A model generated the notes under the pieces. That model had not been told where the DNA came from. It worked only from the letters and a program-made list of their open reading frames with translations, and did not search any database. Position numbers and translations under genes: made by a program. From the NCBI GenBank assembly GCA_029256575.1, contig JAQSXR010000017.1:1-42881 (forward strand): a stretch of 42,881 nt of DNA, written 5' to 3'. The stretch comes from Clostridiales bacterium. Lineage in GTDB: Bacteria; Bacillota; Clostridia; Lachnospirales; JAQSXR01. Below, piece after piece: positions 1 through 42,881 of the stretch (position 1 is the stretch's first letter; every line of letters starts with the position of its first letter).

Positions 1-127
1 CAAAAAGCAGCAATAAACATGGTTTGTTGTCTGTCGAAAGAATAAGTTCTAACGCTATGGAACGACTAGAATTAAAACGGATGATAATATTAAACTAATA
101 TGTAGTTTTTAAGGTATATAAACGAAG

Positions 128-158
128 TCTAAGATGAGAGATTATCTTGGATTTTTTT
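128..158 (+). terminator. Rho-independent terminator of an upstream gene
   Basis: An 8-bp stem (128-135 pairing with 144-151, one G-T wobble) with an 8-nt loop is followed by seven Ts. It would end transcription of a plus-strand gene whose coding end lies in or before the first 100 bases. Two frames are open at the left edge (stops at 43-45 and 96-98) and I cannot tell which one is coding. The stretch 159-259 is AT-rich leader for the next gene, with a TATAAT-like hexamer at 223-228. Confidence 0.6.
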
Positions 159-259
159 GTATATATTTATATATAAATATTATATTCTACAACAAATTTT
201 ATATTACTTTAACGTATTATGATATAATAAGAATAAAATAGCTAAAAGGAGATGACGTA

Positions 260-1306
260 GTGATCAGTATAAAGAAAGTGCTAAAAACACTACTGATTGG
301 AATTTTAATAATTATATCTATTGGATTTACTAGTTTTTATGTATTGATAGGGTTAGGGGCAGCTCCCAAATTACAGACAATTTGGGTTACTACGGCAATG
401 ACTACGCTTAATAATAAATGGTTAGCAACAACTTTTATATCCCAAAAAAAAATAGATAAAATTATGAATGAAAATTATGTAGATGATACAGGCTTAGATT
501 CAGAGTTATTAGATTCAGATAAATTTAATAACCAAAGTGAAGATGTAAAACATATTTTAGGGGAAAATGATATATATATTCGCGATGGATATGATAAATT
601 AGAAGAAGGAGTTTATTTAAAAAGAGTATCTGATTTCGGATGGAATGGATATACTATGATTGTAACAAATCCTGATAGAGTTAAGTTAGTTGATACTGCC
701 AAACAATATGAAGAGGGTCAAACAGTTAATCGAATGGTTATTAATTCAGGTGCGGTTGCTGGAATAAATGGTGGAGGTTTTGTAGATGGACCAAATTACG
801 ACAGTAATGGAGGAACACCTGCGGGACTGATTATTGAAAATGGAGTGCTTATTGCTCCAAAAAAAGATGCTGGATTAAATTATAACATGATAGGAATAAA
901 TAAAGATGGAGTTTTGGTTTTAAGACATTGTACTGCTACTTGGGCTTTGGAAAATGATATAGTAAGCGCTGTATCTTTTAGTCCTTTCTTGATAACAAAC
1001 GGTGAAGCAACTATTAAATCTGGAACAGGTGGTTGGGGTATTGCTCCAAGAACTGCAATTGGACAAAGAAAATCAGGGGAGATTGTTTTTTTAGTTATTG
1101 ATGGTAGGCAACCAACTTGGAGTGTTGGAGTTGATATTAAAGTAGTTCAAGATGTTCTATTAGAAGAAAAATGTATTAATGCAGCATTACTTGATGGAGG
1201 AAGTTCAACAGTTATGATGTATAATGGAGAGTATGTAAATAAACCAAGTCTTGGGTTCGAACGGTTTATTAATAATTGCTGGGTGGTAATGCCCAACGAA
1301 GAATAA
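260..1306 (+). CDS. Membrane-anchored phosphodiester glycosidase (NAGPA/DUF2233 family)
   Basis: This 348-aa protein resembles the family of N-acetylglucosamine-1-phosphodiester alpha-N-acetylglucosaminidase and bacterial exopolysaccharide-associated relatives (Pfam NAGPA, formerly DUF2233). The start is GTG at 260, with an AAAAGGAG ribosome-binding site about 8 nt upstream. Residues 7-33 form one hydrophobic segment typical of a signal anchor, so the catalytic part should face outside the membrane. Family landmarks seen are GINGGGFVDG (168-177), PRTAIGQ (263-269), DGRQ (281-284) and LLDGGSSTVM (310-319). The family hydrolyses sugar phosphodiester bonds; the natural substrate in clostridia is unknown to me and may be a cell-wall polymer. 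It appears monocistronic, with 58 nt before the next gene. Confidence 0.85.
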   Translation: MISIKKVLKTLLIGILIIISIGFTSFYVLIGLGAAPKLQTIWVTTAMTTLNNKWLATTFISQKKIDKIMNENYVDDTGLDSELLDSDKFNNQSEDVKHILGENDIYIRDGYDKLEEGVYLKRVSDFGWNGYTMIVTNPDRVKLVDTAKQYEEGQTVNRMVINSGAVAGINGGGFVDGPNYDSNGGTPAGLIIENGVLIAPKKDAGLNYNMIGINKDGVLVLRHCTATWALENDIVSAVSFSPFLITNGEATIKSGTGGWGIAPRTAIGQRKSGEIVFLVIDGRQPTWSVGVDIKVVQDVLLEEKCINAALLDGGSSTVMMYNGEYVNKPSLGFERFINNCWVVMPNEE

Positions 1307-1364
1307 TAAAAGAATATAAAGGGAATAGAATAGATATAAAATAATATAAAAGTGAGGTATTTTT

Positions 1365-1727
1365 ATGGGATTTAGAGAAGTGAAAGCAGAGGAATTAAGT
1401 ATTAATCCATTTACATTAATCGGGAAAGAATGGTTACTAATAACCGCAGGGACAGAAAATGCATTTAATACAATGACTGCAAGTTGGGGTGGGTTAGGTG
1501 TGTTCTGGAATAAAAACGCAGCTACGATTTATGTAAGACCAACGCGTTACACAAGAAAATTTGTTGATGATAATGATACATTTACAATATCTTTTTATAA
1601 GGAAGAGTATCGAAAAGCACTTGCACTTTGTGGTAAGGTCTCAGGAAGAGATGTAAATAAAGTGGAACAGGCAGGGTTAACTCCTGTATTTGAAGATAAT
1701 GCAACATATTTTGAAGAAGCTGGATAA
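1365..1727 (+). pseudogene. Flavin reductase-like protein, C-terminally truncated
   Basis: The 120-aa product matches the first two thirds of the flavin reductase-like FMN-binding split-barrel family: TMTASWGGLG (residues 37-46), then YVRPTRYTRKF and the CGKVSGRDVNK region. As I recall the family, members are about 165 aa and continue after the FEEA segment with a beta-strand region completing the barrel. Here the frame stops right after FEEAG with two consecutive TAA codons, and a perfect terminator hairpin begins 3 nt later. About 45-55 residues are therefore missing. A ribosome-binding site (GTGAGGT) precedes the ATG. A short functional variant is possible, but loss of barrel strands makes a decayed gene more likely. 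Confidence 0.7.
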
Positions 1728-1730
1728 TAA

Positions 1731-1765
1731 AAAAAGCTTAGTGGCCTGAATCCACTAAGCTTTTT
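1731..1765. terminator. Bidirectional rho-independent terminator
   Basis: A perfect 14-bp stem containing AAGCTTAGTGG, with a 7-nt loop, is flanked by A5 on the left and T5 on the right. It works in both directions and separates the convergent flavin reductase remnant and niaX. Confidence 0.85.
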
Positions 1766-1833
1766 GAAATTTTATAGTTCATTAAATATTATTTACTAAA
1801 TGGCTTTTGATTATTACTTAATAGTTTTGAGTA

Positions 1834-2361
1834 TTACGAATTAATAGTTTTAGTTTTTTTAGTTGTTGAACCCGAACCAAATTTAATAACAGATTTTAAT
1901 GGTTGCCAGATAGCTTGTGATATTCCAAAGCCTGAATCATAGAAACCAGCACTTAGACGTGTGCCAAAATAGAAAGATGCAACGATAGCAACTTCACACA
2001 ATGCGTGAAGGATAGCTAATCCAAAGGAAAGCATAGTAGCTTTTGAAAATGAATTAAGGATATCCGGTTTCTTTAATAATACAAATCCTCCAACAGAAGC
2101 AAACACTACATGTGTTAATGCACGAAGAACGATAACGATAGGGAAACCACCTAAAAAGAATCCTAATGTAGTACCAAGTGAAACGATGATAGCAGTAGAG
2201 GGAGAGATAAACATAGCAATAAAAATTGCAACATGGCTTGCTAATGTAAAGGATGCCGGCTCTATTTGAATTTTAAAGGGAGATACCAAAGGTATAATAA
2301 TTCCTATTGCAGAAAGAAGGGCAGCGGCTACTAATTTGTAAGTTTGATTTTTACGATTCAT
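1834..2361 (-). CDS. niaX: NiaX, substrate-binding (S) component of a niacin ECF transporter
   Basis: This is a small, very hydrophobic protein with about five to six membrane segments and the general shape of ECF-transporter S components. Such proteins bind a vitamin and work with a shared energizing module (EcfA/A'/T) encoded elsewhere. The niacin assignment rests on context: the gene directly before it encodes NiaR, and the known pair is niaR-niaX. I start at ATG 2361 (175 aa). A possible TTG start at 2379 would overlap the GAAAGG ribosome-binding site that sits 10 nt before ATG 2361. The C-terminus is Ser/Thr/Lys-rich (GSGSTTKKTKT), which is unusual for an S component. It could be another vitamin S component, but linkage to NiaR makes niacin most likely. 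Confidence 0.8.
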   Translation of the reverse strand: MNRKNQTYKLVAAALLSAIGIIIPLVSPFKIQIEPASFTLASHVAIFIAMFISPSTAIIVSLGTTLGFFLGGFPIVIVLRALTHVVFASVGGFVLLKKPDILNSFSKATMLSFGLAILHALCEVAIVASFYFGTRLSAGFYDSGFGISQAIWQPLKSVIKFGSGSTTKKTKTINS

Positions 2362-2458
2362 ATTGATCAGACCTTTCAATGTTTTTTGTTTTACTATTAA
2401 TTTAAAATAGTTTTTTTTATAATTATATGTAACAGAACATATTTAGACACGCATAAAA

Positions 2459-2496
2459 ATAGTCAAGCTAGGTGTCTTGACACCTGTCTTGACTAT
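2459..2496 (-). promoter_or_regulatory. 38-bp palindrome between niaR and niaX: probable NiaR operator and possible terminator
   Basis: The two 19-nt arms are reverse complements except at one 2-nt position and the central TT. The core is AGGTGTC-TT-GACACCT, flanked on each side by AGTCAAG/CTTGACT. On the minus strand it is followed by TATTTTTA, so the transcript could fold into a long hairpin with a short U-run, as in a terminator after niaR. It lies about 98 bp before the niaX start, where a repressor site for niacin uptake is expected. A related half-site (CTTGACAC on the minus strand) overlaps the niaR promoter. NiaR binding is inference from gene context. Confidence 0.65.
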
Positions 2497-2512
2497 AATA
2501 ATATAATGTTGT

Positions 2513-3040
2513 TTATTTGTCAAGTAAAATTCCCTTTTCTGACAATTTTTCTATAATCCTATAATATTGGTCCTCATTCACGCATCCAATGGTATGTAAG
2601 TGAATTCCATCCGTTAATTCTGATAGGGGGACCACATTTGACTTCTTAAATTTCTTAAGAAACTCCTCAACATCATGTCTCGTTGATATTTGTAGTTGAC
2701 CAGATATTTGACCATATACGGGATGATCTACAATTACATCAATGACTGTCCCACCATTATCAACAATAATAAATAATTCATCAGCTAAACTATCATTTTG
2801 ATGGTGCTTGCAAGCTATTGTTTTGTAAATCTTTGAATTAAGTAATTTGCTTGGTGATTGAAGGACATATCCACGTGGAGTTGCAATGATGTCTTCCCCT
2901 GATGCACGTAAAAGTGCAATATCTCCAACAACAATTTGCCTACTTACATCAAAATTATTTGCTAGTGTAGTCGCACTTACGGATTGTTCAGTATCTCTTA
3001 ATATGTTTATAATAGCATCTCGTCTCTCATTCGAAGTCAT
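2513..3040 (-). CDS. niaR: NiaR, niacin-responsive transcriptional repressor (HTH + 3H domain)
   Basis: The 175-aa protein has a winged helix-turn-helix at residues 5-60 (NERRDAIINILRDTE; TTLANNFDVSRQIVVGD) followed by a 3H domain. Candidate metal and ligand residues are His79/80, Glu88, His106, His147 and His149, matching the His-rich pattern that names the domain. The family represses niacin uptake and NAD synthesis genes when niacin is plentiful. The start is ATG 3040 with a GGGAGG site. It is the first gene of a niaR-niaX unit, and its own promoter (3085-3113) carries a half-copy of the downstream palindrome, which suggests autoregulation. Confidence 0.9.
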   Translation of the reverse strand: MTSNERRDAIINILRDTEQSVSATTLANNFDVSRQIVVGDIALLRASGEDIIATPRGYVLQSPSKLLNSKIYKTIACKHHQNDSLADELFIIVDNGGTVIDVIVDHPVYGQISGQLQISTRHDVEEFLKKFKKSNVVPLSELTDGIHLHTIGCVNEDQYYRIIEKLSEKGILLDK

Positions 3041-3084
3041 TTTAAACCTCCCAGTTAGTTATTTTATTAAAAAAGTATACTCTT

Positions 3085-3113
3085 ATTCTAAATAAGATAA
3101 TAGGAAGTGTCAA
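3085..3113 (-). promoter_or_regulatory. Promoter of niaR with an operator half-site
   Basis: On the minus strand TTGACA (3108-3113) is separated by 17 bp from TAGAAT (3085-3090). The -35 box is embedded in CTTGACAC, identical to a half of the niaR-niaX palindrome, so NiaR may compete with RNA polymerase here. Confidence 0.65.
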
Positions 3114-3158
3114 GGAAAAGAGACGGTATAAATAGTTATCGTTTCTATTAAGTTTTTA

Positions 3159-3215
3159 TTGACAGCGTAACAATGTTATGTTAAATTACATGTAATGGAA
3201 CAAAACATTGTTACG
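3159..3215 (+). promoter_or_regulatory. Promoter framed by a 12-bp perfect inverted repeat (likely autoregulatory operator)
   Basis: TTGACA (3159-3164) and TAAATT (3182-3187) are 17 bp apart. The arms CGTAACAATGTT (3166-3177) and AACATTGTTACG (3204-3215) are exact reverse complements, one inside the promoter spacer and one just after the start of transcription. The right arm ends 2 nt before the AAGGAGG ribosome-binding site of the regulator gene at 3234. This layout suits repression by a dimeric regulator, most simply the product of that gene. Confidence 0.65.
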
Positions 3216-3233
3216 TTAAGGAGGTTGCATGAG

Positions 3234-3908
3234 TTGATATCAAAAAAAGATTTGCTTGTTATGACTGGGATATCGTATGGACAGTTATACAGATGGAAAA
3301 GAGAAAAACTGATACCTGAAGATTGGTTTATAAAGCAACCATCATTTACGGGTCAAGAAACATTCTTCCCTAGGGATAAGATGTTAAGTCGTATTAAAGC
3401 AATACAAGAATTAAAAGACAAATATTCTTTAGAGGAACTCTCAAAGATACTTTCACCAGAAGTTGCAGAAAGAAGTTTTTCAATAGATGATTTGAGTAAA
3501 ATTTCAGAAATCTATTCTGGTTGGGTTACTGCATTTACAGAAGGCTTTGAGAAAAATAATTTTAACTATATTGAAGTAGTAATTATGGTTGCAATATCTG
3601 AGTTAAGAATTGATTGTGAAATACCTGTTAAGCAAGCATGTGATTTGGTGAGAGGCATAAGGGGGTTCTTAGATAAGATTAAGTCAACGGGATATATTTT
3701 AGTCATATTCGATATAGAAAGAGCCTATTATGCAAGTCTGTACCAAGAGCAAGCGACAATATTTATGGATAACAGATTTAGAATTGTTAAGGAAATTAGA
3801 TTAAATGATATTTCAAGTAAATTGAAAATTAAGTATAGAAATAAATTTAATTTTGAATTTTCAGATGAAGTGATTGATCAATCAAGTAAAGAATATTCAA
3901 GGGAATAG
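3234..3908 (+). CDS. YhbD-like regulator (DUF4004, MerR-type HTH)
   Basis: The protein begins ISKKDLLVMTGISYGQLYRWKREKLIP, a MerR/DUF4004-type helix-turn-helix, and continues with an alpha-helical region containing FPRDKML and SLEELSKILSPE. I choose TTG 3234 as start (224 aa): AAGGAGG lies 9 nt upstream, whereas the ATG at 3195 has no ribosome-binding site and falls inside the operator. From memory, Bacillus subtilis yhbD heads an operon with two bactofilin genes, and a bactofilin-like gene follows here by 12 nt. The likely role is local control of the solenoid genes downstream. The ligand or signal is not evident. Confidence 0.7.
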   Translation: MISKKDLLVMTGISYGQLYRWKREKLIPEDWFIKQPSFTGQETFFPRDKMLSRIKAIQELKDKYSLEELSKILSPEVAERSFSIDDLSKISEIYSGWVTAFTEGFEKNNFNYIEVVIMVAISELRIDCEIPVKQACDLVRGIRGFLDKIKSTGYILVIFDIERAYYASLYQEQATIFMDNRFRIVKEIRLNDISSKLKIKYRNKFNFEFSDEVIDQSSKEYSRE

Positions 3909-3920
3909 GAGCGTGTTAAT

Positions 3921-4847
3921 ATGAGAAAGAATATTTTAGCAATTGGAGAAAGAACGGTGTATGGAGATGTTGGAAGACTAATGATCGCCGGAGAAGTTCA
4001 TGTTGTGAATGCTGATGTAAAGAAAGTGTACGGGGCAGGAGAACTCAGTATTGAGAATAGTTATATTGAGAAATTTAGAGCTGCTGGGGATATTACGGCC
4101 AATAATACAAGATTTGATGATTTTAAAAGTGCAGGTGATGTAAAACTAACGGGAGATTGTTTAGCAAATATCTTCGCTTCATTTGGTACAGTAGAGGCCG
4201 AAAATTTGGAATGCAATATTCTGAAAAATGGATCGGATAATGTAAATGTTATAAGGAATGGGAAACAGGTAGTGGTCAATAAGCAATACCATATTTATAA
4301 GAATTCTTCATCATCTTCTGATAACTACATGGTTGAATTTAAAGGGAAATATAAAGCACAAACATTTGAAAATTTTTTACCCTTTACATTGACATGCAAA
4401 TTTGAATTTAGAAATATATTATCAAAGAAACTATTGATATATGATGGGGTACTGGAATGTGAGCGACTATATTCATTTGGTTCTTTACAAATGGAGGGAG
4501 TTAATGCGGAAAGAATATATATTAAGACAAATATTGATACAAAACTAGAAAGCGTTGTTGGTACCAAGATTGTTATTTCTGACAAGATATATTTTGATAA
4601 TGAATTCAAAGCAGTTCCCAAAACTACGAATGAAAAGGATTTCTCGAAGGATATTATGCCCTCTAAAGCGATAATGGAAATTGCGCAGATAGAAGGGGAT
4701 GATATAGTACTTGATAACGTAAAAGCAAATTCCGTATGCGGAATAAATGTTACAATAGGCGATATGTGTATTATTGAACGAGTTGAATATAAAGATAAGA
4801 TAAACATTTCGAAAAAAGCAATTGTTAACGAGGTTGTTAAGATATAA
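3921..4847 (+). CDS. Bactofilin-like polymer-forming protein (YhbE-like)
   Basis: This 308-aa protein has no signal peptide or membrane segment. Its N-terminal 100 residues contain repeating strands with an (A)G(E/D) turn: GRLMIAGEVHV, VYGAGELSIEN, FRAAGDITANN, FKSAGDVKLTG. This is the period expected for a beta-solenoid such as a bactofilin. A hydrophilic middle section follows, then a second strand-rich region (YSFGSLQMEGVNAERIYI; VKANSVCGINVTIGD). Bactofilins self-assemble into filaments at the membrane and act as scaffolds. It starts 12 nt after the regulator gene with GGAGCG upstream, so it is co-transcribed. It is longer than a typical single-domain bactofilin (about 110-200 aa). Confidence 0.65.
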   Translation: MRKNILAIGERTVYGDVGRLMIAGEVHVVNADVKKVYGAGELSIENSYIEKFRAAGDITANNTRFDDFKSAGDVKLTGDCLANIFASFGTVEAENLECNILKNGSDNVNVIRNGKQVVVNKQYHIYKNSSSSSDNYMVEFKGKYKAQTFENFLPFTLTCKFEFRNILSKKLLIYDGVLECERLYSFGSLQMEGVNAERIYIKTNIDTKLESVVGTKIVISDKIYFDNEFKAVPKTTNEKDFSKDIMPSKAIMEIAQIEGDDIVLDNVKANSVCGINVTIGDMCIIERVEYKDKINISKKAIVNEVVKI

Positions 4848-4970
4848 ATATAGGGATCAGTTAGTTAGCAATTAGATAACCAGCAAATATAATGAAAGCA
4901 TGTAATTAATATTACGAGAAATCATTTGTTTATAAAATTCATTATAATAGACAAAAAGGAGATTAATAAT

Positions 4971-5589
<619 letters not shown>

Positions 5590-5605
5590 ATTAGGGGGAA
5601 TAGCT

Positions 5606-6538
5606 TTGAAATCAATCATTAATTTTTCAGGAGTAACAAAAAAGTACCCAAGTGGTACTCTTGCAGTTGATAATATTTCATTTGATATTTTTGAAAATGA
5701 AATAGTAGGGTTACTAGGGCCAAACGGAGCAGGGAAAACGACTATTATTAAATTACTTTGTTCACTTACCAATCCAACAGAAGGTGAAATCTATATTTAT
5801 GATAAGTTAAAGAAGAAGAAAAGTACAATTATTTCAGTTGTATTAGAGGGAAATAGAAATCTGTATTGGAAGTTAACTGTATTAGAGAATATAAAGTATA
5901 TGTTAGCATTAAAAGGAATTAAGTTTAGTGATAGAACAACATTAGTTGATGAGTTATTAACAAAGATGAATATCGATGATAAGAAAGATGCATTAGTAGG
6001 AGATCTTTCGCGTGGTATGCAACAAAAGGTTGCTGTTATTATAGCCTTAATTGATGATTCGAAAATTATTTTGCTAGATGAACCTACTCTTGGTCTAGAT
6101 GTTGAAAGTGTTTTGGATATTCAAGAATTAATAAGATTTATTGCAAAAGAAATGAGTAAATCTGTCATAATTACCTCTCATGACATGAGATTTATTGAAA
6201 GTACTTGTGCAAGAGCTATTATTATTAATTCAGGGAAGAAAATTGCTGAGAATACGGTAGAGGAGTTTAAGACTTTATTTGCTAAAAAGAGTGTAAAAGT
6301 TGTTTTCGATAAGCAAGATAATGTGGAAGAAAAATTTGAAAAGTTAAATGTTAACATAAATTCGAAAAATGATTCTGTTGAGGTTGATTTTAGCTGCGCA
6401 GATAATGACGATATCTTTTATGAAGTAATGGAAGCATTAAAGGATAATAAGTGTAAAATAAATGACATTACATATTCTGATATTGATTTAGAAACTGTAT
6501 TTTTAGAAATTATAAAGAATGATAGGGGGGAGAAGTAA
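5606..6538 (+). CDS. ABC-2 type exporter, ATP-binding subunit
   Basis: The 310-aa ATPase has Walker A GPNGAGKT (38-45), signature LSRGMQQK (134-141), Walker B IILLDEPT (154-161) and H-loop His192. The degenerate LSRGM signature is usual in DrrA/CcmA-like drug and lipid exporters. The C-terminal 90 residues form the extra regulatory domain common in this subfamily. The start is TTG 5606 with AGGGGGA 6 nt upstream. The permease gene follows after 1 nt, so the two proteins form one transporter. The substrate is unknown. Position behind the bactofilin genes suggests co-expression with them, although the 62-nt gap holds a microsatellite. Confidence 0.9.
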   Translation: MKSIINFSGVTKKYPSGTLAVDNISFDIFENEIVGLLGPNGAGKTTIIKLLCSLTNPTEGEIYIYDKLKKKKSTIISVVLEGNRNLYWKLTVLENIKYMLALKGIKFSDRTTLVDELLTKMNIDDKKDALVGDLSRGMQQKVAVIIALIDDSKIILLDEPTLGLDVESVLDIQELIRFIAKEMSKSVIITSHDMRFIESTCARAIIINSGKKIAENTVEEFKTLFAKKSVKVVFDKQDNVEEKFEKLNVNINSKNDSVEVDFSCADNDDIFYEVMEALKDNKCKINDITYSDIDLETVFLEIIKNDRGEK

Positions 6539-6539
6539 A

Positions 6540-7301
6540 ATGCTGTTAGTTGCAAATTTTAAAAAAGAATTAATTATGTTTAAGAGGTATCTTTTCAATT
6601 CACTTGGCGGTGTAATAACCTTATACATCTTGTTTCTATGTATGTTTTATGGCTATAATGCGGCAACTTCTCTACCAACAGATAGTACTAATACTGATTT
6701 TATGGTGGTATATTATGCTTTTTGGATGTTGGCATTATTTGTATATCAAGATATGGTCTATTCAATTCAAGAAGAATCAAAACTTGGGACATTAGAACAA
6801 ATATACATGTCTAAGTTTTCCTTAGCTAGAATAATTGTCTCACAGAATATCGCTAAATTACTTGTAAACATTACACTTTTATTTGTTGTCATATTTGCTA
6901 TAATGGCGACAACAGGAAAGTGGCTTCATTTTGATCTGTTTTCTGTTTCAGTAATTGTATTACTGGCAGTGGTTAATCTTTTTGGTATCGGTTTTATTTT
7001 TGGCGGGCTGGCATTAATATTTAAGAAAATAGAAAACTTTTTGCAGATAGTTCCTTATTGTATTTTAGGAGTATTTCTTGTTCCGGTGGGGAGTAACCCT
7101 TTCTTAAAATTAATTCCGACGGCATGGGAAGTAAGAATATTAGGAAATATTATGGTTGGTGGAATATCTATATTTGACTTAAGTGCAATGGATTGGTTTT
7201 TCTTAGTTGTACCAAGTATTGTATATTTCGTAATAGGGTTAGCTATTTTTAACAAGTGCGAAAAGGTAGCAGTTGATAGAGCGGTTTTAGGAAAACATTA
7301 A
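6540..7301 (+). CDS. ABC-2 type exporter, permease subunit
   Basis: This 253-aa protein has about six hydrophobic segments, as in ABC-2 permeases, with the conserved cytosolic stretch EESKLGTLEQIYMSKF after the second segment, matching the GT(L/I)EQ(L/I) motif of this family. I take ATG 6540 as start because GGGGGGAGAAG lies directly upstream. ATG 6519 would overlap the ATPase gene and has no ribosome-binding site. It pairs with the preceding ATPase and ends at a strong terminator. The exported substrate cannot be read from the sequence. Confidence 0.85.
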   Translation: MLLVANFKKELIMFKRYLFNSLGGVITLYILFLCMFYGYNAATSLPTDSTNTDFMVVYYAFWMLALFVYQDMVYSIQEESKLGTLEQIYMSKFSLARIIVSQNIAKLLVNITLLFVVIFAIMATTGKWLHFDLFSVSVIVLLAVVNLFGIGFIFGGLALIFKKIENFLQIVPYCILGVFLVPVGSNPFLKLIPTAWEVRILGNIMVGGISIFDLSAMDWFFLVVPSIVYFVIGLAIFNKCEKVAVDRAVLGKH

Positions 7302-7308
7302 ATAAATT

Positions 7309-7367
7309 AAGACTCTTATAGGATAAGAAACAGAAATAATAATTCTTAGCCTATAGGAGTCTTTTTT
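7309..7367 (+). terminator. Rho-independent terminator of the first ABC exporter unit
   Basis: A 21-bp stem with two mismatches (AAGACTC...TATAGG...AAGAA pairing with 7343-7363) is followed by a T-run. It separates two convergent ABC exporter operons. Confidence 0.85.
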
Positions 7368-7382
7368 ATTATATTATTAATT

Positions 7383-8996
7383 TTATTTTACTCTAAAAGT
7401 CTTATATGAAAATTTGGAAACAAGTAGTAAAGCAGTAATTATATATGAAATGGTTGCGATTAATAAAACAATACTAAATAAAGCGGGGGCAGTTTCAACT
7501 TGAAAGCATACATAGCATATCATATATACAATTGTGTTTACGATATGATAAAAAGGATTCTTAATATTTAGCTCTATTGTAAATGGTTGAAATATATAGT
7601 ACATAAATAAGTGGTGAACAGAGAAAAAAATTGATAAACAAAGGATAGATAGCAACAAAATTACTAACTGTATAAAATCATATTCAATACCACTGATTAA
7701 TATCATAAGGACAATTCCTGCATCTATAAATATTGCGGGAAGCAAATTAATACTTACTACTTCCTTTAATCTAATCTTAAAATTCAATAATATAATACTT
7801 TTATTTCGATAGAATGCATATCGTAAGAGGCTTATATCACAATTATAGAACATCGCACGGTTTAATTTTTCACCTGAAGAGCAAAAATACATTATAAAAA
7901 CAAAGACTGGTAATGACTTGATCAAATAGTTTGCAGCCTCTATGGTTGCATCTTGGGAAACAATCCTTGTTATAATTCCTGCAACTATAGCAGCGCAAAT
8001 AACAACAATTCTCATTACCACAGGTTTATATAGTAATCGTTTATGCCTTGCAAAGAATATTTTATTTAAATAATTATATCCGGTTTCATTTGAAAAATTG
8101 GTACTAGAAAGTACATCTTGTGTAAAATCTTTATCCTTCATCTTTACATCAGCAAATCTAGATTCTGACATTATCCTTTTAGTATTATAAATAGGATTAT
8201 CAAGCTTCGTTGCAAGTTCAACAGCGTCTTTGTATTTATTATAGGAAGAAATATAATTTATTCCTATAAGACCAAGTCCAATAGAAATAAGGACAAAAGG
8301 AAAGCTTATTAGGAATGTGCTATTAATTAAAGTTTTTCCCAATATCGCAGGACAGTAGGCAAGTGCTAGAGGAATTAATGCACCAGGAAGAGAAATATAG
8401 TAATTTTTATTTAGGACAATACCTGCTTTATCAAAAAAATACAAATGTAGCGATACTATAAATAAACGAAAAGATGTTATTGTTATTGATAAAATAATTC
8501 CCCACCAGAAGGGTGCTCCTAGTAAAATTGAAAACATTATGAGGGCGGGAGTATAGAAGATGAAAAATGAAACATATTTTAGTAAAAGGGTTGAAAGAAC
8601 ATAGTACTTGGGGCTTATTCCCATCAATCGAACACAAATATATTTAATCATTTTAGGGTCAAGTACATCTACTGCAGAAAAACTGGCTGCAATAAAACTT
8701 AAGAAGAACATTATATGAATAAATAACTCAGTTTGGTTTAGTGTAGGTAAAGCCTCAGTCATTAATCTTATAGGTAAATAAACAACGATAGCAAGGTAGA
8801 GAAATTTTTGCAGTAAACTTATAGTATATTTTCCAATCATTACAATAAAAGTAAATACTTTTTTTGCCTCAACTTCGCTATAATAATTATCTCTAAGTAA
8901 TTTGCCAATGAAGGGTATTTTTTGAAAATAATATAAGAATTTATTAGCACCAATTGAAGCCTTAATATTAAATATGCATTTTATAGTATGAATCAT
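7383..8996 (-). CDS. Large multispanning ABC transporter permease
   Basis: The 537-aa protein is strongly hydrophobic, with roughly 12 predicted membrane segments in two blocks. They are separated by a polar region around residues 255-330 that includes NPIYNTKRIMSESRFADVKMKDKDF. It follows an ABC ATPase gene by about 60 nt on the same strand, so it is most likely the membrane subunit of that transporter. Double-length permeases of this shape are common in Firmicute exporters of unknown substrate. The ATG at 8996 lacks a good ribosome-binding site. A strong AAAGGAGGG occurs further upstream, just after the ATPase stop, but an in-frame TGA lies between it and the start, so initiation may depend on translational coupling. 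Confidence 0.75.
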   Translation of the reverse strand: MIHTIKCIFNIKASIGANKFLYYFQKIPFIGKLLRDNYYSEVEAKKVFTFIVMIGKYTISLLQKFLYLAIVVYLPIRLMTEALPTLNQTELFIHIMFFLSFIAASFSAVDVLDPKMIKYICVRLMGISPKYYVLSTLLLKYVSFFIFYTPALIMFSILLGAPFWWGIILSITITSFRLFIVSLHLYFFDKAGIVLNKNYYISLPGALIPLALAYCPAILGKTLINSTFLISFPFVLISIGLGLIGINYISSYNKYKDAVELATKLDNPIYNTKRIMSESRFADVKMKDKDFTQDVLSSTNFSNETGYNYLNKIFFARHKRLLYKPVVMRIVVICAAIVAGIITRIVSQDATIEAANYLIKSLPVFVFIMYFCSSGEKLNRAMFYNCDISLLRYAFYRNKSIILLNFKIRLKEVVSINLLPAIFIDAGIVLMILISGIEYDFIQLVILLLSILCLSIFFSVHHLFMYYIFQPFTIELNIKNPFYHIVNTIVYMICYVCFQVETAPALFSIVLLIATISYIITALLLVSKFSYKTFRVK

Positions 8997-9055
8997 AAAT
9001 AACTGTAGTCACTAACTTTAGGACTTCCTGAAGAAATGACTACACTACCCTCCTT

Positions 9056-9751
9056 TCAATCTTTTAGTAGATTAATTATTTTTTCTTCAAATCCTGGATT
9101 ATGAAGAGCTTCGCTAGGAACTTTTTCTAATACGCCGTTATTTAACACTACTATTTCATCACATAAATCTGTAGCTAGCTGTAAAATATGTGTAGAAAAA
9201 ATAATGATATGATCATTTTTTATTTTACGTAATAATTTCTTAATTTCTAATGCAACAACAACATCAAAAGAAGTTAATGGTTCGTCAAGTAATATAACAG
9301 GGGGCCTAGCAATAATAAAGCATAACATTTGTATTTTGTTTTTCATACCATGAGAGTATCCTTTAATTAACCGATGTCTATCTTCATTATCAATTTTGAT
9401 TAAATCGAAATAATCTTCAATCTTCTTAGTAGCATCTAGCTTCTCCTTGTTAATTTCCATATAAAACTTTACAAATTCATATCCAGTAAGGAATTCAGGA
9501 AGGATAGGGGAAGAGAATACATATCCTATATCTTCAAATTCTAATTTCGTTACTATCCCATTATTGTTTATAAGGGATTCCCCGGAAACTAAATCAATTT
9601 CTCCACTTAAACAGTTGAAAAGAGTGGTCTTACCAGCTCCATTTCTACCTAATAGGCCATATATTTTACCCTGTTCAAAGGTAAACGTTGCTCCCTTTAA
9701 TACTTCTTTATCACCAAATTTTTTATGTATGTCTTTTAATAGTAGCTGCAT
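9056..9751 (-). CDS. ABC exporter, ATP-binding subunit
   Basis: The 231-aa ATPase has Walker A GRNGAGKTT (35-43), signature YSHGMKNK (132-139), Walker B VILLDEP (152-158) and H-loop His188. The signature departs from LSGGQ but is typical of small ABC-2-type exporters. The start is ATG 9751 with GGGGAGAA upstream. It is first in an operon with the large permease at 7383-8996. The consensus promoter at 9790-9818 is overlapped by a palindrome, so expression is probably repressed until an inducer appears. No regulator gene is adjacent. Confidence 0.9.
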   Translation of the reverse strand: MQLLLKDIHKKFGDKEVLKGATFTFEQGKIYGLLGRNGAGKTTLFNCLSGEIDLVSGESLINNNGIVTKLEFEDIGYVFSSPILPEFLTGYEFVKFYMEINKEKLDATKKIEDYFDLIKIDNEDRHRLIKGYSHGMKNKIQMLCFIIARPPVILLDEPLTSFDVVVALEIKKLLRKIKNDHIIIFSTHILQLATDLCDEIVVLNNGVLEKVPSEALHNPGFEEKIINLLKD

Positions 9752-9787
9752 AATTTTTCTCCCCTTAGATTATTATATATATCACTA

Positions 9788-9818
9788 ACAGTATATACTG
9801 TGCATATACAGATGTCAA
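9788..9818 (-). promoter_or_regulatory. Consensus promoter with palindromic operator for the ABC exporter operon
   Basis: On the minus strand TTGACA (9813-9818) and TATACT (9790-9795) are 17 bp apart. The -10 box lies inside the perfect 14-bp palindrome ACAGTATATACTGT (9788-9801). A weaker CTGT-N6-ACAG element follows in the spacer. A near-consensus promoter covered by a palindrome suggests a repressor; its identity is unknown. Confidence 0.7.
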
Positions 9819-9913
9819 GAAATAAATACCATTTAAATTATATATTATACATAGTAAATAAAGAATAAATAAGTTAAAATGGTTACTATTATATTTTACT
9901 TATGAAGGGCATC

Positions 9914-9943
9914 TTGACAAAGTATAAATATAGTTGTACTATA
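9914..9943 (+). promoter_or_regulatory. Promoter upstream of the trans-sulfuration locus
   Basis: TTGACA (9914-9919) is 17 bp from TACTAT (9937-9942). An inverted repeat TATAGT-TGT-ACTATA (9929-9943) covers the -10 box. Transcription from here would run through the 16-bp repeat array, giving a leader of about 335 nt before the ATG at 10285. I see no S-box or T-box riboswitch in the leader. Confidence 0.55.
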
Positions 9944-9968
9944 AAACATACTATAAATATATGAGATG

Positions 9969-10192
9969 TATGTTAAGAATAAGAGATATAAGAAGTAAGA
10001 GATATAAGAAGTAAGAGATATAAGAAGTAAGAGTTATTAAGAATAAGAGATATAAGAAGTAAGAGATATAAGAAGTAAGGGATATAAGAAGTAAGAGATA
10101 TAAGAAGTAAGAGATATTAGATGTAAGGGATATAAGAAGTAAGAGATATAAGAAATAAGAGATATAAAAGATAAGAGATAGAAGTAATAAAT
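9969..10192. repeat. 16-bp purine-rich tandem repeat, about 14 copies
   Basis: The unit GATATAAGAAGTAAGA recurs with an exact 16-nt period (starts at 9985, 10001, 10017, 10049, 10065, 10081, 10097, 10113, 10129, 10145, 10161), with a diverged unit at 9969, 10033 and 10177. The plus strand is nearly free of C. The period is not a multiple of three, and plus-strand frames hit TAA repeatedly, so it is not coding there. The minus-strand open frame through it is a by-product of its composition. It fills most of the 533-nt gap between the ABC ATPase and the trans-sulfuration locus. Confidence 0.95.
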
Positions 10193-10284
10193 AATAAATA
10201 ATAGGAATTATTGTATGAGATAAATGAGAAGCACGAAGAATATTAGGCAGATGGAATCTGCGAAAGAATGGAGAGTGGCTATTA

Positions 10285-11324
10285 ATGAAAAAAGAAACAA
10301 GATTAGTACATGGCATAAAAGGATTTGATGAAAAAACAGGTGCAATAAGTTATCCAATTTACCAATCTGCAACATTTAGACATCCAGGACTAAATGTCAG
10401 TACAGGGTATGATCAACGGTATTTAAACTTTTTAAATCCGGCGATCATATACTTTTATCCGAAGACCTATACGGTGGTACACATCGTATTTGTAATGAAA
10501 TATATGCTGGTTATGGAATAGAGATAGAATATGTGGATACTTCCAATTTAGAATTAGTTAAGCGGTGTATAAAAGAAAATACAGCAGCTATATTTATTGA
10601 AACTCCATCTAATCCAATGATGTTTGTTAGTGACATTGAAGAAATATCAAAACTTGCAAAGAAAGTAAATGCATTACTAATTGTAGATAATACTTTTTTA
10701 TCACCATACTTCCAAAAACCAATCAGTTTAGGTGCGGATATAGTTGTTCATAGTGGAACCAAGTATTTATGTGGTCATAACGATGTAATAGCAGGGTTCT
10801 TAATTACTGGAAGTAATATACCAAAGGAAACAACAAGGATAGAGTTAATATATAAAACTGAGGGTGCGATACTATCCCCTTTTGATAGTTGGCTTATGAT
10901 TAGAAGCATAAAGACATTAGGTGTTAGGATGGAAAAGCAACAAGAGAATGCTTTGATTGTTGCAAAATGGTTAAAGAGTGTTCCTACTGTTAAAGAGGTA
11001 TACTATGTTGGATTACCAGAACATGTAGGGTATGAAATTAATAAAAAGCAGGCACTTGGATCTGGAGGAATGATATCATTTCGCGTTACGAACAAGGAAA
11101 TAGCACAAAATGTTTTATCAAAAGTTAAGTTAATTTACTATGCAGAAAGTTTGGGGGGAGTTGAAACACTAATAACTTATCCAATATCTCAAACTCATGC
11201 AGAATCACCTAAGTATTTACTTGAGAAATTAGGTGTTGATAATTGTCTTTTGAGACTTTCTATTGGTATTGAGAATGTTGAAGACATAATAATAGACTTA
11301 GAACAGGCATTAAGAGAAGTATGA
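10285..11324 (+). pseudogene. Broken cystathionine gamma-synthase/lyase-type PLP enzyme
   Basis: Two open frames are pieces of one Cys/Met-metabolism PLP enzyme. The first (10285-10521) starts normally with [21 protein letters not shown]. The second is in a different frame and carries the PLP-lysine motif SGTKYLCGHND and the C-terminal domain. The frame changes at 10438-10442, where NPGDH is spelled with one base missing; downstream the correct frame reads [16 protein letters not shown]. Between STGYD and NPGDH only about 8 residues remain where the family has about 45-50 (the YSRxxNPT and SSGMAA region that binds PLP phosphate). So there is both an internal deletion and a one-base frameshift. 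Before decay it would have acted in methionine/cysteine interconversion. Confidence 0.85.
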
Positions 11325-11343
11325 AATTTGGAGGAGGTTCAAG

Positions 11344-12522
11344 ATGAATAAGTATAATTTTGATGAAATAATAGATAGAAAAAATACAAATTCTTTGAAA
11401 TATGATTTTGCAGTTGAAAGGGGAAAACCGAGTGATGTAGTACCTTTTTGGGTAGCCGACATGGACTTTAGGGTTCCTCAACAGATATCAGATGCTTTAG
11501 TTACAAGAGCACAACACGGTATCTTTGGATATACGCAATACAAAGCAGATTATACAGATATTTTAAAAAATTGGTTTAAGAAACGTTTTGATTGGAGTAT
11601 TGATAAGAAGTGGCTTGTAATTACACCAGGAGTTGTTTTTGCAATTAGTACGGCTATCACTGCACTTACAAGTGAGGGAGATGCAGTCTTAATTCAAAGA
11701 CCTGTGTATTATCCATTTTCAGAAACTATTCATAAAAATAATCGTAAATTAGTTAACAATCCACTTGTTTATAAAGATGGAGTATATTCAATTGATTTTA
11801 ATGATTTTGAACAAAAGATCATTCAAGAAAATGTTAAGTTATTTATATTATGTAATCCTCATAATCCAGTTGGACGAGTTTGGACGAAGCAAGAACTAAT
11901 ACGAATTGGTGATATATGTACTAAGTATGGAGTGATAGTAGTATCAGATGAGATCCATGCAGATTTTATTCACAAAAATCATGAACATACTGTATTTGCA
12001 TCTATATCTGAAAAGTACGCAGATATTACAATAACCTGTACATCACCAAGTAAAAGTTTTAATTTAGCAGGATTACAAATATCTAATATATTTATTTCAA
12101 ATGATAAAATTAGACATAGTTTTAAAAAACGTCTTTCGCAAATTGGGTTTGATGAGCCAAATACGTTTGGACTAATCGCAAGTCACTCCGCTTATAGTTT
12201 GGGAGAGCAGTGGTTGGACGAATTAAAGATATATATTCAAAATAATATCAATTTGGCAAAAGAATTTATTATAAATGCAATGCCCAAAGTGAAAGTAGTT
12301 GATACAGAAGGAACCTACTTATTGTGGTTGGATTTTAGTGGGTATGGACTTAATGGGCATGAACTAGATGAAATAATAATAAATAAAGCGGGATTATGGT
12401 TAGATGGAGGAACAATGTTTGGCCCAGAAGGAGAAGGATTCCAAAGAATTAATGCTGCATGCCCATGGGTGGTTTTAGAAGAGGGACTGAAAAAATTAGC
12501 AGTTGCATTTGATAAACTATAA
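11344..12522 (+). CDS. PatB/MalY-type PLP-dependent C-S lyase (cystathionine beta-lyase-like)
   Basis: The 392-aa fold-type I aminotransferase-like enzyme has VPFWVADMDF (33-42), GIFGYT (59-64), NPHNPVGR (171-178), SDEIHAD (201-207) and the PLP Schiff-base Lys237 in SPSKSFNLAGLQ. These are hallmarks of the MalY/PatB family, which cleaves cystathionine or cysteine to pyruvate, ammonia and a thiol. Length is normal. It starts 19 nt after the broken trans-sulfuration gene with GGAGG upstream, so the two were an operon for methionine biosynthesis or sulfur recycling. With its partner broken, this enzyme may now act mainly as a cysteine desulfhydrase or C-S lyase; that is inference. Confidence 0.88.
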   Translation: MNKYNFDEIIDRKNTNSLKYDFAVERGKPSDVVPFWVADMDFRVPQQISDALVTRAQHGIFGYTQYKADYTDILKNWFKKRFDWSIDKKWLVITPGVVFAISTAITALTSEGDAVLIQRPVYYPFSETIHKNNRKLVNNPLVYKDGVYSIDFNDFEQKIIQENVKLFILCNPHNPVGRVWTKQELIRIGDICTKYGVIVVSDEIHADFIHKNHEHTVFASISEKYADITITCTSPSKSFNLAGLQISNIFISNDKIRHSFKKRLSQIGFDEPNTFGLIASHSAYSLGEQWLDELKIYIQNNINLAKEFIINAMPKVKVVDTEGTYLLWLDFSGYGLNGHELDEIIINKAGLWLDGGTMFGPEGEGFQRINAACPWVVLEEGLKKLAVAFDKL

Positions 12523-12553
12523 ATTAGTTATATGCTTCTTAAAATACATTGTC

Positions 12554-12582
12554 TTGAATAGTCGAATATGGTATTATTTATA
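12554..12582 (+). promoter_or_regulatory. Probable promoter of the pseudokinase gene
   Basis: TTGAAT (12554-12559) and TTTATA (12577-12582) are 17 bp apart, 28 bp before the ATG at 12610. Confidence 0.45.
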
Positions 12583-12609
12583 TATATTTAGACGAAAAGT
12601 GGTGGGATA

Positions 12610-13740
12610 ATGAACGATAATAATATGATATTAGATCAACGCGATGTAGATAATTTTTGGCATGGTTGGATCTTGGAAGAACTAATTGAACAGACAACTT
12701 GCGAAAGAGTATACAAAGCAAAAAACATCGAGACCTATTCTATAATTAAAGTAGTTAATGTTCCTGAGGACGATACAAAAATAAATGAAATGGTGATACA
12801 GGGTAAGGCGGATAAGTATATTGAGGCATACATAGAAGACTGTGCAATCGATATGCTAAATGAAGTTAAACTTATAGAGTCTCTAAAAGCATGCAAATAC
12901 ATTGTATCAAATAGGGCTTATAAGATGGTCCCTAAAGCTAGCAACATGGAGTGGAAAGTATATACAAGAACAGAGTACGTTGTGAAATTCAACATAATGA
13001 GTTTGCTTAAGAAACTTGAAATATTTGATGTATTGAAGTTAGGAATTGACATATCTAAGGCTTTAGAATATTGTGAAAAATTAAAAGTAATTCATGCTAA
13101 CATTAACTTGAATAATATATTTGTAGCAGAGGATGGAGATTATAAATTAGGACAATTTTCGATACCAGACAATCAAAGAAAAATCCCACTAAAGAAGAAA
13201 ATAATAAGAAATGAAGAAATGGTTGCGCCTGAAGTATTGCTGAATCAAAATTATTACTATTCTGTTGATACGTACTCTTTAGGAAAAGTATTGTTGAGTC
13301 TTTTGAATACATATCGTTTGAAAATAAGCGATGAACTTTTACAAATCTTGAATAAAGCAACTGAACTTAAGCCAGAAAATAGATTTGAAAAAGCGTATGA
13401 ACTAAGACAAGCACTTGAAGAAGTGAATCGTCAGTTGTTAACTGAATTAAATAGTGAAGTAACAAAAAAACCAGAAATTCAAGATATAGCACCAAATTCT
13501 CAAACGACAGCACCAATCCAACCAGAACTTCAAGTTATAGCACCAAACCCTCAAATTATAAAACCAGAACCCCAATATATAGAACTAAAATCTCCAATAC
13601 TTGATGTGATTTCAGAACTACAACCTGAATTATTTGGAGTAGAGAATGAAAAACTTCAGATAAAAGAAATTGATGTTCCTAAATTTATTAATAATATCGA
13701 TATAGTAAATTTAGAGAGTCCCCTAAAAAAACTGTTGTAA
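12610..13740 (+). CDS. Ser/Thr protein kinase-like pseudokinase domain protein
   Basis: Residues 17-280 follow the layout of bacterial Hanks-type kinases. They keep the VAIK lysine (Lys47), the alpha-C Glu85 and an APE motif (206-208). Catalytic motifs are lost: the Gly-rich loop reads EQTTCERVY, HRD is HAN (162-164), and DFG is QFS (182-184). Clostridial relatives I recall read HRDIKPENIF and KLGDFGIA here. It should therefore not phosphorylate normally and may act as a scaffold. A Pro/Gln-rich linker (repeated APN-Q, PEPQ) follows. The frame ends at 13740, right after an A7 run. The -1 frame continues into a basic juxtamembrane segment, a transmembrane helix and PASTA domains, so the two frames probably belong to one 848-aa protein. 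Confidence 0.8.
   Translation: MNDNNMILDQRDVDNFWHGWILEELIEQTTCERVYKAKNIETYSIIKVVNVPEDDTKINEMVIQGKADKYIEAYIEDCAIDMLNEVKLIESLKACKYIVSNRAYKMVPKASNMEWKVYTRTEYVVKFNIMSLLKKLEIFDVLKLGIDISKALEYCEKLKVIHANINLNNIFVAEDGDYKLGQFSIPDNQRKIPLKKKIIRNEEMVAPEVLLNQNYYYSVDTYSLGKVLLSLLNTYRLKISDELLQILNKATELKPENRFEKAYELRQALEEVNRQLLTELNSEVTKKPEIQDIAPNSQTTAPIQPELQVIAPNPQIIKPEPQYIELKSPILDVISELQPELFGVENEKLQIKEIDVPKFINNIDIVNLESPLKKLL
13725..13731 (+). other. Candidate -1 frameshift site A_AAA_AAA linking pseudokinase and PASTA frames
   Basis: Seven As are positioned so that zero-frame codons AAA AAA fill the last six bases, the X_XXY_YYZ arrangement for -1 slippage. The zero frame stops two codons later (CTG TTG TAA). 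The -1 frame reads on as TVVSRTIELKRKNEEKRKK and then a transmembrane helix. A weak purine stretch (AGAGAG, 13713-13718) lies upstream. I see no clear downstream hairpin. A simple one-base mutation is the main alternative. Confidence 0.5.
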
Positions 13741-15155
13741 GTAGAACCATTGAATTAAAAAGGAAAAATGAAGAAAAAAGAAAGAAAACTCAAATAATAT
13801 ATATTACTTGGGCAATTAGTATGGTTGTAATCGTTATTCTAGCGTTTATGACTCCTAGAATTCAAAATTTAGTAAATAAAAATAAAACAACGAAAGCAAA
13901 TAATGAAATAGCAAATACAATAACAACAACCAAAACTCAAGACAATGTAGAAGATACAGGAGTTACTGATAATACAGGGAATACAGATAATTCAGGGAAT
14001 ACAGATAGTTCAGGAAATACAGATAATTCAGGGAATACAGATGATTCGGGGAATACAGATAATTCAGGAAATACGGTTGATGATAGTTCAACCAATAGCG
14101 AAACAGAAGCACCAATTGTTCCTAATATGGTGGGGATTACCGGTGCTGAGGCTATAAAAGCTGCGGAAGATATAGGCTTAGTTGTTGCAATTACAAGCGA
14201 AAATAGTAGTACGATTCAAAAAGATTATGTTATTTCTCAAAGTGTAAAAGAAGGAACAATTCTAAAAAAAGGTGATTCGATTAATATCGTAGTCAGCTTA
14301 GGCAAGACTGGTACGAATGGTACTACAGTAAAAATGCCAAATTTAGTTGGTATGACGCGAGAAGTTGCTGAGCAGACACTAAAAACATTAGGATTAAATA
14401 TAAAGTATGTAGAAAGATATGATGATAAGGTAAAGCTTGGATTGATCGTAAATCAATGGGTTAATATAGGTGCGGAAACAACAGTTGGATCAACTGTAAC
14501 TGCGGTTATTAGTCTTGGAAAAGAGGATATTTCTGAATGGTCAGAATGGACAACTTCTTTACCACAAGGAATTACTTCTGATACTTATGCTATAGAGAAT
14601 GTAGTAAAATACCAATATAGAGATAAGGAAATAAAAACTTCTTCTGAAAGTACAATATCCGGATGGATAAAATATGATTCTGGTTTTGCTTGGACTGAAT
14701 GGAGCGATTGGTCAACGACACCTAGTGAGGTAGTTAATAATAGAGAGTATAGTCAAAGAAATGTTGAAGATAAGCACAACAGAATAATATATAAATATTC
14801 AAGATGGGCATACGTTGATAACAATAATAATATTTCTTATAGTTATACTGACTTAAAAGGTACAGATTATAAAAGCGGTGGAGAATGGCAATATACAAAA
14901 AATGAAGATAGTGCTTTAGCTAAAGTAGGAACATTAGGTAATCAAACGAAATACACTGGAAGTTGGTTTAACCAAGAAAAAACAGAAGAATACTCATATT
15001 CTACATACCACCCAGAATACCAGCACAGAGATTATGTAAATACAAACTATTTCTATCGCTGGTCTATATGGTCTAATTGGAGTGATACAGTAGTAAAAGC
15101 ATCGGATACAAGGGAAATTAACACCCAGAAAATGTATCGCTACAAATTGAAATAA
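13731..15155 (+). CDS. Transmembrane PASTA-domain protein, -1 frame continuation of the kinase-like gene
   Basis: The frame is open from 13695, but its first ATG (13821) lies inside the transmembrane helix and has no good ribosome-binding site, so independent translation is unlikely. Order of parts: basic juxtamembrane segment; membrane helix (IIYITWAISMVVIVILAF); Asn/Thr/Gly/Ser linker of six-residue repeats; two PASTA domains (VPNMVGITGAEAIKAAED and MPNLVGMTREVAEQTLKT, each ending in VVSLGK or AVISLGK); and a C-terminal region with three WS-x-W clusters. PASTA domains of PrkC/StkP kinases bind muropeptides or beta-lactams outside the cell. Fused to the upstream frame this would be a PrkC-like receptor with a dead kinase domain. 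Confidence 0.75.
   Translation, partial: TVVSRTIELKRKNEEKRKKTQIIYITWAISMVVIVILAFMTPRIQNLVNKNKTTKANNEIANTITTTKTQDNVEDTGVTDNTGNTDNSGNTDSSGNTDNSGNTDDSGNTDNSGNTVDDSSTNSETEAPIVPNMVGITGAEAIKAAEDIGLVVAITSENSSTIQKDYVISQSVKEGTILKKGDSINIVVSLGKTGTNGTTVKMPNLVGMTREVAEQTLKTLGLNIKYVERYDDKVKLGLIVNQWVNIGAETTVGSTVTAVISLGKEDISEWSEWTTSLPQGITSDTYAIENVVKYQYRDKEIKTSSESTISGWIKYDSGFAWTEWSDWSTTPSEVVNNREYSQRNVEDKHNRIIYKYSRWAYVDNNNNISYSYTDLKGTDYKSGGEWQYTKNEDSALAKVGTLGNQTKYTGSWFNQEKTEEYSYSTYHPEYQHRDYVNTNYFYRWSIWSNWSDTVVKASDTREINTQKMYRYKLK
13967..14069. repeat. 18-bp coding tandem repeat in the extracellular linker
   Basis: About six near-perfect copies of an 18-nt unit (AATACAGATAATTCAGGG) encode NTDNSG repeats between the membrane helix and the first PASTA domain. 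Because the unit is a multiple of three, copy changes alter linker length without breaking the frame. Confidence 0.9.
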
Positions 15156-15157
15156 TA

Positions 15158-15901
15158 TTATTGATATTCAGAAAGGTTTTTCCAATATCGTTTGGGCATA
15201 CTTCTAGCTTGATACGAAGGGTTATAACGTTCCTTAATATTTACACTATTAAAAAAGGTTTTAAATAAATCTGCATAGGCATCGTCTTTTGCTTGTGATA
15301 ACAATAATTGTTGGTCATGTGATGTGAAATCTCTTAAATAGGCTTCTTCCTTATTATAAATAAGGGCAGAAGCCCTTTTTGTATCATGAATAATAAAGTA
15401 TTGATCACGAAATCTATCAACAAAATGAGTCGATAATAATGAGACGATATTATGATCTGGCTCAATTGGAGAATAGAAAACTAAGGACCGTATTTCTTGG
15501 AACCGAACGAATCCAGTAAAACGATGTACTTCTAGATTAACCTTATGAACCATTGTATCTACTGCTATAATGGTATCATTATTCTTTGCCAGATTAATTG
15601 ATACACCACATTTAAAACATAGCTTGTAATAAGAATAAATTAAATTCTCGCATCCATCAATTTCACTAAGATATAAATAATATATATTTCTTAATACTTC
15701 TGTAGAGAGTTTTTTTAATGTACTACGATAGACCTTTTCAAAAATCTCTGAATCAGTAGTTACATTAATAATTTCAGAAAATAGAGTAGGGATATGATTT
15801 TCCAAACGGCAAATATTCACTTCATCTTTATCTAGATAAGAATAATAAATGGTAGTGAGTAGACCTTCGAATGTACCATCATAAATATAGTCTTTTATCA
15901 T
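15158..15901 (-). CDS. TIGR03915-type DNA metabolism protein, partner of the radical SAM repair protein
   Basis: This 247-aa protein matches the family annotated as probable DNA metabolism protein (TIGR03915/DUF4130). I recognise the N-terminal YDGTFEGLLTTIYYSY, the central HRFTGFVRFQEI segment, HFVDRF, and the C-terminal RSMPKRYWKNLSEY, which occur together in this family. It nearly always sits beside the TIGR03916 radical SAM gene, as here (48 nt downstream, same strand), so it is the second gene of the SOS-type operon. Biochemical function is not established to my knowledge; a role in DNA repair or modification is inferred. Its end is only 2 nt from the convergent PASTA gene, with no clear terminator between them. 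Confidence 0.85.
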   Translation of the reverse strand: MIKDYIYDGTFEGLLTTIYYSYLDKDEVNICRLENHIPTLFSEIINVTTDSEIFEKVYRSTLKKLSTEVLRNIYYLYLSEIDGCENLIYSYYKLCFKCGVSINLAKNNDTIIAVDTMVHKVNLEVHRFTGFVRFQEIRSLVFYSPIEPDHNIVSLLSTHFVDRFRDQYFIIHDTKRASALIYNKEEAYLRDFTSHDQQLLLSQAKDDAYADLFKTFFNSVNIKERYNPSYQARSMPKRYWKNLSEYQ

Positions 15902-15949
15902 AGTTGGCTCCTTAAAGAAATTAATTGGTTTTATATTAAAATAAATTAG

Positions 15950-17278
15950 TTACAATTCTCCAGTTATAGAGGTATGAACATCACTAGATAGTAACAATTG
16001 ATCAAATGGTGATGGGCTAAAGGATGGAGTATCAAATAAGCTAATTTGCTTATATAGTAGACTAGATTCTGAAGCTTGTATCTCTGGTAATAAGGCAGCA
16101 GCAATTGAAGATACATCGAACTTTACAGGACTATAGTGTTTCCCGCTACATAAAACAAAAAATTGAGCTCGTTTTACTGCTATTCTAAGCTTTTTTAAGT
16201 CATCGAAGGTTAAATTGGAAAGCCTTCGTGCACTCATTATTTTGCGAGCACCTTTTAACCCAATTCCAGGTATGCGAATTAACATATCGTAGGGTGCTGA
16301 ATTAACCTCAACTGGAAATTGGTTAAGGTTTCTAAGTGCCCAACAAGTCTTTGGATCAAAATTCACATCAAGATTTGGTTGTTGTTCCGTTAACAACTCG
16401 TTTACTTTGAAATTATATACACGAACTAACCAATCACTCTGATAGAGTCTATGCTCTCTAAGAGTAGGTGGAGATTGTATGGTAGGTAATTTTTTATCGG
16501 TGTTTATTGGAACATATGCGGAATAATATACTCTTTTTAAATCATAATTATTATATAATTGTTCGCTTAATTTTAATATAGTTAGGTCATTATCAGGAGA
16601 CGCACCAACAATTAATTGTGTGCTTTGACCGCCGGGAACGAAAGTAGGAGTATTAATAAAATAACGACGATCCTCTTGATTCTCAGCAATACGGGTAGCT
16701 ATTTGACTCATTGGCTTATATATATTTGTAGCAGTTTTCTCAGGGGCTAATAGCTTAAGAGAAGCAGATGACGGAAGCTCAACATTTACACTCATTCTAT
16801 CTGCGTAAAGTCCGCATTCTGATATTAAATCTTCGCTTGCTCCAGGAATAGCTTTCACATGAATATAACCTCTGAACCGTTTTTCAGTTCTTAATTTCTT
16901 AAGCACTTCTGTAAGCATTTCCATGGTATGGTTTGCATCCTTAACGACAGCAGAACTTAAAAATAGTCCCTCAATATAATTCCTACGATAAAAATTAATT
17001 GTAAGGTCGACAACTTCATCTACGGTAAATGCAGCACGTCTTACGTCATTGGAACGTCTATTTATGCAATAAGCACAATCGTAGATACAATAGTTTGTTA
17101 ACAATATCTTAAGTAAAGAAATGCATCTACCATCTGGAGTGAAAGAGTGACAGATTCCGCTATTTGCAGCAGAACCAAGTGAGCCGGACTCACCACTACG
17201 ACTTGAACCAGAAGAAGAGCAGGAAACATCATATTTTGCAGCATCAGATAATATTTCTAATTTATTTTTTATATCCAT
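15950..17278 (-). CDS. TIGR03916-type DNA modification/repair radical SAM protein
   Basis: The protein (442 aa) has a radical SAM cluster Cys64-x3-Cys68-x2-Cys71 (CIYDCAYC) for the 4Fe-4S centre and S-adenosylmethionine. A C-terminal helix-hairpin-helix DNA-binding segment (IRIPGIGLKGARKIMSARR) follows. The N-terminus AAKYDVSCSSSG is typical of the family. I start at ATG 17278: the promoter -10 box ends only 17 nt upstream, so the much longer start at 17329 would lie outside the transcript (ATG 17284 is a close alternative). It is named in databases as a putative DNA repair protein. The LexA-type box in its promoter supports that role. Confidence 0.88.
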   Translation of the reverse strand: MDIKNKLEILSDAAKYDVSCSSSGSSRSGESGSLGSAANSGICHSFTPDGRCISLLKILLTNYCIYDCAYCINRRSNDVRRAAFTVDEVVDLTINFYRRNYIEGLFLSSAVVKDANHTMEMLTEVLKKLRTEKRFRGYIHVKAIPGASEDLISECGLYADRMSVNVELPSSASLKLLAPEKTATNIYKPMSQIATRIAENQEDRRYFINTPTFVPGGQSTQLIVGASPDNDLTILKLSEQLYNNYDLKRVYYSAYVPINTDKKLPTIQSPPTLREHRLYQSDWLVRVYNFKVNELLTEQQPNLDVNFDPKTCWALRNLNQFPVEVNSAPYDMLIRIPGIGLKGARKIMSARRLSNLTFDDLKKLRIAVKRAQFFVLCSGKHYSPVKFDVSSIAAALLPEIQASESSLLYKQISLFDTPSFSPSPFDQLLLSSDVHTSITGEL

Positions 17279-17294
17279 ATTCATCACCAAGAAT

Positions 17295-17323
17295 AGTATA
17301 ACAAACATACGTTCGATAGTCAA
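17295..17323 (-). promoter_or_regulatory. SOS-type promoter: LexA box inside a consensus promoter
   Basis: On the minus strand TTGACT (17318-17323) and TATACT (17295-17300) are exactly 17 bp apart. The spacer contains CGAACGTATGTTTG (17302-17315), which agrees at 13 of 14 positions with the Gram-positive LexA/DinR consensus CGAACRNRYGTTYC. LexA bound there would block RNA polymerase, so the radical SAM operon should be induced by DNA damage. The transcript would start about 10 nt before the ATG. Confidence 0.8.
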
Positions 17324-17355
17324 TACCATGATAATTAGTTTGATTTAATATTAAT

Positions 17356-17420
17356 AAAAAAAATAATCTTATTGATTTTACTGGCATTGAATTGCCAGTA
17401 ACCAATTAAGATTATTTTTT
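17356..17420. terminator. Strong bidirectional terminator after the FNT channel gene
   Basis: TACTGGCA/TGCCAGTA pairs around a 6-nt loop and continues into AAATAATCTTA/TAAGATTATTT with A and T runs on the two sides. It overlaps the stop codon of the minus-strand channel gene. Confidence 0.85.
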
Positions 17421-18058
17421 TAATGTTTATTTTCAGATAATCTATACTTTTCAGTGAAACCTACGAATAAGCCACCAACAATATTACCTAGACCAACTAT
17501 AATAAAGGAAGAAATCATTGGAGTTTCAAATCCAACATTTATTGTATAGAAAGAATAATAAAACATATTTGCAACAACATGGTCAAATCCACTTATAACA
17601 AATGCTGCAACAAATATTAAACAAAAGAAAACACCAAGTGATTTATTGGTTTTTTCAAAGTATTTATTTGATAGTACACCATAAGCTACTAACACTGCAC
17701 AAAATATTGCCATTATAAATAGACTTAATAGATTGTCGCTTAATTTTTTATGTACTAACTCACTTAATGGTTCTGTTAATTTTGGGCTGAGTCTTGTTTG
17801 ACTTATTAGTATGCTATAAGCAATCGAGCCTATAAAGTTACCACAAAAAGTTATAACAATGTCAAGCGGAGAATAATCTTTCGCTACTGAAAAAGGGACT
17901 ACCTTGGTAAAGAGCATTTCATAAAAGTTCATTACGAGAAAAATACCTACTGTAAAGAACAAAGCACCCACTACTTTATCAGGTATTAATAGGTAAGTGG
18001 TTGCACCAAGACCTATATACATTCCGGCCATCGACGAGTTGATTAATTTTTTTAGCAT
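17420..18058 (-). CDS. Formate/nitrite transporter (FNT) family channel
   Basis: The 212-aa hydrophobic protein has about six membrane segments and the FNT landmarks SSMAGMYIGLG (8-18) near the start and GFDHVVANMF (157-166). The latter holds the pore His160 and Asn164 seen in FocA/NirC-type proteins. These pentameric channels pass formate, nitrite or hydrosulfide. At 212 aa it is shorter than the usual 255-285 aa, mainly at the ends. No pyruvate formate-lyase or nitrite genes are nearby, so the substrate is open. The start is ATG 18058, and a good promoter lies 40 nt upstream. Confidence 0.85.
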   Translation of the reverse strand: MLKKLINSSMAGMYIGLGATTYLLIPDKVVGALFFTVGIFLVMNFYEMLFTKVVPFSVAKDYSPLDIVITFCGNFIGSIAYSILISQTRLSPKLTEPLSELVHKKLSDNLLSLFIMAIFCAVLVAYGVLSNKYFEKTNKSLGVFFCLIFVAAFVISGFDHVVANMFYYSFYTINVGFETPMISSFIIVGLGNIVGGLFVGFTEKYRLSENKH

Positions 18059-18097
18059 TTGATTTATAATCCTTTTCCTTAGTTATTTGCGATACCT

Positions 18098-18126
18098 ATT
18101 ATAACTTGTGTTATCGATATTTGCAA
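18098..18126 (-). promoter_or_regulatory. Promoter of the FNT channel gene
   Basis: On the minus strand TTGCAA (18121-18126) and TATAAT (18098-18103) are 17 bp apart. CGATA/TATCG arms flank the -10 region and could be an operator. The rest of 18127-18328 is AT-rich, with nothing else I can support. Confidence 0.6.
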
Positions 18127-18328
18127 TAAAACAATGAAAATAATCATTAAATGTTAAATAAGTTTATAAAAGTTATAATTAGATTTATAAAAATAGTAAA
18201 AAATGGAACTATTCTATCAAATTTACGTCATTATAAAAATAGGATACATTTACTTTAGTTATGTTTAAAGGTATATTAATTAAGTAGGTGGATAATATAT
18301 CTAAATATGGATAGGATAGGAGAACAAT

Positions 18329-18886
18329 ATGAACAAGAAAATTGCAATTTTATTAATTGTTATTATTATGTTAACAGGATGTGCTAGGAATGTTGATAAG
18401 ACAACAAATACAGTTACAGTTACAAATACAGTAACAATTACAGAAACAGAGGATCAAGGAACGAATGAGGATGTAGTAAATTCTTTATTTACAAGTTTAG
18501 CAACGGATGCACCTGAAGATGCACTACTTCTTATAGTAAACGGAGTAGATAATGTTAATTATAAAGATGCGAATACGATAGAAACAGTTACAATTGAAGG
18601 AGTTACGAGTAATTCTGAGAGTATGCTGCTTGTTCCAAAGTATCAAGAGAGCATAATTACTATTGAATCAGTAGAGTATAATATAGAAACAGAAGAGATA
18701 GAAACAAAATACGAAATGTTTAATTCTGGTGCAACTCGTAATGGATATGCAATAAGGTTTAATGCGTTTCGACCAGAGGGAGCACCAATAAATAAAATTA
18801 CTATAACATATAATGGTGAAACAATAGATTATTTAGTTTCATATAATGGAAAAGATGGGAATCCAACATTTGAATATGTTGAATAA
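18329..18886 (+). CDS. Putative lipoprotein of unknown function
   Basis: The 185-aa protein starts MNKKIAILLIVIIMLTGCARN, a lipoprotein signal peptide with lipobox LTGC (Cys18), so the mature protein should be anchored to the outer face of the membrane. A Thr/Val-rich tether (TVTVTNTVTITET) follows, and then a domain of about 130 residues rich in beta-strand-like sequence. I do not recognise the domain. A ribosome-binding site (AGGAGAAC) precedes ATG. It stands alone between the FNT promoter and a GNAT gene. Confidence 0.75.
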   Translation: MNKKIAILLIVIIMLTGCARNVDKTTNTVTVTNTVTITETEDQGTNEDVVNSLFTSLATDAPEDALLLIVNGVDNVNYKDANTIETVTIEGVTSNSESMLLVPKYQESIITIESVEYNIETEEIETKYEMFNSGATRNGYAIRFNAFRPEGAPINKITITYNGETIDYLVSYNGKDGNPTFEYVE

Positions 18887-19018
18887 AACAATAATAAGAT
18901 TATGATTGAAGCAAATTGGTGTTTATAACAAATAATATAATATAAAAATCGCTATCAAAAAACTTAGTATTTATTTTTTTGTAATAATATGTTAGCATTA
19001 TAAGTAGAGGTGATTTAC

Positions 19019-19462
19019 ATGATAAGAAAAGTAGAATTAGAAGATGTTAAAGTTTGTGCAGAAATATTTAGTGAAGCATATAGTGGTGAACCTTGGAATC
19101 ATAGATGGCCAATCGATAGAGCAGTTGAGTATTTAATGGAGTATTTTAGATATGGGAAATTTATCGGGTATGTAGTATGTGATGAGGATAATAAAATTTG
19201 TGCTGGACTTTTTGCACATGAAAGAACTTGGTTTAATGGTAGCGAAATATATATTGACGAGGTATTTGTTAAACCAGGAATGCAAGGAAAAGGGTTAGCT
19301 ACAAAATTAATTAATAAAGCAAAAGGAATAGTGAAAGAAAACAATATGTTAGGGTTAACACTTATGACACATAGAGGCTATCCTGCTGAAAAAGTATATC
19401 AAAAAAATGATTTTGTTGCGGACCAACATTTAATGTTTATGGAGTTCGACGCGAATAAATAA
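19019..19462 (+). CDS. GNAT-family N-acetyltransferase
   Basis: A 147-aa protein with GNAT motif A at VFVKPGMQGKGLATKLINKA (acetyl-CoA pyrophosphate loop Q/R-x-x-G-x-G/A: QGKGLA). It ends with VYQKNDFVADQHLMFMEFD, typical of motif B. I start at ATG 19019 with AGAGGTG 6 nt upstream rather than GTG 19010, which overlaps that site. The family transfers acetyl groups to amines; the substrate here is unknown. It is monocistronic and ends in a strong terminator. Confidence 0.85.
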   Translation: MIRKVELEDVKVCAEIFSEAYSGEPWNHRWPIDRAVEYLMEYFRYGKFIGYVVCDEDNKICAGLFAHERTWFNGSEIYIDEVFVKPGMQGKGLATKLINKAKGIVKENNMLGLTLMTHRGYPAEKVYQKNDFVADQHLMFMEFDANK

Positions 19463-19473
19463 TATTTATAATA

Positions 19474-19505
19474 AAAAACCCCATCAAATTCTTGATGGGG
19501 TTTTT
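19474..19505. terminator. Terminator of the GNAT gene
   Basis: A perfect 14-bp stem (AAAAACCCCATCAA with its complement) and 4-nt loop followed by Ts. The A-run on the left also makes it usable in the opposite direction. Confidence 0.9.
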
Positions 19506-19519
19506 GCGAACTATCCCTA

Positions 19520-19634
19520 TTGTATCAAAGTGATACAAAGAGAACCGTCCCTATTGTATCACTTTGATACAATAAGAACCGTCCCCATTGTATCAAAGTG
19601 ATACAAAAAGAACCGTCCCCATTGTATCACTTTC
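19520..19634. repeat. 34-nt palindromic repeat array (three and a half copies)
   Basis: Palindromes TTGTATCA-N3-TGATACAA start at 19520, 19554 and 19588, exactly 34 nt apart, with a half copy at 19622. The three central bases alternate AAG, CTT, AAG, so successive units are inverted. The linkers read AGAACCGTCCC, a motif I recall seeing in many Firmicute intergenic regions. It sits between the GNAT terminator and the 3' end of the GH13 gene and resembles a REP- or MITE-like element. Confidence 0.85.
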
Positions 19635-19638
19635 TTAT

Positions 19639-21477
19639 TTATACTAAATCTACTTTAATTATTGCAGTTTCTTCTGCTTTTAATTCTATGTTGACAAAAT
19701 CTTTGTCATATCCAATGATTGTTCCGCCAATTATTATTTCTGCGTTTTTACAATCGCCCAATAATCCGATAGGGAGAGAGAATCTTCTGTTATAGGAGTA
19801 TTGTGAATTGATTAGGAGATACGCTTCATTATCTAAGAATCGTGCATAGCAGATTGCTGACTCATCTTCTAGTAAGAAACGATGAGCACCTTTCTTTAAT
19901 ACGTCACTTGATTTTCTAAGCGCTGTCATTTGTAAATAGGTATCATATATTTCTTTATCCCACTTTTCTTCGTCCCATGTAAAATTATATCTACATCCTT
20001 CAAAATGACCTAATTTACCATCAAGGCCAATCTCATCACCATAGTAAATACAAGGAACACCTTTGAAAAACATAAGCATCTTTATGGAAGTTAGTACATT
20101 CGCTCTAGATATGCTAGGTGTAGTACCGATTCTATGGATATCGTGGCTATCTAATTGGTTGAAAAGAATTCTTTGTACTTGATTAGGTATCTTTGCAAGT
20201 CTTGATTCTACCTCACGTTTGAATATAATACCGTTTTTTACTTTTGCTTTATTATTATTAACTTTCCAAGCAATTGTATGATCAAATTCACCTAGATATT
20301 TTCTTACTGGGCGATTGAAATAGTAATAGCTCATTATGGAATCCCACATATCTCCTTGAAGATATTCAGCAGCATCTGCCCAATGTTCAGCAAATAAATA
20401 AGCATCTGGTTTTATTGACTTAACTTCATTTCTTACGTCTTTCCAAACTTTATCATAAACAATTGTAGTGCGCATCTTACCAGTATTATGTCCAACGTCA
20501 AAACGCCATCCGTCAATACTGTAAGGAGGATTTATCCAATGCTTTAGAATACTGTCAGCATTTTTGTACATTAGATTTTGTAGTTCTTCATTGGTATAGT
20601 TAAGAGAGAAAAGATTTGGAACATCATTCCACATCTCAAAATTACCATCAGGTTTTAGGAAATAAAATTCCTTGTGTTCTTTTACCCAGTTATGTAAATC
20701 TCCTGTATGGTTAATGGATATGTCTAGTACTATTTTCATATCATTGGAGTGCAAGGCTTCAATCAAATCAATTAAAGCAGGGTTTCCACCGAATCCAGGG
20801 TCAACTTCAAGGTAGTTTGAACAATCATATTTATGATGTGATGGTGCAGTAAAGATTGGGTTCAAGTAAACACTATTTACACCGATTGATTTAAGGTAAG
20901 GAATCTTTGCAGTTACACCCTGTAAATCTCCACCAGAAAAATCGATATTTCCGCCTACTTCATAAGGAGTAGGGAGAGCATCCCATTCATTTTTACGGGA
21001 GGCATAGCCTAAATATGTATAATCACCATTTTGAACATCATTAGATTCATCACCATTAAAGAAACGATCAACGAATATTTGATAAAATATTGCATCATCT
21101 AACCAAGTTGCAGCGTTAAATTCTGCAATTATAGTAAATTCATAGTCTTCCAAAGGTACATATTCAGTAACACCTAATTGATTGTAAAAATAGACATCTT
21201 CTTCTGTACATATGAAAAAAGAGTATTTTACGGATGGTTGGTCGATTATCAAAGGAGCTGAGTAATATGTGAATTTCCCTTTCGTTATGATATCGAGCAT
21301 TGGGATTGAGATTTCTTCGCCATTCTTAGTATTCCTTAAAAATACTTTCGTAATAGGGGAGTCAGTAAATGCACGTAATGTAATCGTAATTGTTTCGCCT
21401 ATTTGGGGATTTAGATTAGTAACATATTGTTCAGAGGTTTCTGAATAAATACTTTCAAGCCAATTTAATTGGTTCAT
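19639..21477 (-). CDS. GH13 alpha-glycosidase, cyclomaltodextrinase/neopullulanase-like
   Basis: The 612-aa enzyme has an N-terminal beta-domain (residues 1-120) then a GH13 barrel. Conserved regions seen: DISINH (252-257), GWRFD with nucleophile Asp327, acid/base Glu364 in AEHWAD, and SHD with transition-state Asp446. The N-terminal domain plus HKYDCSNYLEVDPGFGG resembles cyclomaltodextrinase, neopullulanase and maltogenic amylase (GH13_20), which hydrolyse cyclodextrins, pullulan and maltodextrins inside the cell. No signal peptide is present, in agreement. AAAGGAAG precedes ATG 21477. It is transcribed alone, next to two GH3 genes on the other strand, and its stop codon lies 5 nt from the palindromic repeat array. 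Confidence 0.88.
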   Translation of the reverse strand: MNQLNWLESIYSETSEQYVTNLNPQIGETITITLRAFTDSPITKVFLRNTKNGEEISIPMLDIITKGKFTYYSAPLIIDQPSVKYSFFICTEEDVYFYNQLGVTEYVPLEDYEFTIIAEFNAATWLDDAIFYQIFVDRFFNGDESNDVQNGDYTYLGYASRKNEWDALPTPYEVGGNIDFSGGDLQGVTAKIPYLKSIGVNSVYLNPIFTAPSHHKYDCSNYLEVDPGFGGNPALIDLIEALHSNDMKIVLDISINHTGDLHNWVKEHKEFYFLKPDGNFEMWNDVPNLFSLNYTNEELQNLMYKNADSILKHWINPPYSIDGWRFDVGHNTGKMRTTIVYDKVWKDVRNEVKSIKPDAYLFAEHWADAAEYLQGDMWDSIMSYYYFNRPVRKYLGEFDHTIAWKVNNNKAKVKNGIIFKREVESRLAKIPNQVQRILFNQLDSHDIHRIGTTPSISRANVLTSIKMLMFFKGVPCIYYGDEIGLDGKLGHFEGCRYNFTWDEEKWDKEIYDTYLQMTALRKSSDVLKKGAHRFLLEDESAICYARFLDNEAYLLINSQYSYNRRFSLPIGLLGDCKNAEIIIGGTIIGYDKDFVNIELKAEETAIIKVDLV

Positions 21478-21655
21478 AATTTTCTTCCTTTCAAGGGGGG
21501 ACTCGTTCTATTTATAAGAGTATTATACTTGATTTGAAGAGAATAGCAATAATAATACTACATTTATTGTTGAATAAATATTATCAGTTGGTAAACTATA
21601 GTATGGAATAAGTCGATAATGTGAAATTATGAAACAAATAGGAAAGAGGTTCTTT

Positions 21656-22900
21656 ATGAAGAAAAAATTAATACTTATAAATGTTATGTTAGTATCACTT
21701 CTTATAGGGGGGTGTGGGAGCAAAAATGCGAATAATACACAAACTAACACCCAAACCAGCACGCAAAATGAGACACAGACAATTACACAAACGAAGGACG
21801 AGACACCGGTACCTGATAACGATGGGGTGGAAGGACCTTCAAATAATGGGGATGAAGAATTAATAGTGGATGACGATGGTATTTTCTCGGATTATTATAG
21901 AGATGCTTTAGAAAAACTTAGAACAATGACATTAGAAGAAAAAGTAGGGCAAATTTTCTTAACACGTTGTCCAATAGAAACGGATATTACAAGCATTCAA
22001 CAATACCATCTTGGTGGGTATGTATTATTTAAACGAGATTTTGAAGGTAAGACAACAGAGGATGTAATCAATACGATTACATCATATCAAGAAATATCCA
22101 AGATACCATTAATTATAGCAACAGATGAAGAAGGAGGATCTGTTGTTCGAGTAAGTAGCAATTCGAATTTATCCAAGACTAAGTTTAATTCTCCTCAAAC
22201 TATTTATCAAAGTGGTGGATTTAAAGCCATATATAATGATTCAATAAATAAAGCTAATTTGTTAAAAACATTAGGAATTAATCTAAATTTAGCGCCAGTA
22301 AGTGACATTGCATCTAGTAGTGAAGATTATATATTTGATAGAACCTTTGGTTTATCAGCAGAAGAAACAGGAGAATTTGTACAAAATGTTGTGAAAGCGA
22401 CAAAAGAAGTAGGAATCGGTTCTTGTCTTAAGCATTTCCCAGGCTATGGAGGGAATGTTGATACTCACACCGGAATGGCAGTAGATTCAAGACCATATAG
22501 TTCATTTGAAACGTCTGACTTTTTGCCTTTTATTGCAGGAATCGAAACTGGGGTAGAAACAATACTAGTTTCTCATAATATAGTTGAAGCCATAGATAGT
22601 AGCTATCCGGCGTCATTATCTCCAGAAGTTAATAAAGTATTAAGAGAAAGACTTGGATTTACAGGAGTGATTATTACAGATGATTTAGAAATGGATGCAA
22701 TTAAACAATACACAAATGGACAAAATCCAGCAGTTTCTGCACTTAATGCAGGGAACAGCATGCTTATAATAACTGATTTTGAAGAGGGGTATCAAGCGGT
22801 TTTGGAGGCAATAAAAAATGGAGAAATTAGTGAAGAATTACTTGATAAGGCAGTATTTCGAATACTTGCTCTTAAATATTCACTTGGACTGATTCAATAG
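21656..22900 (+). CDS. GH3 lipoprotein, NagZ-like beta-N-acetylhexosaminidase
   Basis: I start at ATG 21656 (414 aa), with GAAAGAGG upstream. The ATG at 21629 lacks a site and would add residues before the signal peptide. Lipobox IGGC (Cys20) and a Thr/Asn/Gln-rich tether to about residue 75 show surface anchoring. The GH3 domain has KHFPGYGG (259-266), the D-x-H acid/base pair Asp269/His271 specific to NagZ-type enzymes, and nucleophile Asp342 in TDDLEM. Extracellular NagZ-type enzymes remove GlcNAc from peptidoglycan fragments or chitooligosaccharides. One GH3 domain only, with no C-terminal alpha/beta sandwich, as usual for NagZ. Confidence 0.88.
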   Translation: MKKKLILINVMLVSLLIGGCGSKNANNTQTNTQTSTQNETQTITQTKDETPVPDNDGVEGPSNNGDEELIVDDDGIFSDYYRDALEKLRTMTLEEKVGQIFLTRCPIETDITSIQQYHLGGYVLFKRDFEGKTTEDVINTITSYQEISKIPLIIATDEEGGSVVRVSSNSNLSKTKFNSPQTIYQSGGFKAIYNDSINKANLLKTLGINLNLAPVSDIASSSEDYIFDRTFGLSAEETGEFVQNVVKATKEVGIGSCLKHFPGYGGNVDTHTGMAVDSRPYSSFETSDFLPFIAGIETGVETILVSHNIVEAIDSSYPASLSPEVNKVLRERLGFTGVIITDDLEMDAIKQYTNGQNPAVSALNAGNSMLIITDFEEGYQAVLEAIKNGEISEELLDKAVFRILALKYSLGLIQ

Positions 22901-22955
22901 AGCCCAAATAAATAAAATAGAGCCAAAATAAAATAGAGCGAAAGTAAAATAGAGT
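22895..22955. repeat. Short degenerate tandem repeat after the NagZ-like gene
   Basis: AATAGAGC-like units (AAATAGAGCC, AAATAGAGCG, AAATAGAGTA) recur at roughly 18-20 nt spacing, starting at the stop codon. The first unit overlaps the end of the gene, so the array may have grown from coding sequence. No terminator is clear in 22901-23112. Confidence 0.6.
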
Positions 22956-23112
22956 ATAAGGAATATTAGTTATAACTGGATTATGCGAAATCGTACAACA
23001 TATTATCATATTTGAGTTTTATATCAATATAATGAATGTAGATATTATTTATTATAGAGAATGTCTAATCTGAGCCTGAGAGAATCAGGTGTTTCAAAAA
23101 AGGGAGGCACTT

Positions 23113-25362
23113 ATGAACAAAAAACTCAAAAAAAGTATATCCATTTTACTAACGGTAGCACTTATATTTTCTTTGTTTACAAGTAATCGATTAATGACTA
23201 CTGCATTAGCAGAGGAAATACCAATTTATAAAAATCCAAATGCTCCAGTTGAAATGAGAGTAGCAGATCTACTTAGCAGAATGACACTCGATGAGAAAAT
23301 TGGACAAATGATTCAAGGAGAAGTTGGGTCTGGGGAAGGAAATGTAAAACCAGAAGATACCATAACCTACGCAATTGGTTCCGTATTTAGTGGAGGAGGC
23401 GCTGATCCTGCAACGGGTAATGATATGCAAAGCTGGTACAATATGGTTACAGCAGTAGTCGATGCTTCATTAAAGAGTAGACTAGGAATACCTATATTAT
23501 ATGGAGTAGACGCAGTTCATGGTAACAATAATGTAATTGGAGCTACAATATTCCCTCATAACATTGGATTGGGAGCAATTGGAACGGCAGATTTAAATGA
23601 TGCTATCCGCATTGTAAAGAGAGTTGGGGAAGCAACAGCAAAAGAAATGAGGATTACCAATATTCCTTGGAACTTTTCGCCTTGTCTTGCAAATCCGCAA
23701 GACCCAAGATGGGGAAGAACTTACGAAGGATTTGGAGAAGACTTGAATTTAGTTTCTAAACTTGGAGTAGCATATGTGCAAGGATTACAAGGGGAAACAA
23801 TTAATGATTTAAAGAATCCTTACAAGGTAGTTGCCACAGTGAAGCACTATGTCGGGGAAGGTTATACATTTAACGGAACGAATCAAGGAAATGTATCTTC
23901 AATGACAAAGGAACAGATAGCAGCACAAATTTTACAACCTTATATAGAGGCAATAGCTGCTGGAGCAAGAACAGTTATGCCATCCTACAGTAGTATACAG
24001 GGTGTAAAGATGCACGCGAGCAAATATTTATTAACAGATATATTGAAAGTTAGATTAGGCTTTACTGGGTTTATTATTACAGATTATAATGCTATTTCGC
24101 AAATCACAGTAGATGAAGCAGGTAACACAATAAGTGATTTGAAGAATCAAATAAGAGTTGCAATTAATGCAGGCAATGATATGCTAATGCAGCCTACGAA
24201 TTGGAAAAGTTGTATAACAAAATTACGTACTCTTGTACTTGATGAAATGGCAGTACCAGGGACGGGTGTTACAATGCAGAGAATTAATGATGCAGTTTCG
24301 AGAATTTTAAGGGTAAAATTTGAGTTAGGATTATTTGAAAAACCAATAACTCCAAATCCTGCATATAATTCAAATATAGCTGCTGAATTTGGATCTAGTG
24401 AGAATAGAGCATTGGCAATGGAAGCTGTCAGCAAATCAATGGTACTTCTAAAAAATGATGCAATAAATGGAGTGCCGATTCTTTCACAACTTAAGAATAT
24501 GAAAAATATTTTTGTTGCTGGTAAGAGTGCTGATAATATTGGAAATCAATGTGGTGGATGGACAATTCAATGGCAGGGAAGTTCAGGGCCTATTACTCAG
24601 GGAACTACGATACTTCAAGGAATACAAAATACCATAACGTCAGAACAAAAGGTTACCTATAGTATAGATGGGACAGGGGCACAAGGTAAGGACGTTGCAA
24701 TAGTTGTAATTGGAGAAAAACCATATGCAGAAGGAAATGGAGATAACTTAAATGGATTAGGTTTCGATGCGACAGACCTTGCAACCCTAGCAAATGTTAA
24801 GGCAGCTGGAATACCAACTATTGTTGTACTAATCTCCGGAAGGCCAATGATCGTTCGGGATCACATTGCTGATTGGGCAGGACTTATTCAAGCTTGGCTT
24901 CCAGGTACTGAGGGGAAAGGTGTTGCAAATGTTCTCTTTGGTGAAAAAGACTTTGTTGGAAAGCTACCTTTAAAATGGTCTTATTATGCAGAGGCATATC
25001 CACTTACATCTAATAATTCTCAATATGTAATGTTTGATAAGGGATATGGACTTAAAAAGAATCAAGTTACACCTATATTGCCAGTAATTGCAAACGCAAG
25101 TAATTTAAAACAACTCCTAAATGAATACTCAAAATCAGGGGCACTAAAGAGTCCATTACTAAAACAATTGACGAATAGCCTAAGTCAAGCAGAGCATCAA
25201 TTAAGTTTGTCGAGACCAGACAAGGCAGCGAAACATATGGAAGATTTTATTAAACATCTTAATAAAAAGCAAATGGAAAGGTGTATTCAATCAGGAGCAA
25301 AAACGATATTGAATAATGAGGCCAATGCATTAATTAATCTTTGGTTAAAGAAAAAGAAATAA
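23113..25362 (+). CDS. Secreted GH3 beta-glucosidase with C-terminal FIMAH domain
   Basis: I start at ATG 23113 (749 aa) with AGGGAGG upstream. Residues 1-33 are a signal peptide ending near TTALAEE. The two-domain GH3 core has WGRTYEGFGED (200-210), KHYVGEG (244-250), nucleophile Asp324 in TDYNA, and a C-terminal alpha/beta sandwich with SKSMVLLKN and LISGRPM. The last 90 residues (LKQLLNEYSKSGAL..LKQLTNSL..AEHQL..AAKHMEDFIKHL) match a FIMAH domain, a short helical module found at the ends of secreted Gram-positive hydrolases. It would act outside the cell on beta-glucans, cellodextrins or xylan side chains. A small CCTGA/TCAGG hairpin lies just before the ribosome-binding site. Confidence 0.9.
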   Translation: MNKKLKKSISILLTVALIFSLFTSNRLMTTALAEEIPIYKNPNAPVEMRVADLLSRMTLDEKIGQMIQGEVGSGEGNVKPEDTITYAIGSVFSGGGADPATGNDMQSWYNMVTAVVDASLKSRLGIPILYGVDAVHGNNNVIGATIFPHNIGLGAIGTADLNDAIRIVKRVGEATAKEMRITNIPWNFSPCLANPQDPRWGRTYEGFGEDLNLVSKLGVAYVQGLQGETINDLKNPYKVVATVKHYVGEGYTFNGTNQGNVSSMTKEQIAAQILQPYIEAIAAGARTVMPSYSSIQGVKMHASKYLLTDILKVRLGFTGFIITDYNAISQITVDEAGNTISDLKNQIRVAINAGNDMLMQPTNWKSCITKLRTLVLDEMAVPGTGVTMQRINDAVSRILRVKFELGLFEKPITPNPAYNSNIAAEFGSSENRALAMEAVSKSMVLLKNDAINGVPILSQLKNMKNIFVAGKSADNIGNQCGGWTIQWQGSSGPITQGTTILQGIQNTITSEQKVTYSIDGTGAQGKDVAIVVIGEKPYAEGNGDNLNGLGFDATDLATLANVKAAGIPTIVVLISGRPMIVRDHIADWAGLIQAWLPGTEGKGVANVLFGEKDFVGKLPLKWSYYAEAYPLTSNNSQYVMFDKGYGLKKNQVTPILPVIANASNLKQLLNEYSKSGALKSPLLKQLTNSLSQAEHQLSLSRPDKAAKHMEDFIKHLNKKQMERCIQSGAKTILNNEANALINLWLKKKK

Positions 25363-25403
25363 ACGGATTTATTTCCAATGGTTACGCAATGAATAATTAT
25401 CGG

Positions 25404-25496
25404 AAGTTCAGGCACAATTTAGCTTGCTAAATTGTGCCTGAACTTAAATTATTTTGATATAGTTATAAATAAAACGAGTAATTGTGCCTGAACTTA
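25404..25496 (+). terminator. 18-bp perfect hairpin with a duplicated 3' arm
   Basis: Stem 25404-25421 pairs perfectly with 25428-25445 around a 6-nt loop. The following T-tract is weak (AAATTATTTT). The 3' arm sequence (AATTGTGCCTGAACTTAA) recurs at 25479-25496, and TAAATAAAACG-type sequence recurs after each arm. This lies in the 351-nt gap after the GH3 gene. It probably ends GH3 transcription, and the extra arm could pair alternatively with the 5' arm. Confidence 0.7.
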
Positions 25497-25557
25497 AGCT
25501 GTTTAGATTTAACCATAATAAATAAAACGGTTAAGTGCGCTTGATATATGTATTTGA

Positions 25558-25586
25558 TTGAAAAACATTTTTTTGCATGGTATACT
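25558..25586 (+). promoter_or_regulatory. Promoter of the oligo-1,6-glucosidase gene
   Basis: TTGAAA (25558-25563) and TATACT (25581-25586) are 17 bp apart, about 128 bp before the ATG. The leader up to 25713 shows no riboswitch or clear catabolite-control (cre) site that I can recognise. Confidence 0.6.
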
Positions 25587-25713
25587 TTTTATTATAAATT
25601 TATTAAGATAATAAAATAAGAGTATTTTATTAAAGGTTATGAAGTGGATGATTCAAGCCATTTAATTAATAGGTGAAAAATAGCATATAAAAGTTATGTA
25701 GGAGGATGTATAA

Positions 25714-27393
25714 ATGAAAAAGACTTGGTGGAAAGAAAGTGTAATTTATCAAATTTATCCAAGAAGTTTTAAGGATAGTAACGGGGATGGAATTGGAGAT
25801 ATTCCAGGGATTATAGAAAAATTGGATTATTTAAAGAATCTAGGAATCGATATTATATGGTTATCACCTGTTTATAAATCACCGAATGATGATAACGGAT
25901 ATGACATTAGTGACTATCAAGATATAATGGATGAGTTCGGAACACTGAAAGATTTTGATGAATTATTGAAGGAAGCACACAGCAGAGGAATAAAAATAGT
26001 AATGGACCTTGTAGTAAACCATTCTTCAGATGAACATAAATGGTTTGTTGAGAGTAAGAAATCCATTGATAATAAATATAGAGATTACTATATTTGGAGA
26101 CCAGCTAAAGACGGAAAGGAACCTAATAATTGGGGTTCATGTTTTAGTGGAAGTGCATGGAAATACGATGAAACAACAAACATGTATTTTTTACACTTAT
26201 TCTCTAAAAAACAACCTGATCTTAATTGGAATAACCCTGAATTAAGAGAAGAAGTATATAATATGATGACGTGGTGGTTAGATAAAGGAATTGACGGATT
26301 TAGAATGGACGTTATTAACTTTATTGGGAAAGATCAAGCTTTTCCAGATGGAACGGTTTACCCAGGAGCACTAAATGGTGATTTTAGTACATCATGTATG
26401 AATAAACCAGTTTCACATGAATATCTAAAGGAAATGAATGATAAAGTATTATCGAAATATGATATAGTTACAGTAGGAGAGGCACCTGGCGCACAGATTG
26501 AAGATGCGAAAAAGTATGCCGGAGAAAATACAAAAGAGTTAAATATGGTATTTCAATTTGAACATATGGATGTTGGCAATGGTTCTGAAGGGAAATGGAA
26601 CAGTCTTCCGTTTAAACTGGTTGAACTAAAGAAGATTCTTGCAAAATGGCAAACAGGACTTCAAGATGAAGCTTGGAATAGCTTGTATTGGAACAATCAT
26701 GATCAACCAAGAGTTGTCTCAAGATTTGGTAATGATAAAGAATACTGGAATATATCAGCAAAGATGCTAGCTACTTGCCTTCATATGTTACAGGGAACAC
26801 CATTTATTTATCAAGGGGAAGAACTTGGTATGACAAATGTAAGCTTTGAAAGTATTGATGACTATAAAGATATAGAAATTATAAATGCATATGATGAATT
26901 AGTGAATCAACGAGGATTCTCACATGAATTTATGATGAATGGAATATACGGTAGAGGCAGAGATAATGCTCGAACACCAATTCAATGGGACGATAGTGAA
27001 AATGCTGGTTTTACAACAGGTTCACCTTGGATTAAAGTTAATCCCAATTACAGAACAATTAATGCAGCTTCACAAATAAATGACCCTAATTCTATTTTTA
27101 ACTATTATAAACTTCTATTAAGATTAAGAAAAGAAAATGAAATAATGGTTTATGGTAAATTCGATTTATTATTAGCGGACCATGAACAAATTTTTGCATA
27201 TACTAGAACATTAGAAGAAAAATTGTTAGTAGTATGTAATTTCTCAGCAGATGCTGTTGATTTTAAAGCAGATCAAACAATCAATTATAGTACACATAAA
27301 TTACTTTTATCAAATTACGAACAAATGGAGCGTCAAGATATTACTAATTTTGTTTTGAGACCATATGAAACAGCCGTTTACGTACTAAATTAG
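25714..27393 (+). CDS. malL: GH13 oligo-1,6-glucosidase (alpha-glucosidase)
   Basis: The 559-aa enzyme has the oligo-1,6-glucosidase layout: Ca-binding loop DSNGDGIGD (21-29), VNH (101-103), QPDLNWNNP (167-175), nucleophile Asp199 in GFRMDVIN, acid/base Glu256 in VGEAPG, and Asp330 in NNHDQPR. Val200 after the nucleophile marks preference for alpha-1,6 bonds in the family (Thr/Ala favour alpha-1,4). It would cleave isomaltose, panose and branch fragments to glucose inside the cell; there is no signal peptide. It complements the GH13 enzyme at 19639-21477. AGGAGG precedes the ATG. It is monocistronic. Confidence 0.92.
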   Translation: MKKTWWKESVIYQIYPRSFKDSNGDGIGDIPGIIEKLDYLKNLGIDIIWLSPVYKSPNDDNGYDISDYQDIMDEFGTLKDFDELLKEAHSRGIKIVMDLVVNHSSDEHKWFVESKKSIDNKYRDYYIWRPAKDGKEPNNWGSCFSGSAWKYDETTNMYFLHLFSKKQPDLNWNNPELREEVYNMMTWWLDKGIDGFRMDVINFIGKDQAFPDGTVYPGALNGDFSTSCMNKPVSHEYLKEMNDKVLSKYDIVTVGEAPGAQIEDAKKYAGENTKELNMVFQFEHMDVGNGSEGKWNSLPFKLVELKKILAKWQTGLQDEAWNSLYWNNHDQPRVVSRFGNDKEYWNISAKMLATCLHMLQGTPFIYQGEELGMTNVSFESIDDYKDIEIINAYDELVNQRGFSHEFMMNGIYGRGRDNARTPIQWDDSENAGFTTGSPWIKVNPNYRTINAASQINDPNSIFNYYKLLLRLRKENEIMVYGKFDLLLADHEQIFAYTRTLEEKLLVVCNFSADAVDFKADQTINYSTHKLLLSNYEQMERQDITNFVLRPYETAVYVLN

Positions 27394-27407
27394 ACAAGAA
27401 CTCTAAT

Positions 27408-27435
27408 AATCACACTAGAATCGACTAGTGTGATT
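27408..27435 (+). terminator. Hairpin terminator after the oligo-1,6-glucosidase gene
   Basis: An 11-bp perfect stem (AATCACACTAG and complement) with a 6-nt loop. The T-tract is short, and the right arm runs into the -35 box of the apt promoter. Confidence 0.6.
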
Positions 27436-27462
27436 TACAAATGCATGAAATAAGAGTATAAT
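27434..27462 (+). promoter_or_regulatory. Promoter of apt
   Basis: TTTACA (27434-27439) and TATAAT (27457-27462) are 17 bp apart. The leader of about 100 nt contains an AATCC/GGATT pairing but no recognisable purine riboswitch. Confidence 0.7.
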
Positions 27463-27567
27463 GATATAATTCAAAAGAAATAAGTTTAAACAAATAGCGA
27501 AACGGTAAGCAATCCGCTTTGTCTTTGTATAAAAGGATTATCGATATATATTAAAGGAGCGAATAAA

Positions 27568-28089
27568 ATGGATTACAAATCAATTATTAGAAGTGTCGCA
27601 GATTTCCCAAAAGAAGGTATCGTTTTTAGGGACATAACTACATTACTACAAAAACCAGAAGCATTAGTAAGTGCTGTAAATGATATGACAGAATCACTTA
27701 AGGACGTTGAATTTGATTATGTTTTAGGACCTGAATCAAGAGGATTTATCTTTGGCGTACCAGTTGCATATGCAATGAATAAAGGATTTATTCCAGTTAG
27801 AAAACAAGGGAAACTTCCATATAAAACGAAAGCGAAAGAATATGCACTTGAGTACGGTACAGCAACGATTGAAATTCATGAAGATGCATTTGAACCAGGA
27901 CAAAAGGTTGTAATAGTAGATGATTTGTTAGCTACAGGTGGAACTACAAAAGCAATGATTGACTTAGTTAAGGAAATGGGCGGAGAAGTAGTTAAATTAG
28001 TATATTTAATTGAATTAGATTTTCTTAATGGAAGAAGTGTATTAGGTGATTGTCCAATACATTCACTAATTAACTATGATGCAGAATAA
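27568..28089 (+). CDS. apt: Adenine phosphoribosyltransferase
   Basis: The 173-aa enzyme makes AMP from adenine and PRPP (purine salvage, cytosol). The PRPP-binding loop VVIVDDLLATGGT is at 114-126. The N-terminal DFPKEGIVFRDITTLL (12-27) and LGPESRGFIFG (53-63) are diagnostic for APT. Length is normal. AAAGGAGCG precedes the ATG. It is followed after 47 nt by rel, a gene order common in Firmicutes (apt-rel), so both probably share the apt promoter. Confidence 0.96.
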   Translation: MDYKSIIRSVADFPKEGIVFRDITTLLQKPEALVSAVNDMTESLKDVEFDYVLGPESRGFIFGVPVAYAMNKGFIPVRKQGKLPYKTKAKEYALEYGTATIEIHEDAFEPGQKVVIVDDLLATGGTTKAMIDLVKEMGGEVVKLVYLIELDFLNGRSVLGDCPIHSLINYDAE

Positions 28090-28136
28090 ATGTAATTAGA
28101 GTGACATAAACGTAAAACTAGAGTGTGGTGAGAAGA

Positions 28137-30353
28137 ATGTCAGCAGAGTTATATAATGAGCTTATTGAAAAAATAAGAAAATATCATCCATCGGGCGATT
28201 TCGCAATGATTGAAAAGGCTTATATGCTAGCGAAGGAAGCCCATAAGGATCAAAAGAGAAAATCGGGTGAACCGTACATTATTCACCCACTTTGTGTTGC
28301 AATCATATTAGCAGAACTTGAGTTAGATAAAGAGTCAATTGTTGCAGGAATTCTGCATGACTGTGTTGAAGATACAATAATGACTACAGAAGATATTTCA
28401 AAAGAATTTAGCCCTGAAATCGCACTATTGGTTGATGGAGTTACAAAGCTTAAGAAAATCCCTTTCGATTATGATAAAGTAGAAATTCAAGCTGAAAATT
28501 ACCGTAAAATGTTCCTTGCGATGGCCAAAGACATCAGAGTAATAATTATTAAACTTGCAGATAGACTTCATAATTTGAGAACTCTTGAATACATGTCAGA
28601 ACAAAAACGATATGAAAAAGCAAAAGAAACGATGGATATATATGCACCAATCGCAAATCGACTTGGTATATCTAAGATAAAGGTTGAACTTGACGACTTA
28701 GCATTTCGATATATTTATCCAAATGAATATTATGACTTAGTAGAAAAGATTGCAAAAAAACGAAGTGAAAGAATTGAATATGTAGAGAAATTGGTTACTG
28801 AGATTGAAATTCAGCTAGATCTTGCTGGCATATCAGCAAGAGTTGAGGGAAGACCAAAACATTTCTTTAGTATATATAAAAAGATGGTAAGTCATTCGAA
28901 AACGCTAGATCAAATATATGATCTTTTTGCAGTACGTATTATTGTTGAAAATGTTAAAGATTGTTATGGGGCACTCGGAATAATACATGAAATGTATAAA
29001 CCAATTCCTGGCCGCTTCAAAGATTATATTGCTATGCCAAAATCAAATATGTATCAATCCTTACACACAACCTTGATGGGAACGGAAGGGATGCCTTTTG
29101 AAATCCAGATAAGAACTTTAGAAATGCATAGAACTGCAGATTACGGTATTGCTGCTCACTGGAAATATAAAGAACAATCTACTACAGGGACTACTGTAGC
29201 GGAAAGTGAACAAAAAAAATTATCTTGGCTTAGAGAAATTCTTGAATGGCAAAAAGATTTATCTGATAATAAAGAATTTGTAAATTTATTAAAAACAGAT
29301 CTAGATATATTTACGGATAGAGTATATTGTTTTACTCCGTCAGGCGACTTGATTAACTTGCCTAATGGCTCAACACCTATTGATTTTGCATATAGTATAC
29401 ATAGTGCTATTGGAAATAAAATGGTAGGTGCTAGAATTAATAGTAAGATGGTTACAATTGATCATAAGATAGAAAATGGCGATAGAATTGAGATTATTAC
29501 CTCGCAAAACTCGAGGGGACCAAGTATGGATTGGCTTAAGATTGTAAAGAGTACACAAGCCAAGAACAAAATATCTCAATGGTTTAAAAAAGAACTTAAA
29601 GAAGAGAATATTGAAAAAGGGAAAGAAATGTTAGAGCGATACTGTAAGGTAAAAGGTATCCCTTTAAGTGAAATAATGAAGCCTGAATGGTTAAAGCTAG
29701 TTATGAATAAATATGGCTTTAAGGAAGTTGACGCAATTTATGCCGCTGTTGGACATGGTGGTATGAAAGAAGGCCAAATAATTAACAAGCTTTACGAAGA
29801 GTATGCTAAGAAAAATGCGATAAAAACGATAACAGATGAAAGTGTTATGGAATCTGTTAATGAAAATAAAGATAGAGCACATTTGAAAAAGTCAAAGAAT
29901 GGCATTGTTGTTAAGGGAATTCATGATGTAGCAGTTCGATTCTCTCGTTGTTGTGGACCAGTTCCTGGAGATGAAATAGTAGGATATGTAACCAGAGGAC
30001 GTGGAGTTTCGATTCATAGAACTGATTGCATCAATATAATTCAAATGCCAGAATTTGAAAGAGAAAGATTGATTGATGCTGATTGGCAAGTGAATGACCA
30101 AGAAGCAAGCAGTGTATATAATGCTGAGATTCAAGTTTATTGTACAGATAGAGTAGGATTATTAGTTGACATTACTAGAGTGTTAACAGAAGAAAAGATT
30201 ACGATTAATTCATTAAACGCAAGAAAATCAAAACAAGGTGATGTGACTTTAGATTTACAAATAGAGATATTTGGGGTAGCGCAATTAAATAAAGTTTCAT
30301 CAAAAATAAGAAACATTGAGGGCGTAATTGATATTGAACGTTCTTCATCGTAA
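28137..30353 (+). CDS. rel: Bifunctional (p)ppGpp synthetase/hydrolase
   Basis: The 738-aa protein has the full long-RSH architecture. The HD hydrolase domain has HxxxxxxxSGEPYIIHP and ILHDCVEDT, with the metal pair His74-Asp75. The synthetase domain follows (FKDYIAMPKSNMYQSLHTTL). Next come a TGS domain (VYCFTPSGDLINLPNGSTPIDFAYSIH), a CC/zinc-finger-like region with Cys-Cys (FSRCCGPVPGDEIVGYVTRGRG), and a C-terminal ACT domain (VGLLVDITRVLTEEKITIN). It makes and destroys the stringent-response alarmone. I start at ATG 28137 with GGTGAG just upstream; the GTG at 28125 is less likely. It lies in the apt-rel unit. Confidence 0.95.
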   Translation: MSAELYNELIEKIRKYHPSGDFAMIEKAYMLAKEAHKDQKRKSGEPYIIHPLCVAIILAELELDKESIVAGILHDCVEDTIMTTEDISKEFSPEIALLVDGVTKLKKIPFDYDKVEIQAENYRKMFLAMAKDIRVIIIKLADRLHNLRTLEYMSEQKRYEKAKETMDIYAPIANRLGISKIKVELDDLAFRYIYPNEYYDLVEKIAKKRSERIEYVEKLVTEIEIQLDLAGISARVEGRPKHFFSIYKKMVSHSKTLDQIYDLFAVRIIVENVKDCYGALGIIHEMYKPIPGRFKDYIAMPKSNMYQSLHTTLMGTEGMPFEIQIRTLEMHRTADYGIAAHWKYKEQSTTGTTVAESEQKKLSWLREILEWQKDLSDNKEFVNLLKTDLDIFTDRVYCFTPSGDLINLPNGSTPIDFAYSIHSAIGNKMVGARINSKMVTIDHKIENGDRIEIITSQNSRGPSMDWLKIVKSTQAKNKISQWFKKELKEENIEKGKEMLERYCKVKGIPLSEIMKPEWLKLVMNKYGFKEVDAIYAAVGHGGMKEGQIINKLYEEYAKKNAIKTITDESVMESVNENKDRAHLKKSKNGIVVKGIHDVAVRFSRCCGPVPGDEIVGYVTRGRGVSIHRTDCINIIQMPEFERERLIDADWQVNDQEASSVYNAEIQVYCTDRVGLLVDITRVLTEEKITINSLNARKSKQGDVTLDLQIEIFGVAQLNKVSSKIRNIEGVIDIERSSS

Positions 30354-30354
30354 T

Positions 30355-30405
30355 AGGGGGAGTGTCTCAAAATATAATGAGTTATATTATGAGGTATCCC
30401 TTTTT
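30355..30405 (+). terminator. Terminator after rel
   Basis: A two-part hairpin (AGGGGGA..TCTCA pairing with TGAGG..TCCCT, inner stem ATATAA/TTATAT) is followed by TTTTTATTT. The outer stem has bulges. Confidence 0.6.
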
Positions 30406-30459
30406 ATTTGGTAGAGTAATATGAAATAGAAAATAAAATATGTTAGGAGGAATTTCATA

Positions 30460-31095
30460 ATGTTAAATCTTAAAACGATAGTACTAGGTCCAATTCAAAC
30501 AAATTGTTATATCGTCTATAATACGGAAAGTTTAAATACAATTATTGTAGATCCTTCAGATGATACAAGGGGTAGATTAGCGGATTTTATTACTTCTAAT
30601 GCCTTGAAACCAGTAGCGATATTAGTAACGCATGCACATTTTGACCACATTGGATCAGTTGATGAATTACGTCACAAATATTCTATTAAGGCATATTCAT
30701 CAAAGATTGAAGCGATAAATAGTGCAGATCCGAAATTGAATTTAGGAAATACATTTATTAATGGAATAAATATAAAAGCGACTATAGATGAAGTGCTAAC
30801 CGATGGGCAAATAGTTCGTTTGGGAGACATGGTTGTAAAATGTATTGAAGTACCAGGGCACTCAGACCAGAGTTTATGTTACTATATTGAAGAAATTAGT
30901 TCATTGATATCTGGAGATACCGTATTTGCAGGAGATACTGGTAGAACTGACTTGTATCATGGCCCATCAACTGATCTTCTGAAAAATATTAGAGAAAAGT
31001 TATTTGTATTACCTGGTGATACGAAAGTTTATCCTGGACATGGCCCTTCGACTACGATTTCAAAGGAAATCAAAAATTCACAGTACTTATATTAG
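30460..31095 (+). CDS. Metallo-beta-lactamase-fold hydrolase (glyoxalase II-like, YcbL type)
   Basis: The 211-aa enzyme has the MBL metal motif THAHFDHIGS (His58, His60, Asp62, His63), then VPGHSDQSLCYY, GDTVFAGDTGRTDL with the bridging Asp, and the C-terminal metal His in YPGHGPSTT. Small Firmicute members of this type hydrolyse thioesters or related esters; the true substrate is often unknown. AGGAGG precedes the ATG. hemZ starts 18 nt downstream, and the MBL-hemZ-HD-GYP genes look like one unit. Confidence 0.9.
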   Translation: MLNLKTIVLGPIQTNCYIVYNTESLNTIIVDPSDDTRGRLADFITSNALKPVAILVTHAHFDHIGSVDELRHKYSIKAYSSKIEAINSADPKLNLGNTFINGINIKATIDEVLTDGQIVRLGDMVVKCIEVPGHSDQSLCYYIEEISSLISGDTVFAGDTGRTDLYHGPSTDLLKNIREKLFVLPGDTKVYPGHGPSTTISKEIKNSQYLY

Positions 31096-31113
31096 AAACG
31101 GCGGGAAATACAA

Positions 31114-32547
31114 ATGATTAAAATGATTTTTAGTAATCATAATTTTGCTTATGATTTAACAAATTTATATAGTATGTTTTATAAAAACGAATCGTTTGAA
31201 GTCTCAGACGAGACGACAGAGGAAGAAAAGCATATCCTTGCGTATATGGAGGGTGATATTTTCTATCTTTCAATTAATATTGAGAAGAAGCAAGAGTATA
31301 GTATTGCAATTACAAGAGGTCCTAAGAAAATAGAAAAGAACGCGATAAAGCGTTTTGTATACGATTGTTTTTCAGAATATACGGGTAAGCAGTTAGAGTG
31401 GGGCGTACTAACCGGTATTAGGCCAACTAAAATAGCTATGGAAGCTCTTGAAAATGGTAAAAGTAATGATCAAGTTCATGAAATATTAAGAAATGAATAT
31501 TATGTTTCAAACGAGAAAATTGAAATTATGTTAGAAGTTGCCAATAAAGAATTTAATATATTAAAGAAGATTGATGAAAAGAATTCGTATAGCTTATATA
31601 TTGGGATCCCGTTTTGCCCAACTAAGTGTTTATATTGCTCATTTACCTCATACCCAATTGATAAGTGGTCGAATAGAGTAGATGATTATATCACTGCTTT
31701 AATTAAAGAACTAAAAGAAATTGCAATTTTATGCAGGGACAAAAAGCTTGTAACATTATATATAGGTGGGGGTACTCCTACATCAATTAACCATTTACAA
31801 CTTAAAAGACTTTTTGAAGCGATCGAAGATATATTTCCACTTGAAAATCTTTTGGAATATACAGTAGAAGCTGGAAGACCAGATACGATAACAAGAGAAA
31901 AACTAGAAGTTATTAAGAAATATGGAATAAGTAGATTATCAATAAATCCTCAATCAATGCAACAAAAGACATTAGACTTAATAGGCAGAAGACATTCTGT
32001 AGGTGAAACAATTGCTGCATTTAAGCTAGCAAGAGAAGTTGGATTTGATAATATAAATATGGATTTAATTATTGGACTACCGGAGGAAACAACGGTGGAT
32101 ATTGAAGATACATTAATCCAACTTGAAGATTTATCACCAGAAAATCTAACCGTACATGCTTTGGCGCTCAAGAGGGCTTCGAGGCTGGCTGAGAAAATAA
32201 ATGAGTATAATATGACAGTTGGAAATGAAGCAAAGGAAATGCAAAGCATCACGTGGAATTATGCGAAGAGTAAAGATCTAAAACCATATTATTTGTATCG
32301 ACAAAAGAGTATGATTGGAAATCTTGAAAACATAGGCTATGCAAAAGAAGGTATGGAATGTATCTACAACATATTAATTATGGAAGAACGTCATACAATA
32401 ATGGCAGCAGGAGCAGGAGCTTCAACAAAACAAGTATTTAAAGATGAAAATCGAATTGAGCGTATTGAAAATGTAAAGAGTGTTGATGACTATATTACAA
32501 GAATTGATGAAATGATTGACAGAAAGAAAAAGGCTTTTAATATATAA
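31114..32547 (+). CDS. hemZ: HemZ-type coproporphyrinogen dehydrogenase (radical SAM)
   Basis: The 477-aa protein has an N-terminal domain of about 155 residues with GVLTGIRPTKI (97-107), characteristic of HemZ. A HemN-like radical SAM domain follows with Cys168-x3-Cys172-x2-Cys175 (CPTKCLYC), GGGTPTS, SINPQS and DLIIGLPEET. The C-terminal part includes YYLYRQKSM. HemZ is related to the oxygen-independent coproporphyrinogen III oxidase HemN. No other heme genes are nearby, so its true role in this anaerobe is uncertain. It follows the MBL gene by 18 nt, and the HD-GYP gene follows directly. Confidence 0.9.
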   Translation: MIKMIFSNHNFAYDLTNLYSMFYKNESFEVSDETTEEEKHILAYMEGDIFYLSINIEKKQEYSIAITRGPKKIEKNAIKRFVYDCFSEYTGKQLEWGVLTGIRPTKIAMEALENGKSNDQVHEILRNEYYVSNEKIEIMLEVANKEFNILKKIDEKNSYSLYIGIPFCPTKCLYCSFTSYPIDKWSNRVDDYITALIKELKEIAILCRDKKLVTLYIGGGTPTSINHLQLKRLFEAIEDIFPLENLLEYTVEAGRPDTITREKLEVIKKYGISRLSINPQSMQQKTLDLIGRRHSVGETIAAFKLAREVGFDNINMDLIIGLPEETTVDIEDTLIQLEDLSPENLTVHALALKRASRLAEKINEYNMTVGNEAKEMQSITWNYAKSKDLKPYYLYRQKSMIGNLENIGYAKEGMECIYNILIMEERHTIMAAGAGASTKQVFKDENRIERIENVKSVDDYITRIDEMIDRKKKAFNI

Positions 32548-32562
32548 ATGAGGTGCGAGCAA

Positions 32563-33171
32563 GTGGATGGATATAAAATATTAAACTTTAACCTAGAAGA
32601 AGCAGTAAGACATGGACTTCAAGTAAGTGGAATTGCAACTGTTATTGCCAAAGAACTTAAGATTTCGGAAGAAGTATGTGAAGAATTAGCAGAAGCCGGG
32701 TTGTTTCATGATATAGGTAAGCTAAAACTTGGGAAATATTTATATGGTCGAAAAGGATTTATGCAAGTAGAAGAACTCAGGTATATTAGACAACATCCTG
32801 TGCTAGGGAAAGAGATTTGTGATAAGAATGAATATTCAGAATTTATAAGTGAATCAATATATTACCATCATGAAAACTTTGACGGATCTGGTTACCCAGA
32901 GAATTTAAAGGGATATGACATACCACTAGGGGCAAGGATTCTAAGAGTTTGTGATGTGTTTGCGGCACTGATTTCTGAAAGACCCTATCGAGAAGCATTT
33001 GGTCCAGAAACTGCTATGGAACTTATGATTGATGAAGCTAAGAACTTTGATATGAGAGTCTTTATCGCATTTCAAAGGGTATATAATGATGGAAAATTAG
33101 ATTTTTTATTTAAAGAAAATCTAATTGACCTTAAGACAGAAAAAAGATTCCGTATAGCATTGCAAAGATAA
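32563..33171 (+). CDS. HD-GYP domain phosphohydrolase
   Basis: A single-domain HD-GYP protein of about 202 aa with FHDIGKLKLGKYL (metal His-Asp) and HHENFDGSGYP, the HH-E-x-x-DG-x-GYP signature of cyclic-di-GMP phosphodiesterases. No sensor or receiver domain is present, so how it is controlled is unclear. The frame opens at ATG 32548, touching the hemZ stop, but the GAGGTG site lies inside that segment. GTG 32563 with 7-nt spacing is my preferred start. It is translationally coupled to hemZ. It may hydrolyse c-di-GMP or another (di)nucleotide. Confidence 0.82.
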   Translation: MDGYKILNFNLEEAVRHGLQVSGIATVIAKELKISEEVCEELAEAGLFHDIGKLKLGKYLYGRKGFMQVEELRYIRQHPVLGKEICDKNEYSEFISESIYYHHENFDGSGYPENLKGYDIPLGARILRVCDVFAALISERPYREAFGPETAMELMIDEAKNFDMRVFIAFQRVYNDGKLDFLFKENLIDLKTEKRFRIALQR

Positions 33172-33241
33172 TTCAACAAAAAGTGACAGATGAAACTTCC
33201 TTAGAATATATTATAATATATTAATAATAGGAAGTGATATT

Positions 33242-33889
33242 GTGATTAAGTTGACAAGCAATCCTCATGAAGGAATGAGAATAACAAGTGAATTTGGGGT
33301 AAGGACTATAAATGGAATAAGAGTCTTTCATTATGGGATAGATATCGGTTCATTAAATTATACTGCTGGAGATCCAGTATTTGCTTCTGCTGATGGCACC
33401 ATACGAGTCGCAAAGATTGATGGTGCAGGTCTTAGTAGGGGATGGGGTAGATATGTCATTATTGAACACGAAGGATTTTGTACTATTTATTCACATTTAG
33501 ATAGTTATGAAGTTTCATCAGGACAAAAGATCAGATCTGGAGTAAAGATAGGTGAAATGGGTAATACGGGAGACTCTAATGGAGTGCATTTGCATTTTGA
33601 AATAAGAGAATGCGATTACAGTGAAATATTTGTTAATGGAGCTAATAAGCTATATAGTAGAGATCCGCAGATATACTTGGCTGAAATAGGGGAAGAAGAC
33701 GAAGAAGAAGTCGATGAAAATACAGAAGAAGTAATAAACGCTACAAATCCAAATGAAGTAAGTACATGGGCTTCCGCTTCATGGAAAAAAGCGGTTGCAA
33801 AAGGGATACTCGATGGAACTAATCCAAAAGGAGTATTAACCAGAGAGCAACTTGCGGTGGTTCTTGACAGACTTGGGTTGATGAATTAG
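33242..33889 (+). CDS. M23 metallopeptidase with SLH-like C-terminal segment (endolysin-like)
   Basis: The 215-aa protein starts at GTG 33242 with AGGAAGTG upstream. The LytM/M23 domain (residues 10-145) has His30-x3-Asp34 (HYGID), His85 in YSHL, and HLHFE with His116/His118, all the zinc and catalytic residues. An acidic linker (EEDEEEVDENTEE) follows, then WASASWKKAVAKGILDGTNP and LTREQLAVVLDRLGL, a segment I associate with clostridial phage endolysins and SLH-like repeats. No signal peptide is present, which fits a phage-type lysin rather than a secreted housekeeping enzyme. No other phage genes flank it, so it may be a domesticated or relic lysin. Confidence 0.82.
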   Translation: MIKLTSNPHEGMRITSEFGVRTINGIRVFHYGIDIGSLNYTAGDPVFASADGTIRVAKIDGAGLSRGWGRYVIIEHEGFCTIYSHLDSYEVSSGQKIRSGVKIGEMGNTGDSNGVHLHFEIRECDYSEIFVNGANKLYSRDPQIYLAEIGEEDEEEVDENTEEVINATNPNEVSTWASASWKKAVAKGILDGTNPKGVLTREQLAVVLDRLGLMN

Positions 33890-33921
33890 AAAAAGTAATT
33901 ACACATTTTATAAAAAAAGTA

Positions 33922-33950
33922 TTGCTAAATTAGCTATAAATAGTTAAAAT
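33922..33950 (+). promoter_or_regulatory. Promoter of tRNA-Ser
   Basis: TTGCTA (33922-33927) and TAAAAT (33945-33950) are 17 bp apart. Transcription would start near 33957, just before the hairpin that abuts the tRNA. Confidence 0.5.
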
Positions 33951-33957
33951 AGATAAG

Positions 33958-33980
33958 CAGTTGCATTTTGCAACTGTTTT
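33958..33980 (+). terminator. Terminator-like hairpin abutting the tRNA-Ser 5' end
   Basis: CAGTTGCA and TGCAACTG form an 8-bp perfect stem with a 3-nt loop followed by TTTT. The last T is immediately before the first base of the tRNA. It may stop read-through from the M23 gene, or it may be a structured 5' leader of the tRNA precursor. Confidence 0.55.
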
Positions 33981-34068
33981 GGAGAGATGTCAGAGTGGTC
34001 GAATGTGCCTGCCTCGAAAACAGGTGACCGTGACGAGCGGTCCGAGGGTTCAAATCCCTCTCTCTCCG
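33981..34068 (+). tRNA. tRNA-Ser (anticodon CGA)
   Basis: An 88-nt class II tRNA. The acceptor GGAGAGA pairs with TCTCTCC, followed by discriminator G. The anticodon loop is CTCGAAA (anticodon CGA at 34014-34016, reading UCG). The long variable arm GTGACGAGC is serine-type, and the T arm is GAGGG-TTCAAAT-CCCTC. The 3' CCA is not encoded. The anticodon stem is CCTGC/ACAGG, with a C-A mismatch at the loop-closing pair (31-39). Confidence 0.93.
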
Positions 34069-34090
34069 TTTGTAAGTTTGAACTAAAAAA

Positions 34091-34123
34091 CTATCATAAC
34101 ATATCATTATGATAGCTTTTTTT
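34091..34123 (+). terminator. Terminator of tRNA-Ser
   Basis: CTATCATAA/TTATGATAG stem with 7-nt loop and T7 after one C. A-runs on the left make it bidirectional. Confidence 0.85.
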
Positions 34124-34180
34124 ATTTCATCCTTCCACGTTAAGGAAAATGAATATAGCAATTTTTTGCAAGAAAATCAG

Positions 34181-34211
34181 CAATCATTCCTAAGGAATTG
34201 ATTGTTTTTTT
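34181..34211 (+). terminator. Second terminator-like hairpin
   Basis: CAATCA-TTCC pairs with GGAA-TTGATTG (one bulge) around a 3-nt loop, followed by T7. There is no gene between it and the previous terminator. It may be a backup, or insulation of the lipoprotein gene. Confidence 0.65.
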
Positions 34212-34330
34212 ATTTATAATATTAATATAGGAAGATTAATAGTTTGCTTTTCTCAAAGAGTTATTGCATATCAGAGCATAACATTAAAAGAGAAAGATGT
34301 GAATATATTAAAAAAAGGGAGGAATTTATT

Positions 34331-35119
34331 ATGAAATCGTTAAAGGCAATTTTATGCCTAGTTCTTATTCTTTCACTAAGCATTTATTTGGTTGGTTGCT
34401 CACCCAAAAATATGGTGAAGGATATTATTGGTGATGAACTTGGAATTGATATTGATGATGATGGAAATGTTGAAATTAAAGATGATGATGGGAATGTAGT
34501 GTTTGGTAATGCAGAATGGGAAAAAGACACAATGCATGGCCTCAAAGCCCCAAAAGCAAAACTGGAGGGATCGATTATCTCAGATGATGGAGCAGTCTAT
34601 ACATTTGCAGAGATGTCAGAAAAAGATGCGAAGGCATATATAGAAATTATTAAGGATGAAGGATTTATATATAATACGTTTGAAATGGATGAAACTAATT
34701 TTACTGGAGCAAACGAAGAAGGATTAATTATTAGCTTTTATTTTGATAAAGAAACAGGTACTGGTTCTGTAATATCTAGCAAAGGTGAAATTCCGTCAAG
34801 TGATAGTATTAATTCAGGGACAGTGTTTGATACTGAAGGTGTAAAGTGGGATAGCAGTATAGTAGGTGGTATTCCTGATCCGGGAACTACGATAACTTCA
34901 TTTTCAACGGAATATGGTGCAGTATACTATTCTTTTGAGAACCTAGATGACTATGAACAATACGTAGATGAAATAAAAGACTGTGGATTTACTGTAGATG
35001 AATCCGAGGTTGTTCTTGATGATTTTTATATGTATACGGCCTATAATAACGAAGGAGATGACATTACATTTGCAGTATCTGATACAGGTTCTGCATTAAA
35101 CTATAGCAACAAGGAGTAA
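34331..35119 (+). CDS. Lipoprotein with two copies of a DUF6591-like domain
   Basis: I start at ATG 34331 (262 aa) with AAAGGGAGG upstream. The longer frame from 34244 has no site and no signal logic. The lipobox is LVGC in LSLSIYLVGCSPK. After an acidic Asp-rich stretch (DDDGNVEIKDDDGN) come two similar halves of about 90 residues. Each has the pattern W/D..x-P-x...G-A-V-Y-x-F-x-x-(M/L)-x..A/EY-x-x-x-(I/K)-x-x-x-GF, compare DAKAYIEIIKDEGF with DYEQYVDEIKDCGF. The domain occurs in clostridial surface lipoproteins; function is unknown. It is 26 nt upstream of a zinc-ribbon membrane protein and likely co-transcribed with it. Confidence 0.75.
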   Translation: MKSLKAILCLVLILSLSIYLVGCSPKNMVKDIIGDELGIDIDDDGNVEIKDDDGNVVFGNAEWEKDTMHGLKAPKAKLEGSIISDDGAVYTFAEMSEKDAKAYIEIIKDEGFIYNTFEMDETNFTGANEEGLIISFYFDKETGTGSVISSKGEIPSSDSINSGTVFDTEGVKWDSSIVGGIPDPGTTITSFSTEYGAVYYSFENLDDYEQYVDEIKDCGFTVDESEVVLDDFYMYTAYNNEGDDITFAVSDTGSALNYSNKE

Positions 35120-35145
35120 AATATAATAAGGGGGAATTTATTAAT

Positions 35146-35844
35146 ATGTTCTGTAATAATTGTGGAAAAGAATTAAAGGATGACGCAAAATTCTGTGATG
35201 GGTGTGGAAGGTCAACAGAACCTCAAAACAATCCTCAACCAGTGCCAACACAAAATGTACCACCTCAACCAGTACCAACACAAAATGTACCACCTCAACC
35301 AGTACCACCTCAACCAGTACCAGCACAATCAGTACTACCTCAAAACCAACAACAGGCACCTGCACAAAACGTTCCGCCTCAATATGGTCAACCTCAATAT
35401 AGTCAACCTCAATATAGTCAACCTCAATATGTACCACCTCAATACGGCCAACAGCAATATGGGCAACAACAAAATACGCAACAACAATATCCTCAACCAC
35501 CATATAAACCAGTTCAAGGCAATGAACAAGAAAACAAAGTAATTTTTATTCTTGCATATTTAGGAATACTTTTTTTCCTTCCACTTGTATCATGTCCTAA
35601 CTCTAAAATTGGTCGCTTTCATGCGAACCAAGGACTTGTACTTCTTATCACTTCAATAGTTGGTCAGATTGTATTAACAATAATCTCTTCAATTGTGTCT
35701 TGGAGGTTATGGGCTGTAATGTCAATGTTATATACAATATGGGGCATAGTTATATTTGTTTTAGTAATAATTGGAATGATAAATGCTAATAAAAACGAAC
35801 TAAAACCTCTACCTGTTATTGGTGGAATAAAATTAATTAAATAA
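35146..35844 (+). CDS. Zinc-ribbon, Pro/Gln-rich, DUF4870-like membrane protein
   Basis: The 232-aa protein has three parts. An N-terminal zinc ribbon MFCNNCGKELKDDAKFCDGCG (two CxxC pairs) comes first. A low-complexity region of about 95 residues rich in Pro/Gln/Tyr follows, with tandem QPVPTQNVPP and YGQPQYSQPQ repeats. The C-terminal membrane part (residues 128-232) has three helices and the FHANQGL motif typical of DUF4870/TMEM-like proteins. The repeats make this a size-variable region at DNA level (about 30-bp units near 35247-35330). The ribosome-binding site is GGGGGAA. Function is unknown; the layout suggests a membrane protein with cytosolic metal-binding and sticky domains. Confidence 0.8.
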   Translation: MFCNNCGKELKDDAKFCDGCGRSTEPQNNPQPVPTQNVPPQPVPTQNVPPQPVPPQPVPAQSVLPQNQQQAPAQNVPPQYGQPQYSQPQYSQPQYVPPQYGQQQYGQQQNTQQQYPQPPYKPVQGNEQENKVIFILAYLGILFFLPLVSCPNSKIGRFHANQGLVLLITSIVGQIVLTIISSIVSWRLWAVMSMLYTIWGIVIFVLVIIGMINANKNELKPLPVIGGIKLIK

Positions 35845-35918
35845 TAAGCTAATAAAATAAGAAATTATTAAAATCTTAAAAGAAATTATTCTAACAATCA
35901 AATTGGTAAAAATTATTT

Positions 35919-35949
35919 ATCCCACCTTTTTATATCAGGTGGGATTTTT
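35919..35949 (+). terminator. Terminator after the zinc-ribbon gene
   Basis: A 9-bp perfect stem ATCCCACCT/AGGTGGGAT with a 9-nt loop and T5. The remainder of 35845-36177 holds only this and the promoter at 36056-36084. Confidence 0.85.
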
Positions 35950-36055
35950 GTATAACTAATATTAAATACCAATGAATGGTCTATAATATAAACATAAATA
36001 ATCAACTATATAAATGGAAATTAAGCTTCGTCATTAAAAGTTCACAATATACTAC

Positions 36056-36084
36056 TTGAATAAATGTACTGAATGTTGCATAAT
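36056..36084 (+). promoter_or_regulatory. Promoter of the MacB-like ABC gene
   Basis: TTGAAT (36056-36061) and CATAAT (36079-36084) are 17 bp apart, 93 bp before the ATG. A small CGTTA/TAACG inverted repeat near the ribosome-binding site could be regulatory. Confidence 0.5.
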
Positions 36085-36177
36085 CATCTTTAAAAGAAAA
36101 AGTTTCCATGTTTTAAAATAAAATTTCAAAACTTGATATAGTAAGCGTTATTTTTAACGTAAAGAAAGGGAATCAAA

Positions 36178-38499
36178 ATGTTAGAATTAAAAAATATTAA
36201 AAAGACCTATAAAATTGGCGAGACAATTACGAAAGCACTCGACGATATATCGGTTGCATTTAGACATAGTGAATTTGTAGCAATTTTAGGTATGAGTGGT
36301 TCAGGTAAAACAACATGCTTGAACGTAGTTGGTGGGTTAGACAGATATGATTCTGGAGATATGATAATTAACGGAAAATCTACAAAATCCTTTAGAGAAG
36401 AGGACTGGGACGCCTACAGAAATAATTCGATTGGTTTTATTTTTCAAAGTTATAATTTAATTACTCATTTGGGAATTATTGAAAATGTTGAATTAGGTAT
36501 GACATTAAGTGGAGTTTCTGCTGAAGTAAAGCATAGAAAAGCATTAGAAGCACTTGAAAAGGTTGGATTGAAAGAACACCTTGGCAAAAAACCAAATCAG
36601 CTATCTGGAGGTCAGATGCAGAGAGTTGCGATTGCGAGAGCATTGGTAAATGATCCTGATATTATTCTAGCAGATGAGCCTACGGGTGCTCTCGATACTG
36701 AGACTAGTGTACAGATTATGGATTTAATTCGTGAAGTCGCAAAAGATAAATTAGTTATTATGGTAACTCATAATCCAGATTTAGCGAAAGAATATTCAGA
36801 TAGAATAGTTGAATTTAGAGATGGTAAAATAGTCAATGATACCAATCCACATATTGAGAAACCAAAAGAGGATAATTTTAAATTAAAGAAAACGAGTATG
36901 AGTTTCTTTACTGCATTAAAATTGTCAGCGAATAATATCAAAACCAAAAAAGGCAGAACAGCTTTAACAGCTTTTGCATCTAGTATCGGAATTATCGGCA
37001 TTGGTCTTATCTTAGCTTTATCCGGCGGTTTTCAAATTCAAATTGATAAATTTCAGACGGAAAGCTTATCTAACTTTCCAATATTGATAACACAGACAAC
37101 AATCCAGGCAGATATGGGTCAGATGAGAGAACAAAGAAATGATATGATGGGACTCACAGAAGACAAAACTAAATATCCTGATGTTTCGGTTGTATATCCA
37201 TACAAAGTTGAAGATGTAAGCATTCAACATACGAATATTTTTACGGATGATTATATGGAATATATCGATAAAATAGATGGTAAAATTGCATCATATGTAG
37301 GATACACAAGAATGGTTGGTTTGAATTTGATGAACCGAGTGGATGGTGTTGCTCAACCAGTTCAAACTTCTGCAATTAAGTTTAGTGCTTATCCAACAGC
37401 TCTTAAAAATCCTGCATCAAATAATAAAGAAGTTTCTTATTTAGAGTCAAATTTTGATTTGTTAGAAGGAGAATTTCCAACGAACAAAAGTGAATTAGTT
37501 TTGATAGTAGATAATAAAAATAGAGTACAAGAAACAGTTCTTGAAGCACTTGGATATGATATTTCGAGTGAAGAAGTTAAGTTTGAAGATATTATAGGAA
37601 CTCCACTAAAGGCCATATTGAATAATAATTTTTATGTAGATACGCAATTGGGTGTTTATACTAGAAATACGGATTATGAAGCAATGTATGAAAACGGAAA
37701 TAATCTTGACCTAAAAATAGTCGGAATTATTAGACAAAAAGAAGATGTTAAGATTTCAATGCTTATGGACGGAATTGCATATTCAGATGCTCTAGCAGAG
37801 TATATTATTGAAGATGCAATGAATTCTGATATAGTAATTGCTCAAAAAGATGTGGATTATAATATCTTAACAAATGAAGTTGTTGATAAAGTTGCAAAGG
37901 ATAGTGTGTTATCATACTTAGGTGGGAATGTAACACCTTATATGATTACAATCTATCCAATCGATTTTGAATCAAAAGATGAAGTAACGAAATATTTAGA
38001 TGAATTCAATAATCAACAAGCAAATGATGAAGATAAAATATTGTATACAGATATGGGAGAAATGATCACTAGTTTGAGTGGTGGTATTATGGATGGGGTT
38101 ACTATGGTACTTATTGCATTTGCTGCAACATCTTTAATTGTTTCTCTAATAATGATATCAATAATTACCTATACTTCTGTCCTAGAAAGAACAAAAGAAA
38201 TTGGTATATTAAAGGCACTAGGTGCAAGAAAGAAGGATATAACACGAGTATTTGATGCAGAAACATTTATACTTGGTGTATTTTCAGGGTTACTTGGAAT
38301 CGGAATTGCTTATTTATTAACTTTCCCAATTAATTCAGTTATCTATAGCGCTACAGACCTTAAAAATGTAGCTCAATTAAAACTTAACTATGCTGTTTCT
38401 TTGATTGCAATTAGTACGATCCTTACTATGCTCGGTGGACATATTCCAGCAAAAATGGCAGCAAAGAAAGATGCGGTAGAAGCATTAAGAGCGGAATAA
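36178..38499 (+). CDS. MacB-like ABC transporter, ATPase-permease fusion
   Basis: The 773-aa protein joins an ATPase to an FtsX/MacB permease. The ATPase has Walker A GMSGSGKTT (near 38-46), LSGGQMQRVAIARAL, Walker B IILADEPTGALD and the H-loop in VTHN. One membrane helix follows near residue 265 (ASSIGIIGIGLILALSGG). A large extracytoplasmic domain spans about 290-640, and three helices lie near 650-755, with the conserved ERTKEIGILKALGARKKDI. MacB-type proteins use ATP to drive movement of periplasmic or surface substrates (peptides, lipoproteins, antimicrobials) rather than classic transport. GAAAGGGA precedes the ATG. It is monocistronic, with no adaptor or two-component genes beside it. 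Confidence 0.9.
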   Translation: MLELKNIKKTYKIGETITKALDDISVAFRHSEFVAILGMSGSGKTTCLNVVGGLDRYDSGDMIINGKSTKSFREEDWDAYRNNSIGFIFQSYNLITHLGIIENVELGMTLSGVSAEVKHRKALEALEKVGLKEHLGKKPNQLSGGQMQRVAIARALVNDPDIILADEPTGALDTETSVQIMDLIREVAKDKLVIMVTHNPDLAKEYSDRIVEFRDGKIVNDTNPHIEKPKEDNFKLKKTSMSFFTALKLSANNIKTKKGRTALTAFASSIGIIGIGLILALSGGFQIQIDKFQTESLSNFPILITQTTIQADMGQMREQRNDMMGLTEDKTKYPDVSVVYPYKVEDVSIQHTNIFTDDYMEYIDKIDGKIASYVGYTRMVGLNLMNRVDGVAQPVQTSAIKFSAYPTALKNPASNNKEVSYLESNFDLLEGEFPTNKSELVLIVDNKNRVQETVLEALGYDISSEEVKFEDIIGTPLKAILNNNFYVDTQLGVYTRNTDYEAMYENGNNLDLKIVGIIRQKEDVKISMLMDGIAYSDALAEYIIEDAMNSDIVIAQKDVDYNILTNEVVDKVAKDSVLSYLGGNVTPYMITIYPIDFESKDEVTKYLDEFNNQQANDEDKILYTDMGEMITSLSGGIMDGVTMVLIAFAATSLIVSLIMISIITYTSVLERTKEIGILKALGARKKDITRVFDAETFILGVFSGLLGIGIAYLLTFPINSVIYSATDLKNVAQLKLNYAVSLIAISTILTMLGGHIPAKMAAKKDAVEALRAE

Positions 38500-38504
38500 A
38501 AAAT

Positions 38505-38540
38505 TAATAAAAATAATAAAAATAATAAAAATAATAAAAA
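38505..38540. repeat. 9-bp tandem repeat (TAATAAAAA)4
   Basis: Four perfect copies lie between the stop codon of the ABC fusion gene and its terminator. Confidence 0.9.
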
Positions 38541-38546
38541 TAGAGT

Positions 38547-38590
38547 AAAAAAAAGCCCTAACAAGATGAATTCATGTTGTTAGGGCTTCT
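38547..38590. terminator. Terminator of the ABC fusion gene, stronger on the minus strand
   Basis: AGCCCTAACAA (38554-38564) pairs with TTGTTAGGGCT (38577-38587), with an inner self-complementary ATGAATTCAT. On the plus strand the tail is TTCTCTAAT; on the minus strand it is a clean T8, although no minus-strand gene is present to its right. Confidence 0.75.
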
Positions 38591-38772
38591 CTAATCTATT
38601 TTTTATAAGGGAGTGTAATATCATTATATCAGACATTAGTGAAGGATGTGTTAATATTATGTGTCCAATTGGTGTACTTGCCAGTTGTATTATTTAATAA
38701 AGTCATCTACATGAGTGTAATAAACTATAATTTGCATGCACCCTGTTATTTAGGTTAAAGGTAGAGGGTAGT

Positions 38773-38800
38773 ATTTATTTATTTATTTATTTATTTATTT
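38773..38800. repeat. Tetranucleotide microsatellite (ATTT)7
   Basis: Seven perfect ATTT units, the reverse complement of the AAAT repeat at 5541-5587. It lies in the 484-nt gap 38500-38983 before the APH-like gene. Apart from the repeats and terminator I see no gene in that gap. Confidence 0.95.
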
Positions 38801-38983
38801 TCAAATATTCTGTATCTGATATATTAGATGATAACATTTGGTAATTTATCTCAAAATATGATAAAATACTCTATAGGTTTTAGAACAAGCCTTTTAATTA
38901 AATTAAAATATTGAATAAATTAACTTTAGTAATAGACGTTGTTAGGGAGAATAAATAATTACAAAAATAAAGGATGGTACATT

Positions 38984-39826
38984 ATGACAGATAGCTTAAT
39001 AAAGAGTGACATACATAGGCAAGAACTAGGACTTATGATAGGGCAAGGAAATACAGCAGAAATTTATCAATATGGTACGAATAAGATATTAAAGTTATAT
39101 CGAAAAGGACTCCCAGAAGCATTTTGTAAAAATGAATTCGAAATAACGAAAAATATTTATGACTTATTAGGATTATGTCCAAATGCATTTGATGTTATAG
39201 AAGTTGATGGTAGAGTAGGGGCGATCTATGAAAAAATTGACGGTCAGACAATGCTAAAGTCAATGTTATCAAGGGTATGGAGCATACGTAAACAATCAAA
39301 ATTACTAGCACATTATCATGAATCAATCCAGAAACCAATAGAATTTGAGATTCCAACTGTAAAGGACAAGCTTAAGTATGATATCGAAAGTGTGAACGAA
39401 CTATCAGAAGTTGAGAAGAAAAAGTTATTTCATTATATCGACAATCTTCCTGATGGAAATATTTTATGTCATTTTGATTTTCATCCGGATAATATTCTTA
39501 TGTCAAAAGAAAGGGTTGTTATAATTGATTGGATGACTGCTTGTAAAGGAAATGCATTAGCAGATGTTGCACGAACTAGTATTATGCTAAAATACGGTAG
39601 TATTCAAATCAAATCAGCGTTTGTCAAAATGATAATAAATAAATTTCGAAAAAAAATATACCAACATTACATTGCTGAATATATAAAGAACACAAATTGC
39701 AACTTTCGTGATATAGAAAAATGGGAAGTTCCAATTGCAGCAGCACGCTTGTGTGAATGGATACCAGAAGATGAGAAGAAAAAATTATTAAGTATTGTAC
39801 AAGAATTCATAAAAGTTCAACTTTAG
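38984..39826 (+). CDS. APH-family phosphotransferase (aminoglycoside/choline kinase-like)
   Basis: I start at ATG 38984 (280 aa) with AAAGGATG upstream. The frame extends to a TTG at 38939 without a suitable site. Kinase motifs: a nucleotide loop MIGQGNTAEIYQY (18-30), Lys37 in ILKLY, catalytic HFDFHPDN (Asp165, Asn170), and the metal-binding Asp182 in VVIIDW. This is the APH fold shared by aminoglycoside phosphotransferases, choline kinases and fructosamine kinases. Nothing in the sequence marks it as a resistance gene; small-molecule kinase is the safe call. It is a single gene. Confidence 0.85.
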   Translation: MTDSLIKSDIHRQELGLMIGQGNTAEIYQYGTNKILKLYRKGLPEAFCKNEFEITKNIYDLLGLCPNAFDVIEVDGRVGAIYEKIDGQTMLKSMLSRVWSIRKQSKLLAHYHESIQKPIEFEIPTVKDKLKYDIESVNELSEVEKKKLFHYIDNLPDGNILCHFDFHPDNILMSKERVVIIDWMTACKGNALADVARTSIMLKYGSIQIKSAFVKMIINKFRKKIYQHYIAEYIKNTNCNFRDIEKWEVPIAAARLCEWIPEDEKKKLLSIVQEFIKVQL

Positions 39827-39854
39827 TCTTCCAAAAAAACGGTTTATTTTTTTC

Positions 39855-39883
39855 TTGATATTATATTAACGCTGTACTATAAT
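39855..39883 (+). promoter_or_regulatory. Near-consensus promoter of the ABC uptake operon
   Basis: TTGATA (39855-39860) and TATAAT (39878-39883) are 17 bp apart, 29 bp before the start codon. The leader is too short for a T-box. Confidence 0.75.
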
Positions 39884-39912
39884 AAAGAAAATGAGCTTTT
39901 GGAGGAAAAATT

Positions 39913-40902
39913 ATGCGTATTAAGAAAATTATGAGTTTATTATTAATAGCAATATTAGTAGTAGCAAGCGTTAGCGGATGTAAAAAGGAAAGTAATGACA
40001 AATATAAGATAGGTGTAATTCAAATTGTAGAACATCCATCTTTAAATACAATAAGAGATAGTTTCTCAGCTCAAATGAAAGAACTTGGTTTTATTGATGG
40101 GGAAAATAGTGAATTCGAATACAAGGATGCACAAAATGATATGACTACAGCCATTTCAATAATTCAAAGTTTTGAAGCAGATGAAAAAGATATAATTATT
40201 GCAATCACTACTCCTGCAGCACAAGCGGCAGCGCCAGCTAGTGAAAATATACCAGTAGTATTCTCTGCAGTTACTGATCCAGTTGGACCAGGGTTTGTAG
40301 ATTCACTAGAGAGTACGGGCAAGAATATGACAGGAACTTCAGATGCACTTGATATCGATAAAATTCTTGATTTAGCATTAACGTTAACACCAAATATTAA
40401 GAAGTTAGGTTATATCTATAATTCAGGAGAACCAAATTCCGTATCTTGCCTTGAAACTGTAAACGAATATGCAGCAGCGAATGGAATTGAAGTGGTAGCC
40501 TCAGCTATAACAAACTCTTCTGAACTTCAACAAGCTTCTCAAGTATTGGTAACAAAAGTAGATGCAATATTTACTCCAAATGACAATACGGTTGCTTTAG
40601 GAATGCAGATATTAGCAAAAGTAGCCAAGGATGCCAAGATTCCAGTATATGTAGGAGCTGATTCAATGGTTGCAGATGGTGGATTTGCAACAGTTGGAAT
40701 TGAATACACTGATTTAGGAAAAGAAACTGCTAATATGGCAGCAAAGATTCTAAAAGGTGAAGCAAAGGCAAGTGAGATTCCAGTTAAAGTATTCAATGAA
40801 GATTTAAGCACATATATTAACCCAGTTACAGCCCAAGCAATAGGTGTTACAATTCCGGACAGTATTTTAAATGGTGACAAAACAAAGTTACTTGGCGAAT
40901 AA
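39913..40902 (+). CDS. ABC substrate-binding lipoprotein (ABC_sub_bind, TrpX-like)
   Basis: The 329-aa protein has a lipoprotein signal (VVASVSGCKKE; Cys near residue 23), then an ABC_sub_bind (Pfam 04392) fold: IGVIQIVEHPSLN, ITTPAAQAA, VFSAVTDPVGPG, GYIYNSGEPNS, FTPNDNTV. This binding-protein family, with a LivH-like permease and an LLDEH ATPase, is known as the TrpXYZ-type system and is often linked to tryptophan or tyrosine uptake through T-box leaders. No T-box is present here, so the substrate is open. AGGAGG-like GGAGGAAAA precedes the ATG. A hairpin terminator follows before the permease gene. Confidence 0.88.
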   Translation: MRIKKIMSLLLIAILVVASVSGCKKESNDKYKIGVIQIVEHPSLNTIRDSFSAQMKELGFIDGENSEFEYKDAQNDMTTAISIIQSFEADEKDIIIAITTPAAQAAAPASENIPVVFSAVTDPVGPGFVDSLESTGKNMTGTSDALDIDKILDLALTLTPNIKKLGYIYNSGEPNSVSCLETVNEYAAANGIEVVASAITNSSELQQASQVLVTKVDAIFTPNDNTVALGMQILAKVAKDAKIPVYVGADSMVADGGFATVGIEYTDLGKETANMAAKILKGEAKASEIPVKVFNEDLSTYINPVTAQAIGVTIPDSILNGDKTKLLGE

Positions 40903-40936
40903 TCAAATTCCGATAGCATGTTTTATTCAAGAGGAT

Positions 40937-40965
40937 CTGTCTCAATTATAGAGACAGTTCTTTTT
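40937..40965 (+). terminator. Intra-operon hairpin between binding protein and permease
   Basis: CTGTCTC/GAGACAG, a 7-bp perfect stem with a 7-nt loop, then TTCTTTTTG. It likely attenuates transcription so that the binding protein is made in excess of the membrane parts, a common arrangement in ABC importers. Confidence 0.75.
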
Positions 40966-41044
40966 GTCTAAATAGAGAAATAATGTTATTATTTGAATAA
41001 ACGAACTAATTACATGATAAAATAATTGTTTAGGAGGAGTGTAT

Positions 41045-41929
41045 ATGAGCATACCTGTTGCAATAGGAGCATTAGAATTAGGACTTATACTTGCTATAAT
41101 GGGAGTTGGTATTTTTATATCGTTTCGAATACTTAACATTCCAGATTTAACGATAGATGGTAGTTTTACACTTGGAGCAGCTGTTTCTGCAATATTTACA
41201 TATAGTGGTCATCCATTAATCGGAATTGGAGCTGCTATCCTGGCAGGGGCATCAGCGGGAGGGGTAACAGCGCTTTTACAAACGAAGTTAAAGATTCAAC
41301 CTATCCTTGCAGGTATCTTAACAATGACAGCATTATATACCATTAACTTAAGAGTAATGAATAAAAAACCAAATATTTCTTTATATCAAAAGAAAAATAT
41401 TTTTACTCCATTTGAGAATATATTGCATGAGGACATTAGATACATTATTGTGATAGGAGCTATACTACTTTTTATTTCAATCATTGTTTTCTTGTTTTTA
41501 AAATTACAAATTGGGGTAGCAATTAGAGCTACAGGTGATAATGAGGCAATGGTTAGAGCTTCTTCCATTAATACGGATGTTATGAAATTATTAGGTCTTG
41601 CAATCGCGAATGGGTTGGTAGCATTGTCTGGTGGGATAATGGCCCAATATGCAGTATCTGGTGATATAAATATGGGAAATGGTATGATGGTAATCGGTCT
41701 CGCTTCAATAATAATTGGAGAGGCAATACTTGGTAGAAAATCAATTTTACGAGGATTGTTGGCTGCAATAATAGGTGCAATTGTATACAGATTTATCGTA
41801 GCATATGCATTAGGGCGAGGGATGGAATCAATTGATTTTAAACTTTTCTCAGCAGTTATAGTAGCGATTGCAATTTCAATTCCTGCATTAAAAACATATT
41901 TTATGAAGAGGAGGAGTCGCAATGCTTAG
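41045..41929 (+). CDS. ABC importer permease (LivH/TrpY-like)
   Basis: I start at ATG 41045 (294 aa), because AGGAGG at 41032-41037 is correctly spaced for it and too close to GTG 41039. It has about eight hydrophobic segments and the family motifs FRILNIPDLTIDGSFTLGAAV and IRATGDNEAMVRASSI, the latter being the cytosolic coupling loop of branched-chain-type permeases. It partners the binding protein upstream and the ATPase, whose gene overlaps its last 8 nt. Confidence 0.9.
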   Translation: MSIPVAIGALELGLILAIMGVGIFISFRILNIPDLTIDGSFTLGAAVSAIFTYSGHPLIGIGAAILAGASAGGVTALLQTKLKIQPILAGILTMTALYTINLRVMNKKPNISLYQKKNIFTPFENILHEDIRYIIVIGAILLFISIIVFLFLKLQIGVAIRATGDNEAMVRASSINTDVMKLLGLAIANGLVALSGGIMAQYAVSGDINMGNGMMVIGLASIIIGEAILGRKSILRGLLAAIIGAIVYRFIVAYALGRGMESIDFKLFSAVIVAIAISIPALKTYFMKRRSRNA

Positions 41930-42710
41930 AGTTGAAAATGCAAGCATAACTTTTAATAGAAATACAGTAAATGAACGGAAAGCACTTGATAATATAAGCA
42001 TTCATTTGGAAAAAGGTGATTTTGTAACAGTAATAGGATCAAATGGAGCAGGTAAATCAACTCTTCTTAATGCTGTTTGTGGAACCTATGATTTAGATAA
42101 AGGGCAGATATTAATTGATGGAATAGATGTTACAAGACAAAGAGAATATAAAAGAGCAAAACATATTGGAAGATTATTTCAAGACCCACTACGAGGAACT
42201 GCTCCGAGTATGACGATCGAGGAAAATATAGGATTAGCATATAGTAGAGGGAAAAAACATTTTTTTTCATTGGGAGTTTCAACTGCTGATGAAAGGTTAT
42301 TTCGAGAAAAACTTAGCGAGCTTGGATTAGGTCTTGAAGATAGGCTCAAAACACCAGTAGGATTACTTTCCGGAGGGCAAAGACAAGCACTAACATTGCT
42401 TATGGCAACTATAGTTACACCTTCGTTACTACTTTTAGATGAGCATACAGCTGCTTTAGATCCAAACACTGCAGAAAAAGTAATGGAAATAACGGATAAA
42501 ATAATTAAAGAGCATAAAATTACGACTTTGATGATAACTCATAATATCAAGAATGCGTTGGAGTATGGAAATAAAACAGCTGTATTAAGTCAGGGAAAGT
42601 TATTATTAGAATTGCATGAAAATGAGCGTAAAGATATGTCCATTGAGAAATTAATGAAACTATATGCTTCGTCAACCACAGATACTTTAACGGATAAAAT
42701 GATACTTTAA
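41922..42710 (+). CDS. ABC importer ATP-binding protein (TrpZ-like)
   Basis: The 262-aa ATPase has Walker A GSNGAGKST (39-47), signature LSGGQRQ (149-155), Walker B LLLLDEH (169-175) and the H-loop in MITHN. His instead of Pro after the Walker B Glu (DEHTAALDP) is characteristic of this importer subfamily. It overlaps the permease gene by 8 nt, so they are translationally coupled. GAGGAG precedes the ATG. It is the last gene of the three-gene importer operon. The 72 nt between its stop and the insertion sequence hold no clear terminator. Confidence 0.9.
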   Translation: MLRVENASITFNRNTVNERKALDNISIHLEKGDFVTVIGSNGAGKSTLLNAVCGTYDLDKGQILIDGIDVTRQREYKRAKHIGRLFQDPLRGTAPSMTIEENIGLAYSRGKKHFFSLGVSTADERLFREKLSELGLGLEDRLKTPVGLLSGGQRQALTLLMATIVTPSLLLLDEHTAALDPNTAEKVMEITDKIIKEHKITTLMITHNIKNALEYGNKTAVLSQGKLLLELHENERKDMSIEKLMKLYASSTTDTLTDKMIL

Positions 42711-42787
42711 GAATTATAAGCTTTACCTATGAGCTATAGCAACAATATATGTCATAATTAATAATAGAAGCCATAACTATCATGAAC

Positions 42788-42840
42788 TGACCCCAATAAG
42801 TTAGACCTAAAAAATCTAACTTATTGGAGGTCAGTTTTTT
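42788..42840 (+). promoter_or_regulatory. Hairpin in the IS leader that hides the ribosome-binding site
   Basis: 18 bp of 42788-42805 pair with 42815-42833 (one bulged A) around a 9-nt loop. The right arm contains the GGAGG ribosome-binding site, and T6 follows directly before the ATG. In transcripts entering from outside the element, the hairpin could both terminate transcription and block translation. Confidence 0.7.
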
Positions 42841-42881
42841 ATGGCAAAATACAGTTTTGAATTTAAACTACAAGTAGTTCA
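42841..42881 (+). CDS. IS3-family transposase OrfA, 5' fragment
   Basis: The frame starts MAKYSFEFKLQVV, the usual N-terminus of IS150-type OrfA, which carries the helix-turn-helix part of the transposase. It runs off the window edge. In complete elements OrfA and OrfB are joined by -1 frameshifting. Confidence 0.75.
   Translation, partial: MAKYSFEFKLQVV

Follow-up and report, generated by a model that had tools for sequence, protein, structure and literature searches.

A pseudokinase-PASTA receptor gene split at a phased A7 run: probably an indel or assembly error rather than programmed frameshifting

The window studied here is a 42,881-nucleotide stretch of DNA from a Clostridiales bacterium (assembly GCA_029256575.1, contig JAQSXR010000017.1, forward strand). 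It contains a gene that is divided between two overlapping reading frames: an upstream frame that encodes a predicted pseudokinase and a downstream, -1 frame that encodes a membrane helix and PASTA domains. The two frames meet at a run of seven As (A7). The break is most likely an indel or an assembly error within an A-run that encodes lysines in a pseudokinase-PASTA receptor gene, with an assembly error being less likely than a one-nucleotide slip in the run. The original prediction had raised programmed slippage at this site and had acknowledged mutation of one base as a serious alternative; given the homologues, the other broken genes and the absence of stimulators described below, mutation is now the preferred reading.

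The zero-frame ORF spans 12610–13740 (forward strand) and encodes 376 amino acids, comprising the pseudokinase and a disordered linker. Its 3′ end reads CTA AAA AAA CTG TTG TAA. This places the A7 run, which is the site of the frame break, at 13725–13731 (forward strand) in the phase A_AAA_AAA, with the stop codon (TAA, 13738–13740) two codons past it, just as had been claimed from the sequence. The -1 frame is open after a TAA at 13692–13694 and extends from 13695 to a stop that ends at 15155 (forward strand). It contains no ATG, GTG or TTG upstream of the ATG at 13821, which is its first and which sits within the membrane helix; the prediction that this frame lacks a usable start is thereby confirmed. 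A_AAA_AAA at 13725–13731 is a heptamer of the X_XXY_YYZ type in zero-frame phase inside the two-frame overlap. Read-through translation with a -1 slip at this site joins both halves into a continuous protein of 848 amino acids, also as predicted.

The domain content supports an origin of both halves from a single gene. Pfam places a kinase domain 5′ of the junction (PF00069, E 4e-15) and PASTA domains 3′ of it (PF03793, E 4e-26, in two stretches). In addition, hexamer-based coding scores, trained on the source genome, were compared over the 28 codons that separate the zero-frame stop from the first ATG: the -1 frame scores +4.4 and the other two -4.2 and -19.8. Only the -1 frame is coding-like in this interval, which suggests that the two halves once formed a single frame. 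Apart from the frame break both appear intact, and no second lesion was found.

The pseudokinase domain was defined by alignment with 32 homologues and comprises about residues 20–285 (12667–13464, forward strand). In this alignment, the Gly loop is replaced (EQTTCE versus GEGSFG), the catalytic Asp is gone (HAN for HRD), as is the metal-binding Asp (QFS for DFG), and a segment of approximately 33 residues is missing after residue 239. The beta-3 lysine (Lys47), the catalytic-loop Asn and the APE motif are kept. An AlphaFold model has a pLDDT above 90 across most of the kinase domain and below 50 for most of residues 304–376, that is, this region is predicted to be mostly disordered. The top PDB fold match of the kinase model is Mycobacterium tuberculosis PknB. 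Judged by alignment and model, the product of 12610–13740 is a predicted bacterial pseudokinase in which the kinase fold persists and the catalytic residues are lost, and the earlier assignment holds. It looks like a long-diverged pseudokinase with a retained fold, and consequently catalysis was most likely lost well before the frame was broken. The break itself, we infer, is recent. A catalytically active PASTA Ser/Thr kinase was considered and is ruled out by the EQTTCE, HAN and QFS motifs; furthermore, kinase, helix and PASTA domains occur together only in the read-through product and not in one frame.

The -1 frame contains a membrane helix, IIYITWAISMVVIVILAFM, read from the sequence at 13794–13850 (forward strand), and a basic juxtamembrane segment lies N-terminal to it. 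The PASTA domains follow at 14115–14513 (forward strand), about residues 129–261 of the -1 frame when numbering starts at 13731. The NCBIfam model NF033483 aligns to -1-frame residues 11–261 and the PASTA region has PDB matches to 3py9 and 3m9g. The translation then continues into a Trp-rich C-terminal region (14526–15152, forward strand) containing SEWSEWT, WTEWSDWS and WSIWSNWSD, for which no Pfam family scores above cut-off.

Close relatives of this gene were sought widely. A scan of 84,980 species genomes returned no close orthologue, the sole matches being in Alteromonas at approximately 30% identity. Neither the order- and class-wide samples (about 390 genomes each) nor plasmids yielded a close orthologue, and the same holds at family level, where the source genome is the only member of its family in the collection searched. 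The best matches in the order and class samples span the kinase domain only, at 36% identity or less. The comparison set comprised 40 kinase frames (E up to 1e-17), which are distant homologues of 24–36% identity and not orthologues. In 32 of these 40, the kinase is followed by a predicted membrane helix without a change of frame; of the remaining eight, two (L058 and L060) are broken too and L041 has a weaker in-frame hydrophobic stretch. Eight of the 32 have an in-phase A_AAA_AAN heptamer no more than 60 codons ahead of the helix, in an unbroken frame, and in three of these eight it is A_AAA_AAA. One of the eight, L054, has an in-phase A7 run 21 codons before the helix, a spacing close to that of the source locus, and is encoded in one frame; its -1 frame at the A7 reaches a stop after two codons. 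L054 (1486–2964, forward strand) is also a second pseudokinase of the group, with HKS for HRD and DQG for DFG. A second case of the pseudokinase/PASTA two-frame layout was found in none of the genomes searched. Since the homologues are distant and not orthologues, their one-frame arrangement supports, short of proof, the case against programming. The position of the A7 can be explained by the basic segments that precede such helices, in which lysine codons, and hence A-runs, are abundant.

Stimulatory elements were looked for on both sides of the heptamer. A downstream RNA structure or a notable Shine-Dalgarno-like element upstream, which are usual though not obligatory in genes using -1 frameshifting, is absent here. 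Three downstream stretches fold no better than their shuffled versions (z +1.3, +0.5 and +1.6), in line with the earlier remark that no strong hairpin is visible. The frequency of such sites was determined in a 748-kb sample that includes the window, represents 24% of the genome and contains 687 coding-like ORFs. Against these 687 ORFs, in-phase A7 occurs 114 times, accounting for 114 of the 254 A7 runs in coding DNA, and there are 42 coding A8 runs; these counts indicate that the genome tolerates such sites. Downstream folding is as good or better at 111 of the 114 in-phase A7 sites (the source site included), and the upstream Shine-Dalgarno energy of -3.2 is equalled at 39 of them.

By chance, an in-phase A_AAA_AAA would be expected in a 46-nt two-frame overlap in about 0.8% of cases and any X_XXY_YYZ heptamer in about 9%. 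These figures do not separate programming from mutation because indels also fall in A-runs and 114 of the 254 runs share the phase. Shifting at A_AAA_AAA has been published: a seven-A version gave 10% shifting in one cassette (PMC3711429), and the heptamer is among the commonest at insertion-sequence frameshift sites (PMC4066793). Transcriptional insertions also occur in A-runs, more so as the run lengthens (PMC5574713). The authors of GeneTack, for whom a programmed site is one that is conserved in a cluster of five or more, attribute most frame breaks outside such clusters to indels or sequencing errors (PMC3711429).

The source genome contains additional broken genes. In the 748-kb sample, the clearest frame breaks without a start codon for the second part are the source locus, L078, L104 and L110. 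The gene in L078 (11315–13275, reverse strand) encodes a membrane hydrolase broken at a short palindrome, that in L104 (3–1314, reverse strand) a chemoreceptor whose MCP domain is spread over two frames, with a gap between Pfam positions 65 and 75, and that in L110 (8395–10571, forward strand) another frame-broken chemoreceptor. Of the four, only at the source locus does the break coincide with an A-run of seven. Closer by, 2 kb upstream of the pseudokinase, a cystathionine gamma-synthase-like (metB-like) gene (10285–11324, forward strand) carries a break as well: residues 1–44 correspond to the start of the family and the remainder is in another frame, which is consistent with an internal deletion. 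Real or introduced during assembly, these lesions make an ordinary indel more probable from the outset. In another genome, the related kinase of L058 (G341:C9; near bases 1494–3604 of the reversed locus, reverse strand) is broken at an A8 run inside the kinase domain, with a shift in the opposite direction.

Two other ORFs were observed upstream. A flavin-reductase-like ORF at 1365–1727 (forward strand) ends at position 104 of a 153-position Pfam profile and looks truncated. A repetitive ORF at 9951–10316 (reverse strand), in which YFLYLLLLISLTS is repeated, is probably a tandem DNA repeat and not a gene.

There are several ways in which the split arrangement could be explained. Were the shift programmed, by -1 ribosomal frameshifting or by transcriptional slippage, the gene would make mostly soluble pseudokinase plus a fraction of the 848-residue receptor, and the ratio would be functional. 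The correctly phased heptamer, the stop two codons on, the intact halves and the missing start of the PASTA frame all fit this idea, as do the 10% attained by A7 cassettes (PMC3711429) and the example of Escherichia coli copA, where a -1 shift yields soluble and membrane products from one gene (PMC5009743). It has to contend with distant homologues that are in one frame (32 of 40) and the lack of a conserved second case, with the absent downstream structure and Shine-Dalgarno-like stimulator, with a genome that does not avoid in-phase A7, and with several unrelated frame breaks nearby and elsewhere. Programmed shifting is thus judged unlikely and the predicted pair of programmed cytosolic and membrane forms is unsupported. 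We are equally doubtful of its functional corollary, namely that shifting at A_AAA_AAA would set the proportion of soluble pseudokinase to membrane PASTA receptor, with one message yielding both a sensor of the wall and a scaffold free in the cytosol. If the shift were programmed, the locus would join the few chromosomal frameshifts found outside mobile elements, and a single gene would give rise to a receptor and to its free cytosolic part in a new way; copA would be the nearest precedent.

Phase variation, in which the length of the A-run changes at replication and toggles cells between a membrane-bound and a truncated receptor, is very unlikely. Poly-A cases are known (PMC3711429), the receptor would be surface-exposed and its break lies in a homopolymer; yet seven As is short, and the 254 coding A7 runs make such tracts ordinary in this genome. 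The related kinase in L058 is broken at another A-run, but at a different position in the gene. The poorest candidate, to which we attach hardly any weight, is a pair of separate genes, one for a soluble pseudokinase and one for an independently started PASTA membrane protein. An AAAAAGG box does precede an ATG at 13768, but this ATG is in the third frame and starts a run of just 9 codons, and the PASTA frame itself offers no ATG, GTG or TTG until mid-helix. Moreover, the homologues are fused, and the -1 frame already scores as coding before its first ATG.

The preferred explanation therefore remains an indel or assembly error affecting the A-run, and the following course of events is proposed. 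The original gene would have encoded a membrane receptor consisting of a cytosolic pseudokinase, a basic juxtamembrane segment, a single membrane helix and extracellular PASTA domains. A one-nucleotide slip in the lysine A-run ahead of the helix would then have broken the frame. The main present product would be the soluble pseudokinase with its disordered tail, leaving the PASTA half without a usable start. Because ribosomes can slip at A_AAA_AAA, the full-length receptor may still be formed in some amount, and the published shifting at this heptamer makes such read-through plausible without implying selection. Several findings count against this explanation: an intact, one-frame form of the gene was not found among the genomes searched, the A7 is in the right phase and place (about 0.8% by chance), both halves are otherwise intact and A_AAA_AAA is truly slippery. 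Nevertheless, the likeliest lesson is one of caution. Where a genome is rich in A+T, finding a correctly phased A7 at a frame break says little in favour of recoding: lysine-rich segments next to the membrane bring A-runs with them, and it is in A-runs that indels fall.

The read-through product shares its kinase fold, one helix and extracellular PASTA domains with the PASTA Ser/Thr kinases (Stk1/PrkC/PknB, NF033483). It differs from them in the loss of the catalytic motifs and in its split frame, and the NF033483 scores of the source gene are 35.9 and 72 versus an NCBIfam cut-off of 450. A separate, 668-residue PASTA kinase is encoded on contig 60 of the same genome. The closest kinase sequences found (36% identity or less) belong to Lachnospirales-type kinase-linker-membrane receptors (L003, L004, L036 and others), some of which adjoin a PP2C phosphatase gene. 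These share the order of kinase and transmembrane segment; unlike the source gene, they are mostly active-looking, with HRD and DFG kept, and are in one frame. A local search detected no PASTA similarity in them.

The bacterial pseudokinase families ActPs, GLW, CP1, DYD and DLHK have been reviewed (PMC12599244), and PASTA is mentioned there in a cited title only. In them, too, the catalytic motifs are degraded and a membrane segment is often found C-terminal to the kinase, although the motif losses differ from those seen here. By their descriptions, two are set apart from the source pseudokinase: in DYD the beta-3 lysine, retained here, is replaced, and CP1 has no transmembrane regions (PMC12599244).

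A search of the literature yielded no soluble/membrane pairs that arise by frameshifting; copA came from a review (PMC5009743). The likeness to copA lies in soluble and membrane products arising via -1 shifting, which at the source locus is putative. The arrangement is reversed, however: in E. coli copA the zero frame encodes the membrane protein and the shift leads to the short product, whereas at the source locus the zero frame is the short one.
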